Part shown: positions 1 through 64,000 of the stretch, one piece after another
How the letters are laid out: each line of letters starts with the position of its first letter
How positions within the stretch are numbered: the first letter of the stretch is position 1
Assembly: GCA_017446095.1 (NCBI GenBank)
Contig: JAFSRN010000012.1
Coordinates: 38,785-102,784 of the forward strand
DNA from: Eubacterium sp.
GTDB lineage: Bacteria > Bacillota > Clostridia > Oscillospirales > Acutalibacteraceae
Direction: 5' to 3'
Length of the DNA stretch: 64,000 nt
Position numbers and translations under genes: made by a program
The notes under the pieces: model-generated
Told to the model about the DNA's origin: nothing
Database searches by the model: none
What the model saw: only the letters and a program-made list of their open reading frames with translations

Positions 1-464
1 GCGGTGGGGCGCATATTCATAAAGCCCTCGCAGAAGCCGCGGTACGACGCCGCCATTGCACAAAACAGGATTGACGGCGCAAGCACAAGCACGGTGTACA
101 GGCTTTGCGGCGACGCGGCGATGAAGTTGCAGTACGGCTTTGCGATAAGCAGCATAACCGCCATGCCGACAAAGCCGACTTTTACCATAAGGCGAGTTGC
201 GCCCTTTTTGAGTGCGGACAGCGTTTCCGCATCCTCAAGCGCGTTGTACTTGCCCGTGAGTTTGGATATTGCAACGGGGAACGCGCCCATAATCACAGCG
301 TGAACGGGCAGATACAGGTTGTATGCGGAAGCGAAGTATCCCCTGCCGACGGCGCCGATAAACGCAGTAAGCGGTATTTTATACACCGCGCCGATAATTT
401 TGACGATAACACAACTCACCAGCAGCAGGAACGCAGAGGATATGTATTTGCTTTTGTCGCCCAT
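1..464 (-). CDS. SpoVB/MurJ-like polysaccharide flippase (3' part outside window)
   Basis: The reading frame starts with ATG at 464 and runs off the left edge, giving about 154 N-terminal residues. The start MGDKSKYISSAF leads into hydrophobic segments, then KIIGAVYKIPLTAFIGAVGRGYF, typical of the first helices of stage V sporulation protein B and other MOP-superfamily polysaccharide (lipid II-type) flippases. Several further membrane segments follow, around residues 55-70, 97-112 and 128-145. A GGTGG ribosome site lies just before the ATG. Known role of the family: moving lipid-linked precursors across the membrane, in SpoVB's case for spore cortex. Other MATE-like polysaccharide exporters cannot be excluded because the C-terminal two thirds are missing. 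A terminator lies directly upstream, so it probably has its own promoter or depends on readthrough. Confidence 0.75.
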   Translation of the reverse strand, partial: MGDKSKYISSAFLLLVSCVIVKIIGAVYKIPLTAFIGAVGRGYFASAYNLYLPVHAVIMGAFPVAISKLTGKYNALEDAETLSALKKGATRLMVKVGFVGMAVMLLIAKPYCNFIAASPQSLYTVLVLAPSILFCAMAASYRGFCEGFMNMRPT

Positions 465-472
465 AAAACCAC

Positions 473-503
473 CACAAAAAAAGACAATGCATTAAGCATT
501 GCC
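473..503 (-). terminator. Rho-independent terminator after the coiled-coil gene
   Basis: Read on the minus strand, an 8-bp stem GGCAATGC/GCATTGTC (one G-T pair) with loop TTAAT is followed by a run of seven T. It sits after the stop of the 521-961 gene. The T-run abuts the ribosome site of the flippase gene. Confidence 0.75.
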
Positions 504-520
504 TTAATTTTTATATTGAT

Positions 521-961
521 TTATTCATCCTCTGCCGCTATTTCCTCGGCAATAATTTCGTCTTCCTCTTTCTCTTGCTTTGTGTACTGGCGTGCCTCTC
601 TTTTTGACAGGCCTTCAACAAACGCTTCGCGGAGTTGAGCAATTTCCTCGTCAAGAAGGTCTGCTCTCGTTTTCTGCAGCTGGATTTCCTGCAGTGCGCT
701 TTCGATTGCTTCCTCGTCAAGTTCCTCGCCTAAATAAGCGCTGTACTGCAGTCTGCCGTATTTTTCAAACGCTTTGGCAAGTTTGGTTTTAGAGTCAAGC
801 AGTTCGATTTTCTTCCTTGAAATTTCAAGGCGCTCTGCACTCTTTTTAGTTGCGATTTCCGCATAGCTTTTTGTTTTGGTAAGTACGTCCTCAAAATTGC
901 CGTGTTTTGCGCTGTTAAGCACCTCGTCAACACCGGATAAGACGTCGTTAAGATTTTTCAT
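521..961 (-). CDS. Small charged coiled-coil protein, unknown function
   Basis: 146 residues with no family I recognise. It is rich in Glu, Lys and Leu with heptad-like spacing over about residues 30-130 (for example KKIELLDSKTKLAKAFEKYGRL and LLDEEIAQLREAFVEGL), which predicts a long alpha-helical coiled coil; the C-terminus is very acidic (EEIAAEDE). There is no signal peptide or membrane segment, so it is probably cytoplasmic. GAGGTG lies 5 bases before the ATG, a promoter is visible at 982-1010 and a terminator follows, so it forms its own transcription unit. The clear signals and codon use support a real gene. Confidence 0.7.
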   Translation of the reverse strand: MKNLNDVLSGVDEVLNSAKHGNFEDVLTKTKSYAEIATKKSAERLEISRKKIELLDSKTKLAKAFEKYGRLQYSAYLGEELDEEAIESALQEIQLQKTRADLLDEEIAQLREAFVEGLSKREARQYTKQEKEEDEIIAEEIAAEDE

Positions 962-981
962 AAAAACACCTCGCTGACATC

Positions 982-1010
982 ATTATATTACATCGGCATT
1001 ATTTTTGCAA
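982..1010 (-). promoter_or_regulatory. Promoter of the coiled-coil gene
   Basis: On the minus strand -35 TTGCAA (1005-1010) and -10 TATAAT (982-987) are separated by 17 bases, about 20 bases upstream of the ATG at 961. Confidence 0.7.
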
Positions 1011-1054
1011 GAGGAATTAAGGCAATACTTTATAATTATTATTCATTATAATCA

Positions 1055-2479
1055 TTATATATTACCGTAAAAGTCGTAAATTCTCTGCTTGCGTGCAAGT
1101 ATGTCGTCAAAGCGGTCAATGTATTCATAGGGGTATTTAAGATTATAAACTCTTTCAATATTATTATATGACGCGCCACGCAGCTTGGTAACAGCGCCTG
1201 CGCCTGCGGCAAGGACGGTGTGCGTTTCGTCCATCATAAAGATGTTGTAAAGGCACTCCTTACCCTCCTTTGCATAGCCCACGTTTTCAAGATTGCCGAG
1301 CGACTTGCTCTGGCGGTACATATAATACGGCGCGTAGCCGTTTTGAGTAAGCTTGCCGTACGCAAAATCAACCATCGCACTTGCGGTGTTTTTTGCGGTG
1401 AGGTCAAAAAACTCGTTTTCCGTAACAAGGTACGCCGCGCTTTTAAGGGCGAGGTTATGCACGGTTACGGACTCCGCGCCGAGCGCAATCGCTTTGCCGA
1501 TGCCGCTTTGGAAGGATTGCAGCGTTTCGTCCGCAAGCCCTGCGATAAAGTCCATATTGATATTGTCAAACCCTGCATTACGCGCCATATCAAATGCGGC
1601 GAGTGTCTGCTCCGTTGTGTGCCGTCTGCCGATTTTTCTGCGTACTTCGTCATTGAACGTCTGCGGATTAATGCTCACGCGGTCTGCGCCGAGGGTGCGG
1701 ATTGCCTGCAGTTTCTCGGGCGTGACGGTGTCAGGTCTGCCTGCTTCAACTGTGTATTCGCGCAGCGTTGACAAATCAAAGTTATCCGCAATTGTGTTCA
1801 TTATGCGCGCCAGCTGCTCTGCAGACAGCGTGGTGGGTGTGCCGCCGCCGAAGTAAACAGTTTCAAGCCGCAGGGAGAGTGCTTTTGCCGCCTTTGCCGT
1901 TGCCTCAAGTTCCGTGCAAAGCAGGTCTACATACGGCTCTATGAACTGCGCCGCGGCTTCTATGCTGTGCGATACGAACGAGCAGTATGAGCACCGCGTG
2001 GGGCAAAACGGGATTGACACGTAGAGTGAAAATGAGTCCGGCTTCGACAGTTCGATTATCCTGTTTTCGCGCTGCATAACCTCAAGCGCAAGTTCGGTTT
2101 TCTGCGGTTTAACAAGGTCTGATGCAAACCTCTGTCTTGCGCCGTCAACGCCGAGTTTTTGCACCGTAGCGTGCATTAACCTTGCAGGGCGCACGCCGTA
2201 GAGGATTCCCCACGGCGGCTCAAAGCCGGTAATGTCGGACAGCACGTTAAACATAAGCAGCGAAAGCTCGTGCGCCGTGTCGTCGCTTTGCAGCACAGCA
2301 GAAAGGGTGCGCTCTTTTGAGTACACCCTTGCACTTACGGTTATTGTGTTTTCATCCTTCGCGGTGATTACCTCAATGTCGCTGTTGCCGCCGTCAGTAA
2401 TCTTTTCAAGCGGAAAGAACATTGTGGCAATCTTCTGCGTGTGGTAGCCGCAGTCATGATTTATGTTTTTAAGTATCAT
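1055..2479 (-). CDS. hemZ: Radical SAM coproporphyrinogen dehydrogenase HemZ
   Basis: 474 residues. A radical SAM CxxxCxxC cluster (C159, C163, C166 in PFCPTRCSYCSF) is followed by VYFGGGTPTTL and AGRPDTV, the hallmarks of the HemN/HemW/HemZ group; the roughly 150-residue N-terminal extension and overall length match clostridial HemZ. The family reaction is oxygen-independent oxidation of coproporphyrinogen III to protoporphyrinogen IX, although HemZ proteins are often annotated by homology and some relatives act as heme chaperones (HemW). The start overlaps the previous stop as ATGA, which indicates translational coupling to the MBL hydrolase. In many Clostridia hemZ sits between dtd and hisS-aspS; here hisS and aspS do not follow. 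No terminator is visible downstream. Confidence 0.87.
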   Translation of the reverse strand: MILKNINHDCGYHTQKIATMFFPLEKITDGGNSDIEVITAKDENTITVSARVYSKERTLSAVLQSDDTAHELSLLMFNVLSDITGFEPPWGILYGVRPARLMHATVQKLGVDGARQRFASDLVKPQKTELALEVMQRENRIIELSKPDSFSLYVSIPFCPTRCSYCSFVSHSIEAAAQFIEPYVDLLCTELEATAKAAKALSLRLETVYFGGGTPTTLSAEQLARIMNTIADNFDLSTLREYTVEAGRPDTVTPEKLQAIRTLGADRVSINPQTFNDEVRRKIGRRHTTEQTLAAFDMARNAGFDNINMDFIAGLADETLQSFQSGIGKAIALGAESVTVHNLALKSAAYLVTENEFFDLTAKNTASAMVDFAYGKLTQNGYAPYYMYRQSKSLGNLENVGYAKEGKECLYNIFMMDETHTVLAAGAGAVTKLRGASYNNIERVYNLKYPYEYIDRFDDILARKQRIYDFYGNI

Positions 2480-3096
2480 AGATTTTTCATATACGGGTTG
2501 TTCCTGCGCTCATAGTCAAGCGTAGAGTTTTCGTTATGACCTGCGCAGACAATTAAATCGCCGTTAAGCTTTTTAAGCCTTTCAAGCGACTGTTCCATCT
2601 CCACCCATGAGCCGCCGGGAAAATCCGTTCTGCCGCACGAGCACTTAAACAACGTGTCGCCGGAAAACAGGTAGTTGCCGATAATAAAGCAACGGCTGCC
2701 TTTGGTGTGACCTGGCGTTGCAAGCACGCTGATTTCCGTACTGCCGAAAATAAGGCTGTCGCTGTCGCCAAGCAGGATATCGGGCAGCACATTACCCTGC
2801 GGCGAGCCGAAGTAACCTGCAAGCGACTTGCGCGCAGAGGACAGCATTGGCGCGTCCTCTTTTGATATAGCAATCTTGCAGGCAGGATGATTGTCCTTAA
2901 GCTCTTTTGCACCTAAAATATGGTCGTAGTGACCGTGGGTAAGCAAAAGATAGCGCAGGTTTGTGTTGCCTATTGCGGCTTCAAGCCTTTCGTTATAAGC
3001 CGAGCAATCAATAAGCACGGAGTCGTTTGTGCTTTCGTCAATAACAAGGAAGCAGTTATTTTCCAGACTGCCGAAGGTGAGTGTGATAACTTTCAT
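2476..3096 (-). CDS. MBL-fold metallo-hydrolase (glyoxalase II-like)
   Basis: 206 residues from the ATG at 3096, which is preceded by AAGGAA at good spacing and overlaps the dtd stop; the longer frame to 3117 lacks a site. The metal-binding signature THGHYDH (His54-x-His56-x-Asp58-His59) is clear, with further ligands in ATPGHTKGS and FSGDTLFK and the late AGHNENS. This matches the compact hydroxyacylglutathione-hydrolase-like proteins encoded beside dtd and relA in Firmicutes. The substrate is not known; glutathione thioester hydrolysis or another metabolite repair role is possible. Cytoplasmic, with two metal ions expected. It is the middle gene of dtd-MBL-hemZ with overlapping starts and stops. 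Confidence 0.87.
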   Translation of the reverse strand: MKVITLTFGSLENNCFLVIDESTNDSVLIDCSAYNERLEAAIGNTNLRYLLLTHGHYDHILGAKELKDNHPACKIAISKEDAPMLSSARKSLAGYFGSPQGNVLPDILLGDSDSLIFGSTEISVLATPGHTKGSRCFIIGNYLFSGDTLFKCSCGRTDFPGGSWVEMEQSLERLKKLNGDLIVCAGHNENSTLDYERRNNPYMKNL

Positions 3097-3097
3097 A

Positions 3098-3547
3098 TTA
3101 CAGTTCCTTTGAATCAAGAATTATTGTTACGGGGCCGTCGTTAATCAGCGACACTTTCATATCCGCGCCGAACTCGCCTGTGTCCACTTTCTTTACGCCT
3201 GCCGCGCGCATACCGTCACAAAAATATTCGTAAAGCGGTATAGCCGTACTTGGCGGTGCAGCGCCGATGAACGAAGGTCGCCTGCCGTGCTTGCAGTCGG
3301 CTGCGAGCGTGAACTGCGAAATAACAAGCATTTCGCCCCCGACGTCAAGGCAGGACTTGTTCATCTTGCCGTTTTCGTCCTCGAAAATGCGCAGCACAGG
3401 CACTTTTTTGATAAGCTTATCCGCGTCGTCCTTTGTGTCGCCCTCAACGACGCAGAGGAGAATCATAAACCCGTGACCGCACGAGCCTGCTACTTTGCCG
3501 TCAATTTCAACTTGTGAACTGAGTACTCTTTGAATAACTGCTTTCAT
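3098..3547 (-). CDS. dtd: D-aminoacyl-tRNA deacylase
   Basis: 149 residues, the usual length of DTD. The two active-site motifs are present: SQFTL (77-81) and NDGPVT (136-141, containing the cross-subunit Gly-Pro). The N-terminus MKAVIQRVLSSQV is typical. Known role: hydrolysis of D-amino acids (and glycine mischarged on tRNA-Ala) from tRNA, as a homodimer in the cytoplasm. It overlaps the stop of rel by one base and is followed directly by the MBL hydrolase, the standard rel-dtd order of Firmicutes. Confidence 0.96.
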   Translation of the reverse strand: MKAVIQRVLSSQVEIDGKVAGSCGHGFMILLCVVEGDTKDDADKLIKKVPVLRIFEDENGKMNKSCLDVGGEMLVISQFTLAADCKHGRRPSFIGAAPPSTAIPLYEYFCDGMRAAGVKKVDTGEFGADMKVSLINDGPVTIILDSKEL

Positions 3548-5736
3548 TATAATTCCGTTCTTTCTATAAGGTAAACGCCCTGAATTTTGCCGAGCATTTT
3601 GATAATGCTGTCAAGGTGTTCCTTGCCGTTAACCGCAAGCGTGATGGTGGTAAGGCAGTTGCCGTCATTAATCTCGCGCGCGTTGATTGCGTGGATTTTA
3701 ACGTGAGCGCCTGCAAGTGCCGAAGTGATATCCATAACCACGCCCTCGCGGTCGATTGCGTAGATGTTGAGCGTTGAGCGTGCCTCAACCTTGATGTTTG
3801 CGTCCCAGCGCGCCATAACCCAGCGTTCGGGCTCGGGTGAATTTTCCACATCGTAGGGCACGTTTTTACAGTCGCGGCGGTGAATTGTAAGCCCGTGACC
3901 GCGGGTGATAAAGCCGATAATCGGCTCGCCCGGCAGCGGGTTGCAGCACCTGCCCATATTGATAAGGCAGTTATCTATACCCTCAACAATAACGCCGCCC
4001 GACGACTTGCCGGAATCGTTTGCAATCTTGATGTTGGGCTTATCTTCCTTTGTATCCTTGTAGGTGCGGTTGTACTCGTCCTTGATGCTTGGCATAAGGC
4101 GCGTAAGGTTGATACCGCCGTAACCGATAGCGGCGTAAAAATCCTCAATATGATTGAGCCGCTGACGTTCGGCAAGCTTTTGCAGGAAGTTGTTGTAATC
4201 ATCTTCGCTCAGGCGGATATAATTCTTCCTGAACTCGTGCTCTACAATCGCTCTGCCCTCGGCAATATTTTCGTCGCGGCGTTCTTTTTTGAACCACGAA
4301 CGGATTTTTGAGCGCGCCTCGCTCGTTTTAACTATTGAGAGCCAGTCCCTCGACGGACCTTTGCCCTGCTGATTGGAGGTCAGAATTTCCACAATCTGAC
4401 CTGTTTTAAGCGTTGTGTCAAGCGGTACGATTCTGCCGTCCACCTTTGCGCCTGTCATACGGTTGCCGACAGCGGAGTGAATAGCATAAGCAAAGTCGAT
4501 AACCGTTGCGCCCCTCGGCAGGCACTTAACGTCGCCGCGAGGAGTGAACACATAGATTTCGTCAATCGAAAGGTCGCCCTTGATGTTTGCAATAATCTCC
4601 GACTTATCGTCGCTGTTTTCGTTTTCAATAAGGCTGTTAATCCATTTAAGCGACTCGTCAAGTTTGTCCGTGCCGCCCTTGCCGAGCTTGTACTTCCAGT
4701 GCGCGGCGATACCGTATTCCGCCGTTTTGTGCATATCCTTGGTGCGAATCTGAATTTCAAACGGCACGCCCTTATACAGCACGGTTGTGTGCAGCGACTG
4801 GTACATATTCGGTTTCGGCATTGAGATGTAGTCCTTAAACCTGCCGGGAAGCGGCTGGAACATATCGTGCACAATGCCAAGCGCGTTGTAGCAGTCAATC
4901 ATAGTGTCAACAATAATCCTGACTGCATAAATATCGTAAATCTCGTCAAACGTTTTGCCCTTGATGTACACCTTGCGGAATATGCCGTGAACGGACTTAA
5001 CGCGCGAGGTGATTTTTACGTTTTTCATCAGCGGTGTAAGCTTTTCCCTGAGCTGTGTTTTGATGTCCTCAAGGAACTCTTCGCCCTCGTTGCGCTTCAT
5101 CGTGATTGATTTTTCAATTTCGTGGTACGCCACAGGGTCGAGGTAGAGTACCGCCAGGTCCTCAAGCTCCTCTTTGAACGCACGGATACCGAGTCGGTGC
5201 GCGATAGGTGCGTAGATTTCCAGCGTTTCAAGCGATTTTTCGCGCTGCTTGTGCGGCGGCATATGCTCTAAGGTGCGCATATTGTGGAGTCTGTCCGCAA
5301 GCTTTATGATAACCACTCGCACGTCCTGGTTCATTGCAATGAACATCTTGCGTATATTTTCCGCCTGAACTTCCTCGCGTGTGGCGAGCGACACCTGCGT
5401 AAGTTTTGTTACGCCGTCAACAAGAAGCGCAACCTCGTCGCCGAAATCGCGCCTGATATCGTCAAGGCTGCAGGAGGTATCCTCAACAACATCGTGCAAA
5501 AGCGCAGCGATAATACACTCGTTGTCCATGCCGATTTCAAACAGAATTCTGGCAACCGCAACGGGGTGCATAATATACGGCTCGCCGCTGCGGCGGCGCT
5601 GGTCCTTGTGCGCGTCGCGTGCGATGTTGTATGCCTTTTCAATTTTTTCGCTGTCGTAGTAGGAATTTTTTTTGACCTGCTCTAAAAACTCGTCAAACCG
5701 GTCGTTGTATTCCTCGGTTTTTACTGGGTTAGCCAC
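3547..5736 (-). CDS. relA: Bifunctional (p)ppGpp synthetase/hydrolase Rel
   Basis: 729 residues, normal for the long RSH family. The order is: HD hydrolase domain (LLHDVVEDT, His81-Asp82), synthetase domain with RVKSVHGIFRK and FKDYISMPKPNMYQSLHTTV, TGS domain (DEIYVFTPRGDVKCLPRGATVIDFAYAIHS), a conserved Cys-rich segment (LINMGRCCNPLPGEPIIGF) and a C-terminal ACT domain. It makes and degrades the stringent-response alarmone on ribosomes. The start overlaps the end of recJ by 8 bases, so both are translated from one message; clostridial apt, often found between them, is absent. Confidence 0.96.
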   Translation of the reverse strand: MANPVKTEEYNDRFDEFLEQVKKNSYYDSEKIEKAYNIARDAHKDQRRRSGEPYIMHPVAVARILFEIGMDNECIIAALLHDVVEDTSCSLDDIRRDFGDEVALLVDGVTKLTQVSLATREEVQAENIRKMFIAMNQDVRVVIIKLADRLHNMRTLEHMPPHKQREKSLETLEIYAPIAHRLGIRAFKEELEDLAVLYLDPVAYHEIEKSITMKRNEGEEFLEDIKTQLREKLTPLMKNVKITSRVKSVHGIFRKVYIKGKTFDEIYDIYAVRIIVDTMIDCYNALGIVHDMFQPLPGRFKDYISMPKPNMYQSLHTTVLYKGVPFEIQIRTKDMHKTAEYGIAAHWKYKLGKGGTDKLDESLKWINSLIENENSDDKSEIIANIKGDLSIDEIYVFTPRGDVKCLPRGATVIDFAYAIHSAVGNRMTGAKVDGRIVPLDTTLKTGQIVEILTSNQQGKGPSRDWLSIVKTSEARSKIRSWFKKERRDENIAEGRAIVEHEFRKNYIRLSEDDYNNFLQKLAERQRLNHIEDFYAAIGYGGINLTRLMPSIKDEYNRTYKDTKEDKPNIKIANDSGKSSGGVIVEGIDNCLINMGRCCNPLPGEPIIGFITRGHGLTIHRRDCKNVPYDVENSPEPERWVMARWDANIKVEARSTLNIYAIDREGVVMDITSALAGAHVKIHAINAREINDGNCLTTITLAVNGKEHLDSIIKMLGKIQGVYLIERTEL

Positions 5737-7744
5737 TTGTGATTCTTCCCTTCAGGGTTGTTAATACCTTTGTTGAAGCAAGGTCAACCTTGCCTTTGCT
5801 TTGTTTAAGAATTATTTTGCCGTTATACTCAATTAGTCCTGCCTGCTTAAACGCCTTGACAGCGTGCATAAGCTGACCGTATGTTACCTCGTTCTGCAGC
5901 CTGAAATACAAATCCTCAAGCGAATAGTTAAATCCGCCCTTTGCGCGAAGGTACTTGTAAACAGCCGCGCAGGCATCTCTGTCAGGATAAAGCGATTTAT
6001 CCGCAACGCCCTGTGATTTGTATATCTCGTAGTCGTTTTTCTCTTTAAAATACCTGTCGTCATCAACGCCGCTGAGCACAATATCAACCGCCCTCAAAGA
6101 CGGCTTGCCGTTAAACAGAGTGTTTGAAACGTTGATAGCAACATTTACAATATCGCCCACGTCAAAAGGCAAATCCTGCGGCGATACGGAAAACTTTGCA
6201 ACCTGAATACGCTTGCCCTTTTTTTCAAGTTCAAGGCGCGTGTGCTTGCCGTCCGCAAGCGAAACAAGACCGGCAATCTTCATTTTATACACGCCGAAAA
6301 CGGGCGAAGGATTGCCGTTGCCGTACGGCTCAAGCACAGAAATATTGTTAACCAGATCCACATTAATATAATGCGGCGCAAGCTTGCAATCTATTACAAG
6401 TTCCTGCGCAGGCATAACGTAATAGTTCTTGTACGCGTAATCATTGATATGCTTCCTGAAAAGGTCGATTTTCTCCTCTTCAAGCGAAACACCTGCGGCA
6501 AGCGGATGGCCGCCGAACTTGAGTAAGTCGTCGCTGCAGGCGCTGATTGCGTTAACGATATTAAACCCGTCAACAGAGCGCGCAGAGCCACGTGCAAAGC
6601 CCTTGTCGTCAATACCGATGATGAACGTGGGCTTGCCGTAATGCTCAAGAATACGGCTTGCAACAATGCCCACAATGCCGTGGTGGTAGCCCTTGCCTGC
6701 AACAACTATAACGCGGTCGGAGGCAAGCTTGGGATTTTCCGCAATCTGCTTTTCAACAGAATCGACGATATTTTTTTCAATCTCCTGGCGCTTTGCATTC
6801 TGCTCGGACAGCTGTAAGTACTTTTTCTCGCACTCCTTTTCGTCCTCGCAGAGCAAAAAATCAACCGCCTTCATAGCGTCGCCCAGCCTGCCCATAACAT
6901 TGATGCGCGGACTTATCTGGAACGCAACTTCGGTAACGCCAATCCTGTCCTTGCAGTTTTTGCAAAACGGTGCAATAGACTTCCTCGGCGCGGTGTTAAT
7001 CCTGTGCAGCCCCTGCTTTACAAACGACCTGTTTTCGCCAAGCAGCGGCACAACGTCGGCAATGGTGCCGAGTGCAACAAGGTCGATGTACCTGTCAACA
7101 AGAGTTGAAACATCCTCGTCGCTGATAGCACAGATAAGCTTAAACGCAACGCCAGCGCCGCAGTATTCGCGAAAATCGAGGTCGTTATCCTCGCGGTGAG
7201 GGTTAACTACCGCTTCCGCACGCGGCAGCGCGTCGCCAATCTGGTGGTGGTCGGTAACAACAAGGCGCATACCGAGTGAGTAGATGTACTCCGCCTCGTC
7301 AATAGAGCTGATGCCGTTATCCACGGTGACAATAAGGTTTGCGCCCTGCGAATGGATATAGTCAACAGCCTCGCGGTTTAAGCCGTAGCCCTCCTGCTCC
7401 CTGTCGGGAATATAGGCAAATACGTCCGCACCCTCGCTTTGCAAAAACAAAAGCATAAGCGTGGTGGCGGTAACGCCGTCGCAGTCGTAATCGCCGTAGA
7501 TGCAGATTTTTTCGCCGCAGTCGATTGCGTCGCCTACCGTGAACGCGGCTTCCTCCATATCGGCAAAATTGAAGGGCGACACCGTTTCGTACGAATCCGC
7601 AAGGAACTTGGAAGCGGTGATATCGTCGTCCATACCTCTTGCCGTGAGCATATATGCAATCAGCGGGTCAATATTAAATTTTTCGCTAATCGCCGTGGCT
7701 CTGTCCTTATCAGCCTGACGAACCACCCATTTTTTATGTGCCAT
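5729..7744 (-). CDS. recJ: Single-stranded-DNA-specific exonuclease RecJ
   Basis: 671 residues. DHH-family motifs are visible: YGDYDCDGVTAT (83-94), VDNGISS (141-147) and TDHHQIGDALP with DHH at 165-167, then the DHHA1 motif FGGHPLAAGVSLE and an OB-like region; the last 80 residues look like a winged-helix extension found in Firmicutes RecJ. Function: 5'-3' exonuclease on single strands in recombination and mismatch repair. The ATG shares one base with the hisE stop (TAATG) and the 3' end overlaps rel, so it links the his genes with the stringent-response genes in one operon. Confidence 0.95.
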   Translation of the reverse strand: MAHKKWVVRQADKDRATAISEKFNIDPLIAYMLTARGMDDDITASKFLADSYETVSPFNFADMEEAAFTVGDAIDCGEKICIYGDYDCDGVTATTLMLLFLQSEGADVFAYIPDREQEGYGLNREAVDYIHSQGANLIVTVDNGISSIDEAEYIYSLGMRLVVTDHHQIGDALPRAEAVVNPHREDNDLDFREYCGAGVAFKLICAISDEDVSTLVDRYIDLVALGTIADVVPLLGENRSFVKQGLHRINTAPRKSIAPFCKNCKDRIGVTEVAFQISPRINVMGRLGDAMKAVDFLLCEDEKECEKKYLQLSEQNAKRQEIEKNIVDSVEKQIAENPKLASDRVIVVAGKGYHHGIVGIVASRILEHYGKPTFIIGIDDKGFARGSARSVDGFNIVNAISACSDDLLKFGGHPLAAGVSLEEEKIDLFRKHINDYAYKNYYVMPAQELVIDCKLAPHYINVDLVNNISVLEPYGNGNPSPVFGVYKMKIAGLVSLADGKHTRLELEKKGKRIQVAKFSVSPQDLPFDVGDIVNVAINVSNTLFNGKPSLRAVDIVLSGVDDDRYFKEKNDYEIYKSQGVADKSLYPDRDACAAVYKYLRAKGGFNYSLEDLYFRLQNEVTYGQLMHAVKAFKQAGLIEYNGKIILKQSKGKVDLASTKVLTTLKGRITSG

Positions 7745-8067
7745 TATGAATTCTTATCTACCTTGTGGAATTTTTTGAGGTTGCCTGCCTTTTCCGCGCG
7801 CTTTGCCAGAACAGCTTCAACATCTTCAATAGTGATGCCCTGGTCCGCCATCATCACAAGAGTGTGATAGATAAGGTCGCAGATTTCGCCGACAGTTTCC
7901 TCTTTAACGCCGTTTTTAGCGGCAATAACCATTTCGGTCGACTCCTCGCCGACCTTCTTTAAAATTTTATCGAGTCCCTGCTCAAAAAGGTAGCAGGTGT
8001 ACGAACCCTCTTCCTTCGCCTCGCGGCGCGCAAGAATGGTTTCGTAGTCGTTTCTGATATAGTCCAT
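7744..8067 (-). CDS. hisE: Phosphoribosyl-ATP pyrophosphatase
   Basis: 107 residues from the ATG at 8067, preceded by GGAG at 6-7 bases; the frame extends to 8178 but that part is repeat DNA. The sequence YTCYLFEQGLDKILKKVGEESTEMVIAAKN and EICDLIYHTLVMMADQGI matches the all-alpha HisE NTP pyrophosphohydrolase with its EExxE/ExxD magnesium site. It catalyses the second step of histidine synthesis, PR-ATP to PR-AMP. It is separate from hisI, with a family B repeat element between the two genes. recJ follows with a one-base overlap. Confidence 0.95.
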   Translation of the reverse strand: MDYIRNDYETILARREAKEEGSYTCYLFEQGLDKILKKVGEESTEMVIAAKNGVKEETVGEICDLIYHTLVMMADQGITIEDVEAVLAKRAEKAGNLKKFHKVDKNS

Positions 8068-8083
8068 ATAAACTCCGTTTTTT

Positions 8084-8208
8084 AGAATGGAGAATGGAAA
8101 ATGGAGAGTGGAGAATTTCGGGAGGGCGTTGCCCACACCCAATAGTATAATGCCGTGCGAAGCACCCATAATTCTCAATTGTCAATTCTCAATTCTCAAT
8201 TCTCAATT
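8084..8208. repeat. Family B repeat element (heptad ends, GC core), empty form
   Basis: Between hisI and hisE. Left end: repeats of the GAATGGA/GAATGGAG type (8084-8116). Core 8120-8167: GGAGGGCGTTGCCCACACCC then a stretch ending GAAGCACCC. Right end: tandem ATTCTCA heptads (8170-8208). The core matches 60261-60307 in inverted orientation over about 47 bases with few differences. No open frame is carried. It adds no stop signal to the his operon but can fold into a long hairpin in the message. Confidence 0.75.
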
Positions 8209-8529
8209 ATTATATATTTGATTAAAAAAACAGCTGTGATTACCCGTATGGCACGCCGCGCCTGTCTGAATAACGCGTACAAGCAGCGTGTCGTCATCGC
8301 AGTCGCCCTTGATATCCACAACCTTTTGCAGATGCCCTGACGTTGCGCCCTTGTTCCAGAGCTCCTGCCGCGAGCGCGACCAGAACCAGGTGTAACCCGT
8401 TTCAAGCGTTTTTTGCAGCGACTCACGGTTCATATACGCAAGCATAAGCACTTCGTTTGTTGAATCCTCCTGCACAATTGCAGGGATAAGGTCTGATTTT
8501 ATAAAATACTTGTCTAAATCTATTTGCAT
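8203..8529 (-). CDS. hisI: Phosphoribosyl-AMP cyclohydrolase
   Basis: 108 residues, normal for a stand-alone HisI. Signatures [35 protein letters not shown] and [12 protein letters not shown], plus the zinc cysteines in the C-terminal [15 protein letters not shown], are all present. It opens the adenine ring of PR-AMP, the third step of histidine synthesis. It overlaps the hisA stop by 10 bases. The last residues (QIYNN) are encoded by DNA that reaches the edge of the neighbouring repeat element, so the stop codon may have been set by that insertion. Confidence 0.95.
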
Positions 8530-9233
8530 ACGTCAATCGCCTCTTTCAAATCAAGTGTGCCCTTGTAAATCGACTTGCCGCAAATCGCGCCGTAAAGTCC
8601 GCTGTCGCGCAGGGTGATAATATCGCCTATGTTGGTTACGCCGCCCGAAGCCGTAATGTCGCAGGACACAGCTTCATTAAGCTGAGTAAGCTGCTCAACG
8701 TTAGGTCCTGACAGCGTGCCGTCCTTTGAAATATCGGTGTAGATAATCGTGGTAACGCCCATATCCTCCATCTGCTTTGCAAGGTCGATAAAGTGCGTGG
8801 TCGAGCCTTCTGTCCAGCCTTCGGTTGCAACAAATCCGTGCTTTGCATCAATGCCAACAGCAATAAGGTCGCCGAATTCTTTTACCGCCTCGCGCACAAG
8901 TTCGGGGTTTTTAAGCGCAACCGAGCCGAGAATTACCCTGCTGATGCCGTGGTCGGCGTAGTAGCAGATATCCTGCATGGTGCGGATACCGCCGCCGATT
9001 TCCACCTTAAGCGGAGTCCGGTTTGCAACGGCAACAAAGGTGCTGCTGTTAACGCGCTTTTTCTGCACGGAGCCGTCAAGGTCAACCATATGAATCCACT
9101 CGGCGCCTGCTTTTACAAAGCCTTCGGCAGTCTGCAGCGCGTCGTCTGCAACCTGCTCTGCGGTGGAAAAATCGCCTTTAAAAAGGCGCACGGGCTTGCC
9201 GTCAATAATATCAATCGCGGGAAAAATCAGCAT
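8520..9233 (-). CDS. hisA: ProFAR isomerase HisA
   Basis: 237 residues, a TIM barrel. N-terminal [17 protein letters not shown] carries the catalytic Asp8, [14 protein letters not shown] the second Asp region, and GGIRT and ASGGV form the phosphate sites. It isomerises ProFAR to PRFAR, the fourth step of the pathway. The ATG shares a base with the hisB stop. The related HisF, which would use the product, is not in the window. Confidence 0.95.
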
Positions 9234-9811
9234 TACAGTACCCCTTTTGTTGACAGCACTTCGCCGTCCTCATTCGGCTTGACCGCTACCTTGAGCGCGT
9301 GCGCCACAGCCTTAAAGATTGCTTCAATCTGGTGGTGAGCGTTGCTGCCGTAAGGCACTTCAATGTGCAGCGTAATGTCTGCATTTTCAGCAAATGCGCG
9401 CCAGAATTCCTCTGTTACAGCGGTTTCAAAATCGCCGCAGAGTTCCTGCTCAAACTTTGCCTTGAACACAAGAAACGGACGGTTTGAAATGTCGAGTATA
9501 GCCTTTGCAAGGCTCTCGTCCATAGGCACGGCAAAGCTGCCGTAGCGCTGGATTCCGCCCTTGTCGCCAAGCGCTTTTTTGAACGCCTGACCAAGCACGA
9601 TGCCCGTGTCCTCGGCGGTGTGGTGCGTGTCAACCTCAAGGTCGCCCTTAACGTCAACGTCAAGACCGAAGCCGCCGTGCACACCGAACGCAGTAAGCAT
9701 ATGGTCAAAAAAGCCGATGCCTGTGCTGACCTTTACATCGCCGCCGTCAAGGCAGAGCGAAATCTTAATCTGTGTTTCTTTTGTGTTTCTTTCAACAGTT
9801 GCGTTTCTCAT
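9233..9811 (-). CDS. hisB: Imidazoleglycerol-phosphate dehydratase
   Basis: 192 residues, the monofunctional length. The manganese-binding motifs HHTAEDTGI and HHQIEAIFKA and the start RNATVERNTKETQIKISL plus GIGFFDHMLTAFGVHGGF are diagnostic. It dehydrates imidazoleglycerol phosphate. No HisN-type phosphatase domain is fused. A partial family C repeat lies between it and hisD. Confidence 0.96.
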   Translation of the reverse strand: MRNATVERNTKETQIKISLCLDGGDVKVSTGIGFFDHMLTAFGVHGGFGLDVDVKGDLEVDTHHTAEDTGIVLGQAFKKALGDKGGIQRYGSFAVPMDESLAKAILDISNRPFLVFKAKFEQELCGDFETAVTEEFWRAFAENADITLHIEVPYGSNAHHQIEAIFKAVAHALKVAVKPNEDGEVLSTKGVL

Positions 9812-9819
9812 AGTATTAT

Positions 9820-9868
9820 CCCCTCATCCGACTGCCTGACGGCAGCCACCTTCTCCCTTGGGGGAAGG
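9820..9868. repeat. Partial family C (MITE-like) end between hisB and hisD
   Basis: CCCCTCATCCG...GGCAGCCACCTTC then CTCCCTTGGGGGAAGGC. The layout matches the right end of the complete element at 58026-58147 (CTCATCCACC...CTTCCCCTCAAGGGGAAGGC). It forms two hairpins (CTGCC/GGCAG and TTCTCCC/GGGGGAA). It probably represents a solo end or a degraded copy. Confidence 0.6.
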
Positions 9869-9881
9869 CTAATTGGTTACA

Positions 9882-11165
9882 TTATTCAAATCTTACCTTT
9901 ATGGAGTTTGCGTGCGCGGTTAAGCCCTCGCTCTCTGCAAGGCGGATGATGTCGTCCTTCGAGTTGCGAAGCTCGGCGCAGGTGTAGTAAATAAACTGCG
10001 TTTTCTTAACAAAGCTGTCAACGGACAGCGGTGAGAAGAACCTTGCCGTGCCCGATGTCGGCAGAACGTGGTTAGGTCCTGCGTAGTAATCGCCAAGCGG
10101 TTCGGGCGACCAGTTGCCGAGGAATATGGAGCCTGCGTTGTTAATCTTGCCGATGTACTTAAGCGGCTCGCTGATGCAAAGTTCAAGGTGCTCGGGCGCA
10201 AGCTCGTTTGCAAAGCGAAGCGCCTGTTCAAGATTTTCGCACACAATAATTTCGCCGTAATTATCGAGCGACGACTGAATAATCTCCTGACGTTCAAGCT
10301 TTTTAATCTGCTTTTCAATTTCATGCAACGTCTGCTTTGCAATATCGGTTGAGGTTGTAAGCAGGATTGCGGAAGCAAGCTTGTCGTGCTCTGCCTGGCT
10401 CATAAGGTCAGCCGCAAGGAAGGACGGGTCTGCAGTTTTGTCCGCAACAATCAAGATTTCACTCGGACCTGCAACCATATCAATGTCCACAACGCCGTAA
10501 AGCAGGCGCTTTGCCGTGGCAACAAAGATGTTGCCGGGGCCTACAATCTTATCAACCTTCGGAATTTTTTCCGTTCCGTAAGCGAGCGCCGCAACAGCCT
10601 GCGCGCCGCCAACCATAAACACGCGGTCAACGCCTGCGATAGCCGCTGCCGCCATAATCTGCGGATTCGGGTTGCCGTCCTTTGCAGGGGGCGTAACCAT
10701 AACAATCTCGTTAACGCCGGCAAGCCTTGCAGGGATTGCGTTCATCAGAACGGACGACGGATACGCAGCCGTGCCGCCGGGAACGTAAATACCCACTCTG
10801 TTAAGACCGCGAACGCGCTGCCCCATAATAACGCCGCTTTCATCGGTAGTCATAAACGACTGCTGCGACTGGCGACCGTGGAAGCGCTTGATGTTCTTTT
10901 TCGCTTTGATAAGCGCGTCCTTAAAATCATCGTCCACTTCGCCGAGGTATGTGTAAAGCTCGTCCTTTTCTATAACAGTCTTTTTAGGTACACCGCCGTC
11001 AAAACGCACGGTGTATTCAAGCACTGCGGCGTCGCCGTTTTCCTTAACCTCTTTGATGATGTTGTTAACAATGTCAACAATCCTCTGGTCGGTTTCGCCT
11101 GCGCGCTTTTTAAGATTTTCCAGAACTGCATATTCGGCTTTGCCGTTTGCTTTAGTAATCTTCAT
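9882..11165 (-). CDS. hisD: Histidinol dehydrogenase
   Basis: 427 residues. The signature region IDMVAGPSEILIVADKTADPSFLAADLMSQAEHD and the C-terminal GPNHVLPTSGTARFFSPLSV are characteristic; PGGTAAYPSSVLM forms the substrate site. It is a zinc enzyme that oxidises histidinol to histidine in two NAD-dependent steps. It follows hisZG by 15 bases and precedes hisB. Confidence 0.96.
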   Translation of the reverse strand: MKITKANGKAEYAVLENLKKRAGETDQRIVDIVNNIIKEVKENGDAAVLEYTVRFDGGVPKKTVIEKDELYTYLGEVDDDFKDALIKAKKNIKRFHGRQSQQSFMTTDESGVIMGQRVRGLNRVGIYVPGGTAAYPSSVLMNAIPARLAGVNEIVMVTPPAKDGNPNPQIMAAAAIAGVDRVFMVGGAQAVAALAYGTEKIPKVDKIVGPGNIFVATAKRLLYGVVDIDMVAGPSEILIVADKTADPSFLAADLMSQAEHDKLASAILLTTSTDIAKQTLHEIEKQIKKLERQEIIQSSLDNYGEIIVCENLEQALRFANELAPEHLELCISEPLKYIGKINNAGSIFLGNWSPEPLGDYYAGPNHVLPTSGTARFFSPLSVDSFVKKTQFIYYTCAELRNSKDDIIRLAESEGLTAHANSIKVRFE

Positions 11166-11180
11166 AACAAAGTCCTCCGT

Positions 11181-12794
11181 TTATACCTGTGAAGCAAGTT
11201 CAAGGTCGTTAAGAAACGCTTCAATCTCTGCCTTGCGCAGTTTCATAGAAGCCATATTTACAATAACTCTTGCCGAAATCGGCAGGATTTCTTCCACAAC
11301 TTCAAGTCCGTTTTCCTTAAGCGTAGAGCCTGTTTCGACTATATCCACAATGCCGTCGGCAAGTCCGAGCAGCGGTGCGAGTTCCACGCTGCCTTCAATC
11401 TTGATTACCGCAACGTCCATACCCTTTGATTCAAAAAATTCCTTTGCAACCTTCGGGTACTTTGACGCAACAACCTTGCGCTTGTAGCCGGAAAAGAAGT
11501 CCGTCCCCTTCGGGCAAGCAAGCGCAAAGCGGCACTTGCCAATGCCGAGGTCGATAACCTCATAAAACGATGAGCCGTGCTCAACAATAGTATCCTTGCC
11601 GACGATGCCGATATCGCACACGCCGTGTTCAACGTACGTTATAACGTCGGGCGCTTTTGACAGCACAGCCTCGTACTTATCAACGGGAAGTATCAGCCGC
11701 CTGCCCTTATTTTCAAGCTCCGAGGTGTCAAGCCCCATAGTCTGAAACAGTCTTACCGAACTCTTTTCAAGCCTGCCCTTTGTGAGCGCAATCCTGATTG
11801 GACGCTCAACGTTGATAACCTCGCGCATCGCTTCGCACAAAGCGGAAACCTCAACAGCAAAGCCGATTGCAGGCGCGTCCGTACCGAACTCGCCGAGCAG
11901 GTTATCGTACCTGCCGCCGGAAAGAACCGTGAGTCCGCTGCCCTGCGCATAGCCGTGGAAGATAACGCCCGTGTAGTAGTTTGAGCGGTTAACAAGTCCG
12001 AGGTCAATCATAATGCTGTCGCCAAGACCTGCGCCGCAGAGCTCGTCGTAGAGCTTCTTGAGGTAGTCGAGCGCGGCGGAAGCGGTTTTGTCCGAATACA
12101 GTTTTTTCGCCTCGCCGATAACTTCCGCGCCGCCGAACAGCCTTGGCAGTCTGCGGATAATCCGCGTTTCTGCCGAGTCGCCAAGCGAGTCAAGCAGGTC
12201 GCCTAGGGCTGCATAGTTCTTGCCCTCAATCAGTTTGCAGATGCTCTTCTTCGTTTCGCCGTCAACATTCATATTCGACAGGATAGTGCTGAAGAACGCA
12301 GCGTTGCCGATTTCAATCTTAAACGAGTTGAAGTCGCAGCGTTTAAGGCACTGCGCCGCCATTGTGATAACCTCAATGTCAGCCTGCATAGAGCCGTCGC
12401 CGATGAGTTCCACGCCGCTCTGCGCAATCTCGTTAGGCACGCCGTACAAATCCTTGCCGCGTACAAATACGTTTTGGTTATAGTAAAGGCGCACAGGCAG
12501 GTTTTCGCCGCCCAGACGCGTTGCAACCATACGCGCAATCGGCATAGTGTTATCGGGGCGAAGCACGGTAGTCCTGCCCTTTGAGTCTGTAAGCTTAAAC
12601 ATCTCGTCGGGCGAAATGCCTGTGTTATCGCTCTCAAACACGTCAAAGAATTCTATAGAAGGCGTGATTACCTTGCGGTATTCGTTTTCCTTAAAAAGGT
12701 CAGCGAGGGTGCGCTCAACCTTGCGCCTGTCGTCGCATTCTTCAAACAGATAATCGCGGCTGCCCTCGGGTGTAATTTTGGAATATTTTTTCAT
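11181..12794 (-). CDS. hisZG: Fused HisZ-HisG ATP phosphoribosyltransferase
   Basis: 537 residues in one frame. Residues 1 to about 330 are HisZ, a class II aminoacyl-tRNA-synthetase-like regulatory subunit (TPEGSRDYLFEE, LRPDNTMPIARMVATRL, YYNQNVFV, VLSGGRYDNLLGEFG). From residue 334 (RIALTKGRLEKSS) to the end follows a complete short-form HisG of 204 residues with the signature ELAPLLGLADGIVDIVETGSTL. Short HisG normally needs a separate HisZ, so fusing the two in one chain gives fixed stoichiometry. It catalyses the committed step, ATP plus PRPP to PR-ATP, and should be the feedback-controlled point. First gene of the his operon, with a promoter overlapped by a palindrome just upstream. 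Confidence 0.93.
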   Translation of the reverse strand: MKKYSKITPEGSRDYLFEECDDRRKVERTLADLFKENEYRKVITPSIEFFDVFESDNTGISPDEMFKLTDSKGRTTVLRPDNTMPIARMVATRLGGENLPVRLYYNQNVFVRGKDLYGVPNEIAQSGVELIGDGSMQADIEVITMAAQCLKRCDFNSFKIEIGNAAFFSTILSNMNVDGETKKSICKLIEGKNYAALGDLLDSLGDSAETRIIRRLPRLFGGAEVIGEAKKLYSDKTASAALDYLKKLYDELCGAGLGDSIMIDLGLVNRSNYYTGVIFHGYAQGSGLTVLSGGRYDNLLGEFGTDAPAIGFAVEVSALCEAMREVINVERPIRIALTKGRLEKSSVRLFQTMGLDTSELENKGRRLILPVDKYEAVLSKAPDVITYVEHGVCDIGIVGKDTIVEHGSSFYEVIDLGIGKCRFALACPKGTDFFSGYKRKVVASKYPKVAKEFFESKGMDVAVIKIEGSVELAPLLGLADGIVDIVETGSTLKENGLEVVEEILPISARVIVNMASMKLRKAEIEAFLNDLELASQV

Positions 12795-12819
12795 AGATTT
12801 TCACTCTTTTCACTTTAGC

Positions 12820-12856
12820 GTGCTAATATGCTAACACAATAAAGTGGTGTTGTCAA
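12820..12856 (-). promoter_or_regulatory. his operon promoter overlapped by an 18-bp palindrome
   Basis: On the minus strand -35 TTGACA (12851-12856), spacer of 17 bases, -10 TAGCAT (12828-12833). The -10 lies inside an imperfect palindrome at 12820-12837 (plus strand GTGCTAATATGCTAACAC, 14 of 18 positions symmetric). A repressor bound there would block RNA polymerase. A HisR/YerC-type (TrpR-like) histidine repressor is the most plausible candidate, by inference only. No T-box-like leader is visible. Confidence 0.65.
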
Positions 12857-12871
12857 TAATTATTTTATATT

Positions 12872-13004
12872 GTAGGGGCGATTCATGAGATTCCCCTATT
12901 AGGGGAAATGTCACCGTAGGTGACAAAAGGGTCTGGCGACCGCCCCAAGGTTCGCCCGCATGGGTAACGATCCTACACGTAGGGGCGATTCACGAATCGC
13001 CCGC
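12872..13004. repeat. Family A hairpin repeats between polC and hisZG
   Basis: A degenerate copy begins at 12872 (GTAGGGGCGATTCATGAGATTC, followed by the hairpin CCCCTATTAGGGG and GTCACCGTAGGTGAC). A clean copy, GTAGGGGCGATTC AC GAATCGCCC, lies at 12979-13002. The two are joined by short AT-poor segments. No gene is seen in 12857-13029. Confidence 0.75.
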
Positions 13005-13029
13005 GTGGGTAATGATTGAACCCTACAGT

Positions 13030-16000
13030 TTAAAATCCGAACAGCGAAATCTGCTTTGACTCGGGCAGGTCGCCAAGCGCGCCTGCAGCACGCAGAGCGT
13101 CAACAACAGACTTGCCGACACCCGGCTCGTTAGCAAGGTCGTCGGAAGCAATAAAGCCGTCGGGATTGCGCTCAACCGCTTCGGCAATCGAGATGGCAGC
13201 CTTGCCGCCGATGCCGTCTATTGCGGAAAACGGCAGCCTGATTTTGCCGTCCTCAATCTTATACACACGCCAGTCGGACTTATAAAGGTCAACGGGAAGG
13301 AACTCAAAGCCGCGCGCCAGCATTTCAATTACAATCTGGTTAACCACGTAGGTGTCCTCTTCTTTTTGCGTAATCTCAATGTTGTTTGCCTTTTTGCGCT
13401 TGTATTCCTCCATCTTCGCCTTTACTGCCGCCTTGCCCTGCACAGCCGCTACAGCGTCAATCGCGCCGCCGCGCACGGTAAAGTATGCCGCGTAAAAATG
13501 AATAGGATAATATATCTTGTACCACGCAATACGCAGTGCCGCAATAACGTAAGCCGCAGCGTGCGCCTTGGGGAACATGTACTTGATTTTGTAGCACGAA
13601 TCGATGTACCACTGCTCAACGCCGATTTTCTTCATAGCGTCCTCAAACGGTGGCAGCTCTTTTGGCGCCTTGCCCTTACGGGTGTACTCCATAATCTTGA
13701 AGCAGTCCATCTTTGACAGCGGCGATTCCTCGCCCGTATCGCGCTCATACTTTTCCGCAACGTGGATAAGGTGAGTCATAATATCGTCACGGCAGCCGAT
13801 AACATTTGAGATGTCGCAGATGCCGTTATGTATGAGTTCCTGCGCGTTGCCGAGCCATACGTCCGTGCCGTGCGACAGACCGGAAATCTGCAGCAGGTCG
13901 GCAAAGGTTTTTGGCTGCGCCTCGGTAAGCATACCGATAACGAAGGGCGTGCCCATTTCGGGAATAGCGAGGGTGCCGGTTTCGCAGTCGATATCCTCGG
14001 GGCTTACGCCGATTGGCTCGGTAGACGTGATGAGCTTGTACAGATTCGGGTCGGACAAATCAACGTCCATAACGGGAATACCCGTTGAATCCTCGAGATA
14101 CTTATACAGCGTAGGATTATCGTGACCAAGTTCGTCGAGCTTAAGAAGCGTGTCGTGCAGCGAATTCTTAAAGTCGAAGTGTGTGGTGTATGTACCCTTT
14201 TTCTCGTCGTTTGAGGGGAACTGAATAGGCGTAAAGTCCTCAACCGTGTACTCGTCGGGCACGACTACCATACCGCCTGGGTGCTGACCTGTGGTGCGCT
14301 TGATGCCTGTGCAGCCTACAGTCAGGCGGTCAATTTCCGCCTTTGACGTAATTGCAAGCAGGTCGCGCTCCTCAAGGTACTTAACAACGTAGCCGTAGGC
14401 GGTTTTATCCGCAACAGTCGCCATTGTGCCTGCCTTGAACACGTACTCTTTACCAAACAGTTCCTCGGTGAACTTGTGCGAGCGCGACTGATATTCGCCG
14501 GAGAAGTTAAGGTCGATATCAGGCTCTTTGTCGCCGTTGAAGCCGAGGAAGGTTTCAAACGGGATTTCGTGGCCGTCGCGTTTCATAGGTTCGCCGCAGA
14601 CGGGGCAGTTTTTAACCGGCAGGTCAAAGCCCGAGCCGTATTCACCGTTGAGGAAGAATTCCGAGTGCTTACACTTTTTGCAGTAGTAGTGCGGTGCGAG
14701 TGGGTTAACCTCGGAAATACCGCCGAAGTGAGCGGCAAGTGATGAGCCAACCGAACCACGCGAGCCAACAAGGTAGCCGTTCCTTTCGCTCTCCTCAACA
14801 AGGCGCTTTGCAATAACATACAGCACGCCGTAGCCGTTTGAAATAATACAGTTGAGTTCCCTTTCAAGTCGGGCTGCGATATACTCGGGCACGGGGTCGC
14901 CGTAGAGCTCTTTTGCCATAGACCAGCATTTTTCCGTAAGCTCGTCGTCCGCGCCGTCAATGTGCGGTGCAAACTGTCCGGGCGGAATAGGCGGAATATC
15001 GTCCCAAATCATATCGGCAATCTTGTTCGGGTTGTCGATAACAAACTCCTTTGCCCTGTCGCCTGCCCAGGCAAAATCCTCAAGCATTTCGTCCGTTGTT
15101 TTAAAGTACAGCGGCGCCTGCTCGTCCGCGTCCTCAAAGCCTTTTGAAGCCATAAGGATTGCGCGGAATTTGGAATCCTTTTCGTCAATAAAGTGTACGT
15201 CGCCTGTAGCCACAACGGGCTTGCCAAGCGTGTCCGCAAGCTCAACAACCTTTTGGTTGATGCGCACAAGATCGTCCTCGCTGTTGACGTTCTGATGCAA
15301 TTCGCGCTCGGAACGAATCATAAACGCGTTGTTGCCGTTTGGCTGAATTTCAAGATAATCGTAAAATGCGGCAAGCTTAAGCAGCTCGTCGTCGCTCTCG
15401 CCGCGCAGAATTGCCTGAATAATCTCGCCCTGCTCGCAGGCGGAGCCAATCAGTATGCCGTCGCGCTTTTTGGCAAGCATCGACTTTGGAATCAGCGGAC
15501 GCGACTTGAACGTTTTTACGTTTGAGTGCGAAATCATTTCGTAAAGGTTCTTCCTGCCGTACCTGCGTTCCTCCTTGGGGATTGAGTCGTCAAACGAGTT
15601 GTCCTCTTTAACAAGCAGGATGATGTGGTGGCGGCGGAATTCCTTAAGCTTCATATTCATAAAGTCGGGATAGAGCTCGTCGTCAACGAGGTAACCTTCC
15701 ATACCGAGGATGAGTTTAATGCCGTTTGCCTTTGCAGCGGAATACGCCTCGGGCAGCGCCTGAACAACGCCGTGGTCGGTAACGGCAATCGCCTTGTGCC
15801 CCCACTTTGCAGCGCGCTTAACAAGCTCTTTTGGCGCAGTCATACCGTCCATATCGGACATAGTGGTATGCAGGTGAAGCTCTACGCGCTTTTCGTCAGC
15901 GGTGTCCATTTTCTCCGCCTTCTGCACCTTTTCAATAGAGTTCGGGCGCAGTACGGATTCGTTGGAAAACTTGTCAAACTGATACGTGCCGTTGATGATA

Positions 16001-16845
16001 ACCGTGCCGCCGTCCTCAACAGTTTTGAGGATGGGCTCAACCACGTTGTTGCGGTCAAAAACCTTAACCGTGATTGACGATGTGTAGTCCGAAATATCGA
16101 AGGTGAGGATTTTGGAATCACCGCGCTTTGTGTCGCGGCACTCGCTTTTGAGGATATCGCCCCACACGGTGATAACGCCGTCGTCGTACTTAACGTCGGC
16201 AATCGGCTTGGGCAGTTCGCGGATATTCCTGCCGAACACAACCCTGCGCGTGTCCGCATAAAGCGGCGTGCCGGTAAGTATTGTGTGAACTGCATTCTTC
16301 TCCTTTTCCTCTTTTTCCGCCTTCTCTTTTTCGCGCTGCTGTTCAAAGGCTTCGTGCACAGCCTTTTCAACGTCAAAGGTCTGCACTTCCATAAACGACA
16401 CGTCAAAGTCAAGGTCAAACGCGTTGTATATGATTTTTGAAATCTCTTTATCTATCCCCTGCTTTTCAAGTATATCCTTGCCGCCGTTTTTGAGGAACAC
16501 GGTTAAAACGCCGTCCTCAACCTCAGCCTCTGCGCCGTCAAAAAATCCGTTAACCATCTGGTTTGAAAGGCGCACGGGGGAAATGATTTTTTCTATATCA
16601 TCAACCTTGAACAGACTTTTTGGGTACTTGACTTTAAGTTCAACCTTGCTGAGCTTAAGTCCGCCTGCAAGAGACTTCTGCACGCGGTCAATCATCTCTG
16701 CCGTAAGCAGCTTCTGATTCATAACTTCCACAAGCGCGCGCCTGTCATCGCGGTAAAGGACAAGGTGCGTAATCTCGCCAAACCCGATGTCCGCCAGGTC
16801 GTCTTTATCTATGTACTGGGAAAAATAGTTGTAAAATTCGTTCAT
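13030..16845 (-). CDS. polC: DNA polymerase III PolC without the exonuclease domain
   Basis: 1271 residues against about 1440 for typical PolC. Order: N-terminal domain, OB fold (about 215-310), PHP domain starting VELHLHTTMSDMDG (about 319), then thumb, palm with GSRGSVGSSLAAH, a four-Cys zinc motif (CKKCKHSE...CPVCGEP), catalytic PDIDLNFSGEYQ (about 775-786), FKAGTMATVADKTAYGYV, fingers and the C-terminal helix-hairpin-helix region; it ends KQISLFGF. In ordinary PolC a DnaQ-type 3'-5' exonuclease of about 165 residues is inserted within PHP after the LVDD motif. Here GMEGYLVDD continues directly into HHIILLVKED, and no DxE exonuclease motif is present. So this replicase should polymerise but not proofread by itself. 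Last gene of the pyrH-to-polC run. Confidence 0.95.
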   Translation of the reverse strand: MNEFYNYFSQYIDKDDLADIGFGEITHLVLYRDDRRALVEVMNQKLLTAEMIDRVQKSLAGGLKLSKVELKVKYPKSLFKVDDIEKIISPVRLSNQMVNGFFDGAEAEVEDGVLTVFLKNGGKDILEKQGIDKEISKIIYNAFDLDFDVSFMEVQTFDVEKAVHEAFEQQREKEKAEKEEKEKNAVHTILTGTPLYADTRRVVFGRNIRELPKPIADVKYDDGVITVWGDILKSECRDTKRGDSKILTFDISDYTSSITVKVFDRNNVVEPILKTVEDGGTVIINGTYQFDKFSNESVLRPNSIEKVQKAEKMDTADEKRVELHLHTTMSDMDGMTAPKELVKRAAKWGHKAIAVTDHGVVQALPEAYSAAKANGIKLILGMEGYLVDDELYPDFMNMKLKEFRRHHIILLVKEDNSFDDSIPKEERRYGRKNLYEMISHSNVKTFKSRPLIPKSMLAKKRDGILIGSACEQGEIIQAILRGESDDELLKLAAFYDYLEIQPNGNNAFMIRSERELHQNVNSEDDLVRINQKVVELADTLGKPVVATGDVHFIDEKDSKFRAILMASKGFEDADEQAPLYFKTTDEMLEDFAWAGDRAKEFVIDNPNKIADMIWDDIPPIPPGQFAPHIDGADDELTEKCWSMAKELYGDPVPEYIAARLERELNCIISNGYGVLYVIAKRLVEESERNGYLVGSRGSVGSSLAAHFGGISEVNPLAPHYYCKKCKHSEFFLNGEYGSGFDLPVKNCPVCGEPMKRDGHEIPFETFLGFNGDKEPDIDLNFSGEYQSRSHKFTEELFGKEYVFKAGTMATVADKTAYGYVVKYLEERDLLAITSKAEIDRLTVGCTGIKRTTGQHPGGMVVVPDEYTVEDFTPIQFPSNDEKKGTYTTHFDFKNSLHDTLLKLDELGHDNPTLYKYLEDSTGIPVMDVDLSDPNLYKLITSTEPIGVSPEDIDCETGTLAIPEMGTPFVIGMLTEAQPKTFADLLQISGLSHGTDVWLGNAQELIHNGICDISNVIGCRDDIMTHLIHVAEKYERDTGEESPLSKMDCFKIMEYTRKGKAPKELPPFEDAMKKIGVEQWYIDSCYKIKYMFPKAHAAAYVIAALRIAWYKIYYPIHFYAAYFTVRGGAIDAVAAVQGKAAVKAKMEEYKRKKANNIEITQKEEDTYVVNQIVIEMLARGFEFLPVDLYKSDWRVYKIEDGKIRLPFSAIDGIGGKAAISIAEAVERNPDGFIASDDLANEPGVGKSVVDALRAAGALGDLPESKQISLFGF

Positions 16846-17882
16846 TATAATTTGTCAATCTCTTTCATTAATTCGTCGAGCAGTTTGTCCTCATCTACTT
16901 TGCGAAGAATCTCGCCCTTTTTGAAGATAAGACCGCAGCCGTCGCCGCCGGCGATACCAACGTCGGCTTCCTTCGCTTCACCGGGACCGTTAACTATGCA
17001 GCCCATAACTGCAACCTTTATAGGCTTTTTAACGTCGCGCAGGCGCTCTTCCACCTGATTTGCAAGCCCTACAAGGTCAATCTTTGTTCTGCCGCAGGTC
17101 GGGCAGGAAATAAGGTAAGGCGTGTCGGTTTTAAGCCCGATTGCCTTTAAAATATCAAATGCGGCGTAGACCTCTTTAACAGGGTTGTCCGTAAGGCTCA
17201 CGCGTATTGTGTCGCCGATGCCGTGAGTGAGCAGCGAACCGATACCCACAGCGGACTTGATTATGCCCATGCGCTCCGTGCCTGCTTCCGTAACGCCGAG
17301 GTGCAGCGGATAATCGCAGCGCTCGTGCGCAAGCTCATACGCCTTAATCATAGTGTTTACGTTAGAGGATTTTATGGAAATCACGATGTCGCCAAAATCA
17401 AACTTTTCAAGCAGCGACGCATGGTACATAGCGCTTTCCACCATAGCTTCGGGCGTGGGTGAGCCGTACTTTGCAAGAATTTCCTTTTCAAGCGAGCCTG
17501 AGTTAACGCCTATACGGATAGGGATTTGCTTCTGATTGCAGATGTCCGCAACCGCCTTGACTCTATCCTCTGCCCCTATGTTGCCGGGGTTGATGCGGAT
17601 TTTATCTATGCCGCGTTCAGCCGCACCGAGCGCAAGCCTGTAATCAAAATGAATGTCGGCAACAAGCGGAACGGAAACCGCGTTTTTGATTGGCTCAACG
17701 AGCGCGAGCGCCGCCTCGTCGGGAATAGCAAAGCGGATAACCTGACAGCCTGCCTTTTCAAGCTCGACAGCCTGCATAACGCTGCCGTCGATATCGCTTG
17801 CAGGAATATTGAGCATACTCTGAACGAGCACAGGCTCCCCGCCACCGAGAAAAGTATTACCTAATTTTACTTTACGAGTCAT
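16845..17882 (-). CDS. ispG: 4-hydroxy-3-methylbut-2-enyl diphosphate synthase
   Basis: 345 residues. The TIM-barrel start VLVQSMLNIPASDI and the [4Fe-4S]-binding cysteines in CPTCGRTKIDL and MGCIVNGPGEA identify IspG (GcpE), two-domain bacterial form. It reduces MEcPP to HMBPP in the non-mevalonate isoprenoid pathway, the same pathway as dxr upstream in this run. The stop shares a base with the polC start. It is separated from rseP by an inserted repeat cassette with its own gene. Confidence 0.96.
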   Translation of the reverse strand: MTRKVKLGNTFLGGGEPVLVQSMLNIPASDIDGSVMQAVELEKAGCQVIRFAIPDEAALALVEPIKNAVSVPLVADIHFDYRLALGAAERGIDKIRINPGNIGAEDRVKAVADICNQKQIPIRIGVNSGSLEKEILAKYGSPTPEAMVESAMYHASLLEKFDFGDIVISIKSSNVNTMIKAYELAHERCDYPLHLGVTEAGTERMGIIKSAVGIGSLLTHGIGDTIRVSLTDNPVKEVYAAFDILKAIGLKTDTPYLISCPTCGRTKIDLVGLANQVEERLRDVKKPIKVAVMGCIVNGPGEAKEADVGIAGGDGCGLIFKKGEILRKVDEDKLLDELMKEIDKL

Positions 17883-17929
17883 TTTTTCTCCTTTTTGAAA
17901 ACCTTAATAATTGAGATTTGTTAATAGGT

Positions 17930-18412
17930 GAATTGAGAATGGAGAGTTGAGAATGGAGAATTCAGGGCGGGACACCCGCACCCGATTTTAGTTTTCTTTT
18001 GTAGTTAAAACAATGCTTGAGATAATCTTATGCATTTCACAAACATCACCAAAAAGCGAGTCAAACTCCTGTTTTGAAATATAGGTACCGTTTAGCAATA
18101 CTTTAAGCCAGTATTTTGTTTCGCTGGTTTCTTTTAAAGCGATGCTCATTTTAGAAACAAAATCTTTTCTTGATTGAGCATCCTGTGCTTCTGCGATATT
18201 TGCACCAATACTTGTACCCGACCTTAATATTTGTCTTGATAAAACATAATCTTTCTTTTCATTTACAAGATAATTATACAAATTAACAATTCTGTTTGCT
18301 AACTGTAATGATTTTTCTTCTGCAACATTACTCATATAGAAACCTTTACAATTGGGTGTGGGCAAAGCCCACCATTAATTCTCAATTCTCCATTCTCAAC
18401 TCTCAATTTTAA
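17930..18412. mobile_element. Family B element carrying a four-helix-bundle gene
   Basis: Left arm 17930-17990 and right arm 18351-18410 are inverted copies: 21 bases at 17942-17962 are exactly complementary to 18384-18404, and both have a GC core (GACACCCGCACCC on the left, GGTGTGGGCAAAGCCC on the right). The only gene in between reads on the minus strand. The same end types occur without cargo at 8084-8208. There is no recognisable transposase. The insertion lies inside the otherwise tight rseP-ispG operon. Confidence 0.65.
17988..18335 (-). CDS. Four-helix-bundle protein (23S rRNA IVP family)
   Basis: 115 residues from the ATG at 18335, preceded by AAAGG at 7 bases; the longer frame reads repeat DNA. 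The pattern SLQLANRIVNLYNYLVNEKKDYVLSRQILRSGTSIGANIAEAQDAQSRKDF is the hallmark of the S23/IVP family, first known from intervening sequences of 23S rRNA genes; retroelement Avd proteins share the fold. Function is unknown; pentamer formation and nucleic-acid binding are known for Avd relatives. Codon use is more AT-rich than in rseP and ispG on either side, and the gene is enclosed by inverted repeats, so it is very likely mobile cargo. Confidence 0.88.
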   Translation of the reverse strand: MSNVAEEKSLQLANRIVNLYNYLVNEKKDYVLSRQILRSGTSIGANIAEAQDAQSRKDFVSKMSIALKETSETKYWLKVLLNGTYISKQEFDSLFGDVCEMHKIISSIVLTTKEN

Positions 18413-18417
18413 GTTGA

Positions 18418-19455
18418 TTAGTGAATCAACTTTGAAACATCTGAAAATGTGATGATTGTCATAAATCCGAGCAGCAGGATAAGTCCTGCGCCGTTGATTG
18501 CCCACTCCCATTTGGACGGCAGCTTTTTGCGGAATATGCCTTCAAATATCAGAAGGAAGAGCCGCCAGCCGTCTAGCGCGGGAATCGGGAATAAATTGAA
18601 CAGCCCGACGTTTATTGTGAGCAGCGCCATTATACGAAGCATTGAGATGCCGCCGAACTTGACGGCTTTTGACACAACGTCCACCGCGCCGACAGGTCCG
18701 CTTAAATCGGACATTCCGTAAGTGCCGGTGAGTACATCGTGCAGCGAGAGGAACACCATTCGCGCGTAGGACATCCACTGCAAAAACGTTTCCTTAAGCA
18801 CATTCGGCACAGTCTTTTTTACACCGAGGAGCCAGAAGTCCATCTTGATATACTGCCTGCCCTCGTATTTCTCCGTGTCAAATTTAACGGTGAGCTTTTG
18901 CTCTTTACCGTCACGGATAACAACCATATCAAGCGTATCGTCGGGGCTGCGAGTGAGCCCTGTTGTTACGTCGGTTGCAGAGTAAACGCGCATACCGTCA
19001 ATGCTCTTGATTCTGTCGCCTGCCTGCAGTGTCTGCGAGCTCACGGCAGTCTTATCAAACTTTGCAATCCTCGCCGTGCCTACAAGATTCTGCGAGCTTA
19101 CTATAATTGCGGTGATGACAAGCCCTAAAAGCAGATTCATAACCGCGCCTGCAACAACAATAGAAATGCGCTGAATTACCTTTTTGTTGGAAAAGGCACG
19201 CTCGTCGTCGCTGTCCTCATCCTCGCCTTCCATAGCGCAGTAGCCGCCAAACAGAATAAGCCGCAGGCTGTATGTGGTTTCGCCCTTTTTAAACTGAAAA
19301 AGCTTTGGCCCCATACCGATTGCAAACTCGTTAACCTTAACGCCGCAAAGACGCGCCGCAACAAAGTGACCGCCCTCGTGGATGATGATAATCAGTTCAA
19401 AAAACAGAATTGCAATGATAATCGGGTATGCCGTATTCCAGATATGTGTTAACAC
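18418..19455 (-). CDS. rseP: Site-2 protease RseP (RIP metalloprotease)
   Basis: 345 residues, integral membrane. The zinc site HEGGH (26-30) lies in the first membrane helix; a PDZ domain follows (LQAGDRIKSIDGMRVYSATDV), and the C-terminal motif NLFPIPALDGWR replaces the usual N-x2-P-x-P-x-L-D-G-G/H. Known role: cleavage of membrane-embedded anti-sigma factors and signal-peptide remnants. The start overlaps the dxr stop by 7 bases. The Trp in LDGWR is a small departure from the family consensus. Confidence 0.94.
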   Translation of the reverse strand: MLTHIWNTAYPIIIAILFFELIIIIHEGGHFVAARLCGVKVNEFAIGMGPKLFQFKKGETTYSLRLILFGGYCAMEGEDEDSDDERAFSNKKVIQRISIVVAGAVMNLLLGLVITAIIVSSQNLVGTARIAKFDKTAVSSQTLQAGDRIKSIDGMRVYSATDVTTGLTRSPDDTLDMVVIRDGKEQKLTVKFDTEKYEGRQYIKMDFWLLGVKKTVPNVLKETFLQWMSYARMVFLSLHDVLTGTYGMSDLSGPVGAVDVVSKAVKFGGISMLRIMALLTINVGLFNLFPIPALDGWRLFLLIFEGIFRKKLPSKWEWAINGAGLILLLGFMTIITFSDVSKLIH

Positions 19456-20600
19456 TTAACCGTCTCCAAAACAAAATCTCTTGCCTGTCTGTCCGCGTCA
19501 AGGACGTCCTGCAAGGTGAAGTCGCTGACTTCGGGGGCGTTTTTCATCGCCTCGTTATTAAGATATGCAACATCGCCGAACTTAATTTTACCTTCAAGGA
19601 ATAATCTGTTGCTCTCCTCGTTAGCGCCGTTAGCCGCAGCAGGGTGAAGTCCGCCGAGCTCGATTGCGTCCTTGCACACGTTGATGCACTTAAATGTGTC
19701 GTAATCCGGCTCGAAGAAAGTCAGCTTGCCGTAGTCAGCAAGCGAGAGTTCCTTAACAGGGCTCGGCTTCCTTTCAGGATACGTAAGCGCGTACTGAATC
19801 GGGATGCGCATATCGGGCACGCCGAGCTGCGCAATCATTGAGTTATCCCGATAAACGATAGCCGAATGTATTACCGACTCGCGGTGAACAACGATTTCTA
19901 TATCCTCGTTCTTCATATCAAACAGCCACTTCGCCTCGATAAACTCAAGACCTTTGTTCATCATAGTAGCCGAATCGATGGTTATTTTTGCGCCCATATC
20001 CCAGTTGGGGTGCTTGAGGGCGTCGGCAGCGGTGACGTTTTCAAGCTCGTCGAGCGTTTTACCGAAGAACGGACCGCCCGAAGCAGTGAGGATAATCTTC
20101 TTAACCGCTTTATCGTCGGGGCAGCCTTGCAGCGACTGAAAAATCGCAGAGTGCTCGCTGTCAACAGGCAGGATATCAACGCCGTAGTCTTTTGCAAGGT
20201 TGGTAACAAGGTGACCGCCTGCAACAAGCGTTTCCTTATTAGCAAGGGCGATAGTCTTTTTTGCCTTAATCGCTTCAAGCGTGGGGCGAAGTCCTACCAT
20301 ACCCACAACGGAATTAAGCACGGTGTCCGCGCCGCAGTAAACGGCACATTCAATAAGACCGTCCATACCGCTGACAACCTTTGTTGCGGTGTCCGCTATT
20401 TTTGTTTTGAGTTCTTTTGCCGCGGCTTCGTTCATCATGCAAACAAGCTCGGGCTTGAATTCCCTTACCTGCTGTTCCATAACAGCAACGTTTGACGAAG
20501 CAGTGAGGCACTTAACGCCATAGCCGTGCATACGGCAGACGTCGAGCGACTGCGTGCCGATTGAACCCGTGGAACCTAAAAGTGAAATATTTTTTGTCAT
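19449..20600 (-). CDS. dxr: 1-deoxy-D-xylulose 5-phosphate reductoisomerase
   Basis: 383 residues. NADPH-binding LLGSTGSIGTQSL at the start, LPVDSEHSAIFQ and NWDMGAKITIDSATMMNKGLE (metal and substrate site) identify DXR. It makes 2-C-methyl-D-erythritol 4-phosphate, the committed step of the non-mevalonate pathway. Lies three bases after cdsA. Confidence 0.97.
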   Translation of the reverse strand: MTKNISLLGSTGSIGTQSLDVCRMHGYGVKCLTASSNVAVMEQQVREFKPELVCMMNEAAAKELKTKIADTATKVVSGMDGLIECAVYCGADTVLNSVVGMVGLRPTLEAIKAKKTIALANKETLVAGGHLVTNLAKDYGVDILPVDSEHSAIFQSLQGCPDDKAVKKIILTASGGPFFGKTLDELENVTAADALKHPNWDMGAKITIDSATMMNKGLEFIEAKWLFDMKNEDIEIVVHRESVIHSAIVYRDNSMIAQLGVPDMRIPIQYALTYPERKPSPVKELSLADYGKLTFFEPDYDTFKCINVCKDAIELGGLHPAAANGANEESNRLFLEGKIKFGDVAYLNNEAMKNAPEVSDFTLQDVLDADRQARDFVLETVKC

Positions 20601-20603
20601 AAT

Positions 20604-21473
20604 TTAACCTGTAATGAAAAATCCTACAATAAATGTAAGCGGAAGTGTGAAAAGTGAGGAATCGAATCTGTCCATAACGCCGCCGTGACCCGGGAAGATT
20701 TTGCCGAAGTCCTTGACGTCGAAATTCCTCTTAAGTACAGACGCCGTGAGGTCGCCCATCATGCTTAAGAATGCTATAAACGGCTCTGCCGCAAGCAGCA
20801 CGGTTGACTGCATTTTAGTCAGCCTGAAATCGCCGAACTTATTGTAAAGAATCATCGCAATCATATTGAGCACAAGGCTGAAGATAATTCCGCAAACCGC
20901 GCCCTCAACAGTCTTTTTGGGTGAGATTTTGGGCGACATCTTCGTTTTGCCAAGCGCCATACCGCCAAGCTGCGCGCCTACGTCAGTACCGAGTGCGCAG
21001 ATAAGTCCGTAGAAAATAAGGTAGATGCCGATCTGGTTGCCGTAGCCTGTCATATCACGCAGCGCGCCGAACATGGCAAAGCCGCCCGGTACAAGGAAGC
21101 TTGCAACAATAGTGATTGCAACATCCTCAAACTTAGTATGCTCGTAATCCTTGAGCATAGCAAGGAAGTACGCGATTACAATAACAATAACGTACGCCGC
21201 CTTTGGCACAGAATTAAGAAAATTCATATATGTATATGTCGGCACAAACGGCTCAAGCACGCTTTCGCTTGAGAAAAACGGAACAAAAAATGCTGTTGCA
21301 ACGCCAACGATAAATAAAAACCTGTTGGTGACCTTTGCGCATTTCATAATCTCCCCTGCCGCAATTGCGGAAAAGATTGCAACTACTACAATAAACAGAG
21401 GCGTGTATATCTGCCATACTACTAACGCCAGCAGCGCCAAAAGCACCGCGGCTGTAATTACTCGTTGTTTCAT
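20604..21473 (-). CDS. cdsA: Phosphatidate cytidylyltransferase
   Basis: 289 residues with about eight membrane segments. The CDP-alcohol signature SVLKRNFDVKDFGKIFPGHGGVMDRFDS at the C-terminus is complete. It makes CDP-diacylglycerol for phospholipid synthesis in the inner membrane. A family A hairpin (21496-21518) lies between it and uppS. Confidence 0.96.
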   Translation of the reverse strand: MKQRVITAAVLLALLALVVWQIYTPLFIVVVAIFSAIAAGEIMKCAKVTNRFLFIVGVATAFFVPFFSSESVLEPFVPTYTYMNFLNSVPKAAYVIVIVIAYFLAMLKDYEHTKFEDVAITIVASFLVPGGFAMFGALRDMTGYGNQIGIYLIFYGLICALGTDVGAQLGGMALGKTKMSPKISPKKTVEGAVCGIIFSLVLNMIAMILYNKFGDFRLTKMQSTVLLAAEPFIAFLSMMGDLTASVLKRNFDVKDFGKIFPGHGGVMDRFDSSLFTLPLTFIVGFFITG

Positions 21474-21495
21474 ATTTATTCTCCTTTGGAATATA

Positions 21496-21518
21496 GGGCG
21501 AATGGTATTCGCCCCTAC
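21496..21518. repeat. Family A hairpin between uppS and cdsA
   Basis: GGGCGAATGG then TATTCGCCCCTAC: the stem GGGCGAAT/ATTCGCCC ends with the family CCCTAC. Followed by short GAAAACC/GAAAGCC direct repeats (21521-21547). Confidence 0.6.
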
Positions 21519-21553
21519 TGAAAACTGAAAACCGAAAACCGAAAGCCGCGAAG

Positions 21554-22273
21554 CTATGCGCCAAATCTGCGGTTGCGGTTTTCAAAATCGGTTAGGGCTT
21601 TGTACAAATCCTCTTTGCCGAAGTCAGGCCACAGCACGTCGCTGTACCAGAATTCGCTGTACGCCGCCTGCCACAGCAGGAAGTTTGACAGCCGCTGCTC
21701 GCCCGACGGACGTATAATCAGATCGCACTCGGGATAAGTGTACACATTGTCGCTTATATCCTGCTCTGTTACCTCGGTTTTACCCTCGGCAATCAGCTTA
21801 TTGACGGCGCTCACAATCTCCTGCCGTCCGCCGTAGTTCACCGCAAGGTAAACCGTTGTGCCGGAATGGTCGGCAGTTTCAGCCTCAGCCTCATCCATAA
21901 GGTCGAGCAGTTCCTGCGATACGCCTTCGCGCTCGCCGATAAAGACGATTCTGTTGTTTTTCGCCTTTTGCATATCGGCTTTTGCTTCAAGCAGGTAGTC
22001 CTTGAAGAGCTGCATAAGCGCGTCAACCTCTTCCTGCGGGCGCTTCCAGTTTTCCGTAGAAAATGCGTAAAACGTTACGTACTTTATGCCGAGCTCTGCG
22101 CACATATCGCTTATGGTTCTGAACACATTTGCGCCTGCTTTGTGCCCTGCGCTGCGCGGCAGTCCGCGTTTTTTTGCCCAGCGGCCGTTGCCGTCCATAA
22201 TTATGCCGAGGTGCGTGGGAAGCACTTCAAAAGAAGTTTTGATTTCTTTATCTTTTTTAGAAAACAGTGCCAT
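21554..22273 (-). CDS. uppS: Isoprenyl (undecaprenyl) diphosphate synthase
   Basis: 239 residues. IMDGNGRWAKKRGLPRSAGH (Asp27 catalytic, residues 25-44), FSTENWKRP and the C-terminal IRPSGEQRLSNFLLWQAAYSEFWYSDVLWPDF are the cis-prenyltransferase signatures. It extends FPP with IPP to the C55 lipid carrier for cell-wall synthesis, consuming the products of dxr and ispG. A small family A-type hairpin (22299-22320) lies between it and frr. Confidence 0.96.
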   Translation of the reverse strand: MALFSKKDKEIKTSFEVLPTHLGIIMDGNGRWAKKRGLPRSAGHKAGANVFRTISDMCAELGIKYVTFYAFSTENWKRPQEEVDALMQLFKDYLLEAKADMQKAKNNRIVFIGEREGVSQELLDLMDEAEAETADHSGTTVYLAVNYGGRQEIVSAVNKLIAEGKTEVTEQDISDNVYTYPECDLIIRPSGEQRLSNFLLWQAAYSEFWYSDVLWPDFGKEDLYKALTDFENRNRRFGA

Positions 22274-22298
22274 TTTCCTACTCCTTAAAAAGAGTTAC

Positions 22299-22320
22299 AG
22301 GGCGACCGTAAGTCGCCCGC
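22299..22320. repeat. Small hairpin between frr and uppS
   Basis: AGGGCGACCGTAAGTCGCCCGC forms the stem GGGCGAC/GTCGCCC. Related to family A stems but without a clear GTAGGG end. Confidence 0.5.
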
Positions 22321-22329
22321 GTAAACAAG

Positions 22330-22884
22330 TTAGATTGAAAGGATTTCGTCTTCCTTTTTCTTTGCCATTGAATCAACGTTCTTGATGTAATCGTCCGTGA
22401 TTTTCTGCAGTTCTTTTTCGCCGTCCTTCTGGTCGTCCTCAGTAATCTCGTTATTCTTCTTGAGTTTTTTGATGTCGTCCATTGAGTCGCGGCGGATATT
22501 TCTTACTGCAACCTTTGCCTCTTCCGCTCTTTTGGAAACGTCTTTAACAAGGCGCTTTCTGTCCTCCTCGGTCATCTGGGGGAAGGACAGACGGATAACC
22601 TTGCCGTCGTTTTGCGGGTTGATGCCGATATCGGACATATTGATTGCCTTTTCAATATCCTTGAGTGTGCCTGCGTCCCACGGCTGGATTACGAGAAGCC
22701 TCGGCTCGGGAACCGACACAGCAGCCATCTGATTGAGCGGTGTGGGTGTGCCGTAATACTCAACCACAACGTTGTTGAGGATATTGGGATTTGCCCTGCC
22801 TGCACGGATTGTGTCATAATCTCTTTCAAGAGAATCAAGGCATTTTTCCATTCTTTTTTTGGTGTTTTCAAATACTTTATCCAT
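22330..22884 (-). CDS. frr: Ribosome recycling factor
   Basis: 184 residues, full length. RMEKCLDSLERDYDTIRAGRANPNILN and RRDSMDDIKKLKKNNEITEDDQK are the typical helices of RRF, and LSFPQMTEEDRKRLVKDVSKRAEEAKVAVRNIRR is the core motif. With EF-G it splits post-termination ribosomes. Lies 21 bases after pyrH. Confidence 0.97.
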   Translation of the reverse strand: MDKVFENTKKRMEKCLDSLERDYDTIRAGRANPNILNNVVVEYYGTPTPLNQMAAVSVPEPRLLVIQPWDAGTLKDIEKAINMSDIGINPQNDGKVIRLSFPQMTEEDRKRLVKDVSKRAEEAKVAVRNIRRDSMDDIKKLKKNNEITEDDQKDGEKELQKITDDYIKNVDSMAKKKEDEILSI

Positions 22885-22905
22885 AAATTTACTCCTTAAA
22901 ATGAA

Positions 22906-23616
22906 TTACTGATTTTTTACTGTTGTGCCGATAGTTTCGCCATTGACTACTTTAACGATGTTTTCCGGATCCTCGAGGTTGAACACGATAATCGGCATAT
23001 CGTTATCCTTGCAAAGCGAAAAGGCTGTGGAATCCATAACCTTGAGATCGCGCGTGATAACCTCCTGGAAGGATACGGTGTCAAACTTAACAGCGTCGTC
23101 AAACTTGTTGGGGTCTTTATCGTACACGCCGTCAACATTGGTTGCCTTAAGAAGTGCGTCCGCGTTAATTTCCACACTGCGCAGCGCCGCTGCCGTATCC
23201 GTTGAGAAGAACGGCGAACCTGTGCCGCAGCCGAAAATAACAATTCTGCCCTTTTCAAAATGGCGGATAGCTCTGTTGCGGATATACGGCTCTGCAATCT
23301 GGCGCATTTCAATAGCGGTCTGCACGCGAACGTCAGCGCCAAGCTGCTCAAGCGCGTCGCAAAGTGCGAGCGAGTTCATAGCCGTTGCAAGCATACCGAT
23401 GTGGTCGGCTCTTGTTCTGTCCATATGTTCGCTTGTTCTGCCGCGCCAGAAGTTGCCGCCGCCGACTACAATGCCGACGTCAACACCCATATCTGCAATC
23501 TTTTTTACACTGCGGCAGATGGTGGTAACGGTTTCGTTATCAATGCCCTTGCCGGCAGCGCCTGCAAGCACCTCGCCCGACAGTTTAAGTAACACACGTT
23601 TATAAGCGATACCCAT
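22906..23616 (-). CDS. pyrH: UMP kinase
   Basis: 236 residues. [26 protein letters not shown] and the C-terminal [23 protein letters not shown] match bacterial UMP kinase, a hexameric amino-acid-kinase-fold enzyme that phosphorylates UMP. First gene of the run to polC; a strong GGAGGTG lies 7 bases before the ATG. Usually rpsB-tsf precede pyrH; here that pair is about 35 kb away. Confidence 0.97.
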
Positions 23617-23707
23617 AAGTATTCACCTCCGAATTTATTATTTATATAATAATATATTTTATAAGTAAAGTAAATATTTTGAAGTAAAAAAATAGTTACA
23701 AAACGGT

Positions 23708-23735
23708 AAAAAACGAGGCACAGATGTGCCCCGTT
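23708..23735 (-). terminator. Terminator after the leucine-rich-repeat gene
   Basis: On the minus strand ACGGGGCAC/GTGCCTCGT (9-bp stem, one G-T pair) is followed by six T. It separates the LRR gene from pyrH, whose leader (23617-23700) is AT-rich and must hold the pyrH promoter, although no single -35/-10 pair stands out. Confidence 0.7.
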
Positions 23736-23773
23736 TCAGTTAGCAGTGTGCAGTTTGCCGTTAGCAGACTGTA

Positions 23774-26593
23774 TTATTCTTCGGCTTGCGCCGCTTCCTT
23801 TGCAGCGTTTTCCTGTGCGGTGAGAGTTTTGATGTACGCCCAGTCCTTGCCGTTGATAATTCCGTCGCCGTTGAGGTCGAGATACGAGGACTGATTTGTT
23901 TCCTCTGTGTACTCATCCTCTTCGCCCTCGTTGTGAACAACGGGCGCGGTACGTTGCGGCGCGGTGTTGAGCAAATCAAAAGACCAGAGTGCTTTTACCT
24001 CTGCCATAGGTTTAACAGTTGAACGTCCGCAGTGCAGGCAGCGGAAAGTTACGCCCTCTGCAGTAACCTCGCCGGTAAACGGAATTTCAACCGCTTCGCC
24101 GTTGCCGGAATTGATAATATCGTCAAGGTTTACACCCGGAATATTAACGCTTGCACCCGATGCGCCGCCTGCGAGCACAGTGCTTGAAATTGTGCCTGTG
24201 TACGCCCACATATGACCGAGCGCAGGTTCTGTTTCAACAGTGCCGACCTTGTTGCAGACTGTGCAGCGTCTTATCTCGTTTGCGCCGACTGTGCAGGTTG
24301 CAGGCGTGGAAGCGGTTACTGTGTAATCGCCCTCAATCCACTCTTTGTGAACAACCTCGCCGGTCTCACGCGCGTTACACCTTGTGCATTGCGGCACGGA
24401 CAGAACGTGACCGGGCTTACCCTCCGAAGTGAGGTCGGTTTCGATATTCTCATAATCGTGACCGAGCGCAGGAATAGTCGTTTCGTAAGCCTGTTCGCAG
24501 CGCAGGCAGTAGCCGTGACCTTCACCCGTCTTGGTGCAGGTAGGCTCTGTGTCTACCACCCAGGTTCCCTCTTCGGGGTCGTGACCGAGCGCCGCTACGG
24601 TTTCCGTCTTGGACTGTGAGCAGCGCGAGCAAACGTAGAAGTTAGAGCCCGAGGTGGTGCAGGTGGGATCAACGCTGTTAGCCGCGTCCTTAACAAAGTC
24701 GTGACCGAGCGCGTCGCCGTACTGAACGGTGGTGAAACTGCAGTTGTGGCAGGCGAGATAAATCGTTTCCCTCGCTGTGCAAGTAGCCGCGGTTCTGCTT
24801 GTTTCGTAATAATCGTGCTCGCCGCGCGCAGGAATCTGAACCGTGCGCCTTAAACCGCAAAGGTCGCAGACGTCGAGCTCAACGCCGGGCAGCTCGCAGT
24901 TATCGTAAGTAGTGGACATAGGCGTGTAGTAGCCTTCTATCCACTCGTTGTGTGAACACTCCTCAATCTCCTCACCGCAGTTTGCGCAGGTGTAGAGCTT
25001 ATGTGTGTGACCGTCGGTTTCCTCATCCCATTCTTCGTTAGGATTATCCTTGTCGTACGAGTGGCCTGTAGCCTTGATAGTTTCCGTCACCGTTTCGCCG
25101 CACTCAACGCATTTGCCCGTGCGAGTACCCTCGGTAGTGCAGGTTGCCGCCTTGGTTACGGTCCAGTTGGTAACGGTGTGGTGCTTTGGTATAACGTGAG
25201 GCTCGGTTGCCTTGGTGGTAATTCCCGTTTCGTTAGTGATTACGCAGCCGTCAACTGTGCAGGAATAAGTTTCCAGACCTGTCTGTGTGCAGGTAGCCTC
25301 CCTGATAACGGTTTTTGAATAGTAGCCGTCAATCCATACAAAGATAGTTTCGTTAAGAATTGACTCGTCAATCGACGGATTGATGTTAATCGGGTCAACA
25401 TTTTCAAGGTCGATATCTGCAGTGCGCTGATGGATTGCGTCTGTCTTGGACTCGCCGCAGGTTTCGCAAACATAGGTCTTGTAGATATGGCCGTCAACAA
25501 AAGTTTCGTCCTGCACGTCAACAGGCTCGCCCCATGTGTGGCCGAGTGCGTCAAGCGAATTTTCCCTTACAACAGCGCCGCAGTCGTCGCAGATAATCTG
25601 CTCTGTACCCTCTGTGGTGCAGGTAGGCTCAACGGACACAACCGTGTGCGTGTTCGTGTGCGAGCAGGAATCAAGCGAAACAAAATTGTAGCTGTAGGTT
25701 TCCGCAAAACTCTGCGCGGTGGAGCCCGAATGACCGTAAACGGTTACAGTCTGGTTTGAGCCCTCGCAGACGTTGCCGCTGAGCGTTGTGCTTGCATTGT
25801 TAATTGTAAAGTTGCGCAGGAAGGTGCAGTTTTTAAACGCCTGTGTGCCGACGCTCGTAACCGTGTCGGGCAGTTCAACCTCAACAAAACCGCAGCCCAG
25901 AAACGCGTAGTTCGGGATAGTTGTAAGCGCGTCGTTCCAGTTAACCTTTTTAAGTCCCGAGTTACGGAAGCAGTTTTCGCCAAGTGTGGTAAGCGAGTTG
26001 CCGAAGGTAATCCTTTCAAGCGCGCTGCACTCGAAGAACGCATACTTGCCTATGGTGGTTACGTTGTTCGGGATGATGATATTCTTAAGCGCGGTGCAGC
26101 CGTTAAAAACGTACGGCTCAATTTCAACAAGGCTGTTCGGCAGCGTAATACTAACGAGCGCGGTGCAAGCCTGGAAGCAGCCGTATGTTTTGTCAACATT
26201 ACCAACGGCGCCGCCCCAGCCGTCCAGCTTTTCAAGCGTGTTGGGAAGCGAAACGGATGTAAGCGCATTACACTCGAAGAACGCGTAGTCGCCGATTTCC
26301 GTAATGCCCTCGTTAACAACAACGTTCTGAATTTCCGCCTTGTAGTCAATCCACGGTGCCTGCTCGGTGCGCAGAATCTTATTTGTGGTGTCGCGGTAGT
26401 CCTTGGTTGCGCCCGTGCCGCTGATTGTCAGCGTGTGCGTGGATGAGTTGTAGTTCCACGTTGCGTTGGTGCCGCACGAGCCCGAGGTTGCCGCAAACGC
26501 CGTGCCGATATTAATTGACATAAGCGTTGTAGCAATCAACATGGCGGACATCAGAGCCGCTGAAAATCTCCTTATAATTTTTTTCGTATCCAT
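23774..26593 (-). CDS. Secreted BspA-type LRR protein with Cys-rich repeats and a dockerin-like end
   Basis: 939 residues. Residues 1 to about 35 are a signal peptide ending TAFA. A region of BspA/LRR_5 repeats follows (about 75-300; NVVVNEGITEIGDYAFFECNALTSVSLPNTLEKL). Then about a dozen modules of the form TCTxxGxxxxxCxxCG spaced 40-60 residues, often preceded by ALGH. The C-terminus has a calcium-loop segment, LDLNGDGIINGKDWAYIK, a single dockerin-like loop, before an Ala/Glu tail. No sortase motif. Such proteins are surface or secreted adhesion or scaffold components in Ruminococcus relatives; the ligand is unknown. It has its own promoter (26625-26653) and terminator. ATG at 26593 and GTG at 26596 are both possible starts. 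Confidence 0.85.
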   Translation of the reverse strand: MDTKKIIRRFSAALMSAMLIATTLMSINIGTAFAATSGSCGTNATWNYNSSTHTLTISGTGATKDYRDTTNKILRTEQAPWIDYKAEIQNVVVNEGITEIGDYAFFECNALTSVSLPNTLEKLDGWGGAVGNVDKTYGCFQACTALVSITLPNSLVEIEPYVFNGCTALKNIIIPNNVTTIGKYAFFECSALERITFGNSLTTLGENCFRNSGLKKVNWNDALTTIPNYAFLGCGFVEVELPDTVTSVGTQAFKNCTFLRNFTINNASTTLSGNVCEGSNQTVTVYGHSGSTAQSFAETYSYNFVSLDSCSHTNTHTVVSVEPTCTTEGTEQIICDDCGAVVRENSLDALGHTWGEPVDVQDETFVDGHIYKTYVCETCGESKTDAIHQRTADIDLENVDPININPSIDESILNETIFVWIDGYYSKTVIREATCTQTGLETYSCTVDGCVITNETGITTKATEPHVIPKHHTVTNWTVTKAATCTTEGTRTGKCVECGETVTETIKATGHSYDKDNPNEEWDEETDGHTHKLYTCANCGEEIEECSHNEWIEGYYTPMSTTYDNCELPGVELDVCDLCGLRRTVQIPARGEHDYYETSRTAATCTARETIYLACHNCSFTTVQYGDALGHDFVKDAANSVDPTCTTSGSNFYVCSRCSQSKTETVAALGHDPEEGTWVVDTEPTCTKTGEGHGYCLRCEQAYETTIPALGHDYENIETDLTSEGKPGHVLSVPQCTRCNARETGEVVHKEWIEGDYTVTASTPATCTVGANEIRRCTVCNKVGTVETEPALGHMWAYTGTISSTVLAGGASGASVNIPGVNLDDIINSGNGEAVEIPFTGEVTAEGVTFRCLHCGRSTVKPMAEVKALWSFDLLNTAPQRTAPVVHNEGEEDEYTEETNQSSYLDLNGDGIINGKDWAYIKTLTAQENAAKEAAQAEE

Positions 26594-26624
26594 CACCTTG
26601 ATTTAAACAGATTATTTCATCTTT

Positions 26625-26653
26625 AATATAACACATTTGTCTGTTAATTGCAA
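26625..26653 (-). promoter_or_regulatory. Promoter of the LRR gene
   Basis: On the minus strand -35 TTGCAA (26648-26653), 17-base spacer, -10 TATATT (26625-26630), about 30 bases upstream of the start. Confidence 0.6.
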
Positions 26654-26704
26654 GCATTACAGAATAAATCAAAACTATATTTCATATATTAAGCGGAGGT
26701 GATT

Positions 26705-27472
26705 GTGATAAGAAGTTCAAATTTATTTTGCGTTGCCGCTGTGCTTGCCGCCTTTTGCGCTTTTTGCGCGCTGTTTTGCGGCTTTTCGGGCGAGATGCGG
26801 CTGTACCCGCAGCCGTCGCACGCGGTGCTGCGCGAATGGAAGCAGTCAAACGGCAGAAGGTACGATTTAGCAGGACGAACCCTCACCGAGGACATTACGC
26901 TGAGGACTACTCTGCCGCAGGGCAGCCGCGCGCAGTGTATGATGATAAAAACGAATAACATCGCAGTTTACGCTTACACAAAGGGAAAAGTAATCTGCAA
27001 AACGGCAGACCGCGGACTTGCGCTTTGCGGCGAGCGCATAACAATTATACCGCTGTCGGACGTGCAAAACGGCGGGGAAATCACGCTGCATTTAGAGGTG
27101 TTCGGCAAGTCCGGCAGCGTGCTGTCGCCCGTGTACATAAGCACAAATAACGATTTGCTTTTAACACTTATAACGCGTGAAAAACGCGCTGTTACTGCAC
27201 TTTTCGCTCTGTTAGCTGCGATAATAATTACCGCACACAAGGCGGTTTTGGTAAAAAGAAAAACCGCACCCCTGCTCTGCCTGCTGAGTGCGGAATTATC
27301 CCTGTTTACCTCGGTGCTGTGCCGCAGCGACATTGCACAGTTTTTAACAGGCAGCAGCCTTGCGCGGTTGATACTGATTTACACCTCGCCTGCCGCCGCA
27401 ATACTGTTTTTTGCCGCGTACTGCGTGCTGACGTTTATTCAAAAACGCCTGCCTGCATCATATTACCGATAA
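26705..27472 (+). CDS. Membrane protein with an external domain, unknown function
   Basis: 255 residues from the GTG at 26705, set by GGAGG at 26695-26699. Layout: an N-terminal membrane anchor or signal (LFCVAAVLAAFCAFCALFCGF), an external domain of roughly 125 residues, then about four hydrophobic segments (TALFALLAAIIITA, LLCLLSAELSLFTS, LILIYTSPAAAILFFAAYCVLTF). This resembles the sensor half of 7TM-type signalling proteins (a soluble domain followed by several helices), but no kinase, GGDEF or HTH output domain follows before the stop. It is the only plus-strand gene in this area and its end overlaps the convergent PqqD-like gene by 38 bases. It could be a truncated receptor; family not identified. 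Confidence 0.6.
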   Translation: MIRSSNLFCVAAVLAAFCAFCALFCGFSGEMRLYPQPSHAVLREWKQSNGRRYDLAGRTLTEDITLRTTLPQGSRAQCMMIKTNNIAVYAYTKGKVICKTADRGLALCGERITIIPLSDVQNGGEITLHLEVFGKSGSVLSPVYISTNNDLLLTLITREKRAVTALFALLAAIIITAHKAVLVKRKTAPLLCLLSAELSLFTSVLCRSDIAQFLTGSSLARLILIYTSPAAAILFFAAYCVLTFIQKRLPASYYR

Positions 27473-27698
27473 TTTTTTCGGTATCCTGCTGCGCTTTTTC
27501 AAGCGGAATACCGTACATTTCAACGAGCTTATCGGCAATCTGCTCTGCCGAAAGTCCGTCTGCAACGAAATCCCAGATATAACTCGAGGTTTCGTTAAGT
27601 TCAATCATAATGTTATTTTCTTTGCCGAGGCTGCCTGTGGTTACAACAAGGAACTTGTCGCCAACCTTGCATTTTACAAATCCGTCTTTAATCTTCAA
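27435..27698 (-). CDS. PqqD-like protein (RiPP recognition element fold)
   Basis: 87 residues from the TTG at 27698, chosen because AAAGGA lies about 9 bases upstream and because family members start with the equivalent of KIKDGFVK; the open frame extends 7 codons further. Core: IMIELNETSSYIWDFVADGLSAEQIADKLVEMYGIPLEKAQQDTEKIIGNMMQAGVF, the winged-helix PqqD pattern. Such domains bind leader peptides of ribosomally made peptides and hand them to modifying enzymes. It is the last gene of the four-gene unit; its start lies inside the end of the kinase-like gene. Confidence 0.85.
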   Translation of the reverse strand: MKIKDGFVKCKVGDKFLVVTTGSLGKENNIMIELNETSSYIWDFVADGLSAEQIADKLVEMYGIPLEKAQQDTEKIIGNMMQAGVFE

Positions 27699-28425
27699 CT
27701 GTCTTTTTCCTTTCGTCAAAACTCAAACCTGTCAGCGCTTCAAACGAGCATCTGACAGCGTCCTCTTCCATATTGCACTTAAGCAGATACACAGGCACGG
27801 TTCTGAGCAGCCTGTCAAGCAGCTCAAGCGTTTTAACCGTGGCAACCGTATCAAACGGTCTGTAAACCTGCATCATAATGCGCGTAAGGCAGTTTTCAAC
27901 TGCGATTTTTTCAATACTGTTTTCCTTCGCCTGCTCGATAAGGCAGATGCCGCAAAGCGGTATGGAGCCGCCGTTCTGGTAGCCCTCCTTACCTGCATAA
28001 GGCGTTGAGTAAGCGGTTACGCCGTCAGCTGTAACGTGCAGCACGGGCTTGTCGCCGTTTACAACCTCAACACCGTCAAGGTACTTGTGCCACAGGCGGA
28101 TGTGCGTTGTTTTGCCCGTTCCGCTCGGCGCAGTAAAGATGTAGCCTTTTTTATCGTACGATATAACCGCACCGTGGAAAACGCATCTGTCGTAATACGG
28201 CAGCTTTTCCGCAATTGCGCGGTAGGCGCATATACTCTCCGCATACTGTCTGCTCGGGTTATAGGGCGAGTTTGCAATTTCCTCGTCAATCTCGCTGTCG
28301 TTAACAGACACGGCAAAGTCAGCCTTTTCGTCCGTCAGGTAATTGCTGCAGAACTTTTTTGTATAATCGAACTGACAGTTGACCGCAATATTCAGTTTTG
28401 CCATTTTTACCGTAAATTCGCTCAT
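27688..28425 (-). CDS. HPr-kinase-like P-loop protein
   Basis: 245 residues. The central segment FHGAVISYDKKGYIFTAPSGTGKTTHIRLW has a Walker A motif (SGTGKTTH, 101-108), followed by VVNGDKPVLHV and YAGKEGYQNGGSIPLCGICLIEQ, the layout of HprK-like serine kinases encoded beside PqqD-like and NTP_transf_5 genes, for example in paeninodin-type lasso peptide clusters, where the kinase phosphorylates the peptide C-terminus. It lacks the N-terminal DRTGG domain of true HPr kinase. GGAA lies 7 bases before the ATG. The substrate here is unknown, since no precursor peptide is seen. Confidence 0.82.
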   Translation of the reverse strand: MSEFTVKMAKLNIAVNCQFDYTKKFCSNYLTDEKADFAVSVNDSEIDEEIANSPYNPSRQYAESICAYRAIAEKLPYYDRCVFHGAVISYDKKGYIFTAPSGTGKTTHIRLWHKYLDGVEVVNGDKPVLHVTADGVTAYSTPYAGKEGYQNGGSIPLCGICLIEQAKENSIEKIAVENCLTRIMMQVYRPFDTVATVKTLELLDRLLRTVPVYLLKCNMEEDAVRCSFEALTGLSFDERKKTVED

Positions 28426-28445
28426 ACTTTAGTTCCAATCGATAG

Positions 28446-29606
28446 TTATCTGCGTTTTGTTTTGGACTTGACTCTGTAGTGAAGGAAGTCGCTGATAGGC
28501 GGATAAAGCAGCGCCACGATTAACGTGATGAACGCAAACTTGATGAAGGTAAGCGGAACGTTAAACGTCAGCACAGCACGCGTGAACGAAGTGCCTATAT
28601 CGGGAATCAGCTTGCCGATTGCAGGCGCAGCGGCGCGGATTCTTTCCAGCGCGTCCTGGTACGAAGTGAGTATTGCCAAATCGGAATACTCGGGGCCGCG
28701 CGGCGAGTAAACTCTTACAATAACGGGGAACGCAAAAAAGCGCGTTGTAAAGAATGTAGCTATAGATGTGGCAATTGTTCCGGCAAATCCCGCAATCATA
28801 ATTCTGCGTGTTCTGATATCCCTGCTCGTATTGAGGTTGCGGTTCTTCGGGGCCTTGAAATTGAACATTCTGCGTGTGTAAATCCAGCCGCCGAGGAAGA
28901 TGAAAAACGAGTCGAGAATGAAGTTTGAAATCTCGGACACAAAGCTTCCCTGATATACGAGCATATGGAAAACGTTTTTAACCAGCACTATCGCCACGCC
29001 GACAACGGGGCCGAACGCGAGAGTTGCAATAAACTCCGGAATTGCCGAAAATTCCATTGTGAGGAAGGTCGGCATGAACTTGATTTCGCCGTGCTGGTTG
29101 ATAACGATGAAGTTGATGAGGATAGACACAACAAGCAAGCCGAAGATGATAAGTCCGTTGCGTATAAGCTGGGTTGCGCGGCGGTTATCGTCGGGTGTTT
29201 CCTCTGCTTCAATGTAGTTCTTAAGCGCCTGTCTGTCAGCCTTTTCGTTAGTGAAAATGCTTGTGTGGTCGCCCTTGTGCTCGCGCACCTCGTCAAGGCT
29301 TGTAACCTCTTGGGGCATATTTGTTTTCTTTTCTTCCGTCTTGGCTGCAGACTTGGTATCGGCGCGGTTTTCCGTCTTGCTTTCAGCGCGCGCAGTTCTG
29401 TTGCTTAAGTTGGTTGACGCAGCGTTTTTGCGGTAGGAAGTACTGCTTGCGTACCTGTTTGCACGCTTTTCAATTTCCGCATTACGGTCGGCGTCCGTTT
29501 TTATGTATTTGCTTTTTTTCTGCTCGCCCTGAGCCTTAATGTACTTTGAAGTCGGCTTGTCATTTTCCGACTTAAAATACTTTGATTTTTTAGGTTCATT
29601 CGCCAT
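28446..29606 (-). CDS. RibU-like ECF transporter S component with a long N-terminal extension
   Basis: 386 residues. Residues about 150-386 hold five to six membrane helices with MEFSAIPEFIATLAFGPVVGVAIVLVKNVFHML, the motif pattern of RibU-type riboflavin S components of energy-coupling-factor transporters. The first 149 residues are hydrophilic and probably disordered: three 12-residue repeats (SKYFK at 8, SKYIK at 20, SKYIK at 32), then a Ser/Ala/Arg/Lys-rich stretch and an acidic segment. S components normally have only a few residues before helix 1. No ECF A or T genes are in the window, so it would use a shared module encoded elsewhere. Substrate: riboflavin or a related flavin, inferred. 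Confidence 0.8.
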   Translation of the reverse strand: MANEPKKSKYFKSENDKPTSKYIKAQGEQKKSKYIKTDADRNAEIEKRANRYASSTSYRKNAASTNLSNRTARAESKTENRADTKSAAKTEEKKTNMPQEVTSLDEVREHKGDHTSIFTNEKADRQALKNYIEAEETPDDNRRATQLIRNGLIIFGLLVVSILINFIVINQHGEIKFMPTFLTMEFSAIPEFIATLAFGPVVGVAIVLVKNVFHMLVYQGSFVSEISNFILDSFFIFLGGWIYTRRMFNFKAPKNRNLNTSRDIRTRRIMIAGFAGTIATSIATFFTTRFFAFPVIVRVYSPRGPEYSDLAILTSYQDALERIRAAAPAIGKLIPDIGTSFTRAVLTFNVPLTFIKFAFITLIVALLYPPISDFLHYRVKSKTKRR

Positions 29607-29618
29607 AATAGCACCTCT

Positions 29619-30761
29619 TTATTCGGAATGTTTTACGCGTGAGAAAAAGTTGAGCATATGTTTAATTCGCTTGGGGCTGAGGTTTTCCGCTGCTCTGAGC
29701 ACACGGCATTTGAACAGCGAGTAACCCTTTTCTTTGTAATCGGGATGACCCTCGTAAAGTTCTTCAAGCGGAGGGAACAAAAACTGCTTAACCCTGTTGC
29801 GTTTTGCCTTTGCAAGACCGCCGTCCTCTGCGTCACGGCGCAGGGAGTTGCGCAGCTTGATATCCGAGATGCCGTGGTTGCCGCTTGCCAGAACGTCGCA
29901 AGCCGCCTCGTACAAATCAATCTCGGGCCGGATATCCTCAATCCAGTAGCGTTCAAGCGCAAACAGTTTTTCGTAATTCTCCCTGAAATCGTACTTGTCA
30001 AGCACGCTGTCGATATAGTCGCTGTCCACTTTGTCGGCATACGCTTTTTTGAGGTAGTACAAGTCAAGTATGCGGCGCAATCCGCAGCCTGCGTACTCAA
30101 AATGCTTGATGATGTGCAGCAGCGAGTATAGGTAAAAATACGTATCGTCAAGCACATACTTGTACGGGTTATCCTCGCTCGGTTTGCCGCAGTCAAACGG
30201 GTGGTTAATCGCGCCCGAGTAGCGTTCTGCGCTGCCCTTGTAAAACTCCGCAAAGAACTCTGTGTGGAACTCGATTTCCGACTCCTTGTCGGGGAAAACG
30301 TTCAGTTCATTTTCGTGCGTGTGCCTGACTTCGCAGCCGCGCTCAAGCATAAGCTGCTCGATTTTATCAAGGCTTTCAACATCAACGATAAAGTCAATGT
30401 CGCTCATCATACGGATTTCCGGCGTGGGGTAAATCGTTTTTGTGATAGTTCCCTGCGCTTCCGTCCAGCGGATTTTATTTTCCGTAAGCAGTTTAGTAAG
30501 CTCGTTATACTGCACAAGCTGGCGCGCGTTGCGCTGAACGGAATGGAAGTAAAACACCTGCCACTCGTTATACAGCTGTGCAGAGGGCTTGTTATTAAGT
30601 TTTTCCACGCTTAAAAACGCGATGTTTGCAACCTCATGCTCCTTGCCGAGAGTAAACACATTTTCAAACGAAATTTCCTGCGGTTTTTCCTGCGGCTGAA
30701 CGTTATGCACGGCGCAGTACAGAAGATGCACAAGATAATCGTTGTCGTAAATAATATCCAT
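29619..30761 (-). CDS. NTP_transf_5 family nucleotidyltransferase
   Basis: 380 residues from the ATG at 30761 (GAGG 7 bases upstream). The catalytic region RMMSDIDFIVDVESLDKIEQLMLERG carries the nucleotidyltransferase D-x-D signature, preceded by ITKTIYPTPEIR and followed by EIEFHTEFFAEF; this is the uncharacterised nucleotidyltransferase family found near PqqD-like and HprK-like genes and in polysaccharide loci. The N-terminus (LVHLLYCAVHN) and the helical C-terminal half match. It probably transfers a nucleotidyl group to a protein, peptide or glycan; the acceptor is unknown. First gene of the four-gene unit, with promoter at 30803-30831. Confidence 0.83.
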   Translation of the reverse strand: MDIIYDNDYLVHLLYCAVHNVQPQEKPQEISFENVFTLGKEHEVANIAFLSVEKLNNKPSAQLYNEWQVFYFHSVQRNARQLVQYNELTKLLTENKIRWTEAQGTITKTIYPTPEIRMMSDIDFIVDVESLDKIEQLMLERGCEVRHTHENELNVFPDKESEIEFHTEFFAEFYKGSAERYSGAINHPFDCGKPSEDNPYKYVLDDTYFYLYSLLHIIKHFEYAGCGLRRILDLYYLKKAYADKVDSDYIDSVLDKYDFRENYEKLFALERYWIEDIRPEIDLYEAACDVLASGNHGISDIKLRNSLRRDAEDGGLAKAKRNRVKQFLFPPLEELYEGHPDYKEKGYSLFKCRVLRAAENLSPKRIKHMLNFFSRVKHSE

Positions 30762-30802
30762 AAACAAGCCTCAACGTAAGTTTTGTTACTGAATTAAACT
30801 AT

Positions 30803-30831
30803 ATAATATCATAAATTATAGCGAGTTTCAA
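30803..30831 (-). promoter_or_regulatory. Promoter of the nucleotidyltransferase-PqqD unit
   Basis: On the minus strand -35 TTGAAA (30826-30831), 17-base spacer, -10 TATTAT (30803-30808). Confidence 0.65.
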
Positions 30832-30880
30832 CACCGTAATGTTATTTTTTTGAACATCGGGCACTTTTTGCACAAATGTA

Positions 30881-30909
30881 TTGAATTTTTTGCCGTAAAG
30901 TTCTATAAT
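30881..30909 (+). promoter_or_regulatory. Promoter of the GDPD gene
   Basis: -35 TTGAAT (30881-30886), 17-base spacer, -10 TATAAT (30904-30909), 33 bases before the ATG. It diverges from the promoter at 30803-30831. Confidence 0.7.
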
Positions 30910-30942
30910 TAAATTATAATCGACAAAAGACGAGGTTTAGTT

Positions 30943-31806
30943 ATGGACAGTAACTGGAAAAAAGGTATAGGCGCGGCGCTCGGTATAGTGGCTGCCGCAG
31001 CTGTTGCAAAAGGCATTGAACGTGCAATCTGGATACACAACTATATGCAGCCAACGGACTACCCTGTCAGCACCATCAAGGGCACCGACCTTGAGGACAA
31101 AGACCTTAAGTTAATCGCTCACCGCGGCTTCCGTGCCATCGCGCCGGAAAACACCGTGCCTGCTTACGTCAAAGCAGGTGAAGCACACTACTGGGGCGCA
31201 GAGTGTGACATATACCGCACCGCAGACGGAATGTGGGTGCTGCACCACGACCCGTACACCTACCGCATGATGGGCGACATCAAGAACCCTGAAAAAAGCA
31301 CTTACGACGAGCTTATGCAGCTCACCTACAAATCAGGCAGCAACATAAAAGACTACCCGAATCTTAAGTTTGCCACGCTCGATGAGTTTTACGAAATGTG
31401 TGAAAAATACGGTATGCAGGCGATTGTTGAAATCAAGTACGACCGCAGCGCAAGTTACGTTTACGAGCTGCCTTTGTACGCGAGAAAATATAATGTTCCC
31501 ACAACATATATCGCGTTTGACATCGTGAACCTTGTGAACCTTCGCAAGGTGACGGACGCGCCGATGTTCCTGCTTGTGTACGACATCAAAAAGAGCGATA
31601 TCCCAAAGGCGAAATCAGTTGAAAACTGCGGCATAAGCTTTGACGGCAACGACGAAAGAAATCTTAAAGACGACTGCAAAATGGTGCGTATGTGCCGTGA
31701 AGCAGGGCTTGAAACCGCAACCTGGGCGGTTGACGACCTTGACATTGTGCGCAAAATCGCCGACACAGGCACGAAGTTTATTACCACGAACGGAATTACG
31801 TATTGA
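30943..31806 (+). CDS. Glycerophosphodiester phosphodiesterase
   Basis: 287 residues. After a short N-terminal hydrophobic segment (AALGIVAAAAVAKG), the GDPD motifs LIAHRGFRAIAPENTVPAY and GAECDIYRTADGMWVLHHDP give the catalytic His pair and metal-binding Glu/Asp; AIVEIKY and the final ATWAVDDLDIVRKIADTGTKFITTN complete the barrel. It hydrolyses glycerophosphodiesters to glycerol 3-phosphate and an alcohol. The membrane-anchored start suggests action at the membrane or outside the cell. It has its own promoter and terminator. Confidence 0.93.
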   Translation: MDSNWKKGIGAALGIVAAAAVAKGIERAIWIHNYMQPTDYPVSTIKGTDLEDKDLKLIAHRGFRAIAPENTVPAYVKAGEAHYWGAECDIYRTADGMWVLHHDPYTYRMMGDIKNPEKSTYDELMQLTYKSGSNIKDYPNLKFATLDEFYEMCEKYGMQAIVEIKYDRSASYVYELPLYARKYNVPTTYIAFDIVNLVNLRKVTDAPMFLLVYDIKKSDIPKAKSVENCGISFDGNDERNLKDDCKMVRMCREAGLETATWAVDDLDIVRKIADTGTKFITTNGITY

Positions 31807-31811
31807 CTTAA

Positions 31812-31840
31812 CGGAGCGATGTGGTCATCGCTCCCTACTG
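31812..31840. repeat. Family A hairpin (GGAGCGATG type)
   Basis: GGAGCGATG TGGT CATCGCTCC followed by CTAC, a 9-bp stem with the family CCCTAC end, directly after the GDPD gene. The same unit recurs at 40128-40153 and within 41882-41937. Confidence 0.7.
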
Positions 31841-31867
31841 TCCATTGTTCACTGCACACTGTCCACT

Positions 31868-31900
31868 AAAAAATGACTCTCAACCGAGAGTCATTTTTTT
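31868..31900. terminator. Bidirectional terminator between the GDPD gene and the GPH symporter gene
   Basis: ATGACTCTC AACC GAGAGTCAT with an A-run before and a T-run after, so it works in both directions. The symporter stop codon lies in its right edge. Confidence 0.85.
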
Positions 31901-33332
31901 ATTCATTAACTTCATTACTTTCGTGTACTGTTTTGTATATCGGTTCAAGCTTTTCCTTTGTAAGCGGATAGCCAAAGCGGTACAGCAGCCAGATAAGCGT
32001 ATACGTTATGGCAGGGATGATTGTGCAGACCGTGAGTATTCCCTCGGAAACACCGTCAACAAAGCCGGCGTTGCTCATCTTCTGCACATCGTAGCCTACC
32101 TTTGACAGCAGCATAAGTCCGCCGTAGTCGGCAATAGTCTGACCGAGCTTGCGGCAGAAGGTGTACACCGCGTAAATCGTACTTTCGCTCTTAATGCCCG
32201 TTTTAACAAACTGGTAGTCGATAACGTCTGCCACAACCGCCCAGTTGGTGATTGAAACAAACGAATAGCCAAAGCCGATGATAAACAGCGTTACCATAAA
32301 TATCCACGGCTGGTCGGGCTTTGGTTTAATCACATAGCACGCGATTGCCGAAAACGCCGCGAACATTGAGCCGAAGCCTGCAAGTTCCTTTTTGCCGAAC
32401 TTTTTAACGAGCATCGGCGTTACGGGAATCATCAGCGCCATCGGCAGATACTGCGCGATTGAGCCGAGAATTGACAAATTTGTGTTGCAAAAATAGTTTT
32501 TGTAAAGGTACTGGTTGAGCGATGCAAACTGCAGCTGACCGCTGATAAGCACGCCTGTTACCGCAAGCACGATAAACGGGCGGCTTGTAAACATACCCTT
32601 GTACGCGTCCTTAACATTGATGTTCGGTACAAGGTCGGACTTAACGCGTTCCTTGGTGGTGGCGTAGCACGCAAAATAGAACACAATCGCGCACACGCAC
32701 ATTGCCGCTGCAAACTTGAACATACCGTCGCTGCTTACAACATTATATGTGTTGCCTGCGGCGTCTGTTTTTTTGGTGTAAATGATAATCGGTGCAAGCA
32801 GCAGAGGCGCCGCGCCGCCGATACCGCCGCCTATTGAGCGGAAGGTAGAAAGCAGCGTTCTGCCCTCGGGGTCGTCTGTGATAACCGAAGCAAGCGAGCC
32901 AAACGGCACGTTGATGCCGGTGTATAGCATACCGAACAGAATGTATGTAATGTACGCATAAACCATTATAAGCACCATACTGTCGGTGTGCCTGGAAACA
33001 TCGTAAAAGCAGATTAACTGCGCCACGGCAACGGGAATTGCAATCCACTTTAAGTACGGACGGTACTTGCCGTTTTTTCCGGGCGGACGCTTTGCAACAA
33101 GCGCGCCCCACAGCGGATCGTTAACCGCGTCCCACAGCCTTGTAACAAGGAAAAGGGTTGCAACTTTATCCGTTGCGATTTTAAGCACGTCGGTGTAAAA
33201 CACCTTTAAAAACGACGATACATATGTAAGCACAAACAGGTTGCCGCCGTCGCCCAGGGCGTAGCCAGCCGCTTCCTTAATTCCTATTTTATTAGGGTGC
33301 TGATTTTCGGGTTTTGCCTTTTTGCCTTTCAA
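31899..33332 (-). CDS. GPH-family sugar:cation symporter
   Basis: 477 residues from the TTG at 33332, chosen because GGAGGGG lies 5 bases upstream and within the longer open frame (which reaches 33368). Twelve membrane segments. The family motif LWDAVNDPLWGALVAKR in the helix 2-3 loop and TDDPEGRTLLSTFRSIGGGIGG are typical of glycoside-pentoside-hexuronide:cation symporters (MelB-like MFS). The substrate cannot be told from sequence. Located between a GDPD gene and a DUF3877-like gene with no sugar enzyme next to it. Confidence 0.88.
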   Translation of the reverse strand: MKGKKAKPENQHPNKIGIKEAAGYALGDGGNLFVLTYVSSFLKVFYTDVLKIATDKVATLFLVTRLWDAVNDPLWGALVAKRPPGKNGKYRPYLKWIAIPVAVAQLICFYDVSRHTDSMVLIMVYAYITYILFGMLYTGINVPFGSLASVITDDPEGRTLLSTFRSIGGGIGGAAPLLLAPIIIYTKKTDAAGNTYNVVSSDGMFKFAAAMCVCAIVFYFACYATTKERVKSDLVPNINVKDAYKGMFTSRPFIVLAVTGVLISGQLQFASLNQYLYKNYFCNTNLSILGSIAQYLPMALMIPVTPMLVKKFGKKELAGFGSMFAAFSAIACYVIKPKPDQPWIFMVTLFIIGFGYSFVSITNWAVVADVIDYQFVKTGIKSESTIYAVYTFCRKLGQTIADYGGLMLLSKVGYDVQKMSNAGFVDGVSEGILTVCTIIPAITYTLIWLLYRFGYPLTKEKLEPIYKTVHESNEVNE

Positions 33333-33404
33333 GATATCCCCTCCGTTCATACTAAAATATTGTAGCACAAAAAGCAGGTCACTTCAAGGGCAATCTTGAT
33401 ACAA

Positions 33405-33480
33405 AAGGAATGTCGGGGTCGCCATTCCCTACAAGCACACTTAAAAGAAACCGTAGGGAGCGGCGACCCCGACGCTCCGT
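33405..33480. repeat. Paired family A hairpins
   Basis: Units TGTCGGGGTCGCCATTCCCTAC and CCGTAGGGAGCGGCGACCCCGAC are arranged head-on and are complementary to each other (GTCGGGGTCGCC.. with ..GGCGACCCCGAC), so they can form a larger hairpin. It lies between the DUF3877-like gene and the GPH symporter. Confidence 0.65.
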
Positions 33481-33484
33481 AATA

Positions 33485-34012
33485 TTAAAAATCAAAATCG
33501 AGATAATCCTCATTGATAAATCTGTGGTATTCAAGCTGCAGACCGTCGTCGTGGAAGCAGTACCAAAAGTCGTCTGTGCCGCTGTCCTCAAAGTAAATAA
33601 GGAAGTCGAACTCGCCGTTTTGCACCTCTTCAAAATGCACGTCGTCCGAGTACCTGTAAAACACCTTAAGCACGTCGTCAACAGTGCAGCCTGCACGCCT
33701 TACGGTGCCGATAAACACGGCAAGGAATTCATCATCGCGCAGTATGGAATGCACATAATCCACGCCCTTTTGCGGCACGTCAAAGCGGTAGCCGCCCTCG
33801 CGCTTTGCAAAAGTAATCTCGCCGAAAATGTCCCTGCCGTCGCTGCAAAACTGCTCAAGCTGCTGCGGCAGTTCGCTTTTGTCACAATCAAGCAAATGAC
33901 AAAGCGAAGGCTCGGTATAATTCACGCCGAGGGCATGACTTTCATAACCGAGCTTTAACTGTGCTTCTTTAATAACAGATATTAAGTTGTTTTGTAATCT
34001 GTTACTTATCAT
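33485..34012 (-). CDS. DUF3877-like protein
   Basis: 175 residues from the ATG at 34012, which overlaps the end of the TetR gene; an upstream TTG at 34036 is less likely. The sequence (ISVIKEAQLKLGYESHALGVNYTEPSLCHLLD, EITFAKREGGYRFDVPQKGVDYVH, DDVLKVFYRYSDDVHFEEV) resembles the uncharacterised DUF3877 family of Clostridia, recognised from memory only. Soluble, acidic at its end, no signal peptide. Translational coupling to a TetR regulator suggests shared control. Function unknown. Confidence 0.7.
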   Translation of the reverse strand: MISNRLQNNLISVIKEAQLKLGYESHALGVNYTEPSLCHLLDCDKSELPQQLEQFCSDGRDIFGEITFAKREGGYRFDVPQKGVDYVHSILRDDEFLAVFIGTVRRAGCTVDDVLKVFYRYSDDVHFEEVQNGEFDFLIYFEDSGTDDFWYCFHDDGLQLEYHRFINEDYLDFDF

Positions 34013-34013
34013 A

Positions 34014-34580
34014 TTATTTAACTGCAACTGCCTCAACTGAGTTAAACAGGTTCTGAATACGCTGAGTCATAACCGCCGGCGATTCCTTCATTCCTCTGCT
34101 TGCCCAGCTCATAACAACGCCTGTGATACCGTAGCCGAAAAATTCTGCAATAACCTTATCGCTTTCGCTGTCGATACCCTCAATGCCGTTTTCAACGCCA
34201 ATCATTTTTACAACTTCGGTAAACTGTTCGGTTGCAACGCGGCTTACGTACCTTGTAAGGTCGTCGCTGTTGATTTTAAGCGCGTTCTGGTAGAATTTTT
34301 TATCGCCCTGCATTGTGGCAAACATCGCTTCAAGCTTGGTGTACATATTGTCAAGATTAAGATCGTTAAGCAGCGGCACAAGCAGTTCGTTATAAAGTAA
34401 CCAGTCAAGGAGTTCGTATCTGTCCTGAAAATGATAATAAAAAGTCTGCCTGTGGATATTTGAAACTTCTGCGATATCCGAAACGGTAATTTTATCAAAA
34501 GAAGTTGTGTTCATTATTTCCTTCAGTGCGTCAGCCATTTTTCTTTTGGTACGCATAGCACACGCTGAAGTCTGTTCCAT
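34014..34580 (-). CDS. TetR/AcrR-family regulator
   Basis: 188 residues from the third in-frame ATG, at 34580, which has AAAGG 7 bases upstream; GTG at 34589 and ATG at 34586 are too close to that site. The HTH is clear: RKMADALKEIMNTTSFDKITVSDIAEVSNIHRQTFYYHFQDRYELLDWLL. The ligand-binding half is helical. It lies next to a heterodimeric ABC exporter and upstream of the DUF3877-like gene, so it may control one or both; TetR regulators of drug exporters are common. Promoter at 34634-34662. Confidence 0.9.
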   Translation of the reverse strand: MEQTSACAMRTKRKMADALKEIMNTTSFDKITVSDIAEVSNIHRQTFYYHFQDRYELLDWLLYNELLVPLLNDLNLDNMYTKLEAMFATMQGDKKFYQNALKINSDDLTRYVSRVATEQFTEVVKMIGVENGIEGIDSESDKVIAEFFGYGITGVVMSWASRGMKESPAVMTQRIQNLFNSVEAVAVK

Positions 34581-34633
34581 TTCCATCACCTTTCAAAAAT
34601 AAATGCCGAGGGTTGTTAAACAAATGCCAAACC

Positions 34634-34662
34634 ATTATAACAAATCCTTACACATTATACAA
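34634..34662 (-). promoter_or_regulatory. Promoter of the TetR gene
   Basis: On the minus strand -35 TTGTAT (34657-34662), 17-base spacer, -10 TATAAT (34634-34639). Two GGCATTT direct repeats 19 bases apart lie downstream, but no strong palindrome is visible. Confidence 0.6.
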
Positions 34663-34712
34663 GTATAAATCAAAAATGAATTTAAATGCAGAACGTGTTA
34701 TATTTATACACT

Positions 34713-36470
34713 TTATGAATTTGCCGTACTCGGAAACTGCGACTTGTACAGCTCGGTGTAAAATCCGCCCTGCTTAAGCAGCTCGCTGTGGCTGCCCTGC
34801 TCGATTATGTCGCCGTCCTTCATCACAAGGATAATATCCGCTTCCCTTACGGTTGCAAGGCGGTGCGCAACGATAAACGTGGTTCTGCCCTTCATCAGCG
34901 CGGCAAACGCCTTTTGTATTCTGATTTCCGTGCGTGTGTCGATAGACGAGGTTGCCTCGTCAAGTATGAGCATAGGCGGCTTGCAAAGCATCAGTCGCGT
35001 AATGCACAAAAGCTGCTTCTGCCCCTGCGAGAGCGAGCCGCCGTCCTCGCCGAGCACTGTGTCGTAACCGTCGGGAAGTCTGCGAATAAACGAGTGCGAA
35101 TGCGCCTTCTTCGCCGCTGCAATCATCTCGTCGTCAGTCGCTTCGGGCGCACCGAGTTTAAGGTTGTCGCGGATAGTGCCTGTCTTAAGCCAGGTATCCT
35201 GCAAAACCATACCGTAATTCTCACGCAGGGATTTGCGCGTTACGCCGTTGTAGTCGTTGCCGTCAATCAAAATTGTACCGCTCTGCGGGTCATAAAAACG
35301 CATAAGCAGGTTAATAAGCGTTGTCTTGCCGCAGCCCGTAGGACCAACGATTGCAACGTGCTGACCTGCCCTGACGGTGAGGTTAAAGTTTTCTATAAGA
35401 TGTTGATTTGCCGTATACGAAAAGTCGATGTTCTTGAGTTCGAGCGCGCCGTCCGCCTCGGTGAGTTCTTTAGCGTCTGCGCTGTCGCGCGGCACCTCAT
35501 CCTCTTCAAGCAGCTCAAACAGTCTGCCTGCACAGGCAATGGCGTTTTGTAGCTCGGTGATAACGCCACTTATCTCGTTAAACGGCTTTGTGTACTGGTT
35601 TGCGTAGGCGAGGAAGCTTGCAAGCACGCCGACTGTGATTGCGCTCTGGTCTGTTTTAACAGCAAGCATTGCGCCGAAAAATGCAACCGCCGCGTACACA
35701 AGCGCGTTTACAAAGCGCGTGCCGGGGTTTGTGATGGACGAGAAGAACACCGCACGCAGCGAATACTTTTCAAGCCGTGCGTTAATTTCGTCAAACGTCT
35801 GCATATTCTCGTCGCCGTGGCTGTACGCCGTTACGGTTTTCTGCGCGCCTATCATCTCGTCAACAAAGGCGGTCTGCTCGCCGCGCGTTTCGCTCTGCAG
35901 TTTGAACATTGTGTAGGTTTTCTTCGCGATAAAGCTTGCCAGCAGGAAGGACAGCGGCGTGAGCACCACAACCACAATCGTAATCCACACGTTGATGTAA
36001 AGCATAAACGCGAGCGTGCCGACAATCGTTACAACGCCTGTAAAAAACTGCGTAAAGCCCATAAGTAAGCCGTCGGCAAACTGGTCAACGTCCGCAATCA
36101 CGCGGGAAACCACGTCGCCCGTCGGGTGCGAATCGATGTAAGAAATCGGCAGTTTTTCAATTTTTGCAAACGCCTTGCGGCGCATATCGCGCACCACGTT
36201 AAACGTAATTTTGTTGTTGCACGAATTCATCACCCACTGCGACGCGGCGCACACAGCGATAATAACAAATATTTTGATAAGCACCGCGATTACGCCGCCG
36301 AAGTCAACGTCGCCCCTGCCGATAATAAGGTCGATGCCCTTACCGATAAGGATAGGCACGTACAGCGCGCCGAGCGAGCTTACGAGCGCAAACAGCACCG
36401 AAGCCGCAATGAACAGCTTGTATTTTGAAACGTAGGAGAGTACTTTTTTGATAATGACTTTATTCTTCAT
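34713..36470 (-). CDS. ABC exporter half-transporter, subunit 2
   Basis: 585 residues, a fused membrane domain (six helices) and ATPase. Walker A GPTGCGKTT, Q-loop MVLQDTWLKTGTI, signature LSQGQKQ and Walker B LILDEATSS are present; the signature differs from the canonical LSGGQ. Paired with the next gene upstream, stop to start sharing one base, as in heterodimeric exporters of the BmrCD/TM287-288 type. Probably exports drugs, lipids or peptides; substrate unknown. Confidence 0.92.
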   Translation of the reverse strand: MKNKVIIKKVLSYVSKYKLFIAASVLFALVSSLGALYVPILIGKGIDLIIGRGDVDFGGVIAVLIKIFVIIAVCAASQWVMNSCNNKITFNVVRDMRRKAFAKIEKLPISYIDSHPTGDVVSRVIADVDQFADGLLMGFTQFFTGVVTIVGTLAFMLYINVWITIVVVVLTPLSFLLASFIAKKTYTMFKLQSETRGEQTAFVDEMIGAQKTVTAYSHGDENMQTFDEINARLEKYSLRAVFFSSITNPGTRFVNALVYAAVAFFGAMLAVKTDQSAITVGVLASFLAYANQYTKPFNEISGVITELQNAIACAGRLFELLEEDEVPRDSADAKELTEADGALELKNIDFSYTANQHLIENFNLTVRAGQHVAIVGPTGCGKTTLINLLMRFYDPQSGTILIDGNDYNGVTRKSLRENYGMVLQDTWLKTGTIRDNLKLGAPEATDDEMIAAAKKAHSHSFIRRLPDGYDTVLGEDGGSLSQGQKQLLCITRLMLCKPPMLILDEATSSIDTRTEIRIQKAFAALMKGRTTFIVAHRLATVREADIILVMKDGDIIEQGSHSELLKQGGFYTELYKSQFPSTANS

Positions 36471-38281
36471 TATACGCCCTCCTTGTCATTTGGGACGTCG
36501 AGGACGCCGTCCCCTACGGTGTTCTTCGGGACGTCGAGGACGCCGTCCCCTACATATTTATCCGCATCGTCAAACTGCGAGGAATAAATCTCGCGGTAAA
36601 CGTCGCACGATTTAAGCAGCTCGTCGCTTGTGCCCATACCAACGCACTTGCCGTCGTCAAGCACAATAATCTTGTCCGCCGTCAGAATAGATGAGCAGCG
36701 CTGCGACACAATGAACAGAGTCGGCTTGTAATCGAGCGCAAGAATAGCCTCGCGCATAGCGCGTTCCGTTGCAAAGTCAAGGGCAGACGCGCTGTCATCA
36801 AGCACAATGATTTCGGGCTTGCCGACTACTGCGCGCGCAACGGAAAGCCGCTGCTTCTGTCCGCCGGACAGATTGCCGCCGCCGTGTTCAATCACGGTGT
36901 CAAGCCCCTCTTTTTCATACACAGTATCGTAAATCTGCGCGGTGCGAAGCGCAGAGTCAATCTCCTCGTCCGTGGCATTTTTCTTGCCCCATCTGATGTT
37001 ATCGCGCACGGTGCCGCTGAACAGCACAGCCTTTTGCATAACAAAGCCGATTTTGCGCTGCAGTTCCTCCGTGGTGTAGGATGCAACGTCCCTGCCGTCC
37101 ACGGTGACAGTGCCTTTTGTAGCGTCGTAAAAGTGCGCAATCAGGCTGACGAGCGAAGTCTTGCCGCTGCCTGTTGAGCCGATAATTCCGATAACCTCGC
37201 CGCTGTCCGCGGTGAAGCTGATATCCGTAAGGCTCTCCTCACCTGCGCCCTGATAAGTGAGCGAAACGCCGTCAAATTCAACAGCGTGGTTGTTATGTTT
37301 TGACTTATCCTCGCTTGTCAGCAGGGTGCTGTCAACATCCAGCACATCGGCAATGCGCGAAGCGGAAGCAAAGCCCTTGTTAACAGTAACAATCAGGTTT
37401 GCAAACTTTACAAGTTCAACAAGAATCTGGCTCATATAGTTGTACAGCGCAACAATCTGCCCCTGCGTGAGCCTGCCACTGTTAACCTCAACCGCGCCGT
37501 AGCGGATAAGGATGATAATACCGAGGTTGACAATCACAAACGTCAGCGGATTCATCAGCGCGGAAATTCTGCCCGCCACGCGCTGCAAGTGTGCAAGGTA
37601 GTTATTCTTTTCGTTGAACTCGTTGTACTCTTTGCGCTCGCTTGTAAACGCGCGGATAACGCGTGCGCCGTTCAGGTTTTCACGCGTCATAAGGGTAACC
37701 TCGTCAAGCGTTGCCTGAACGTGCTTGTACTGCGGAATAGTGATTTTCATAATCGCGATAACGACTGCAAAAAGCGCCACGATAACGGCAAGGAAAATAA
37801 GCCCTGCCTTGACGTCGATGAGCATTGCCATAACGAACGCGCCTGCCACTATAAACGGCGAACGCAGAAAAAGGCGCAGCACCATATTAACCCCGCTCTG
37901 CGCCTGGTTGACGTCGTTTGTCATACGCGTGATGAGCGTGGCAGTACCCACCTTATCAATTTCGTTAAACGAAAACTTTTGAATTTTATCAAACAGCGCG
38001 TGGCGGACTTTTGTTGCAAAGCCCGTTGCCGCCCGTGCTGCAAAATACTGCGCGCTGATTGCCGCAACCATACCCACAAGGGCAAGCAGCACCAGCACCG
38101 CAGAGCGCGAATACACAACGCCCATGTTGCCTGCTTTGATGCCCTTGTCGATAATCGCCGCAACCACAAGCGGAACTATCAGCTCAAAGCACGCTTCGAG
38201 CATCTTGAACAGCGGCGCAAGCACGCATTGGAGTTTGTATTCTTTTAAGTAAATAAGTAACATTTTCATTTCAATATACAT
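36470..38281 (-). CDS. ABC exporter half-transporter, subunit 1, with a repeat-derived tail
   Basis: 603 residues; GGAGG lies 5 bases before the ATG at 38281. Six membrane helices, then Walker A GSTGSGKTS, signature LSGGQKQR, Walker B IIVLDDSASALD with Asp instead of the catalytic Glu. In heterodimeric exporters one half has this degenerate site. The last 28 residues are not part of the family: VGDGVLDVP occurs twice, encoded by two in-frame copies of the family A repeat at 36492-36553. The normal end is near SSQFDDAD. Confidence 0.92.
   Translation of the reverse strand: MYIEMKMLLIYLKEYKLQCVLAPLFKMLEACFELIVPLVVAAIIDKGIKAGNMGVVYSRSAVLVLLALVGMVAAISAQYFAARAATGFATKVRHALFDKIQKFSFNEIDKVGTATLITRMTNDVNQAQSGVNMVLRLFLRSPFIVAGAFVMAMLIDVKAGLIFLAVIVALFAVVIAIMKITIPQYKHVQATLDEVTLMTRENLNGARVIRAFTSERKEYNEFNEKNNYLAHLQRVAGRISALMNPLTFVIVNLGIIILIRYGAVEVNSGRLTQGQIVALYNYMSQILVELVKFANLIVTVNKGFASASRIADVLDVDSTLLTSEDKSKHNNHAVEFDGVSLTYQGAGEESLTDISFTADSGEVIGIIGSTGSGKTSLVSLIAHFYDATKGTVTVDGRDVASYTTEELQRKIGFVMQKAVLFSGTVRDNIRWGKKNATDEEIDSALRTAQIYDTVYEKEGLDTVIEHGGGNLSGGQKQRLSVARAVVGKPEIIVLDDSASALDFATERAMREAILALDYKPTLFIVSQRCSSILTADKIIVLDDGKCVGMGTSDELLKSCDVYREIYSSQFDDADKYVGDGVLDVPKNTVGDGVLDVPNDKEGV
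36492..36553. repeat. Two family A repeat copies inside the 3' end of an ABC transporter gene
   Basis: The 26-base unit GGGACGTCGAGGACGCCGTC followed by CCCTAC occurs at 36492-36517 and 36528-36553. Copies are 36 bases (12 codons) apart, so both are read in the same frame and give the same nonapeptide. A near-identical unit is intergenic at 41358-41383. Confidence 0.85.
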
Positions 38282-38283
38282 AT

Positions 38284-38405
38284 TTGCCTCCCTTGTGTAA
38301 AGGGAGGTGGGCGCGAGTTAACGAGTGCTCGGAGGGATTGTACCAACCCTTGTAGGGGTCGGCGTCCCCGACGACCCGCTGGCGGATTGGGAAATCCGCC
38401 CCTAC
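38284..38405. repeat. Composite repeat between cysK and the ABC exporter
   Basis: A MITE-like part, CCTCCCTTGTGTAAAGGGAGG then a segment ending GCTCGGAGGGATTG (38286-38340), is followed by two family A hairpins: GTAGGGGTCGGCGTCCCCGACGACCC (about 38352-38378) and GGCGGATTGGGAAATCCGCC with CCTAC (about 38382-38405). The exporter ribosome site GGAGG lies at the edge of this block, so expression may depend on repeat DNA. No promoter is seen. Confidence 0.65.
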
Positions 38406-38408
38406 AAA

Positions 38409-39338
38409 TTAATCGTCAAACAACACTGTGCTGAAATACCTTTCGCCCGTGTCGGGAAGGACGGTTACAACCGTTTTGCCCTTGCCGAGCCTGCGTGCCA
38501 GACGGATTGCCGCAGCCACGTTTGAGCCGCTTGAAATACCGCACATAATGCCCTCCTCACTTGCAAGGCGGCGCGCGGTTTCAATAGCCTCGCTGTCCGA
38601 AATAACGCAGATATGGTCGTAGATATTCGTGTTCAGGTTTTCGGGAATCAGACCGTCGCCGATACCCATCTGCAGGTGCGTGCCAACCGAGCCGCCGCTT
38701 AAAATAGCAGCGTTTGACGGCTCAACTGCCCAGATTTTAATAGCAGGGTTCTGCCTTTTAAGCACCTCGCCTATGCCGCTGATTGTGCCGCCCGTGCCAA
38801 CGCCGCTGCAAAAGCCGTCAATCTCACCGTTGACCTGCTCTAAAATTTCGGTAGCGGTGTAGTAGATGTGCGCCTTCGGGTTATCGGGATTGTCGAACTG
38901 CGACGGAATAAACACGTTTTCGTCCTCTTTCGCCATACGCAGAGAGGTCTGTATGCACTCCTCAATGCACGCGCCGATATCGCCGTCGTCGTGAATCAGA
39001 ATAACCTCCGCGCCGTAGTTCTTAATGAGCTTGCGGCGTTCTTCGGACACGGAATCGGGCATAATAATTTTAACCTTATAGCCCATAACCGCACCCACAA
39101 GCGCAATGCCTATGCCCTGGTTGCCGCTTGTCGGCTCAACGATAATCGAATTCTCGTTAATCTTGCCGTGCTTTGCAGCCTGCTTGAGCATATTGTAAGC
39201 CGTGCGCGTTTTAATCGAGCCGCCGATGTTAACACCCTCGTACTTAACAAGAATCTCCGCATCGTCGGGGCCCGTCATTTTATTCAGCCTTATCATCGGC
39301 GTGTGGCCGATAGCGTCAAGAATTGTATTGCAAATCAT
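38409..39338 (-). CDS. cysK: Cysteine synthase A
   Basis: 309 residues. The PLP lysine lies in GVNIGGSIKTRTAYNML, followed by IVEPTSGNQGIGIALVGAVMGYK and GVGTGGTISGIGEVLK, all canonical for O-acetylserine sulfhydrylase. It makes cysteine from O-acetylserine and sulfide. The core motif reads GGSIKTR where GSxKDR is usual, which suggests possible variation in substrate, e.g. O-phosphoserine or another acceptor. Own promoter at 39371-39399 with a palindrome between it and the gene. Confidence 0.92.
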   Translation of the reverse strand: MICNTILDAIGHTPMIRLNKMTGPDDAEILVKYEGVNIGGSIKTRTAYNMLKQAAKHGKINENSIIVEPTSGNQGIGIALVGAVMGYKVKIIMPDSVSEERRKLIKNYGAEVILIHDDGDIGACIEECIQTSLRMAKEDENVFIPSQFDNPDNPKAHIYYTATEILEQVNGEIDGFCSGVGTGGTISGIGEVLKRQNPAIKIWAVEPSNAAILSGGSVGTHLQMGIGDGLIPENLNTNIYDHICVISDSEAIETARRLASEEGIMCGISSGSNVAAAIRLARRLGKGKTVVTVLPDTGERYFSTVLFDD

Positions 39339-39355
39339 AGCGTTACCTCGCTTAT

Positions 39356-39369
39356 TATTAGTGCTAATA
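39356..39369. promoter_or_regulatory. Palindrome between the cysK promoter and start
   Basis: TATTAG TG CTAATA, two perfect 6-base arms, at the expected transcription start region of cysK. The plus-strand 10-mer GTGCTAATAT (39361-39370) is identical to part of the his-operon palindrome (12820-12829). Candidate operator; regulator unknown. Confidence 0.5.
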
Positions 39370-39370
39370 T

Positions 39371-39399
39371 ATTATATATATTTAGGGCGAAGTTGTCAA
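39371..39399 (-). promoter_or_regulatory. cysK promoter
   Basis: On the minus strand -35 TTGACA (39394-39399), 17-base spacer, -10 TATAAT (39371-39376); GCGAGG ribosome site before the ATG. Confidence 0.8.
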
Positions 39400-39412
39400 A
39401 CTTTATTTGAAT

Positions 39413-39505
39413 TATGAATTATGAATAATAAATGATGAATTGAGGTTACTCGGCTTTGCCTCAAACAATAAACGGGTCGTCAAGGATGCCGACCCCTACT
39501 TGAGC
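39413..39505. repeat. Composite repeat upstream of cysK
   Basis: Heptad-type AT repeats (AATTATGAATTATGAATAATAAATGATGAATTGA, 39411-39443, a family B end), then module GGTTACTCGGCTTTGCCTC AAACAATAA (39444-39471), then a family A hairpin ACGGGTCGTC..GCCGACCCCTAC (39472-39499). The order module then hairpin recurs at 40100, 41330, 53991 and 56964. Confidence 0.7.
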
Positions 39506-39540
39506 CTTGAGCCTAATATTCATTCATAATTGCGTCAATC

Positions 39541-39595
39541 ATTTATCGTGTTACGATAAATATTTATTGACTTTTTGCAAACGGTGTGGTATATT
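39541..39595 (+). promoter_or_regulatory. DUF2975 gene promoter with a perfect palindrome upstream of -35
   Basis: A 21-base inverted repeat ATTTATCGT GTT ACGATAAAT (39541-39561) with perfect 9-base arms lies 5 bases upstream of -35 TTGACT (39567-39572); 17-base spacer; -10 TATATT (39590-39595). The position fits an activator or a repressor. The downstream HTH gene is the obvious candidate regulator (inference). Confidence 0.65.
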
Positions 39596-39622
39596 GTAGT
39601 CAGATGAAACGGAGGGTTTACT

Positions 39623-40093
39623 ATGACTAAAAAGACAATCGGCATACTGATTAAGACGGCAATCGTGCTGCTCGGCATTGCAGGCTTTATATGCTGCGTG
39701 CTTATGCCAAGGATACTCGACTATATCCTGCCCGGCTTCAGCCCGATAACGCACAATATGTGGCTGTACTCGCTTTATGTATGCGCTGCGCCGTGCTTTG
39801 CCGCGCTCTTCCCTGCGTGGAAAATCGCAGGCAACGTGCAGAATAACAAGTCGTTTTGCAAGGAAAATGCAGTTCATTCAAGGGTACTCGGCACGCTTAT
39901 GGCGATAAACACGGCGCTTGTACTTGTTACGGACACGCTGCTGTTTGTACTCGGCAGGTCGTTCCTCGCGCTGTTCATTTCATTCTCGCTGATAATTGCG
40001 ATATTCCTTGCGGTGAGCATTTGTGCTTTTGCGCTGTCGTCGCTGCTTGACAATGCTGCGGTGCTGCAGGACCAGAGCGACTATACAATTTAG
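39623..40093 (+). CDS. DUF2975 membrane protein
   Basis: 156 residues with four membrane segments (about 8-30, 45-65, 90-112, 118-140). DUF2975 proteins are normally encoded right before a short Cro/C1-type HTH protein of the YozG type, as here. GGAGGG lies 7 bases before the ATG. Function unknown; the pair is thought of as a membrane partner with a DNA-binding protein. A repeat insertion of about 170 bases now separates the two. Confidence 0.83.
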   Translation: MTKKTIGILIKTAIVLLGIAGFICCVLMPRILDYILPGFSPITHNMWLYSLYVCAAPCFAALFPAWKIAGNVQNNKSFCKENAVHSRVLGTLMAINTALVLVTDTLLFVLGRSFLALFISFSLIIAIFLAVSICAFALSSLLDNAAVLQDQSDYTI

Positions 40094-40099
40094 AATTTA

Positions 40100-40153
40100 G
40101 GTTTACTCGCTACGCTCAAACAATAAAGGAGCGATGTGGTCATCGCTCCCTAC
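40100..40153. repeat. Composite repeat between the DUF2975 and HTH genes
   Basis: Module GTTTACTCGCTACGCTCAAACAATAA (40101-40126) then hairpin GGAGCGATG TGGT CATCGCTCC and CTAC (40128-40153). Downstream to 40264 there are short palindromic runs (GCAAAGCAAAATGC) and no gene. Confidence 0.75.
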
Positions 40154-40264
40154 AAATCAAAAAGCAGCGAAGCGAAATTTTGATTTGAGGAGGAGAAACA
40201 TATGTAGTGATAGTTAGTATTTTGCAAAGCAAAATGCTTTTATCACGAATTATGTTTGGACGAT

Positions 40265-40477
40265 ATGGAAGACAATAGAATTGTATTTAACATCGACGTA
40301 ATGCTTGCGAAACGCAAGATGAGCGTTACAGAGCTCAGCGAAAAGGTCGGCATTACGATGGCTAACATATCAATACTGAAAAACGGCAAGGCAAAGGCGC
40401 TTAAGGTTTCAACGCTTGCAAAGCTGTGCGACGCGCTTGACTGCCAGCCGGGTGATATACTGGAATTCAAAAAGTAG
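40265..40477 (+). CDS. Short XRE-type HTH regulator (YozG-like)
   Basis: 70 residues from the ATG at 40265; the open frame extends three codons upstream to a TTG. The HTH is the Cro/C1 pattern: VMLAKRKMSVTELSEKVGITMANISILKNGKAKALKVSTLAKLCDALDCQPGDILEF. It is the usual partner of DUF2975 genes. The last codons run into a family A repeat and the stop codon TAG is the TAG of GTAGGGG, so the insertion defines the C-terminus (FKK). Confidence 0.88.
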   Translation: MEDNRIVFNIDVMLAKRKMSVTELSEKVGITMANISILKNGKAKALKVSTLAKLCDALDCQPGDILEFKK

Positions 40478-40497
40478 GGGCGATTCACGAATCGCCT
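40474..40497. repeat. Family A hairpin providing the HTH gene stop codon
   Basis: GTAGGGGCGATTC AC GAATCGCC; the stem is a 9-bp perfect hairpin. The TAG at 40475-40477 is the stop of the HTH gene. The YdcF ribosome site follows at 40505-40510. Confidence 0.8.
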
Positions 40498-40514
40498 TCA
40501 TAGCAGGAGTAATT

Positions 40515-41321
40515 ATGAAAAACACATTGCAAAAAAGGAGTTTACCTATGCTCGTTTTACAGATACTTATTGTACTTATCGGACTGTACATAATCCGCAT
40601 TTATCTGCCGCCGCTTGTGTCGCTCGGCGAGCTCAACCTCGGCAACCTGTTCGGCTATATCGCAGGCGGCGCAATTGTGCTGTTCGGCGTGTTCCTTAAC
40701 GCACTAATTACATTTATCCGCGGTGAAATTGAGTGCAATCACAAAAAACAAATTATCATCGCGCTTGTTGTTATCTGCACGGTTGTTATTGCATTTCTCG
40801 CGGCGTTTTTCGGCACGCTCGGCAGTATTGTCAGCGCCTCGCACCAGACGGCGACAGACCAGACGACAGTTATAGTGCTCGGCTGCAGGATAAAGGGCGA
40901 CAACCCGTCAGGCTCACTGAAGGCGCGCTGCTCTGCCGCTGCAAGGTATCTTGAAGAAAATCCCGACGCGGTGGTTATCGCATCGGGCGGTCAGGGCAAG
41001 GACGAAAATCTGAGCGAGGGGCAGTGCATACACGACCTGCTTGTTGAAAAAGGCATTGACGACAGCCGCATTTTTATTGAGGATAAGTCGCACAGCACCG
41101 ACGAAAATATTGCAAATTCGCTTAAAATTATTGAGGACAACAATCTGTCAAAGGACGTTGCAATCGCCACAAGCGACTACCACGAAAAGCGTGCGTCAAT
41201 CATCTGCAAAAAGAACGGACTCACGGCATACTCAATCCCTGCAAACTCAACCAAATGGGCAAAACCAACGCAGTTCACGCGCGAGGTGTTCGGCGTGTGG
41301 GCGCAGGCAGTTAGCCGTTAG
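40515..41321 (+). CDS. YdcF/DUF218-family membrane protein
   Basis: 268 residues from the ATG at 40515 (AGGAGT 4 bases upstream). Three membrane segments near the N-terminus (LVLQILIVLIGLYIIRIYL, LFGYIAGGAIVLFGVFLNALITFI, IIIALVVICTVVIAFLAAFF), then the DUF218 domain: TTVIVLGCRIKGDNPSGSLKARCSAAARYLEENPDAVVIASGGQG and DENIANSLKIIE, ending in the YHEKRA motif. The family includes SanA/ElyC-type proteins linked to cell-envelope metabolism. The catalytic activity is not established. Encoded after the HTH gene with only a repeat between, so it may be co-transcribed. Confidence 0.88.
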   Translation: MKNTLQKRSLPMLVLQILIVLIGLYIIRIYLPPLVSLGELNLGNLFGYIAGGAIVLFGVFLNALITFIRGEIECNHKKQIIIALVVICTVVIAFLAAFFGTLGSIVSASHQTATDQTTVIVLGCRIKGDNPSGSLKARCSAAARYLEENPDAVVIASGGQGKDENLSEGQCIHDLLVEKGIDDSRIFIEDKSHSTDENIANSLKIIEDNNLSKDVAIATSDYHEKRASIICKKNGLTAYSIPANSTKWAKPTQFTREVFGVWAQAVSR

Positions 41322-41329
41322 CAGCCCGA

Positions 41330-41452
41330 GGTTACTCGCTGCGCTCGGACAATTTACGGGACGTCGGGGACGCCGTCCCCTACAAACGTAGGGACGAGCA
41401 TTGCTCGTCCGTAAAACCGTAGGGGCGATTCACGAATCGCCCGCATAAAAAA
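41330..41452. repeat. Composite repeat upstream of lipoprotein 1
   Basis: Module GAGGTTACTCGCTGCGCTCGGACAATTTA (41328-41355); hairpin GGGACGTCGGGGACGCCGTC..CCCTAC (41358-41383); hairpin GTAGGGACGAGCATTGCTCGTCC (41388-41410); hairpin GTAGGGGCGATTCACGAATCGCCC (41419-41442). Four units in tandem, each with a different stem. The last two, with the lipoprotein 5' end, are duplicated at 41939-42076. Confidence 0.85.
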
Positions 41453-41462
41453 GGAGATTGTT

Positions 41463-41873
41463 ATGAAAAAGATTTTATGTATCATATTGAGCTTGATAAC
41501 TGTATTCTCGCTTGCGGGTTGCAGTAATACGGGCGAAAACAGGATAAAGGATGTAAAAATTGATTACGGCGAAAGCGAACTGTTTTCGCAAAAGGACAGA
41601 GAGGCTGGCGTAGAGCTGATACTTGCCGAAATAAAGACTTGGAAAGGCGTTAAAACACTGCACAGCGTACGCTATGCCGGCGACAGCGATTCGCTCGAAG
41701 AAAAATGGTATGATGAACACGAAGAGGTTATGGTGTTTTACTCTGATTTTAAGACTGTCAAAAGTTCATCAAAAGCCGGTGCGTTTAACACCGATGCGGA
41801 ATACACTGACTGGAACTGGATTGTCGGCAAAAAGTCCGACGGTCAGTGGGAGCTGTTGACTTGGGGATATTAA
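41463..41873 (+). CDS. Lipoprotein 1, unknown function
   Basis: 136 residues. Signal peptide MKKILCIILSLITVFSLAGC with lipobox LAGC (Cys20), so an exported lipid-anchored protein. Mature part: acidic and basic mix (DVKIDYGESELFSQKDREAGVELILAEIKTWKG) ending WNWIVGKKSDGQWELLTWGY, which resembles small lipoproteins with a C-terminal beta-rich tail. AAGGAG lies 6 bases before the ATG. The first 20 residues and the DNA upstream are duplicated in the next lipoprotein gene. Confidence 0.85.
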   Translation: MKKILCIILSLITVFSLAGCSNTGENRIKDVKIDYGESELFSQKDREAGVELILAEIKTWKGVKTLHSVRYAGDSDSLEEKWYDEHEEVMVFYSDFKTVKSSSKAGAFNTDAEYTDWNWIVGKKSDGQWELLTWGY

Positions 41874-41881
41874 GCAAACAC

Positions 41882-41970
41882 GTAGGGGCGGATCTCCGTG
41901 CCCGCCCACGGAGCGTTGTGGTCATCGCTCCCTACAAACGTAGGGACGAGCATTGCTCGTCCGTAAAACC
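41882..41970. repeat. Family A hairpin array upstream of lipoprotein 2
   Basis: GTAGGGGCGGATCTCCGTGCCCGCC, then GGAGCG..CGCTCC with CTAC (to 41937), then GTAGGGACGAGCATTGCTCGTCC (41940-41962). Together with the copy below this forms a dense block of family A hairpins. No gene in 41874-42014. Confidence 0.75.
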
Positions 41971-42076
41971 GTAGGGGCGATTCACGAATCGCCCGCATAA
42001 AAAAGGAGATTATTATGAAAAAGATTTTATGTATCATATTGAGCTTGATAACTGTATTCTCGCTTGCGGGTTGCAG
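41940..42076 (+). repeat. Direct repeat of 41388-41524 (two hairpins plus signal-peptide coding DNA)
   Basis: From GTAGGGACGAGC through the ribosome site and the first 20 codons of the lipoprotein gene, the sequence equals the upstream copy with one visible difference (GATTGTT against GATTATT just before the ATG). After the lipobox Cys codon the two genes diverge completely. Confidence 0.9.
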
Positions 42077-42524
42077 GATTATTGACAGGAGCGATGAACA
42101 CAGGGATCACGAGGGTTATATTCAGTTTATCGTTGAGTTTAACACAGGACTTTTTGCCTATACAAACAGCGACTCCGATTTAGCGTATTCTCCGTCAAAT
42201 CCCAAGCTACAAAAGGAGTTCACCTACGGCAAAAATGGTGTAAAATTTTCCGCAGAATATGAGGAGGACAGAATTGTTTACACCGTTGTTAATCCAAGCG
42301 ACGACGGTATTGCAGAAGCAAAGACCTTTAACGATATATACGGAATATATTGGGATAGCTGGAGTTACTTTTGCGACAAAACCGATGTCGGTTCAGTTGA
42401 CTGGGAATCAGAGGGTGAAATACGTCAAATTGATATGCAAATCAGCGGTTTAACCTACACCGTTACGTTTTATCCGCGAGAGGATACACCGCAGATTATT
42501 TACGAAATAGCCGAAACATTATAA
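42015..42524 (+). CDS. Lipoprotein 2, unknown function
   Basis: 169 residues. The signal peptide is identical to that of lipoprotein 1 (20 of 20 residues), with lipobox LAGC. The mature part is unrelated to lipoprotein 1: GYIQFIVEFNTGLFAYTNSDSD, FSAEYEEDRIVYTVVNPSDDG, and a C-terminal ITVTFYP-like beta strand pattern. No family recognised. It shares the promoterless repeat-rich upstream block with lipoprotein 1, so both could be read from upstream. Confidence 0.85.
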   Translation: MKKILCIILSLITVFSLAGCRIIDRSDEHRDHEGYIQFIVEFNTGLFAYTNSDSDLAYSPSNPKLQKEFTYGKNGVKFSAEYEEDRIVYTVVNPSDDGIAEAKTFNDIYGIYWDSWSYFCDKTDVGSVDWESEGEIRQIDMQISGLTYTVTFYPREDTPQIIYEIAETL

Positions 42525-42525
42525 C

Positions 42526-42672
42526 GTAGGGGCGGATTTCCCAATCCGCCCGCGGAACGATGAGGTCATCGCGCCCTACGGTAGGGGCGATTCACGAATC
42601 GGCCGCAAATAATTGGTGTCATTAGGGACAGTCCCCAATGACATCATGCGGAGCGTCGAGGTCGCCGCTCCC
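42526..42672. repeat. Family A hairpin array after lipoprotein 2
   Basis: GTAGGGGCGGATTTCCCAATCCGCC (42526-42550), GGAACGATGAGGTCATCGCGCCCTAC, GTAGGGGCGATTCACGAATCGGCC (42581-42604), then GGTGTCATTAGGGACAGTCCCCAATGACATC (hairpin) and GGAGCGTCGAGGTCGCCGCTCC (42648-42669). The copies show changes such as CGGCC for CGCCC, so some are decaying. No gene in 42525-42690. Confidence 0.75.
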
Positions 42673-42690
42673 TGCTATCCACTGTCCACT

Positions 42691-42717
42691 AAAAAAAGCC
42701 CCGATGGGGCTTTTTTT
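42691..42717. terminator. Bidirectional terminator
   Basis: A-run, AGCCCC GAT GGGGCT, T-run. It serves the convergent lipoprotein side and the cytidylate-kinase-like gene, whose stop lies at its right edge. Confidence 0.85.
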
Positions 42718-43306
42718 ACCTGCGTTTATCTATGTAGTCAATCAGGGCGGCTGCGGTGCCGTCTATGCCGAGGCAGGAGGAATTGATGCACAGGTCGTAG
42801 TTGCGCATTTCGCCCCACTTGGTTTTGCAGTACTCGTTGTGGTACTCCCTGCGGCGCTTATCGTTTTTCTCATTAAGCTTAATCGCCTGCGGCATTGAGC
42901 AGTCGTGCTTTTTCATTGTGCGTTCGATGCGGCTGTAGTCGTCCGCGTAGATGAACACGGACACAAGCGCTTCGTTATCCTTAAGCACATAATCGGCGCA
43001 TCTGCCGCAGATAACAAACGATTCGCCCTTATCCGCCTGCTCTTTGATAAAATCAAACTGCATATGCGCAAGCGCGTAAGACGGCGAGCTGTTAAAGCCG
43101 TTAACCGTTCTTGAAGTAAAGACGTTAATCGTTTTTTCGTCCTCGCCTGAAAAGTCGCTCATATCAACGCCCTTTTCCTTACCGATTTCGGCAAGGATAT
43201 TTTTGTCGTAAAGCGGAATATCGTAATGTTCCGCAATCTTTTTAGCAATGTCGTGACCGCCGCTTGAAAACTCTCTGCTGACAGAAATGATAAATTGTTT
43301 AGCCAT
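42716..43306 (-). CDS. Cytidylate-kinase-like protein
   Basis: 196 residues. FIISVSREFSSGGHDIAKKIAEHYDIPLYDKNIL is the P-loop region of the cytidylate-kinase-like family (SREFGSGG type loop), with FVICGRCADYVL and a LID rich in Arg/Lys (MKKHDCSMPQAIKLNEKNDKRRREYHNEY), and CINSSCLGIDG. These proteins form a family separate from Cmk; the substrate is not known. Frequently found next to membrane transporters in Clostridia. AAGGGG precedes the ATG. Confidence 0.87.
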   Translation of the reverse strand: MAKQFIISVSREFSSGGHDIAKKIAEHYDIPLYDKNILAEIGKEKGVDMSDFSGEDEKTINVFTSRTVNGFNSSPSYALAHMQFDFIKEQADKGESFVICGRCADYVLKDNEALVSVFIYADDYSRIERTMKKHDCSMPQAIKLNEKNDKRRREYHNEYCKTKWGEMRNYDLCINSSCLGIDGTAAALIDYIDKRR

Positions 43307-43427
43307 ATTTTACCCCTTTCTTAAAAGCAAAATAATATTACAAAGGTATTATACTACCAAACGGCGAGTAAGTAAACACTTTTCATTAAATTTGCACAAT
43401 AAAATGTATTTTGCCGCCCGATATTTG

Positions 43428-43456
43428 TTGACAATTGCCTGTGCATAAGATATATT
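43428..43456 (+). promoter_or_regulatory. Promoter of the glutamine-synthetase-family gene
   Basis: -35 TTGACA (43428-43433), 17-base spacer, -10 TATATT (43451-43456). Leader of about 50 bases; AAGGTG 8 bases before the ATG. Confidence 0.75.
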
Positions 43457-43511
43457 AGAATTATCAGGACATATATTTTTTGCGACTATTCTAAGGCAAG
43501 GTGATTATTTA

Positions 43512-44732
43512 ATGAGATACAGCAGTGACGATGTTTACCGCTATGTTCGCGAAAAAAAGATTAGGTCTGTCCGTCTTGCGTTTTGCGACGTTTACGGGTG
43601 GGAAAAAAGTATTTCCATCACGCCGGAGGAAGTGCTTGACGCGTTCCAGTACGGCGTAACAATCAACACGCGCGACGTTAAGAACTTCGGCGAAAATGTG
43701 TACACCGATTTAGTTCTGCACCCTATTGCAGACACAATGTCCGAGCTGCCGTTCCAGGCAGAGGACGACCGTATGGTGCGTATGTTTTGCAGTATGACAC
43801 TGCCCGACGGCACACCGTTTGAAAGGCGCGGCACAAAAAGCCTGCTCAGGCACGCAATGGACATTGCGGAGGTTGAGGGCTACGAGTTTTACTTCGGCAC
43901 AGAGCTTGAATACTATCTGATGAAAACCGACGAACACGGCTTGCCGCTTGACATTCCGCACGACAAGGCGACTTTCCTTGACATTCCGCCCGACGACAGG
44001 TGCGATTCCATAAGGCGTAACATCACGAGGTCGCTTGAAAAAATGGAGGTTAAGCCGAGCAATATGTTCCACCAGCGCGGCCACGGGCAGAACGAGATTG
44101 ATTTTTCGTTTTCCAACCCGATTACCGCAGGCGATAATATTACGACTGCAAAAACGCTGATTAAGGTTATTGCGGACAGGAACAATCTGTACGCTGACTT
44201 TTCCCCAAAGACTTACGAAAACCACCCCGGCAACTCCTGCCACATCACGTTTTCCGTGCAGTCGAGCGACGGTAAGACGGACAGCCTGAACCACGCGGTT
44301 GCAGGTATACTGGAAAAGATTGCCGATATGACGCTGTTTTTTAACCCCTACGAGGAATCGTACCGCAGGTTCGGCAAATACGGAGCGCCGGAATATATTT
44401 CGTGGTCGAGCGAAAACCGCTCGCAGCTGTTGAGAATACCGCAGACTGTGGGACACTTCCACAAAGCAGAACTGCGTTCCCCCGACGCCGCGATGAACCC
44501 GTACCTTGCGTTTGCGCTGATAATCCACGCGGCGCTTTACGGCATAAAGAACCGTCTTACGCTGCCGGACGAGGCAAAGTTTGACTTTGACACAGCGGAC
44601 GCACAAACCGTTGCAAAATACCAAAAGCTGCCGCAAACCCTGGAGGAAGCGCGCGAGCTTGCAAAGAACAGCGAATTTGTAAACAAAGTAGTTCCTCAAG
44701 AGATACTTGAACTCTATTTAAAAGATGATTAA
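43512..44732 (+). CDS. Glutamine-synthetase-family enzyme (short)
   Basis: 406 residues, about 40 shorter than typical GlnA of Firmicutes. N-terminal beta-grasp with VRLAFCDVYGWEKSISIT, then catalytic motifs FGTELEYYLM, RGHGQNEIDFSFSNPITAGDNITTAKTLIKVIA, ENHPGNSCHITFSV, WSSENRSQLLRIP and ELRSPDAAMNPYLAFALI, where the Glu/His/Arg metal and ATP ligands are kept. It lacks an adenylylation-type tail. Probably a glutamate-ammonia ligase or a relative acting on other amines (GlnT or gamma-glutamylpolyamine type); the divergent loops make the substrate uncertain. Stands alone with promoter and terminator. Confidence 0.85.
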   Translation: MRYSSDDVYRYVREKKIRSVRLAFCDVYGWEKSISITPEEVLDAFQYGVTINTRDVKNFGENVYTDLVLHPIADTMSELPFQAEDDRMVRMFCSMTLPDGTPFERRGTKSLLRHAMDIAEVEGYEFYFGTELEYYLMKTDEHGLPLDIPHDKATFLDIPPDDRCDSIRRNITRSLEKMEVKPSNMFHQRGHGQNEIDFSFSNPITAGDNITTAKTLIKVIADRNNLYADFSPKTYENHPGNSCHITFSVQSSDGKTDSLNHAVAGILEKIADMTLFFNPYEESYRRFGKYGAPEYISWSSENRSQLLRIPQTVGHFHKAELRSPDAAMNPYLAFALIIHAALYGIKNRLTLPDEAKFDFDTADAQTVAKYQKLPQTLEEARELAKNSEFVNKVVPQEILELYLKDD

Positions 44733-44740
44733 ACAGTAAC

Positions 44741-44766
44741 AAAAAAGAGCCCCGCGGGGCTCTTTT
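44741..44766. terminator. Bidirectional terminator between the GS-like and GPH genes
   Basis: A-run, AGAGCCCC GC GGGGCTCT, T-run; shared by the convergent genes. Confidence 0.85.
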
Positions 44767-44773
44767 ATTGTAT

Positions 44774-46333
44774 TTAATCTGCTTCTGCGCTGTTTCTTCT
44801 TTCAACAAGCTTTTCAAGCATCTGTGCATGCTCCGAATCCGTCATAGCGTAGTTCTTAATCGGCAGTGCGGACAGCAGCATACCGATAGCAATCGGGATA
44901 GAGATAAGGAAGAACATTGCCGCAGCGTACTTACCGCCGTCGAGCTGATAGAAGTGTTCGCCCTGTGCAAGGCGGAAGTTGATGTTATCAAGATTCTCGC
45001 CCGAGAACTTAACAATCGTGTAAACAACGCCCTGAATAAGCGCTGCGATACCGCCTGAAAGCTTGGTGAGGAACGACTGACCCGAGAAGAATACACCGTC
45101 CGGACGGTAGCCCTTGTGGTATTCCTCATAGTCAACGCAGTCAGCAATCATAATCGACTGCATTACGTTGATGCCACCCATTGAAGCAGCAGCAAGACCG
45201 ATGCAAAGTGCAGTTACGATAATCCAGACCCACGGAAGCAGGTTGCCGCCGGAAACCTTGTATGCCACAAACAGCAGCAGGTACGGAACTGCGCCCACAA
45301 CGGAATAGAAGTTATAGAGCTTTTTATTCTCAAACTTCTTAACAAGGTTAGGCGTAATTGCCATTGCCACGAACTGCGGCACAAACACTGCAAGACCGAT
45401 AATACCAATCTTAACTATACGCATACCGCCGTCGTACTTCATAGCATTTTCCATAAGGTTGAAGTCCGTGTAGTAGTACAGAAGAAGCGGCATAGCAAGA
45501 ATCATAAGCAGCTGCAGCGGTGAACGAAGCACGCCGGAAATAAGTATCTGCCTGAACGGCTTGCAGTTCCACATAATCTTAAAGTTATCAATAATACCGC
45601 GCTTATCCTCTGCGTCGCCGGGTACACGCTCGCGTGTAACAAGACCTGCGATTTCAAACAGAATAGTAGCAATAACGGTGAGTACAACTACGGTGAAAAT
45701 CCACGAAGCCTTTTTAATTTCGTTATTAGCCATCTGCTGCGTGATTTCGCCTGCTTTAACCATAGCGTCGTACTTGCCTTTGAACATACCTGCAAAAGCG
45801 TCGGGTACAAAGCTTACAACGGTACCGATACCGCCGATACCTGCAGCAACCCTTGCAAGACCGATAATCTTTGCACGGTCGTTCTGGTCATCAGTCATAA
45901 GCGAGGTGATGCCCCACAGCGGAATATCGCAAACGGTAAACAGCATACCCCACACGATGTAGGATACAGCAGCCCACGCAACGATAAGTACCTTGCTTGC
46001 GCCGGGGTTTGTGTAGATACCGTTCATAAAGCACAGTATCGTCATTGCGCCGATAATCGCCGGGAAGATAATCAGATACGGACGGCATTTACCCCATTTA
46101 GTATGTGTTCTGTCAACGATAGTACCCATCATCGGGTCGTTAACTGCGTCCCAGATACGCGCAATAAAGATGATAGCACTTACTGCGGCAGCAGGTATGT
46201 ACAGCACTGAGCCGAGATATACGCTTACAAGACCTGCAGCAATTACCTGATAGACGAGGTTCTGACCGAACATACCGGTTAAATAACCGAACATCTCACC
46301 TTTTGAGTAGGTGTTCTTTTTTGTTTCGCCCAT
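44774..46333 (-). CDS. GPH-family sugar:cation symporter
   Basis: 519 residues, about twelve membrane segments; GGAG lies 7 bases before the ATG. IWDAVNDPMMGTIVDRTHTKWGKCRPYL is the GPH loop 2-3 motif, and YHKGYRPDGVFFSGQSFLTKLSGGIAALIQG the equivalent late motif. An unusually long C-terminal half compared with the 31899-33332 symporter. Substrate unknown. No sugar enzyme adjoins, though a GH28 gene lies 2.2 kb further on. Confidence 0.9.
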   Translation of the reverse strand: MGETKKNTYSKGEMFGYLTGMFGQNLVYQVIAAGLVSVYLGSVLYIPAAAVSAIIFIARIWDAVNDPMMGTIVDRTHTKWGKCRPYLIIFPAIIGAMTILCFMNGIYTNPGASKVLIVAWAAVSYIVWGMLFTVCDIPLWGITSLMTDDQNDRAKIIGLARVAAGIGGIGTVVSFVPDAFAGMFKGKYDAMVKAGEITQQMANNEIKKASWIFTVVVLTVIATILFEIAGLVTRERVPGDAEDKRGIIDNFKIMWNCKPFRQILISGVLRSPLQLLMILAMPLLLYYYTDFNLMENAMKYDGGMRIVKIGIIGLAVFVPQFVAMAITPNLVKKFENKKLYNFYSVVGAVPYLLLFVAYKVSGGNLLPWVWIIVTALCIGLAAASMGGINVMQSIMIADCVDYEEYHKGYRPDGVFFSGQSFLTKLSGGIAALIQGVVYTIVKFSGENLDNINFRLAQGEHFYQLDGGKYAAAMFFLISIPIAIGMLLSALPIKNYAMTDSEHAQMLEKLVERRNSAEAD

Positions 46334-46428
46334 TATTTTACTCCTTAAAACATATTAGCATTAAACTAAATTATATTTTAACAGAAAACGCGATTTTTTA
46401 CAAGTACAATTTGGGCAAAATGTATATA

Positions 46429-48219
46429 TTACAGCAAAATATTAATCAGTCCGCACAGCGCAGAGCCCAGAGCAAGCGGTACGAGGACGGACATAAGCGT
46501 CCATTTTATGCTGCGTGTTTCCTTAAACACAGTGATTAGCGTGGTTGAGCACGGGAAGTGGAACAGCGTAAATACACAGGTGCAAAGCGCGGTTTTGGCA
46601 GTCCAGCCGTTATCAAGCAGAATCTGCTGCAGCGACGATGCGTTGGACAGTTCGCTGAGCGTTCCCGACGAGAGATACGCCATCAGCGCAATCGGCAGCA
46701 CGATTTCGTTTGCAGGGAAGCCGAGTATAAACGCAAGCAGGATTACGCCGTCCATACCGAGCGCTCTGCCTGTTCCGTCCAGCGCGCCCGAGAGGTGCGC
46801 CAGCAGGGTTAAGTCCCCTGCCCTGATGTTTGCAAACAGCCAGATAATCAGCCCTGCAGGTGCAGCTACAACAACGGCGCGAAGCAGGACGAACAGCACC
46901 TTTTCGCGCAGACAGAGCAGCGTGGTTTTAACAAACTGCGGCGTGCGGTACGGCGGAAGTTCCATAACAACAGGCACGCTTTTGCCCTTTAGCACGGTCT
47001 TGCCGAGTACAAACGAGGCGGCAAACGTGCCGAGCGTGGACAGCGCGATGAAGCCAAGCAGCACAGCCGCAGCAGTGAAACTGCTTTTTGCAAAAAACAT
47101 ACCGATTATCGCAAGCAGTATCGGGAACCTGCCGTTGCAGGGCGTGAGCGAGTTTGTAACAATTGCGATAAGGCGTTCCCTTTTGCTGTCGATTATCCGC
47201 GCGCCCGTAACGCCAACGGCGTTGCAGCCAAGCCCCATACAGGTGCAAAGCGACTGCTTGCCGCACGCGCCGCATTTTTCAAAACAGTAGTCAAAGTTAA
47301 AGGCAATACGCGGCAGCAGACCAAAGTCCTCAAGCAGGGCAAACAGAGGGAAAAATATAGCCATCGGCGGCAGCATAACCGCCACCACCCAGAACAGAAC
47401 GCGCAGCACGCCGTGGACGAGAGCGTCGATTATTACCGCGGAAATACCGATTGCCGCCATGCTGCCTGCAAGCCGTGCTTCAAGGAAGCCGAACAGGCGC
47501 GACAGCAGTTCGGACGGGTAGTTTGACAGGCTGACGGTAAGCCACAGCAGCACGGCAAAAATAACTGCCATTGCCGCAAACGAGGTCACTTTGCCGAGCA
47601 TAATTCTGTCGAGCATACTCTGCTTTTGCACCTTGTTTTGGGTTATTACGGCTGCGGAAAACTCCTTTGCTTTTGCAAACGCCGCCTCGCCCTCGTCAAC
47701 AGTAATCGGCGCAGGTGTTACCGCGCCCGTGGTCACAAGGTGTATCTGTTCAAGCAGGTTGTTTAGCCCTCTGCCCGAGCGCGCGGTTGATTTTACAACA
47801 GGCACGCCGAGCAGCGCTGACAGCTTTTCGCCGTCAACGTATATCCCCTTTTTGCGCGCCTCGTCACAGAGATTTAACAGCACAACCGCCTTGTCTGTAA
47901 GGTGAAACAGTTGGAACACAAGCGGCAGCGAGCGCTCAAGCACGGTGCAATCCACCACGCACACAAGGCAGTCCGGAGTGTGCGCACGCAGGTACTCGCC
48001 GGCTACGGCTTCCTCTTTTGAAGCGGCGTGCAGCGAATATGTACCCGGCAAATCAACCACCGAGTAATTATTGAACTTGTAGTAGAATTGAGATGCTTTT
48101 GTGTCGACCGTTTTGCCTATCCAATTACCCGTGTGGCGATGCATGCCGGTAAGTTCGTTGAACACCGTGCTTTTACCGACGTTAGGGCTGCCTGCAAGGG
48201 CAACAGTGCGCAGGCTCAT
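46429..48219 (-). CDS. feoB: Ferrous iron transporter FeoB
   Basis: 596 residues from the ATG at 48219; the frame extends 34 codons further but that part lies inside feoA. G1 GSPNVGKST (10-18), G3 DLPGTYSL and G4-like NLCDEARKKG mark the GTPase domain; gate regions PCNGRFPILLAI and the C-terminal FALLEDFGLLPR and CTCVFTLFHFPCSTTLITVFKET complete the transport domain. Imports Fe(II) in low-oxygen habitats. The start overlaps feoA by 4 bases (ATGA). Confidence 0.96.
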   Translation of the reverse strand: MSLRTVALAGSPNVGKSTVFNELTGMHRHTGNWIGKTVDTKASQFYYKFNNYSVVDLPGTYSLHAASKEEAVAGEYLRAHTPDCLVCVVDCTVLERSLPLVFQLFHLTDKAVVLLNLCDEARKKGIYVDGEKLSALLGVPVVKSTARSGRGLNNLLEQIHLVTTGAVTPAPITVDEGEAAFAKAKEFSAAVITQNKVQKQSMLDRIMLGKVTSFAAMAVIFAVLLWLTVSLSNYPSELLSRLFGFLEARLAGSMAAIGISAVIIDALVHGVLRVLFWVVAVMLPPMAIFFPLFALLEDFGLLPRIAFNFDYCFEKCGACGKQSLCTCMGLGCNAVGVTGARIIDSKRERLIAIVTNSLTPCNGRFPILLAIIGMFFAKSSFTAAAVLLGFIALSTLGTFAASFVLGKTVLKGKSVPVVMELPPYRTPQFVKTTLLCLREKVLFVLLRAVVVAAPAGLIIWLFANIRAGDLTLLAHLSGALDGTGRALGMDGVILLAFILGFPANEIVLPIALMAYLSSGTLSELSNASSLQQILLDNGWTAKTALCTCVFTLFHFPCSTTLITVFKETRSIKWTLMSVLVPLALGSALCGLINILL

Positions 48220-48437
48220 ATGGTCACCGCCACACGGCTTGCGTCGCGCTTTCGCAGGGCGACTGCGCTGCCCTTTGCAAAGTACAGTATGGGCGAGCCG
48301 AACGCGCTGCGGCATATGCACTCCACCCTTTCGCCTGCGGTAAAGCCCATTTCACCGAGCCGCCGCGTGAATGCGGCATCTGCGTTTATAGACGATATAA
48401 CACCGCTTTGAGCGTCCTTAAGTTCAGACAAAAACAT
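48216..48437 (-). CDS. feoA: FeoA
   Basis: 73 residues, the SH3-like FeoA fold: RRLGEMGFTAGERVECICRSAFGSPILYFAKGSAVALRKRDASRVAV. A small cytoplasmic partner needed for FeoB activity. TGAGGTGG lies before the ATG. No separate promoter is obvious in the 53 bases after the GH28 gene. Confidence 0.94.
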   Translation of the reverse strand: MFLSELKDAQSGVISSINADAAFTRRLGEMGFTAGERVECICRSAFGSPILYFAKGSAVALRKRDASRVAVTI

Positions 48438-48490
48438 AAAACCACCTCACGGCATTGTATGCGTGAAGCGGTCTGTGTGTTAATTATGAA

Positions 48491-50032
48491 TTATATTACG
48501 TCCTGCGTAATTATCTTTTCTTTCCAAGTGGAGCGCGGCGGGGAGCAGTTGTAATCAAGCAGCTTTAAGCCTTTGACATGCCTTGCCCATATTCCGTAGG
48601 CAGGCAAATTGCGAAAGCGCCAGCTCTCGGGGTAAACTGTGCTGTATTCGGGGATAAACGCCCTTTTGTCGTAAACTTCCTTGTACGGCGCATAGGTAAC
48701 GTCAATATTTTTCAGCGTGACGTCCTCGACATACTTTGTAATACCCTTTTGCCTGAAGCCTGCGACAATAATCGGAATTTCCGCGTCGGTTGCGGTGATG
48801 TTTTCAATATGAATATCCCTGACCTCGCCGAGCATATTGAAGGTGTCCCTGTCGGCAGAGGAAGCCTTCTCGCGCTTTTTGCCGAACTCGACTGCGTTGG
48901 CGGTTTCCGCCGTAACTTCTGCCGCGCGGTTGCGGTTACACAGGCGGATGAACACAGGGCAGGTCACGCGGTTCATCTTAATATTGCGCGCCGTGACATT
49001 GCTGACTTTTGAGCCGTCAGCGCTCTCAACAGCTATTCCACTGACGGTGCCGGGGTAGATGTCCGTCATCATAAACGAACAGCCCTCAACAAGAATATCG
49101 CTGATGTCATAAGTGGTTTCCGTGCCGATTTTGAACGCGTTGGCACAGGAGATAACCTCGCAGTTTCTGACGGTGATATTGTGCATCTCCCCCTTGCTGC
49201 CGAGCCATATAGCGTTTTTGATACAAATGCCGTCGTCGGCGGTGGAAACAAAGCAGTGGTCGATACTCATATTGCTGCTGCCTGAAATGTCAAAGCCGTC
49301 GGCGTTTGCGGTGTGGCGGTTGTTGTTGATGACAAAATCGCAAATATCAACGCCGTCGCAGCTGTCGAGCCTGAACGACCAGTGCGCCGCGTTTTCGATA
49401 ATAAAGTTATGCGCCTTTACGTTGGTACAATCCCTGAAGTAAACGGGACCGCCGTATTTGTTCGGGTGAGCAAAGCGGAGCTGCGCGCGTGCGTCACGCC
49501 TCATCTGTATAACGTCGATAACCTCGGGGTGTTCGGTCTGATTTGCGTCCCAAAGCGGCTTTCTGCCGAAGTATTCGCCGTTGCCCTTGACCTTGCCGCC
49601 GCCTGTAAGAGTAATGTTGTCGCACCCGTCAGCGTGGATAATTCCGAGATGGTTGTAGCCCTCGCCTGTCTTGTTTGCGCAAAGCGCGCTGCCCCTTGCG
49701 ATAAACAGCGTAACGCCCGATTTCATAAACACGGTGGTAGTCACATAGTCGCCGCCGTCCACAAGCACAGTGCCGCCGACCTCTGCCGCCGCGTGGATTG
49801 CGGAATTAATGCACTCGGCGTTGTCGTGCTTTGCGGTGTCAGCGCCGAAGTCGCGGATGTCAAAGATGTTTTCTGTCGGGACTTCCTGCTCGCTGATATA
49901 ATCGTCCTCGGGATAGTAAGACGAAAAGTCAAACGGGTAAACCTTATTAAAAGGTTCACCCTCTGTAATTCTCAAATCCTTGCCGAATAAAAGTGTGTTG
50001 AGTTTATCAATGTGTGTACGTTTATCTTTCAT
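48491..50032 (-). CDS. Glycoside hydrolase family 28 (polygalacturonase-like)
   Basis: 513 residues from the ATG at 50032; upstream frame overlaps the Na/Pi gene. Right-handed beta-helix pattern: FDIRDFGADTAKHDNAECINSAIHAAAEVGGTVLVDGGDYVTTTVFMKSGVTLFIARGS, then TANADGFDISGSSN and VSTADDGICIKN, the Asp-Gly and Asp-Asp catalytic elements of GH28. No signal peptide, so it acts inside the cell, probably on imported pectin fragments or other uronides. The region around HWSFRLDSCDGVDICDFVINNN supports the fold. Weak ribosome site; lies 7 bases after the Na/Pi gene, so coupled translation is likely. Confidence 0.88.
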   Translation of the reverse strand: MKDKRTHIDKLNTLLFGKDLRITEGEPFNKVYPFDFSSYYPEDDYISEQEVPTENIFDIRDFGADTAKHDNAECINSAIHAAAEVGGTVLVDGGDYVTTTVFMKSGVTLFIARGSALCANKTGEGYNHLGIIHADGCDNITLTGGGKVKGNGEYFGRKPLWDANQTEHPEVIDVIQMRRDARAQLRFAHPNKYGGPVYFRDCTNVKAHNFIIENAAHWSFRLDSCDGVDICDFVINNNRHTANADGFDISGSSNMSIDHCFVSTADDGICIKNAIWLGSKGEMHNITVRNCEVISCANAFKIGTETTYDISDILVEGCSFMMTDIYPGTVSGIAVESADGSKVSNVTARNIKMNRVTCPVFIRLCNRNRAAEVTAETANAVEFGKKREKASSADRDTFNMLGEVRDIHIENITATDAEIPIIVAGFRQKGITKYVEDVTLKNIDVTYAPYKEVYDKRAFIPEYSTVYPESWRFRNLPAYGIWARHVKGLKLLDYNCSPPRSTWKEKIITQDVI

Positions 50033-50039
50033 AGCAAAA

Positions 50040-51680
50040 TTATCTGATACTGTGAATAAGCTGTTTGTCGCGGCGCGCTGACCAAGCGATGTTGTATGCG
50101 TGGTCGCCCATTCTCTCAAGGTCCTGCATAACCTTGGTGAAGGCTACGCCCGACTTTGTTGAACACTTCTTTTCGCGCAGACGCTGAACGTGGTTGTCCT
50201 GTGCCTCGCCGGTCTTTCTGTCAATGCCGTCCTCAAGCATATGAAGCTCGTGACCCTCGGCATCGGTAAGGCGTCCGTTTTTGAACGCGTCAACAGAACG
50301 GTCATAGAGTTCAAGAACATCTTTGTAAACGTTTTCAAACTCCTGCATAGCCGCTTCGGAAAAATTCAGCTCGCTGCTCTTCGCATCCTTGGTACGTTCA
50401 AGAATATTAAGCGCGTGGTCTCCTATTCTTTCAAGGTCGGTGATTGTGTGAAGCACGCGGACAATACGCTCAGATACATCGGCATTGAGCTCGTGGGAAG
50501 TGATGTTTACAAGGAAGTCGGAAATCGAGTGATTAAGCCAGTTAATCAGTTCTTCATTATCGAGTATGTCACGCTCCCTGGACGTATCGCTGTTTATAAA
50601 CGCGTCAACTGCCAGTCCGATATTCTCACGCACTACCTGCGCCATACGGTTAACCTCGGCAACGACCTCCTGCGAGGTTGCCATCGGGTTGTCAAGCACC
50701 TTGACATCAATATAACTGAAGCGCATTTCCGACTCGTGCTCTTTTTCGGGTATCAGTTTTTTCGATATTTTAACTACAACCTGTACAAACGGCAGCAGTA
50801 CAAGCGCTGTAACAACTTTAAATATAATATGTGCCGCCGCAACCTGAACGGAGCCGTCGGCTGAAAGTGAAGCTATCCAGCTGTCAAACGGTGTGAACAG
50901 TGCGAGAGGTGTGAATATCAGCATACCGACAAAGTCGAATATAAAGTAAACCATTGCGGCTCTTTTGGCGTTTGTCTTTGCACCGATTGAGGACAAAAAC
51001 AGCGGCGTTGCCGAGCCAACGTTAATACCGATAATCAGATAAATCGCAAAGTCAATAGGCATAAGCCCTTTGAGCGCAAGCATCTGCAAAACACCGATTG
51101 CAGCGCTTGACGACTGCAAAACGGAACACATCAGAATACCTATAATAAGACCTAAAAACGGGTTGTTTGCGTGTGTGATAAAGCCCTGGAAGGCAGCGCT
51201 TGTTTTAAGCACGCCCATAGCGTCGTCGCCGCTCATCGTCTTCAGACCAAAGAAAAGAATACCGAAACCAAGAATAACCTGACCGATATATTTTCTGTTT
51301 AGTTTCTTTGAAAACAGCGCCATAACCGCACCGACAAAAATACATATCGGCGCAATAGCCGAAACGTCAAGCGCGATAAGCACGGCGGTAATCGTGGTAC
51401 CGATATTGGCACCGATTATAACGCCCGTCGCCTGCGCAAGAGTCATAATTCCGGCGTTGAGAAAGCCCATCAGCATAACCGTTGTTGCCGACGACGACTG
51501 AATAATTACAGTCACAATAACGCCGAGGAAAAAGCCCTTAAAGCGGTTGCTTGTAAGCTTTTCAAGCAGGTTTTTCATCTTGTTTCCGGCAACCTGGTTA
51601 ATCGCTTCGCTCATATACTTCATACCGAAGAGGAAGAGCCCAAGCCCGCCGAAAAGATAAATAATGTTTTTAATTCCCAT
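50040..51680 (-). CDS. Na/Pi cotransporter with PhoU-like domain
   Basis: 546 residues. Two inverted-repeat membrane units with the QSSSATTVMLMGFLNAGIM and QSSSAAIGVLQMLALKG motifs of NptA/YjbB Na+/phosphate cotransporters, about 8-9 helices in the first 320 residues, then a PhoU-like helical domain (DLERIGDHALNILER and DLERMGDHAYNIAWSAR). It takes up or exports phosphate with sodium. Promoter at 51730-51758, TGAGGTAG before the ATG. Confidence 0.93.
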   Translation of the reverse strand: MGIKNIIYLFGGLGLFLFGMKYMSEAINQVAGNKMKNLLEKLTSNRFKGFFLGVIVTVIIQSSSATTVMLMGFLNAGIMTLAQATGVIIGANIGTTITAVLIALDVSAIAPICIFVGAVMALFSKKLNRKYIGQVILGFGILFFGLKTMSGDDAMGVLKTSAAFQGFITHANNPFLGLIIGILMCSVLQSSSAAIGVLQMLALKGLMPIDFAIYLIIGINVGSATPLFLSSIGAKTNAKRAAMVYFIFDFVGMLIFTPLALFTPFDSWIASLSADGSVQVAAAHIIFKVVTALVLLPFVQVVVKISKKLIPEKEHESEMRFSYIDVKVLDNPMATSQEVVAEVNRMAQVVRENIGLAVDAFINSDTSRERDILDNEELINWLNHSISDFLVNITSHELNADVSERIVRVLHTITDLERIGDHALNILERTKDAKSSELNFSEAAMQEFENVYKDVLELYDRSVDAFKNGRLTDAEGHELHMLEDGIDRKTGEAQDNHVQRLREKKCSTKSGVAFTKVMQDLERMGDHAYNIAWSARRDKQLIHSIR

Positions 51681-51729
51681 ATTCTACCTCAATTGAGTAA
51701 TTGCAAAAAGTCCGACTTTTCACAAATAC

Positions 51730-51758
51730 AGTATACACCAATATAGTGCAAATGTAAA
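51730..51758 (-). promoter_or_regulatory. Promoter of the Na/Pi cotransporter gene
   Basis: On the minus strand -35 TTTACA (51753-51758), 17-base spacer, -10 TATACT (51730-51735). Confidence 0.7.
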
Positions 51759-51771
51759 CAATTAGTTTTTA

Positions 51772-51859
51772 TGTTCCAAGTGTTCCAAGCAATTATAGTA
51801 ATTTCCTATATAAAAAGAAAACTAAAAAAACACCATTTTTACTTGGAACACTTGGAACA
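51772..51859. repeat. Perfect 18-bp inverted repeat around a 52-base AT-rich loop
   Basis: TGTTCCAAGTGTTCCAAG (51772-51789) and CTTGGAACACTTGGAACA (51842-51859) are exactly complementary. Each arm contains the direct repeat TTCCAAG twice, 9 bases apart. It lies just upstream of the Na/Pi promoter and downstream of the FRG gene. Next to it, 51873-51893 forms a family B-like hairpin core (GGCATGGACAACATCCACACCC). 51894-51986 has short imperfect hairpins and no gene. Confidence 0.8.
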
Positions 51860-51986
51860 ATGTAATAAGGGCATGGACAACATCCACACCCTTTGCCTTG
51901 GTTATTTATTCTAACGATGTTATTGTGCAAAAGAATAAGAGCTGAGGCTTATTATCCTTTAGCACAGGTGGGCTTTGGATAATGCG

Positions 51987-52919
51987 TTATTTTTTAATTG
52001 CTTTTGCAACCTTAACAAGGTCGGTAATGTATTTGTATGAATAATACGGGTACTTGCTCTGCAAAAAGTCGAGCAAATCGGGGCAGATGCTTTTGTCTAT
52101 CAGCCACTTCTTGACGTTAAATTCTTCGCGGATTTTCTTTGTAAGGTACGACTTGCCCATAAGGCTGAAGTCGTCGAGCAGCAGGAACACGCCCTGCTGG
52201 TATATCATCAGATCGTTAGTCGGCACGTCAATCAGCTTGGCGTGCGGCGCATTCATCTGCAGCATAAAGTTAGTTCCGCCAAAGCGCTCGCGTATGCGCC
52301 TGTAGTCGTCAATCGCCTCAAACGGATTTTCAAGCTTATAGTTGAGTTCAAACTTCGCTTTGTCGCGGTAAACAAGCACGCTGTAATCGCTAAGCCACCT
52401 GTTTGCGGTTTCAGCATCGGTGGTAAAGTCGTTGTCGTCCTTGATTTCAAGCGTGTAAAAAAGGATATCCTCTTTAAACTCCTCCCTGTCCTTGAGCGCA
52501 AACGACAGCGCAGGATACGGACTTTTTGTAAAGTCAATCAGCGGACTGACGCCTATGTAGTGCTGCGAAAAGGCAAGGAATTTATACAGATTATCGCGGT
52601 CAACTTCGCCGATTATATCGCTGTAAAGGCTGTAGTAATCGCTCATTTTGCGGTAGTAGTTGCAAATATAATCGCTGTCAATCAGGCTGACAAAGCGGTT
52701 TTGCGGAATCAGCGCGTCCTTGTTTCTGAAAATTGTGGGCAGCAGCGGACGCGTAATGCTGACCCTGCTTTCGCCGCGGTAGAAAATGCGCTTTCCGTTT
52801 TCGTACGGCTTCAGCAGATAATAGTTGAAGTCGTCGAGGTTATCTATTGTTTTAGTATCGATTCTGAAATCGAAATCGAATTCGTTATCAAGCCTGTCAA
52901 AAAACTCTTTTTGTTTCAT
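51987..52919 (-). CDS. FRG-domain protein
   Basis: 310 residues. The motif FYRGESRVSITRPLLPTIFRN near residue 47 is the F-R-G signature; FLAFSQHYIGVSPLIDFTKSPYPALSFAL and GTNFMLQMNAPHAKLIDVP complete the domain pattern. FRG domains resemble ADP-ribosyltransferase folds and occur in uncharacterised proteins, some in defence islands; activity unproven. Soluble. AAGGTAG before the ATG. Encoded 8 bases after DUF2804 with no visible promoter between, so co-transcribed. Confidence 0.85.
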   Translation of the reverse strand: MKQKEFFDRLDNEFDFDFRIDTKTIDNLDDFNYYLLKPYENGKRIFYRGESRVSITRPLLPTIFRNKDALIPQNRFVSLIDSDYICNYYRKMSDYYSLYSDIIGEVDRDNLYKFLAFSQHYIGVSPLIDFTKSPYPALSFALKDREEFKEDILFYTLEIKDDNDFTTDAETANRWLSDYSVLVYRDKAKFELNYKLENPFEAIDDYRRIRERFGGTNFMLQMNAPHAKLIDVPTNDLMIYQQGVFLLLDDFSLMGKSYLTKKIREEFNVKKWLIDKSICPDLLDFLQSKYPYYSYKYITDLVKVAKAIKK

Positions 52920-52927
52920 ACTCTACC

Positions 52928-53953
52928 TTAATATTTATTGTGTACTTTTTCCGCAAAGCACGGGAAGTCCTTGATTTCGATTTTTGTGCCGTCGTCGAGG
53001 ATTGCATAGCCTGTCATTTTGCCGAAAACCTGATGCTGTTCGGTCTGGATAACCTTGAGGTCAAGGCTGTCCGCCCTGTCAACAACGGGCACAAAGTCCA
53101 TCTCGAACCTGCCGTCGTTTGAGGTAAATGTCCACGGGTCGGTGTAATTGTCGCTGATATTGAAGGTTATATCCTCAAGCTTATTGGCAACGCCGTTGTA
53201 GAAAACAACATTCTCGCTTGCGGCGCTTGTGTTGCCGAAGCCGTAGCCGATGTTGAAGCCGAACGGCACGCCGTCAACCTGACCGCTGCCGCTGCCCCAG
53301 TACCACACATTGTCGTAAGTCCAGACGCCGCGTCCCCAGTCAAGACCGCCGAAGTCGGTATCGGGATTTGCTTCAAACGTCACGCCGTCGTATTCCATTT
53401 TGCCGTGGGCGCGCATGCAGTTAATTTTCTGGTTATAGTAAAACGCCTGCGGGTCGTCGTCCCACGGGGTGGCGATAACCATGCTGTCCTGCGGCTCGTC
53501 AGTCAGCAGAATATTGCAGCGGATTCCCCTGCCCTTGTTGTAGGACGGGTAGTTCATACGCAGCACCCTGCCCTTGTCCGTGTGCAGGAACTCGATTGCA
53601 ACCTTGCCGTTTTTGAACTTAACGTTGCCCGCTTTGGAAGTGGGCGGCATATTGCGCTTGCCAAGCGGCATAACCTCTATCTGCGACTCTGTGTTGGCAA
53701 AGCCGCTCTTCATATCAACAATACTTACAGAGTGCAAGCCGATGTAGCCGAGGTCGGCAACCGTAAGGCACAAAACGAGCTGCGCAGAGTTGAGCATAAC
53801 GTAGTAGTAATCCCACTCTTTAATGCGTGTTTTGCGCTTTTTGATGTCGTTTCTGTCGTAAATCTGCACAAGAGATTTAGACCAGCCGGGTTCGATAAGA
53901 ACACCGTTTTCGTCAAGCAGTTTGTGAGCCTGTGTAACTTCGTGATTTCGCAT
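52928..53953 (-). CDS. DUF2804 protein
   Basis: 341 residues. The start NHEVTQAHKLLDENGVLIEPGWSKSLVQIYDRNDIKKRKTRIKEWDYYYVM and GGLDWGRGVWTYDNVWYWGSGSGQVDGVPFGFNIGYGFGNTSAASENVVFYNG are characteristic of DUF2804, a family of lipocalin-like beta-barrel proteins with unknown role, sometimes linked to lipid or hydroxylated substrate handling. No signal peptide. The repeat block 53972-54125 lies directly upstream and no promoter is evident there. Confidence 0.88.
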   Translation of the reverse strand: MRNHEVTQAHKLLDENGVLIEPGWSKSLVQIYDRNDIKKRKTRIKEWDYYYVMLNSAQLVLCLTVADLGYIGLHSVSIVDMKSGFANTESQIEVMPLGKRNMPPTSKAGNVKFKNGKVAIEFLHTDKGRVLRMNYPSYNKGRGIRCNILLTDEPQDSMVIATPWDDDPQAFYYNQKINCMRAHGKMEYDGVTFEANPDTDFGGLDWGRGVWTYDNVWYWGSGSGQVDGVPFGFNIGYGFGNTSAASENVVFYNGVANKLEDITFNISDNYTDPWTFTSNDGRFEMDFVPVVDRADSLDLKVIQTEQHQVFGKMTGYAILDDGTKIEIKDFPCFAEKVHNKY

Positions 53954-53971
53954 AATTTTACTCCTTATATA

Positions 53972-54125
53972 ATTATGAATTATGAATTTTGGTTACTCGC
54001 TGCGCTCGGGCAATAAGTAGGGGTCAATCACGATTGACCCGTGGCGGGCGATTCTTGAATCGCCCCTACAACAGGTGTGGACAGAGTCCACCCTCAATTC
54101 ATCATTTATCATTCATCATTTATCA
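53972..54125. repeat. Composite repeat: heptads, module, family A hairpins and family B core
   Basis: AATTATGAATTATGAAT (53970-53987); module GGTTACTCGCTGCGCTCGGGCAATAA (53991-54016); hairpin GTAGGGGTCAATC AC GATTGACCC (54017-54040); GGGCGATTCTTGAATCGCCC with CTAC (54046-54069); a core GGTGTGGACAGAGTCCACC (about 54074-54092); ATTCATC-type heptads (54095-54125) that run into the peptidase stop. It displays all modules in one block. Confidence 0.8.
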
Positions 54126-55224
54126 TTAATTTAAGTGCCAACTCTGCTGCGGTGGTGAGTTGATCGACTGTAGTAAACTCCTCCACGCTGTGGCAGTTGT
54201 TCATACCGGTTGACACAACTATACCGTCTATGCCGTGCTGCGCAAGGACGTTGTTGTCAGAGCCGCCGAAGGTGGGCGCGCACTCGCCTTTGAGTCCGAG
54301 TTCGCTGCAGCAAGCCTTGAAGCGCGTGATAACCGGGTTATCATCTGCAACGCTGAACGCGTGGATTGACTTTGATGTTTCAAACTCAACGGTCGCGCCG
54401 AACTCCGCAGCCGCGTCCTCGCAAATCTTTTTAACCTCGGCAAACTTCACATCGCTCATCGCGTCGTCAAAGCTGCGGATTTCGCCCTTAATCGTGCAGA
54501 GGTCGGGTACAATGTTTGTCGCCTTGCCGCCCTCAATCACGCCGACGTTGGCGGTGATTCCGTCCTCAACCGCGCCGCAGGGTATCTTTGTAACCGCGAG
54601 TGCAGCCGCCTTAACAGCGTGTATGCCGAGGTGCGACGCAAATCCTGCGTGCGCCGACCTGCCGACGAACTTTGCCGTGTAGGTCAGGATTGTGGGCGCT
54701 GACGATGCGGCAGAGCCGATTTCGCCGTCGAGGTCAAAGACATACGCCTGCTTTGACCTGATGCTGCCGTAGTCAAGCGCCGTTGCACCGCCGCCGTGAG
54801 TTTCCTCCGCCACGGTAAACACAAGCTCAAGCGGTCTGTGCGGCAGGTTATTTTCCTTAATAACAGTCAGCGCCTCGAGGATGGAAACCACGCCGGCAAG
54901 GTCGTCAGAGCCAAGCACGGTGTCGCCGTTTGAGGTAATGGTGCCGTCGTCGTGAATAATCGCCTGCTTGCCGTGCGAGGGCTCAACCGTATCCATATGC
55001 GAGGAAAACAGCAGCGGCTCGGCGTTAATATCACCTTCGAAGTATGCGTGCAGATTGCCTGTAGTTCCGCCGATTTTTGCGCCTGCGCCGTCCTCCTGAG
55101 CCTCAATGCCCAGCGTTTGCAGGTAGTCTTTTATGTAGTTGCACACAAGCCTTTCGTCATATGACGGGCTGTCAAGCGCAACCATAGATGTGAAATTCTT
55201 TAGAATTCTGTTTTTGTTAACCAT
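54109..55224 (-). CDS. M20-family metallopeptidase (PepT-like)
   Basis: 371 residues. Zinc-site elements SSHMDTVEPS, GSDDLAGVVSILEAL, VFTVAEETHGGGATALDY and the dimerisation domain (VGRSAHAGFASHLGIHAVKAAALAV) match peptidase T-like M20 proteins; the C-terminal FGGSDNNVLAQHGIDGIVVSTGMNNCHSVEEF contains further ligands. Probably a tri- or dipeptide aminopeptidase in the cytoplasm. The 3' end overlaps the heptad repeat block, so the last residues may be repeat-derived. Promoter at 55243-55271. Confidence 0.92.
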   Translation of the reverse strand: MVNKNRILKNFTSMVALDSPSYDERLVCNYIKDYLQTLGIEAQEDGAGAKIGGTTGNLHAYFEGDINAEPLLFSSHMDTVEPSHGKQAIIHDDGTITSNGDTVLGSDDLAGVVSILEALTVIKENNLPHRPLELVFTVAEETHGGGATALDYGSIRSKQAYVFDLDGEIGSAASSAPTILTYTAKFVGRSAHAGFASHLGIHAVKAAALAVTKIPCGAVEDGITANVGVIEGGKATNIVPDLCTIKGEIRSFDDAMSDVKFAEVKKICEDAAAEFGATVEFETSKSIHAFSVADDNPVITRFKACCSELGLKGECAPTFGGSDNNVLAQHGIDGIVVSTGMNNCHSVEEFTTVDQLTTAAELALKLMINDE

Positions 55225-55242
55225 AATATCACCCTAATTATT

Positions 55243-55271
55243 AATATAACATTTATATATCCGTCTTGCAA
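55243..55271 (-). promoter_or_regulatory. Promoter of the M20 peptidase gene
   Basis: On the minus strand -35 TTGCAA (55266-55271), 17-base spacer, -10 TATATT (55243-55248). It diverges from the serine hydrolase promoter. Confidence 0.6.
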
Positions 55272-55287
55272 GTGTACAAATAAATAA

Positions 55288-55316
55288 TTGACACGTTGGT
55301 GTTATTGCTTTATACT
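55288..55316 (+). promoter_or_regulatory. Promoter of the serine hydrolase gene
   Basis: -35 TTGACA (55288-55293), 17-base spacer, -10 TATACT (55311-55316); close to consensus. Confidence 0.8.
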
Positions 55317-55338
55317 GTAATTGAAAAGAGGTAGTATT

Positions 55339-56919
55339 ATGGGGTACAAATTTGAAAGAGCGTCCTGCACCGAAAGCGGGATAAATCCCAAGGCGGTTTA
55401 CGATTTTATTAATAAGGCGGAAAAGGAGAATCTCGGTATCGACAGTTTTATGCTGCTAAAGGGCGGCAAGGTCGTTGCCGAGGGTTGCCATGCGCCGTAC
55501 ACAATGGATTCGCCGCACGTTTTGTACTCTTTTTCCAAATCCGTTACTGCGATTGCGCTTATGTACGCTGTTGACGAGGGCAAAATTTCGCTCAACGACT
55601 CAATTACAAAGTTCTTCCCGCAGTACGATAAGCACAGAAGAAATGAAAAAATCACCGTGCGCCACCTTGTTACGATGACCGCAGGCAAGATGGTAGGCAT
55701 GGCGAAGAACAGGCACCACAAGGACTGGATTAAAATTTTCTTTGACGCACCTGCGATTGCAAAGCCGGGCAAGCAGTATATGTATGTGAACGACAACTTC
55801 TATATGCTGTCCGCAATAATCGGCAAGGTTTACGGCGAAACGCTGGTCGACTTCCTCTACCCTCGCCTTTTTGAGCATCTGGAGATTGAAAAGCCTGTGT
55901 GGGAGGTTGACGACTTCGGCTACGCTGCAGGCGGCTGGGGGCTCTATATGAGTATTACCGACACCGCAAAGCTCATCCAGTGCTGCGCAAACGGCGGAAA
56001 GTGGCAGGGCAAGCAGATTTTGCCCGAAGAACAGCTTAAAGAGTTTACAAAGTACCAGGTGCCAACGCTTAACAAAGGGCAGATTGACGTAACAAAGGGC
56101 TACGGCTACGGCTTCTGGCGCACATCGATACCCGATACATACCGCGCGTACGGACTGCACGGGCAGATGGGCTATGTGTTTGAAAAGAAGGACACCGTGC
56201 TTGTTATCCACGCAGGTATTTCCAAGGACGAGCTGCTTGCGCTCGCGGTTGACAAGCTGGCAGAAACGCTTTGGGACGAGCCCGTTGCAGAGTATGAGGA
56301 TAAGCTCAAAGACCTGCTGAGTTCCCTCGGCGACAAGGACAATCTGCCGATTGAGCCGCGCAGCACAAAGCTTGAGCAGAAGTTCAACCAGAAGGAACTG
56401 AAAACGCGCTCGACGATGTTTGCGTCTATGCTGCACGCAACGATGTCCACCGTTATGAATGAGCTCAGCGGCAACACAGACAGATTTATACTCAGCCTTG
56501 AAAAGAACGGCGACCTATCGCTGATGTGGAAAGAGGGCTTTGACGTCAACACGATTGTGCTTGGTATGGAAAACAAGTACGTTTACAACAAGATTACTCT
56601 TGCAGGGCTTAAGTTCACCGCCTGCACAAAGGCTGCGTGGACTACGCCGAGAGTGCTTACGGTTTACGTCAGGCTGCTTGAGGGCTGCCATGTGCGCAAG
56701 CTTGTGTTTGTGTTTGACAACGAGGGCAAGGTAATCATACGCAACGATTCCTACCCCGATATGCCGACGCTCGCAGTGCATTATATGGATTTTTCGGGCT
56801 TCCCTCTGCCGGATAAGCTTGAAAGCCTGCTATTAAACCACGTTGCACCTGCAGTGCTGCTGATTGGTGAACCGAACTTCAGAATCCAGAAAATGGTAAA
56901 CGATTTCCTTATGGAATAG
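55339..56919 (+). CDS. Serine hydrolase (class C beta-lactamase/esterase type)
   Basis: 526 residues from the ATG at 55339 with AGAGG at 7 bases. SxxK motif SFSK (64-67) in VLYSFSKSVTAIAL and YVN-type motif in KQYMYVNDNFYMLSAI, then HGQMG for the third motif, mark the penicillin-binding-protein-like fold of class C beta-lactamases and related esterases or peptidases. No signal peptide, so more likely a cytoplasmic esterase or amidase than a beta-lactamase. The C-terminal 200 residues are a separate domain with beta-strand pattern. The -10 lies only 22 bases before the ATG, so the leader is short. Confidence 0.9.
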   Translation: MGYKFERASCTESGINPKAVYDFINKAEKENLGIDSFMLLKGGKVVAEGCHAPYTMDSPHVLYSFSKSVTAIALMYAVDEGKISLNDSITKFFPQYDKHRRNEKITVRHLVTMTAGKMVGMAKNRHHKDWIKIFFDAPAIAKPGKQYMYVNDNFYMLSAIIGKVYGETLVDFLYPRLFEHLEIEKPVWEVDDFGYAAGGWGLYMSITDTAKLIQCCANGGKWQGKQILPEEQLKEFTKYQVPTLNKGQIDVTKGYGYGFWRTSIPDTYRAYGLHGQMGYVFEKKDTVLVIHAGISKDELLALAVDKLAETLWDEPVAEYEDKLKDLLSSLGDKDNLPIEPRSTKLEQKFNQKELKTRSTMFASMLHATMSTVMNELSGNTDRFILSLEKNGDLSLMWKEGFDVNTIVLGMENKYVYNKITLAGLKFTACTKAAWTTPRVLTVYVRLLEGCHVRKLVFVFDNEGKVIIRNDSYPDMPTLAVHYMDFSGFPLPDKLESLLLNHVAPAVLLIGEPNFRIQKMVNDFLME

Positions 56920-56920
56920 C

Positions 56921-56950
56921 AAACAGGACAGCGTGGGCTGTCCTGTTTTA
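56921..56950. terminator. Terminator after the serine hydrolase gene
   Basis: AAACAGGACAGC GTGG GCTGTCCTGTTT, a 12-bp stem with T-run; symmetric A/T ends suit both directions. Confidence 0.85.
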
Positions 56951-56963
56951 GTTTGCAGTTTTC

Positions 56964-57018
56964 GGTCACTCGCTTCGCTCAAACAATAATACGGGTCGTC
57001 GGGGACGCCGACCCCTAC
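56964..57018. repeat. Composite repeat between two terminators
   Basis: Module GGTCACTCGCTTCGCTCAAACAATAA (56964-56989) and hairpin ACGGGTCGTC..GCCGACCCCTAC (56991-57018). A typical module-then-hairpin pair. Confidence 0.8.
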
Positions 57019-57022
57019 ATAC

Positions 57023-57050
57023 AAAAAGCACCGCGTTTGCGGTGCTTTAA
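57023..57050 (-). terminator. Terminator after tsf
   Basis: On the minus strand AAAGCACCGC AAAC GCGGTGCTTT then TT; T-run continues. It sits 7 bases after the tsf stop. Confidence 0.85.
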
Positions 57051-57056
57051 AACTAT

Positions 57057-57998
57057 TTAGCCGTTAATCTGCTTTGCGATTTCCTCTGCAAAGTTTTCTT
57101 CTCTCTTCTCGAGACCGTCGCCCTTCATCATTCTGATGAAGCCGTTGCACTTAATCTCTGTGCCGAGCTCTTTTGCAACTGAATCAACGTAGCCCTTTAC
57201 GCTGCCCTGGAAGATGTCGCCGCGTACGAATTCCTGCTCAACAAGGCAGTTTTCCTTGTAGTACTTGCCCATCTTACCCTCTGCAATTTTAGCGAGTACC
57301 TGCTCGGGCTTGGAAGCCATCTTCGGGTCCTCTTTCATCTGTGCAGCAAGGATGCTCTTTTCGTGCTCTACAACGTCTGCAGGAACAGATGCCTGGTCAA
57401 GGTATGCAGGGCTCATAGCAGCAATCTGCATTGCAACGTTCTTGCCCATAGCCTCAAACTCTGCTGTGTCAGCCTTTGCCTCGTCAGCAACGTCAAAGCC
57501 AACCATAACGCCTACGCTGCCGCCTGCGTGAATGTAAGTTGAAACGATGCCTTCCATTCTCTCGAAACGGCGAACCTTCATATTCTCGCCGATTGCAAGA
57601 ACAAGGTCGTTCAGTGTTTCAGTAACAGTTCTGTCTGTGCCGTCGAACTTTGCTTCCTTAAGAACCTCAACGTCTGCAGGGTCAGTTGCAAGGATTGTCT
57701 TTGCAACGCCTTCAACGAAGTTCATAAACTTTTCGTTCTTTGCAACGAAGTCTGTTTCCGAGTTAACCTCTACAACAACGCCCTTCTTTGCAGCCTTGTC
57801 GTAGTAAGGAAGTACAACACCCTCTGCGGCGATTCTTGACGCCTTCTTCTGTGCTGCTGCAAGACCTCTTTCACGAAGGAAGTCGATTGCCTTATCCATA
57901 TCGCCGTCAGCTTCAACAAGTGCCTTTTTGCACTCCATCATACCAACGCCGGTCTTTTCACGAAGTTCTTTAACATCTTTTGCTGAAATGTTAGCCAT
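57057..57998 (-). CDS. tsf: Elongation factor Ts
   Basis: 313 residues. The EF-Tu contact motif KELREKTGVGMMECKKALVEADGDMDKAIDFLRERGLA and the C-terminal core are canonical. It exchanges nucleotide on EF-Tu. It follows rpsB after a 170-base insertion that carries a family C element, so tsf expression relies on readthrough of that structure. Confidence 0.97.
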   Translation of the reverse strand: MANISAKDVKELREKTGVGMMECKKALVEADGDMDKAIDFLRERGLAAAQKKASRIAAEGVVLPYYDKAAKKGVVVEVNSETDFVAKNEKFMNFVEGVAKTILATDPADVEVLKEAKFDGTDRTVTETLNDLVLAIGENMKVRRFERMEGIVSTYIHAGGSVGVMVGFDVADEAKADTAEFEAMGKNVAMQIAAMSPAYLDQASVPADVVEHEKSILAAQMKEDPKMASKPEQVLAKIAEGKMGKYYKENCLVEQEFVRGDIFQGSVKGYVDSVAKELGTEIKCNGFIRMMKGDGLEKREENFAEEIAKQING

Positions 57999-58025
57999 TT
58001 TAAAATCCTCCTGTTATTTAAATTA

Positions 58026-58147
58026 GGCTTCCCCTTGAGGGGAAGCTGTCGCATTTATGCGACTGATGAGGTGTAGATGCGAAGCATCGTTATAATCATT
58101 CCACCTCATCCACCGCAAGCGGTCCCCCTTCCCCTCAAGGGGAAGGC
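58026..58147. mobile_element. Complete family C (MITE-like) element between rpsB and tsf
   Basis: Ends GGCTTCCCCTTGAGGGGAAG (58026-58045) and CTTCCCCTCAAGGGGAAGGC (58128-58147) are inverted copies, each itself a hairpin. Inside: CTGTCGCATTTATGCGAC, a GATGAGGTG/CACCTCATC pair and a GATGC/GCATC hairpin, so the whole 122 bases fold into one long imperfect stem. No open frame. It lies inside an essential operon. Confidence 0.8.
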
Positions 58148-58170
58148 AAGACTACCATTAATTCCATTTA

Positions 58171-58938
58171 TTACTCTGCTGCTTCCTCTGCCGGTGCTTC
58201 TTCAGCAGCTTCTTCTGCCTTATCTTCAGCAGTTTCTGCAGCAAGTGCGTCCTCGCCGTCTCTGCCTTCGATAACAGCGTTAGCCATTGCGCCTGCGATA
58301 AGCTTTACTGCGCGGATAGCGTCGTCGTTACCGGGGATAACGTAGTCGATTTCGTCAGGATCGCAGTTTGTGTCAACGATAGCAACAATCGGCAGACCGA
58401 GCTTCATAGCCTCGGATACAGCGATTCTCTCTTTTCTCGGGTCAACAATGAACATTGCGTCCGGAATCTTCCTCATCTCTGTGATACCGCCAAGGTACTT
58501 TTCAAGCTTTTCGATTTCAAGCTCAAGACCTGCAACTTCCTTCTTCGGGAGAAGGTCAAAAGTGCCGTCCTCCTGCATCTTCTTAAGCTGAGCAAGACGT
58601 GCAACTCTGCCGCGGATAGTCTTGAAGTTTGTGAGCATACCGCCAAGCCATCTTGCGTTAACAAAAGGCATACCGCAACGGAGTGCTTCTTCCTTAACTG
58701 ATTCCTGTGCCTGCTTCTTTGTGCCTACAAAGATGATTGAGCCGCCCTCTGCAGCGAGGTCGCGTACGAACATATAAGCCTCGTCAAGCTTCTTAACTGT
58801 TTTCTGAAGGTCGATGATGTAGATGCCGTTACGCTCTGTGAAGATGTACTCTGCCATTTTGGGGTTCCATCTTCTGGTCTGGTGTCCGAAGTGAACACCT
58901 GCTTCTAAAAGCTGTTTCATAGAAACTACGTTTGCCAT
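58171..58938 (-). CDS. rpsB: Ribosomal protein S2
   Basis: 255 residues. [61 protein letters not shown] and [27 protein letters not shown] are canonical; the Ala/Glu-rich tail is a common extension. A component of the 30S subunit. Preceded by a long leader and strong promoter. Confidence 0.98.
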
Positions 58939-59050
58939 AATAATTTCCTCCTTTAAGGTTAGTCCTCCACGTGCGGCTTGGCAACAGCCTTTTAGTAACC
59001 TTCGGCTGAACCGCGCGTGTGCGTATTCGCATATCTTTTTTTACGAATGC
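58939..59050 (-). ncRNA. Structured rpsB leader (candidate ribosomal-protein regulatory RNA)
   Basis: About 110 bases lie between the predicted transcription start and the rpsB ATG. The transcript has TGCG AATA CGCA, GCGCGGTTCAGCCGAAGGTTAC, GGCTGTTGCCAAGCC hairpins and ends in CCTTAAAGGAGG, where the ribosome site can pair with itself. Leaders of this kind often mediate S2 autoregulation. I cannot assign it to a named family. Confidence 0.45.
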
Positions 59051-59056
59051 TGATAC

Positions 59057-59085
59057 ATTATAACAGATAGATTTATAAAAATCAA
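59057..59085 (-). promoter_or_regulatory. rpsB-tsf promoter
   Basis: On the minus strand -35 TTGATT (59080-59085), 17-base spacer, -10 TATAAT (59057-59062). Confidence 0.8.
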
Positions 59086-59102
59086 GAACTTTATTTGTAT
59101 TG

Positions 59103-59130
59103 TTGATATTTTTTTATTTTATGTTATAAT
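59103..59130 (+). promoter_or_regulatory. Promoter of the alpha/beta hydrolase gene
   Basis: -35 TTGATA (59103-59108), 16-base spacer, -10 TATAAT (59125-59130). The transcript then starts within a family B-like repeat (59131-59188). Confidence 0.6.
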
Positions 59131-59188
59131 TATGAATGATAAATGATGAATGATGAATTTCGGGCGGACGCTGTCCGCACCTGATTTT
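59131..59188. repeat. Partial family B element
   Basis: Heptad-type TATGAATGATAAATGATGAATGATGAATT followed by core CGGGCGGACGCTGTCCGCACCTGATTTT; the hairpin GCGGACGCTGTCCGC is the core. It forms the leader of the hydrolase gene. Confidence 0.6.
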
Positions 59189-59202
59189 AAGGAAATATGC
59201 AT

Positions 59203-60165
59203 ATGAAACGATTACCTAAATATCTAACGGCGCTTGCTACGGTGACTGCGCTGGCGTACACGGCAGGCGTGGTGTTTTTGACTTACAAAACGTTTATTTC
59301 ACCGCCTGAACCGGAACGCGAAGAGCCTAAGGCGAACACGTTTTACGACGACGATATTGCCGATGCCGCAAACGAAACAAACGAGGCTATTGAACGCATT
59401 AAAGCAAAGTACACGCCCGAGGAAGTTTGCATCTACACCGACGACGGGCTAACCCTGCCGGGCTATTTTTACATCAACGAAAACGGCAGCAAAAACACCG
59501 TTGTTTGCGTGCACGGCTACAACACTGACAGCGACTTTGCCTTTGCCACGATGGTTGAGCCGATTCTCGAGCACGGGTACAACTGCTTTCTTGTTAACCA
59601 CCGTCACTTCGGCGGGCACGAGGGCAAGTTCACGGGCTTCGGAATACTCGAAAAGGACGAGCTTATCAAGTGGATTGAGTGCGTAAATTCGTACTTCCCC
59701 GACGGCAAAATTATACTTTACGGCACGTCGATGGGCGCTGCGACAATTATGCAGGCGAGCGACAGGGATTTAACCGACAATGTGGTCGGATTCATCGAGG
59801 ATTGCGGATTTACAACGTGCTACGATGAGTTCAGGTTCCTCACAAAATCTGTGCTGCACCTGCCCGCAACGCCGATTGCAGAGGGCGTAAACGTGCTTAC
59901 AAAGGCGTTTCTTGATATAGACATAAAGACCTCCGACTCGCGTGAAGCGCTGAAAAACACAACGCTGCCGGCGCTGTTTATCCACGGCGGACGCGACAAT
60001 TTTGTGCCGACCTACATGGTTGAGGAGTGTTACGAAGCATGCGCAAGCGAGGACAAAAAGCTGATTATCTACGACACCGCACGCCACGTGCACTCGCACT
60101 TCAAGTACAAGGAACAGTACGAAAAGGATATTTTTGAGTTTTGCGAGAGAATATTCGAGCAATAA
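59203..60165 (+). CDS. Alpha/beta hydrolase with N-terminal membrane anchor
   Basis: 320 residues from the ATG at 59203 (AAGGA 9 bases upstream). An N-terminal membrane helix (LTALATVTALAYTAGVVFL), then an alpha/beta hydrolase fold: NTVVCVHGYNTDSDF (oxyanion hole), GTSMGAATIM (nucleophile Ser176) and final ARHVHSHFKY (catalytic His), with GGRDNFVPTYM supplying Asp. A serine esterase or peptidase of the BAAT/DUF family type, probably facing the outside. Substrate unknown. Terminator at 60199-60225. Confidence 0.88.
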   Translation: MKRLPKYLTALATVTALAYTAGVVFLTYKTFISPPEPEREEPKANTFYDDDIADAANETNEAIERIKAKYTPEEVCIYTDDGLTLPGYFYINENGSKNTVVCVHGYNTDSDFAFATMVEPILEHGYNCFLVNHRHFGGHEGKFTGFGILEKDELIKWIECVNSYFPDGKIILYGTSMGAATIMQASDRDLTDNVVGFIEDCGFTTCYDEFRFLTKSVLHLPATPIAEGVNVLTKAFLDIDIKTSDSREALKNTTLPALFIHGGRDNFVPTYMVEECYEACASEDKKLIIYDTARHVHSHFKYKEQYEKDIFEFCERIFEQ

Positions 60166-60198
60166 TTCGGAATGCGGAACTCGGAATTCGGAATTAAC

Positions 60199-60225
60199 AA
60201 AACGGACGGCGATGCCGTCCGTTTT
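60199..60225 (+). terminator. Terminator after the alpha/beta hydrolase gene
   Basis: AAAACGGACGGC GAT GCCGTCCGTTTT, 12-bp perfect stem with T-run. Confidence 0.8.
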
Positions 60226-60228
60226 AAA

Positions 60229-60340
60229 TTATGAGTTATAAATTATGAATTATGAATTTCGGGTGCTGCGCACAGCATTATATAATTGGGTGTGGGCAAC
60301 GCCCACCATCAATTCATCATTCATCATTTATCATTAACAA
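60229..60340. repeat. Family B element, empty form
   Basis: AT heptads (ATTATGA types, 60229-60257), core 60261-60307 (GGGTGCTGCGCAC then ATTGGGTGTGGGCAACGCCC), and ATTCATC heptads (60311-60335). The core equals that of 8120-8167 in inverted orientation, but the ends are of the other heptad type. Confidence 0.75.
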
Positions 60341-61972
60341 TTAATCTTCTGCTGCTTCGACTGCTTCCTTAATCCACTCCTCGTCTTCGGGCTTGGATTC
60401 GCCGTGCTTAACCTGCGTAATAACCACAAGTCCGATTGCGAAAAAGATTGCGCAGAACAGGAACATAAAGTTGTAGTCCTCGTGGAACAAACCTATGAGC
60501 CAGCCGCAGAGGATTGGTCCCGTTATCGCTGCGGAGAAGGTCGCGGTGTAGTAGTAGCCGGTGAAGGTGCCTACGTATTCCCTGCCGCCGATTGCAAGCA
60601 CAAGCGGAAGCGTATTGATGTTTATGCAGCCGACCGCAGCGCCGCCGACAACAAGGGCAATCCAGAGTGTAATCCACACGAAGAGCCTGTTTGTTTCAAA
60701 CACCTGCGACACCGTGATGTACACGATGAACATAGTGACAATTACGGCAAGACCGACGATGATTGTTCGTTTACGTCCGAGCTTTCTGCCCATAACGCCT
60801 GCAGGGATGCCGAACACGGCAAGCGACACGGCGAACACCGCCATCATCAGCGTTGAGTAAATCGGTTTTACGCCGAGCGTGTCAAGCGCAAAGTTTGTGA
60901 AGTTCGGCACAATTGCCTCCGTGGCGTTATTGATAAGGAACAGCGCCGCAAGCATTGTGAGCAGGCTCTTACGTTCCTCTTTGGAAATAGGAAGTTCCTT
61001 GATTTTAACCTTCTTGTCCTTGCCGCCGTCCTCGGATTCAATACGCACGTCCTTGGAGAGGTCGTTTTGCTTATTCCTCTTGTAGAATATCATAAGGATA
61101 AGCAGGCAAAGGATTGTAACGATAGCCGCCACAACAAAAACAGGCGTGTAGTTAACGTACGACGGCTCGCCGTTTGCGCCGAGTTTTACGACTTTTTCGG
61201 CAACCTTTTCGCCGTTTATGTAGAGCGTGTCTCTGCCCGATTCAATAAAGTTTTCAACCGTGTCCTTATACTTTGACGGGTCAAAACCGCTGACGTATTC
61301 AACAACAGGCTTGCCGTCTGCGCCGACCTCGAGTATCTGACCGAGCGAGTTCGCTTTAGCCTTGAGCGCGTCGTGCAGCGCGGTAAAGCCGAGCAGTCCC
61401 ACAAGCGTGGTTGCGATTGTGCCGATTACGAAGCCGACCATCTGACCGATACCGCCCATAATATTGATTACGGCGTTTGCGTCGCTCTGCAGCGACGACG
61501 GCGTGAAATCGGGCATCAGCGAAACGACGGGCGAACGCCATACCGACATTGTGAAGTTGAAGAAGATGATTACCGTCATCATCAGCACAACGCTAAGCGC
61601 AGTGGCTTTAATCGTTGCGGCAACAGGAATCAGGCTGAAAAACAGCGCGCAAATCGGCAGGCAGATTATGATGTACGGCATACGCTTGCCCCATTTGGTA
61701 AACGTTTTGTCGCTCTTTTTGCCGAAGTACGGCTGGAATACTACACCGAAGATATTGTCAATCGTCATAATTGCGTTGACAAGCAGCGCAACCGACAGAA
61801 ATGCAGGCAGTTTTGCGCCGCCATCGGTGAGTTCGGTAAGTTTAGCCCTGAAAATTACGGGAACATACGAATTATAAACCGACCACATCAGCATACAAGC
61901 CATAAAGCCAAAGCCGATAAGGAAGGTTTGCTTATAATTAAGACCGTTCCCCTTTTTAGTTTTTTTGCCCAT
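60341..61972 (-). CDS. MFS sugar transporter (GPH/SLC45-like)
   Basis: 543 residues from the ATG at 61972, set by GGAG 7 bases upstream; the frame runs to 62083 but covers the promoter. About twelve membrane helices. FQPYFGKKSDKTFTKWGKRMPYIIICLPICALFF is the helix 2-3 loop with the GKRxPY motif of sugar MFS proteins, and PAGVMGRKLGRKRTIIVGLAV the repeat in the second half. A 90-residue central insert (KYKDTVENFIESGRD) lies between halves. Sugar or glycoside uptake is likely. Promoter with an AAAGCGCTTT palindrome at 62004-62032. Confidence 0.87.
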   Translation of the reverse strand: MGKKTKKGNGLNYKQTFLIGFGFMACMLMWSVYNSYVPVIFRAKLTELTDGGAKLPAFLSVALLVNAIMTIDNIFGVVFQPYFGKKSDKTFTKWGKRMPYIIICLPICALFFSLIPVAATIKATALSVVLMMTVIIFFNFTMSVWRSPVVSLMPDFTPSSLQSDANAVINIMGGIGQMVGFVIGTIATTLVGLLGFTALHDALKAKANSLGQILEVGADGKPVVEYVSGFDPSKYKDTVENFIESGRDTLYINGEKVAEKVVKLGANGEPSYVNYTPVFVVAAIVTILCLLILMIFYKRNKQNDLSKDVRIESEDGGKDKKVKIKELPISKEERKSLLTMLAALFLINNATEAIVPNFTNFALDTLGVKPIYSTLMMAVFAVSLAVFGIPAGVMGRKLGRKRTIIVGLAVIVTMFIVYITVSQVFETNRLFVWITLWIALVVGGAAVGCININTLPLVLAIGGREYVGTFTGYYYTATFSAAITGPILCGWLIGLFHEDYNFMFLFCAIFFAIGLVVITQVKHGESKPEDEEWIKEAVEAAED

Positions 61973-62003
61973 AAATATTCTCCGTTTCATATTTACTGAT
62001 TCA

Positions 62004-62032
62004 AGTATATCATATGTTAAAGCGCTTTGCAA
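62004..62032 (-). promoter_or_regulatory. Promoter of the MFS sugar transporter with LacI-type palindrome
   Basis: On the minus strand -35 TTGCAA (62027-62032), 17-base spacer, -10 TATACT (62004-62009). The 10-base perfect palindrome AAAGCGCTTT (62019-62028) overlaps the -35 and spacer, a LacI/CcpA-type centre (GCGC), suggesting sugar-responsive control. Confidence 0.65.
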
Positions 62033-62123
62033 CAAACTGCAAAAAGATAAATAAAAGTTTAGATTTTTCTTGACAAACAGCAAATTATATTATAAAATAG
62101 CAAAGCGCAAAATCAAACATCAC

Positions 62124-62201
62124 CGAGGTGTAACTCAGTTTGGCTAGAGTGCCTGCTTTGGGAGCAGGATGCCGCAGGTTCAAGTCCTGTCACCTCGACC
62201 A
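62124..62201 (+). tRNA. tRNA-Pro (TGG anticodon)
   Basis: The cloverleaf is complete: acceptor CGAGGTG/CACCTCG, anticodon stem CCTGC/GCAGG with loop TTTGGGA (anticodon TGG), T-arm CAGG TTCAAGT CCTG, and encoded CCA (62199-62201). It reads Pro codons. Confidence 0.95.
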
Positions 62202-62203
62202 GT

Positions 62204-62246
62204 TGGAGTGTTCATAGCGGATTCGGTATGAACACTCCATTTTTTA
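62204..62246 (+). terminator. Terminator of tRNA-Pro
   Basis: TGGAGTGTTCATA / TATGAACACTCCA (13-bp stem, 62204-62216 with 62227-62239) and six T, right after the tRNA. Confidence 0.85.
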
Positions 62247-62260
62247 TTCAGTTTCCTTGC

Positions 62261-62291
62261 AGTGAGCAGGTTTTAAGCCTGCTCACTTTTT
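62261..62291 (+). terminator. Second plus-strand terminator
   Basis: AGTGAGCAGG TTTTAAG CCTGCTCACT then TTTT; its right edge reaches the stop of the recombinase gene on the other strand. Confidence 0.7.
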
Positions 62292-63993
62292 ATGCGGTTT
62301 TGGCTTTGGGGATATATTCCACCTCAACGCCTTTTCTTGTGTCAGCCTTGTAATTCTCCTGCCTGTCAGGTAAATCCAGTACACCGACAAAGCGATAGTA
62401 AATCACAATGTGCTGCGTGTAGTTTTTGCTGGCGCCTTCCTTTTCGTAAATGTCAATGTGGTCAATGAGTTCACGAAGCATAGGCGCTGTCAGCGTTTTC
62501 ATTTCCATAAACTTGCGGACTGCCTTGATGAAATCATCCTTGTTCTGCTTCATCTCACCGATTTTAGCAAGGCGTTCTCTGTACTCATTGATTCTATTTT
62601 TGAGTTCAAATTGCTCCACCTCATATTTGTGAGATAACTGCATAAACATTTCGTCCGTCAGCTTACCGCCGACATTGTCCTCATAGGCTTTGGCAAGCAG
62701 ATTGGTAATCGTGCTGTTTCTGGCAAGGGCTTTGTTGAGTTCTAACTCTAATCGCTTTTGCTCGGTTATCATATCTGCATTGGTCTTGTCTGCAAGAAGC
62801 TGTGCAAATTCCTCCTCGTTGCTTTCCAGATACTTGGCAAGCCTGCGAAGCTCTAACATTACAACTTGCTCAATTGCATCGGCACGGACATAATGCCTCG
62901 ATTCACAGTTACCACGGGTGTCCTTCTTGTAGTTAGAACAACTGAAGAAGTGAATCTCCTTATTGTTAGGATTCGTGTGGTGCCATAACTTACTGCCGCA
63001 ATCCGCACAATACAGAAAATCACAAAACATATTCTTTTCGCCGTTTTCCTTTTTCGGAGCACGGCGTTTTGTTTTGGTAATCATCTTCTGCACTGTTTCA
63101 AAGGTGTTACGGTCAATAATCGGCTCATGAACCTCCTTGAAGATTGCCCAGTTTTCTTTCGGATTCACTATCTTCTTTTTGTTCTTGTACGACTTTGTAT
63201 ATGATTTGAAGTTGATAATATCTCCGCAGTATTCCTGTTGCGTAAGGATTTTGGTAATCGTTGATTTACACCAGCGATATTTGTCAGGCTGATGCATTTT
63301 ACCGGAACGCTTAACACCTCTTTCTTCCCAATATATCATAGGAACAACTACCTTGCATTCCTGTAAGGTGCGAGCGATAACCTCGTTGCTTTTACCCTCT
63401 AACGCCATTTGAAAGATATCCTTTACGATAGCAGCGGCTACAGGCTCAATAATCCATTTCTTTTTATCGTTCGGGTCTTTCACATATCCGTAAGGTGGCT
63501 GCGATAGCGGCTCACCCGAATTACCTCTGATACGATAAGAGGAACGGCATTTCTTGCTGATATCCTTTGCATACCATTCGTTAATGATATTCTTAAACGG
63601 TGCAATCTCGCTTTCTCCCTCGTCACTGTCTACATTATCCGTAATGGCGATGAAACGGACATCGTGATCGGGAAAGTAGGTATCGGTGTAGTAACCGACA
63701 GTATCATAACGCCTTCCCAGACGGGAAAGGTCTTTAACGATAACTGCGGTTACATAACCGTGCTCAATATCCTCAATCATTTTCTGAAAGCCAGGACGCT
63801 CAAAGTTTGTGCCAGTAAATCCGTCATCCACATAAAAGCGGGTGTTATCCAGTCCTTGCTCTTTTGCGTGCTGCTTCAGCATTTTCTTTTGGTTTTGTAT
63901 GCTATTGCTTTCGCCCTCTACGCCGTCATCACGGGACAAACGGCAATAGAGGGCGGTAATGCCCATATTAGGCTGTGTCTTTTTCGACTGCAA
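62290..63993 (-). CDS. Large serine recombinase (Tn-type integrase), start near the window edge
   Basis: 567 residues if TTG at 63993 is used; ATG at 63966 gives 558, and the true start may lie beyond 64000. Resolvase N-terminus: ALYCRLSRDDGVEGESNSIQNQKKML (nucleophile Ser), FYVDDGFTGTNFERPGFQKMIEDIEHGYVTAVIVKDLSRLGRRYDTVG and the EF-helix; then a recombinase domain (PPYGYVKDPNDKKKW), a zinc ribbon (FCDFLYCADCGSKLWH..FFSCSNYKK) and a coiled-coil region. This is the layout of Tn1549/Tn916-like conjugative element serine integrases. Codon choice is more AT-rich than its neighbours. The last domain ends IPKAKTA. Confidence 0.92.
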   Translation of the reverse strand: MQSKKTQPNMGITALYCRLSRDDGVEGESNSIQNQKKMLKQHAKEQGLDNTRFYVDDGFTGTNFERPGFQKMIEDIEHGYVTAVIVKDLSRLGRRYDTVGYYTDTYFPDHDVRFIAITDNVDSDEGESEIAPFKNIINEWYAKDISKKCRSSYRIRGNSGEPLSQPPYGYVKDPNDKKKWIIEPVAAAIVKDIFQMALEGKSNEVIARTLQECKVVVPMIYWEERGVKRSGKMHQPDKYRWCKSTITKILTQQEYCGDIINFKSYTKSYKNKKKIVNPKENWAIFKEVHEPIIDRNTFETVQKMITKTKRRAPKKENGEKNMFCDFLYCADCGSKLWHHTNPNNKEIHFFSCSNYKKDTRGNCESRHYVRADAIEQVVMLELRRLAKYLESNEEEFAQLLADKTNADMITEQKRLELELNKALARNSTITNLLAKAYEDNVGGKLTDEMFMQLSHKYEVEQFELKNRINEYRERLAKIGEMKQNKDDFIKAVRKFMEMKTLTAPMLRELIDHIDIYEKEGASKNYTQHIVIYYRFVGVLDLPDRQENYKADTRKGVEVEYIPKAKTA

Positions 63994-64000
63994 AATGCTC

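Follow-up and report, generated by a model that had tools for sequence, protein, structure and literature searches.

A PolC replicase without the DnaQ-type exonuclease insert and with an intact PHP metal site, and the record of insert loss among its Clostridia relatives

PolC-type DNA polymerase III alpha subunits that lack the exonuclease domain (here called exo-less, as opposed to exo-plus) have been in the literature since 2013. Timinskas et al. counted them as 6% of PolC, found almost only in Clostridia and Negativicutes, and their table gives the exonuclease as absent in 16% of the set in which PolC accompanies DnaE1 (PMC3919608). This is the only report of the architecture that we found in the openly licensed literature, and we noticed in it neither a tally of separate loss events nor a partly decayed form, nor any connection to close relatives lacking polC. 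In canonical PolC the exonuclease lies between the third and fourth PHP strands, and it was deleted by design in the G. kaustophilus structure 3F2B (PMC12592400); the DnaQ domain is also described as an insertion into a loop next to the PHP site (PMC5636811). The same source describes Mycobacterium DnaE1, in which nine residues of the PHP domain bind three zinc ions and the trinuclear centre proofreads as an exonuclease, and notes that in G. kaustophilus PolC one of the nine is changed and the PHP domain has no activity (PMC5636811). According to a 2026 survey, Clostridia mostly possess three apparently active proofreaders, two of them PHP sites, in PolC and in DnaE1, and the third the DnaQ domain of PolC (PMC12926913). 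The loss of one of them is thus easily understood.

We analyzed a stretch of 64,000 nucleotides (the window) from a Clostridia genome assembled as Eubacterium sp. Its polC reading frame is intact, with 1271 codons, and has the following features:

13030..16845, minus strand: polC, exo-less PolC-type DNA polymerase III alpha, 1271 aa, ATG start (ORF, Pfam, NCBIfam and structure-sequence alignment)
16300..16599, minus strand: PolC N-terminal domain II, residues 83-182 (Pfam PF11490, 33 bits against a cut-off of 26.3)
15931..16134, minus strand: OB fold, residues 238-305 (PF01336, 24.1 bits, below the cut-off of 27; the stretch aligns to 3F2B)
15193..15882, minus strand: PHP region with metal-site residues H324, H326, D333, H358, E383, H407, C470, D549 and H551 (PF02811 at 322-494; the nine residues by alignment)
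15631..15678, minus strand: 16-residue loop, residues 390-405, at the place of the exonuclease insert of other PolC (alignment; a break against full-length PolC 9QPC)
14125..14943, minus strand: Pol3 alpha polymerase domain, residues 635-907 (Pfam PF07733)
14512..14520, minus strand: D776-I-D778 within PDIDLNF (motif conservation)
13039..13053, minus strand: QISLF, predicted C-terminal clamp-binding motif (motif alignment)
16845..17882, minus strand: ispG, directly upstream of polC and sharing one base with it (ORF list and profile search)

The Pfam matches also include the fingers and HhH regions, and both NCBIfam models place the protein in PolC (NF001688, 1372.6 bits against a cut-off of 873, best stretch 429-1269; TIGR01405, 1245.9 bits against 1043.45). 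The N-terminal domain and the OB fold both lie N-terminal to PHP, and the alignment with canonical PolC (E. faecium 9QPC, full length; G. kaustophilus 3F2B) begins at the OB fold and extends to the C-terminus. Further upstream of ispG are ORFs that we interpret as rseP, dxr, cdsA, uppS, frr and pyrH; between ispG and the rseP-like ORF lies a small ORF (17988-18365) whose product we take to resemble a four-helix-bundle protein. On the other side of polC, positions 11181-12794 encode a HisZ-HisG fusion of 537 aa (TIGR00443 at 13-324, TIGR00070 at 333-512). We assume that D776 and D778 of PDIDLNF are the catalytic aspartates. The matching residues of E. faecium PolC have been mutated (PMC12592400), and the clamp-binding role of the QISLF-type motif is taken from Timinskas et al. 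(PMC3919608).

The DnaQ-type exonuclease inserted in PHP, one of the traits by which PolC membership was judged, is absent. Where 57 related exo-plus PolC have 178-212 residues, the window PolC has 16, ELYPDFMNMKLKEFRR, between GMEGYLVDD (381-389) and HHIILL (from 406); its PHP region forms one Pfam match (322-494), and Pfam finds no RNase_T domain in the protein. The preliminary description was thus right that the insert is gone, although the passage from GMEGYLVDD to HHIILLVKED, which it called straight, contains these 16 residues. Counted from E383 to H407, the loop has 23 residues here and 13-39 (median 23) in 116 exo-less PolC; the median is 213 in the 57 exo-plus PolC, and among 54 DnaE from the family the equivalent PHP loop has 20 residues in 51. 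One DnaE and no second PolC were found in the assembly, which has 2.09 Mb and is 97% complete. The protein is therefore like the exo-less PolC of Timinskas et al. in architecture, class and co-occurring DnaE1 (PMC3919608), the window genome's DnaE being called DnaE1, not DnaE3, solely on its intact PHP site.

We then considered relatives, taking the best 80 of 202 found in a scan of named genomes. These go by names such as Clostridia, Oscillospiraceae, Ruminococcaceae, Eubacterium and Clostridium, and a single bin bears the name Bacteroides sp. (L051); metagenome bins make up the majority, many of animal-gut origin, and the isolate Eubacterium coprostanoligenes ATCC 51222 (L064) has a complete exo-less PolC frame. 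The 151 distinct complete PolC frames pooled from this and the other genome scans comprise 57 with 178-212 residues at the insert place and 94 without the insert (11-32 residues), the latter including the window's own and being mostly its near kin, hence not independent; 49 incomplete frames were excluded, many of which were truncated duplicates of genes also obtained in full. PDIDLNF is kept in 91/94 exo-less and 56/57 exo-plus PolC. Across the class, a single alignment runs through the junction in at least 28 of 196 genomes from 11 families, 25 of these 28 were read at the junction, and the class adds 22 complete exo-less frames to those above. This share of at least 14% is close to the 16% given by Timinskas et al. 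for PolC paired with DnaE1 (PMC3919608). The 115 other complete frames of this architecture, 93 in the kin set and 22 elsewhere in the class, rule out an assembly artefact, and they bear out, for the window's own clade, the earlier suggestion that the form is typical of the lineage. The sample of the window's family, 60 genomes from 59 genera, has an exo-less PolC in 17, the insert in 34 (30 read fully, 4 judged by a fragment of PolC that matches RNase_T), a decayed insert in one (G310) and no PolC match in 8.

How often was the insert lost? On a quick tree of 124 PolC rows, with G310 scored as insert-bearing, the insert label changes 12 times, and well-supported branches force no fewer than 9 of these changes. 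A careful tree of 55 PolC rows needs 6 changes and rejects a single exo-less clade (p 1.1e-5); a MutS+DnaE tree of 40 genomes, with unsettled bootstrap and 4 rows filling less than half of the columns, needs 9 and rejects it too (p 3e-11). One single loss is thus rejected on the PolC tree and on the MutS+DnaE tree. Because Enterococcus PolC has the insert at the same place, we read the changes as losses and, as judged from these trees, the exonuclease insert was lost several times within the window's family. By its residues, the G310 PolC carries a decayed remnant of the exonuclease: its 178-residue insert has no RNase_T match, and three of its five catalytic places are changed or missing (D-DDQ; the others of the 61 aligned inserts read DEDHD in 53, DEDHE in 6 and DEDHA in 1). 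Two insert-bearing PolC, L168 and L177, are nested inside an exo-less clade, which may mean a regain or may be a sign of additional losses.

All nine PHP metal-site residues (HHDHEH[C/H]DH) are present in the window PolC. They are intact in 93/94 exo-less PolC of the kin set and in 22/22 more from the class, that is, in 115/116, and the sole exception (L091) has decayed PHP residues and polymerase motifs. L091, itself a decayed extra copy, shares its metagenome bin with a normal PolC, L097. The window PolC is like mycobacterial DnaE1 in having the nine metal-site residues and a loop next to the site but no DnaQ domain; the two differ in that the latter is of the DnaE type with exonuclease activity shown, whereas the window protein is of the PolC type and its activity is predicted (PMC5636811).

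We propose, with a probability of roughly 60% and from sequence comparison, that the window PolC is a functional polymerase whose predicted proofreader is the PHP site in the same protein, backed up by DnaE and mismatch repair. In our model, the resident PolC of an E. coprostanoligenes relative, its polymerase motifs intact, has lost the DnaQ-type insert of the loop beside the PHP active site, leaving a loop of DnaE-like length. The PHP domain itself would proofread as a zinc-type 3'-5' exonuclease, as in mycobacterial DnaE1, and the PHP site of DnaE together with MutS and MutL would serve as back-up. The PHP site is likewise conserved in exo-plus PolC of the class, which probably made the insert redundant, so that it could be lost many times. 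The nine residues are equally conserved in exo-plus PolC (57/57), so conservation alone does not prove that PHP took over proofreading, and the site may be conserved for folding.

The preliminary description had offered, as one of two possibilities, that fidelity depends on a separate exonuclease, which would be a DnaQ-like one acting in trans. The window genome does hold one stand-alone RNase_T protein, the 293-aa L001 on another contig, which is its single PF00929 match. L001 is nearest to KapD (84.6 bits against a model cut-off of 169), and proteins of this kind are common irrespective of the insert: an RNase_T match occurs in 50/60 family genomes with or without the PolC insert (in G312 only via another DnaQ-like frame), and three exo-less genomes (G209, G330, G335) have no RNase_T match. 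Stand-alone RNase_T proteins show no excess in exo-less genomes, numbering 0.93 per genome in 14 of them and 1.00 in 27 exo-plus genomes (p 0.77; genomes at least 90% complete out of the 60, with G310 and G314 omitted and eight having no PolC). G314 has an exo-less PolC and one stand-alone RNase_T match and is labelled exo-plus in our DnaE tree. For RNase_T-type nucleases, compensation by extra DnaQ-like genes is therefore rejected, and we regard proofreading in trans as very unlikely; of the first interpretation, the absence of the insert and its lineage-typical form stand, and the dependence on a separate DnaQ-like exonuclease is not supported. Other DnaQ-like proteins occur in the family, namely L299 (G332) and L300 (G312), which to us resemble DnaQ with a BRCT-like tail, and L301 (G286) and L302 (G295), which presumably resemble Cas2-DnaQ fusions.

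Alternatively, nothing replaced the exonuclease and more frequent mutation is simply tolerated, the faster mutation that the preliminary description gave as its other possibility. Exo-less genomes are somewhat smaller (median 1.85 Mb, n=14, vs 2.3 Mb, n=27; p 0.03, genomes at least 90% complete, kinship uncorrected), and among them G323, near the window, has its MutL match split over two frames, and G300 has no MutL match, its MutS match ending at a contig end. However, the window genome has both MutS and MutL above cut-off, which rejects mismatch-repair loss there, the PHP sites of its PolC and its DnaE (HHDHEHCDH) are intact, and the end branches of exo-less PolC are not visibly longer than those of exo-plus sisters (by eye, on the quick tree). 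As far as sequence can tell, the retained MutS, MutL and nine PHP residues thus do not favor the view that fidelity was simply lost, and we consider this explanation improbable. In the family, MutS and MutL are each above cut-off in 56/60 genomes; G322, a 1.0-Mb genome with an insert-bearing PolC, has neither match.

The DnaE PHP site is intact in 50 of the 54 family members examined. Among the other four, the DnaE of G300 starts at a contig end, the assembly interrupts that of G333 close to the N-terminus, that of G342 has one change and that of G313 has six. G313 is a 1.1-Mb genome whose DnaE (L298) keeps the polymerase aspartates (PDFDIDV) with 6/9 PHP residues changed; its exo-less PolC retains all nine.

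Five genera of the family (G302, G307, G332, G333 and G342) have DnaE only, with one PF07733 match each and no PolC match. The stretch behind ispG, where polC sits in exo-less G209, G286 and G329, holds no PolC frame in any of the five; ispG lies well inside its contig in four of them, whereas G307 has about 3.9 kb of contig left beyond it. Three more genomes without a PolC match (G304, G319, G326) were set aside, since none gives an intact ispG match and completeness is only 69-75% in two. The five form one group in both trees (100 on the DnaE quick tree; 100/100 on the MutS+DnaE tree). The PolC-less group would fit a further explanation, namely a demotion of PolC: genome replication would rest with DnaE, PolC would be a helper being lost whose proofreading matters little, and shedding the exonuclease would be an early stage in the disappearance of polC. 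PolC acting only in special situations was raised by Timinskas et al. (PMC3919608). In its favor, the PolC-less five group with exo-less G209, G286 and G329 on the DnaE tree (97), and on the MutS+DnaE tree their sister is exo-less G343 (80/97), within a part of 8 exo-less and 4 exo-plus rows. These exo-less neighbors suggest that in the PolC-less branch the exonuclease went before the whole polC. In contrast, the sister of the group differs by tree and the larger part is weakly supported (71/96), the polymerase, clamp and PHP motifs are well conserved in exo-less PolC, and in G313 the decay of the PHP site hit DnaE, not PolC. We therefore see demotion as possible and rather doubtful, and retain PHP proofreading of a working PolC as the preferred reading.

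Beyond the published architecture, the analysis adds the repeated loss within one family, the decayed insert of G310, the conservation of the PHP site and the branch without polC. Tentatively, they might be stages in the dismantling of the second replicase in one Clostridia family, in which the DnaQ domain decays or is lost repeatedly, PHP becomes the sole proofreader of PolC, and polC then disappears in one branch, where DnaE replicates alone. If so, in lineages like G313, where PolC is exo-less and the PHP site of DnaE has decayed, proofreading would fall to the PHP site of PolC alone. The exo-less PolC are natural deletions for asking whether the PolC PHP site proofreads, and for asking whether PolC or DnaE replicates the chromosome in Clostridia, a question that Timinskas et al. 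did not settle (PMC3919608). The independent losses, the G310 remnant, the G313 case and the PolC-less group offer these comparisons among near kin.

Every species is said to possess DnaE (PMC12926913). In G299, G322, G330 and G303 (PolC L371, L372, L369 and L370), which are 92-99% complete, protein and PF07733 searches gave no DnaE match, and assembly gaps are possible. The first three, with genomes of 1.0-1.4 Mb, are near kin on the PolC tree, and their relative G335 has DnaE.
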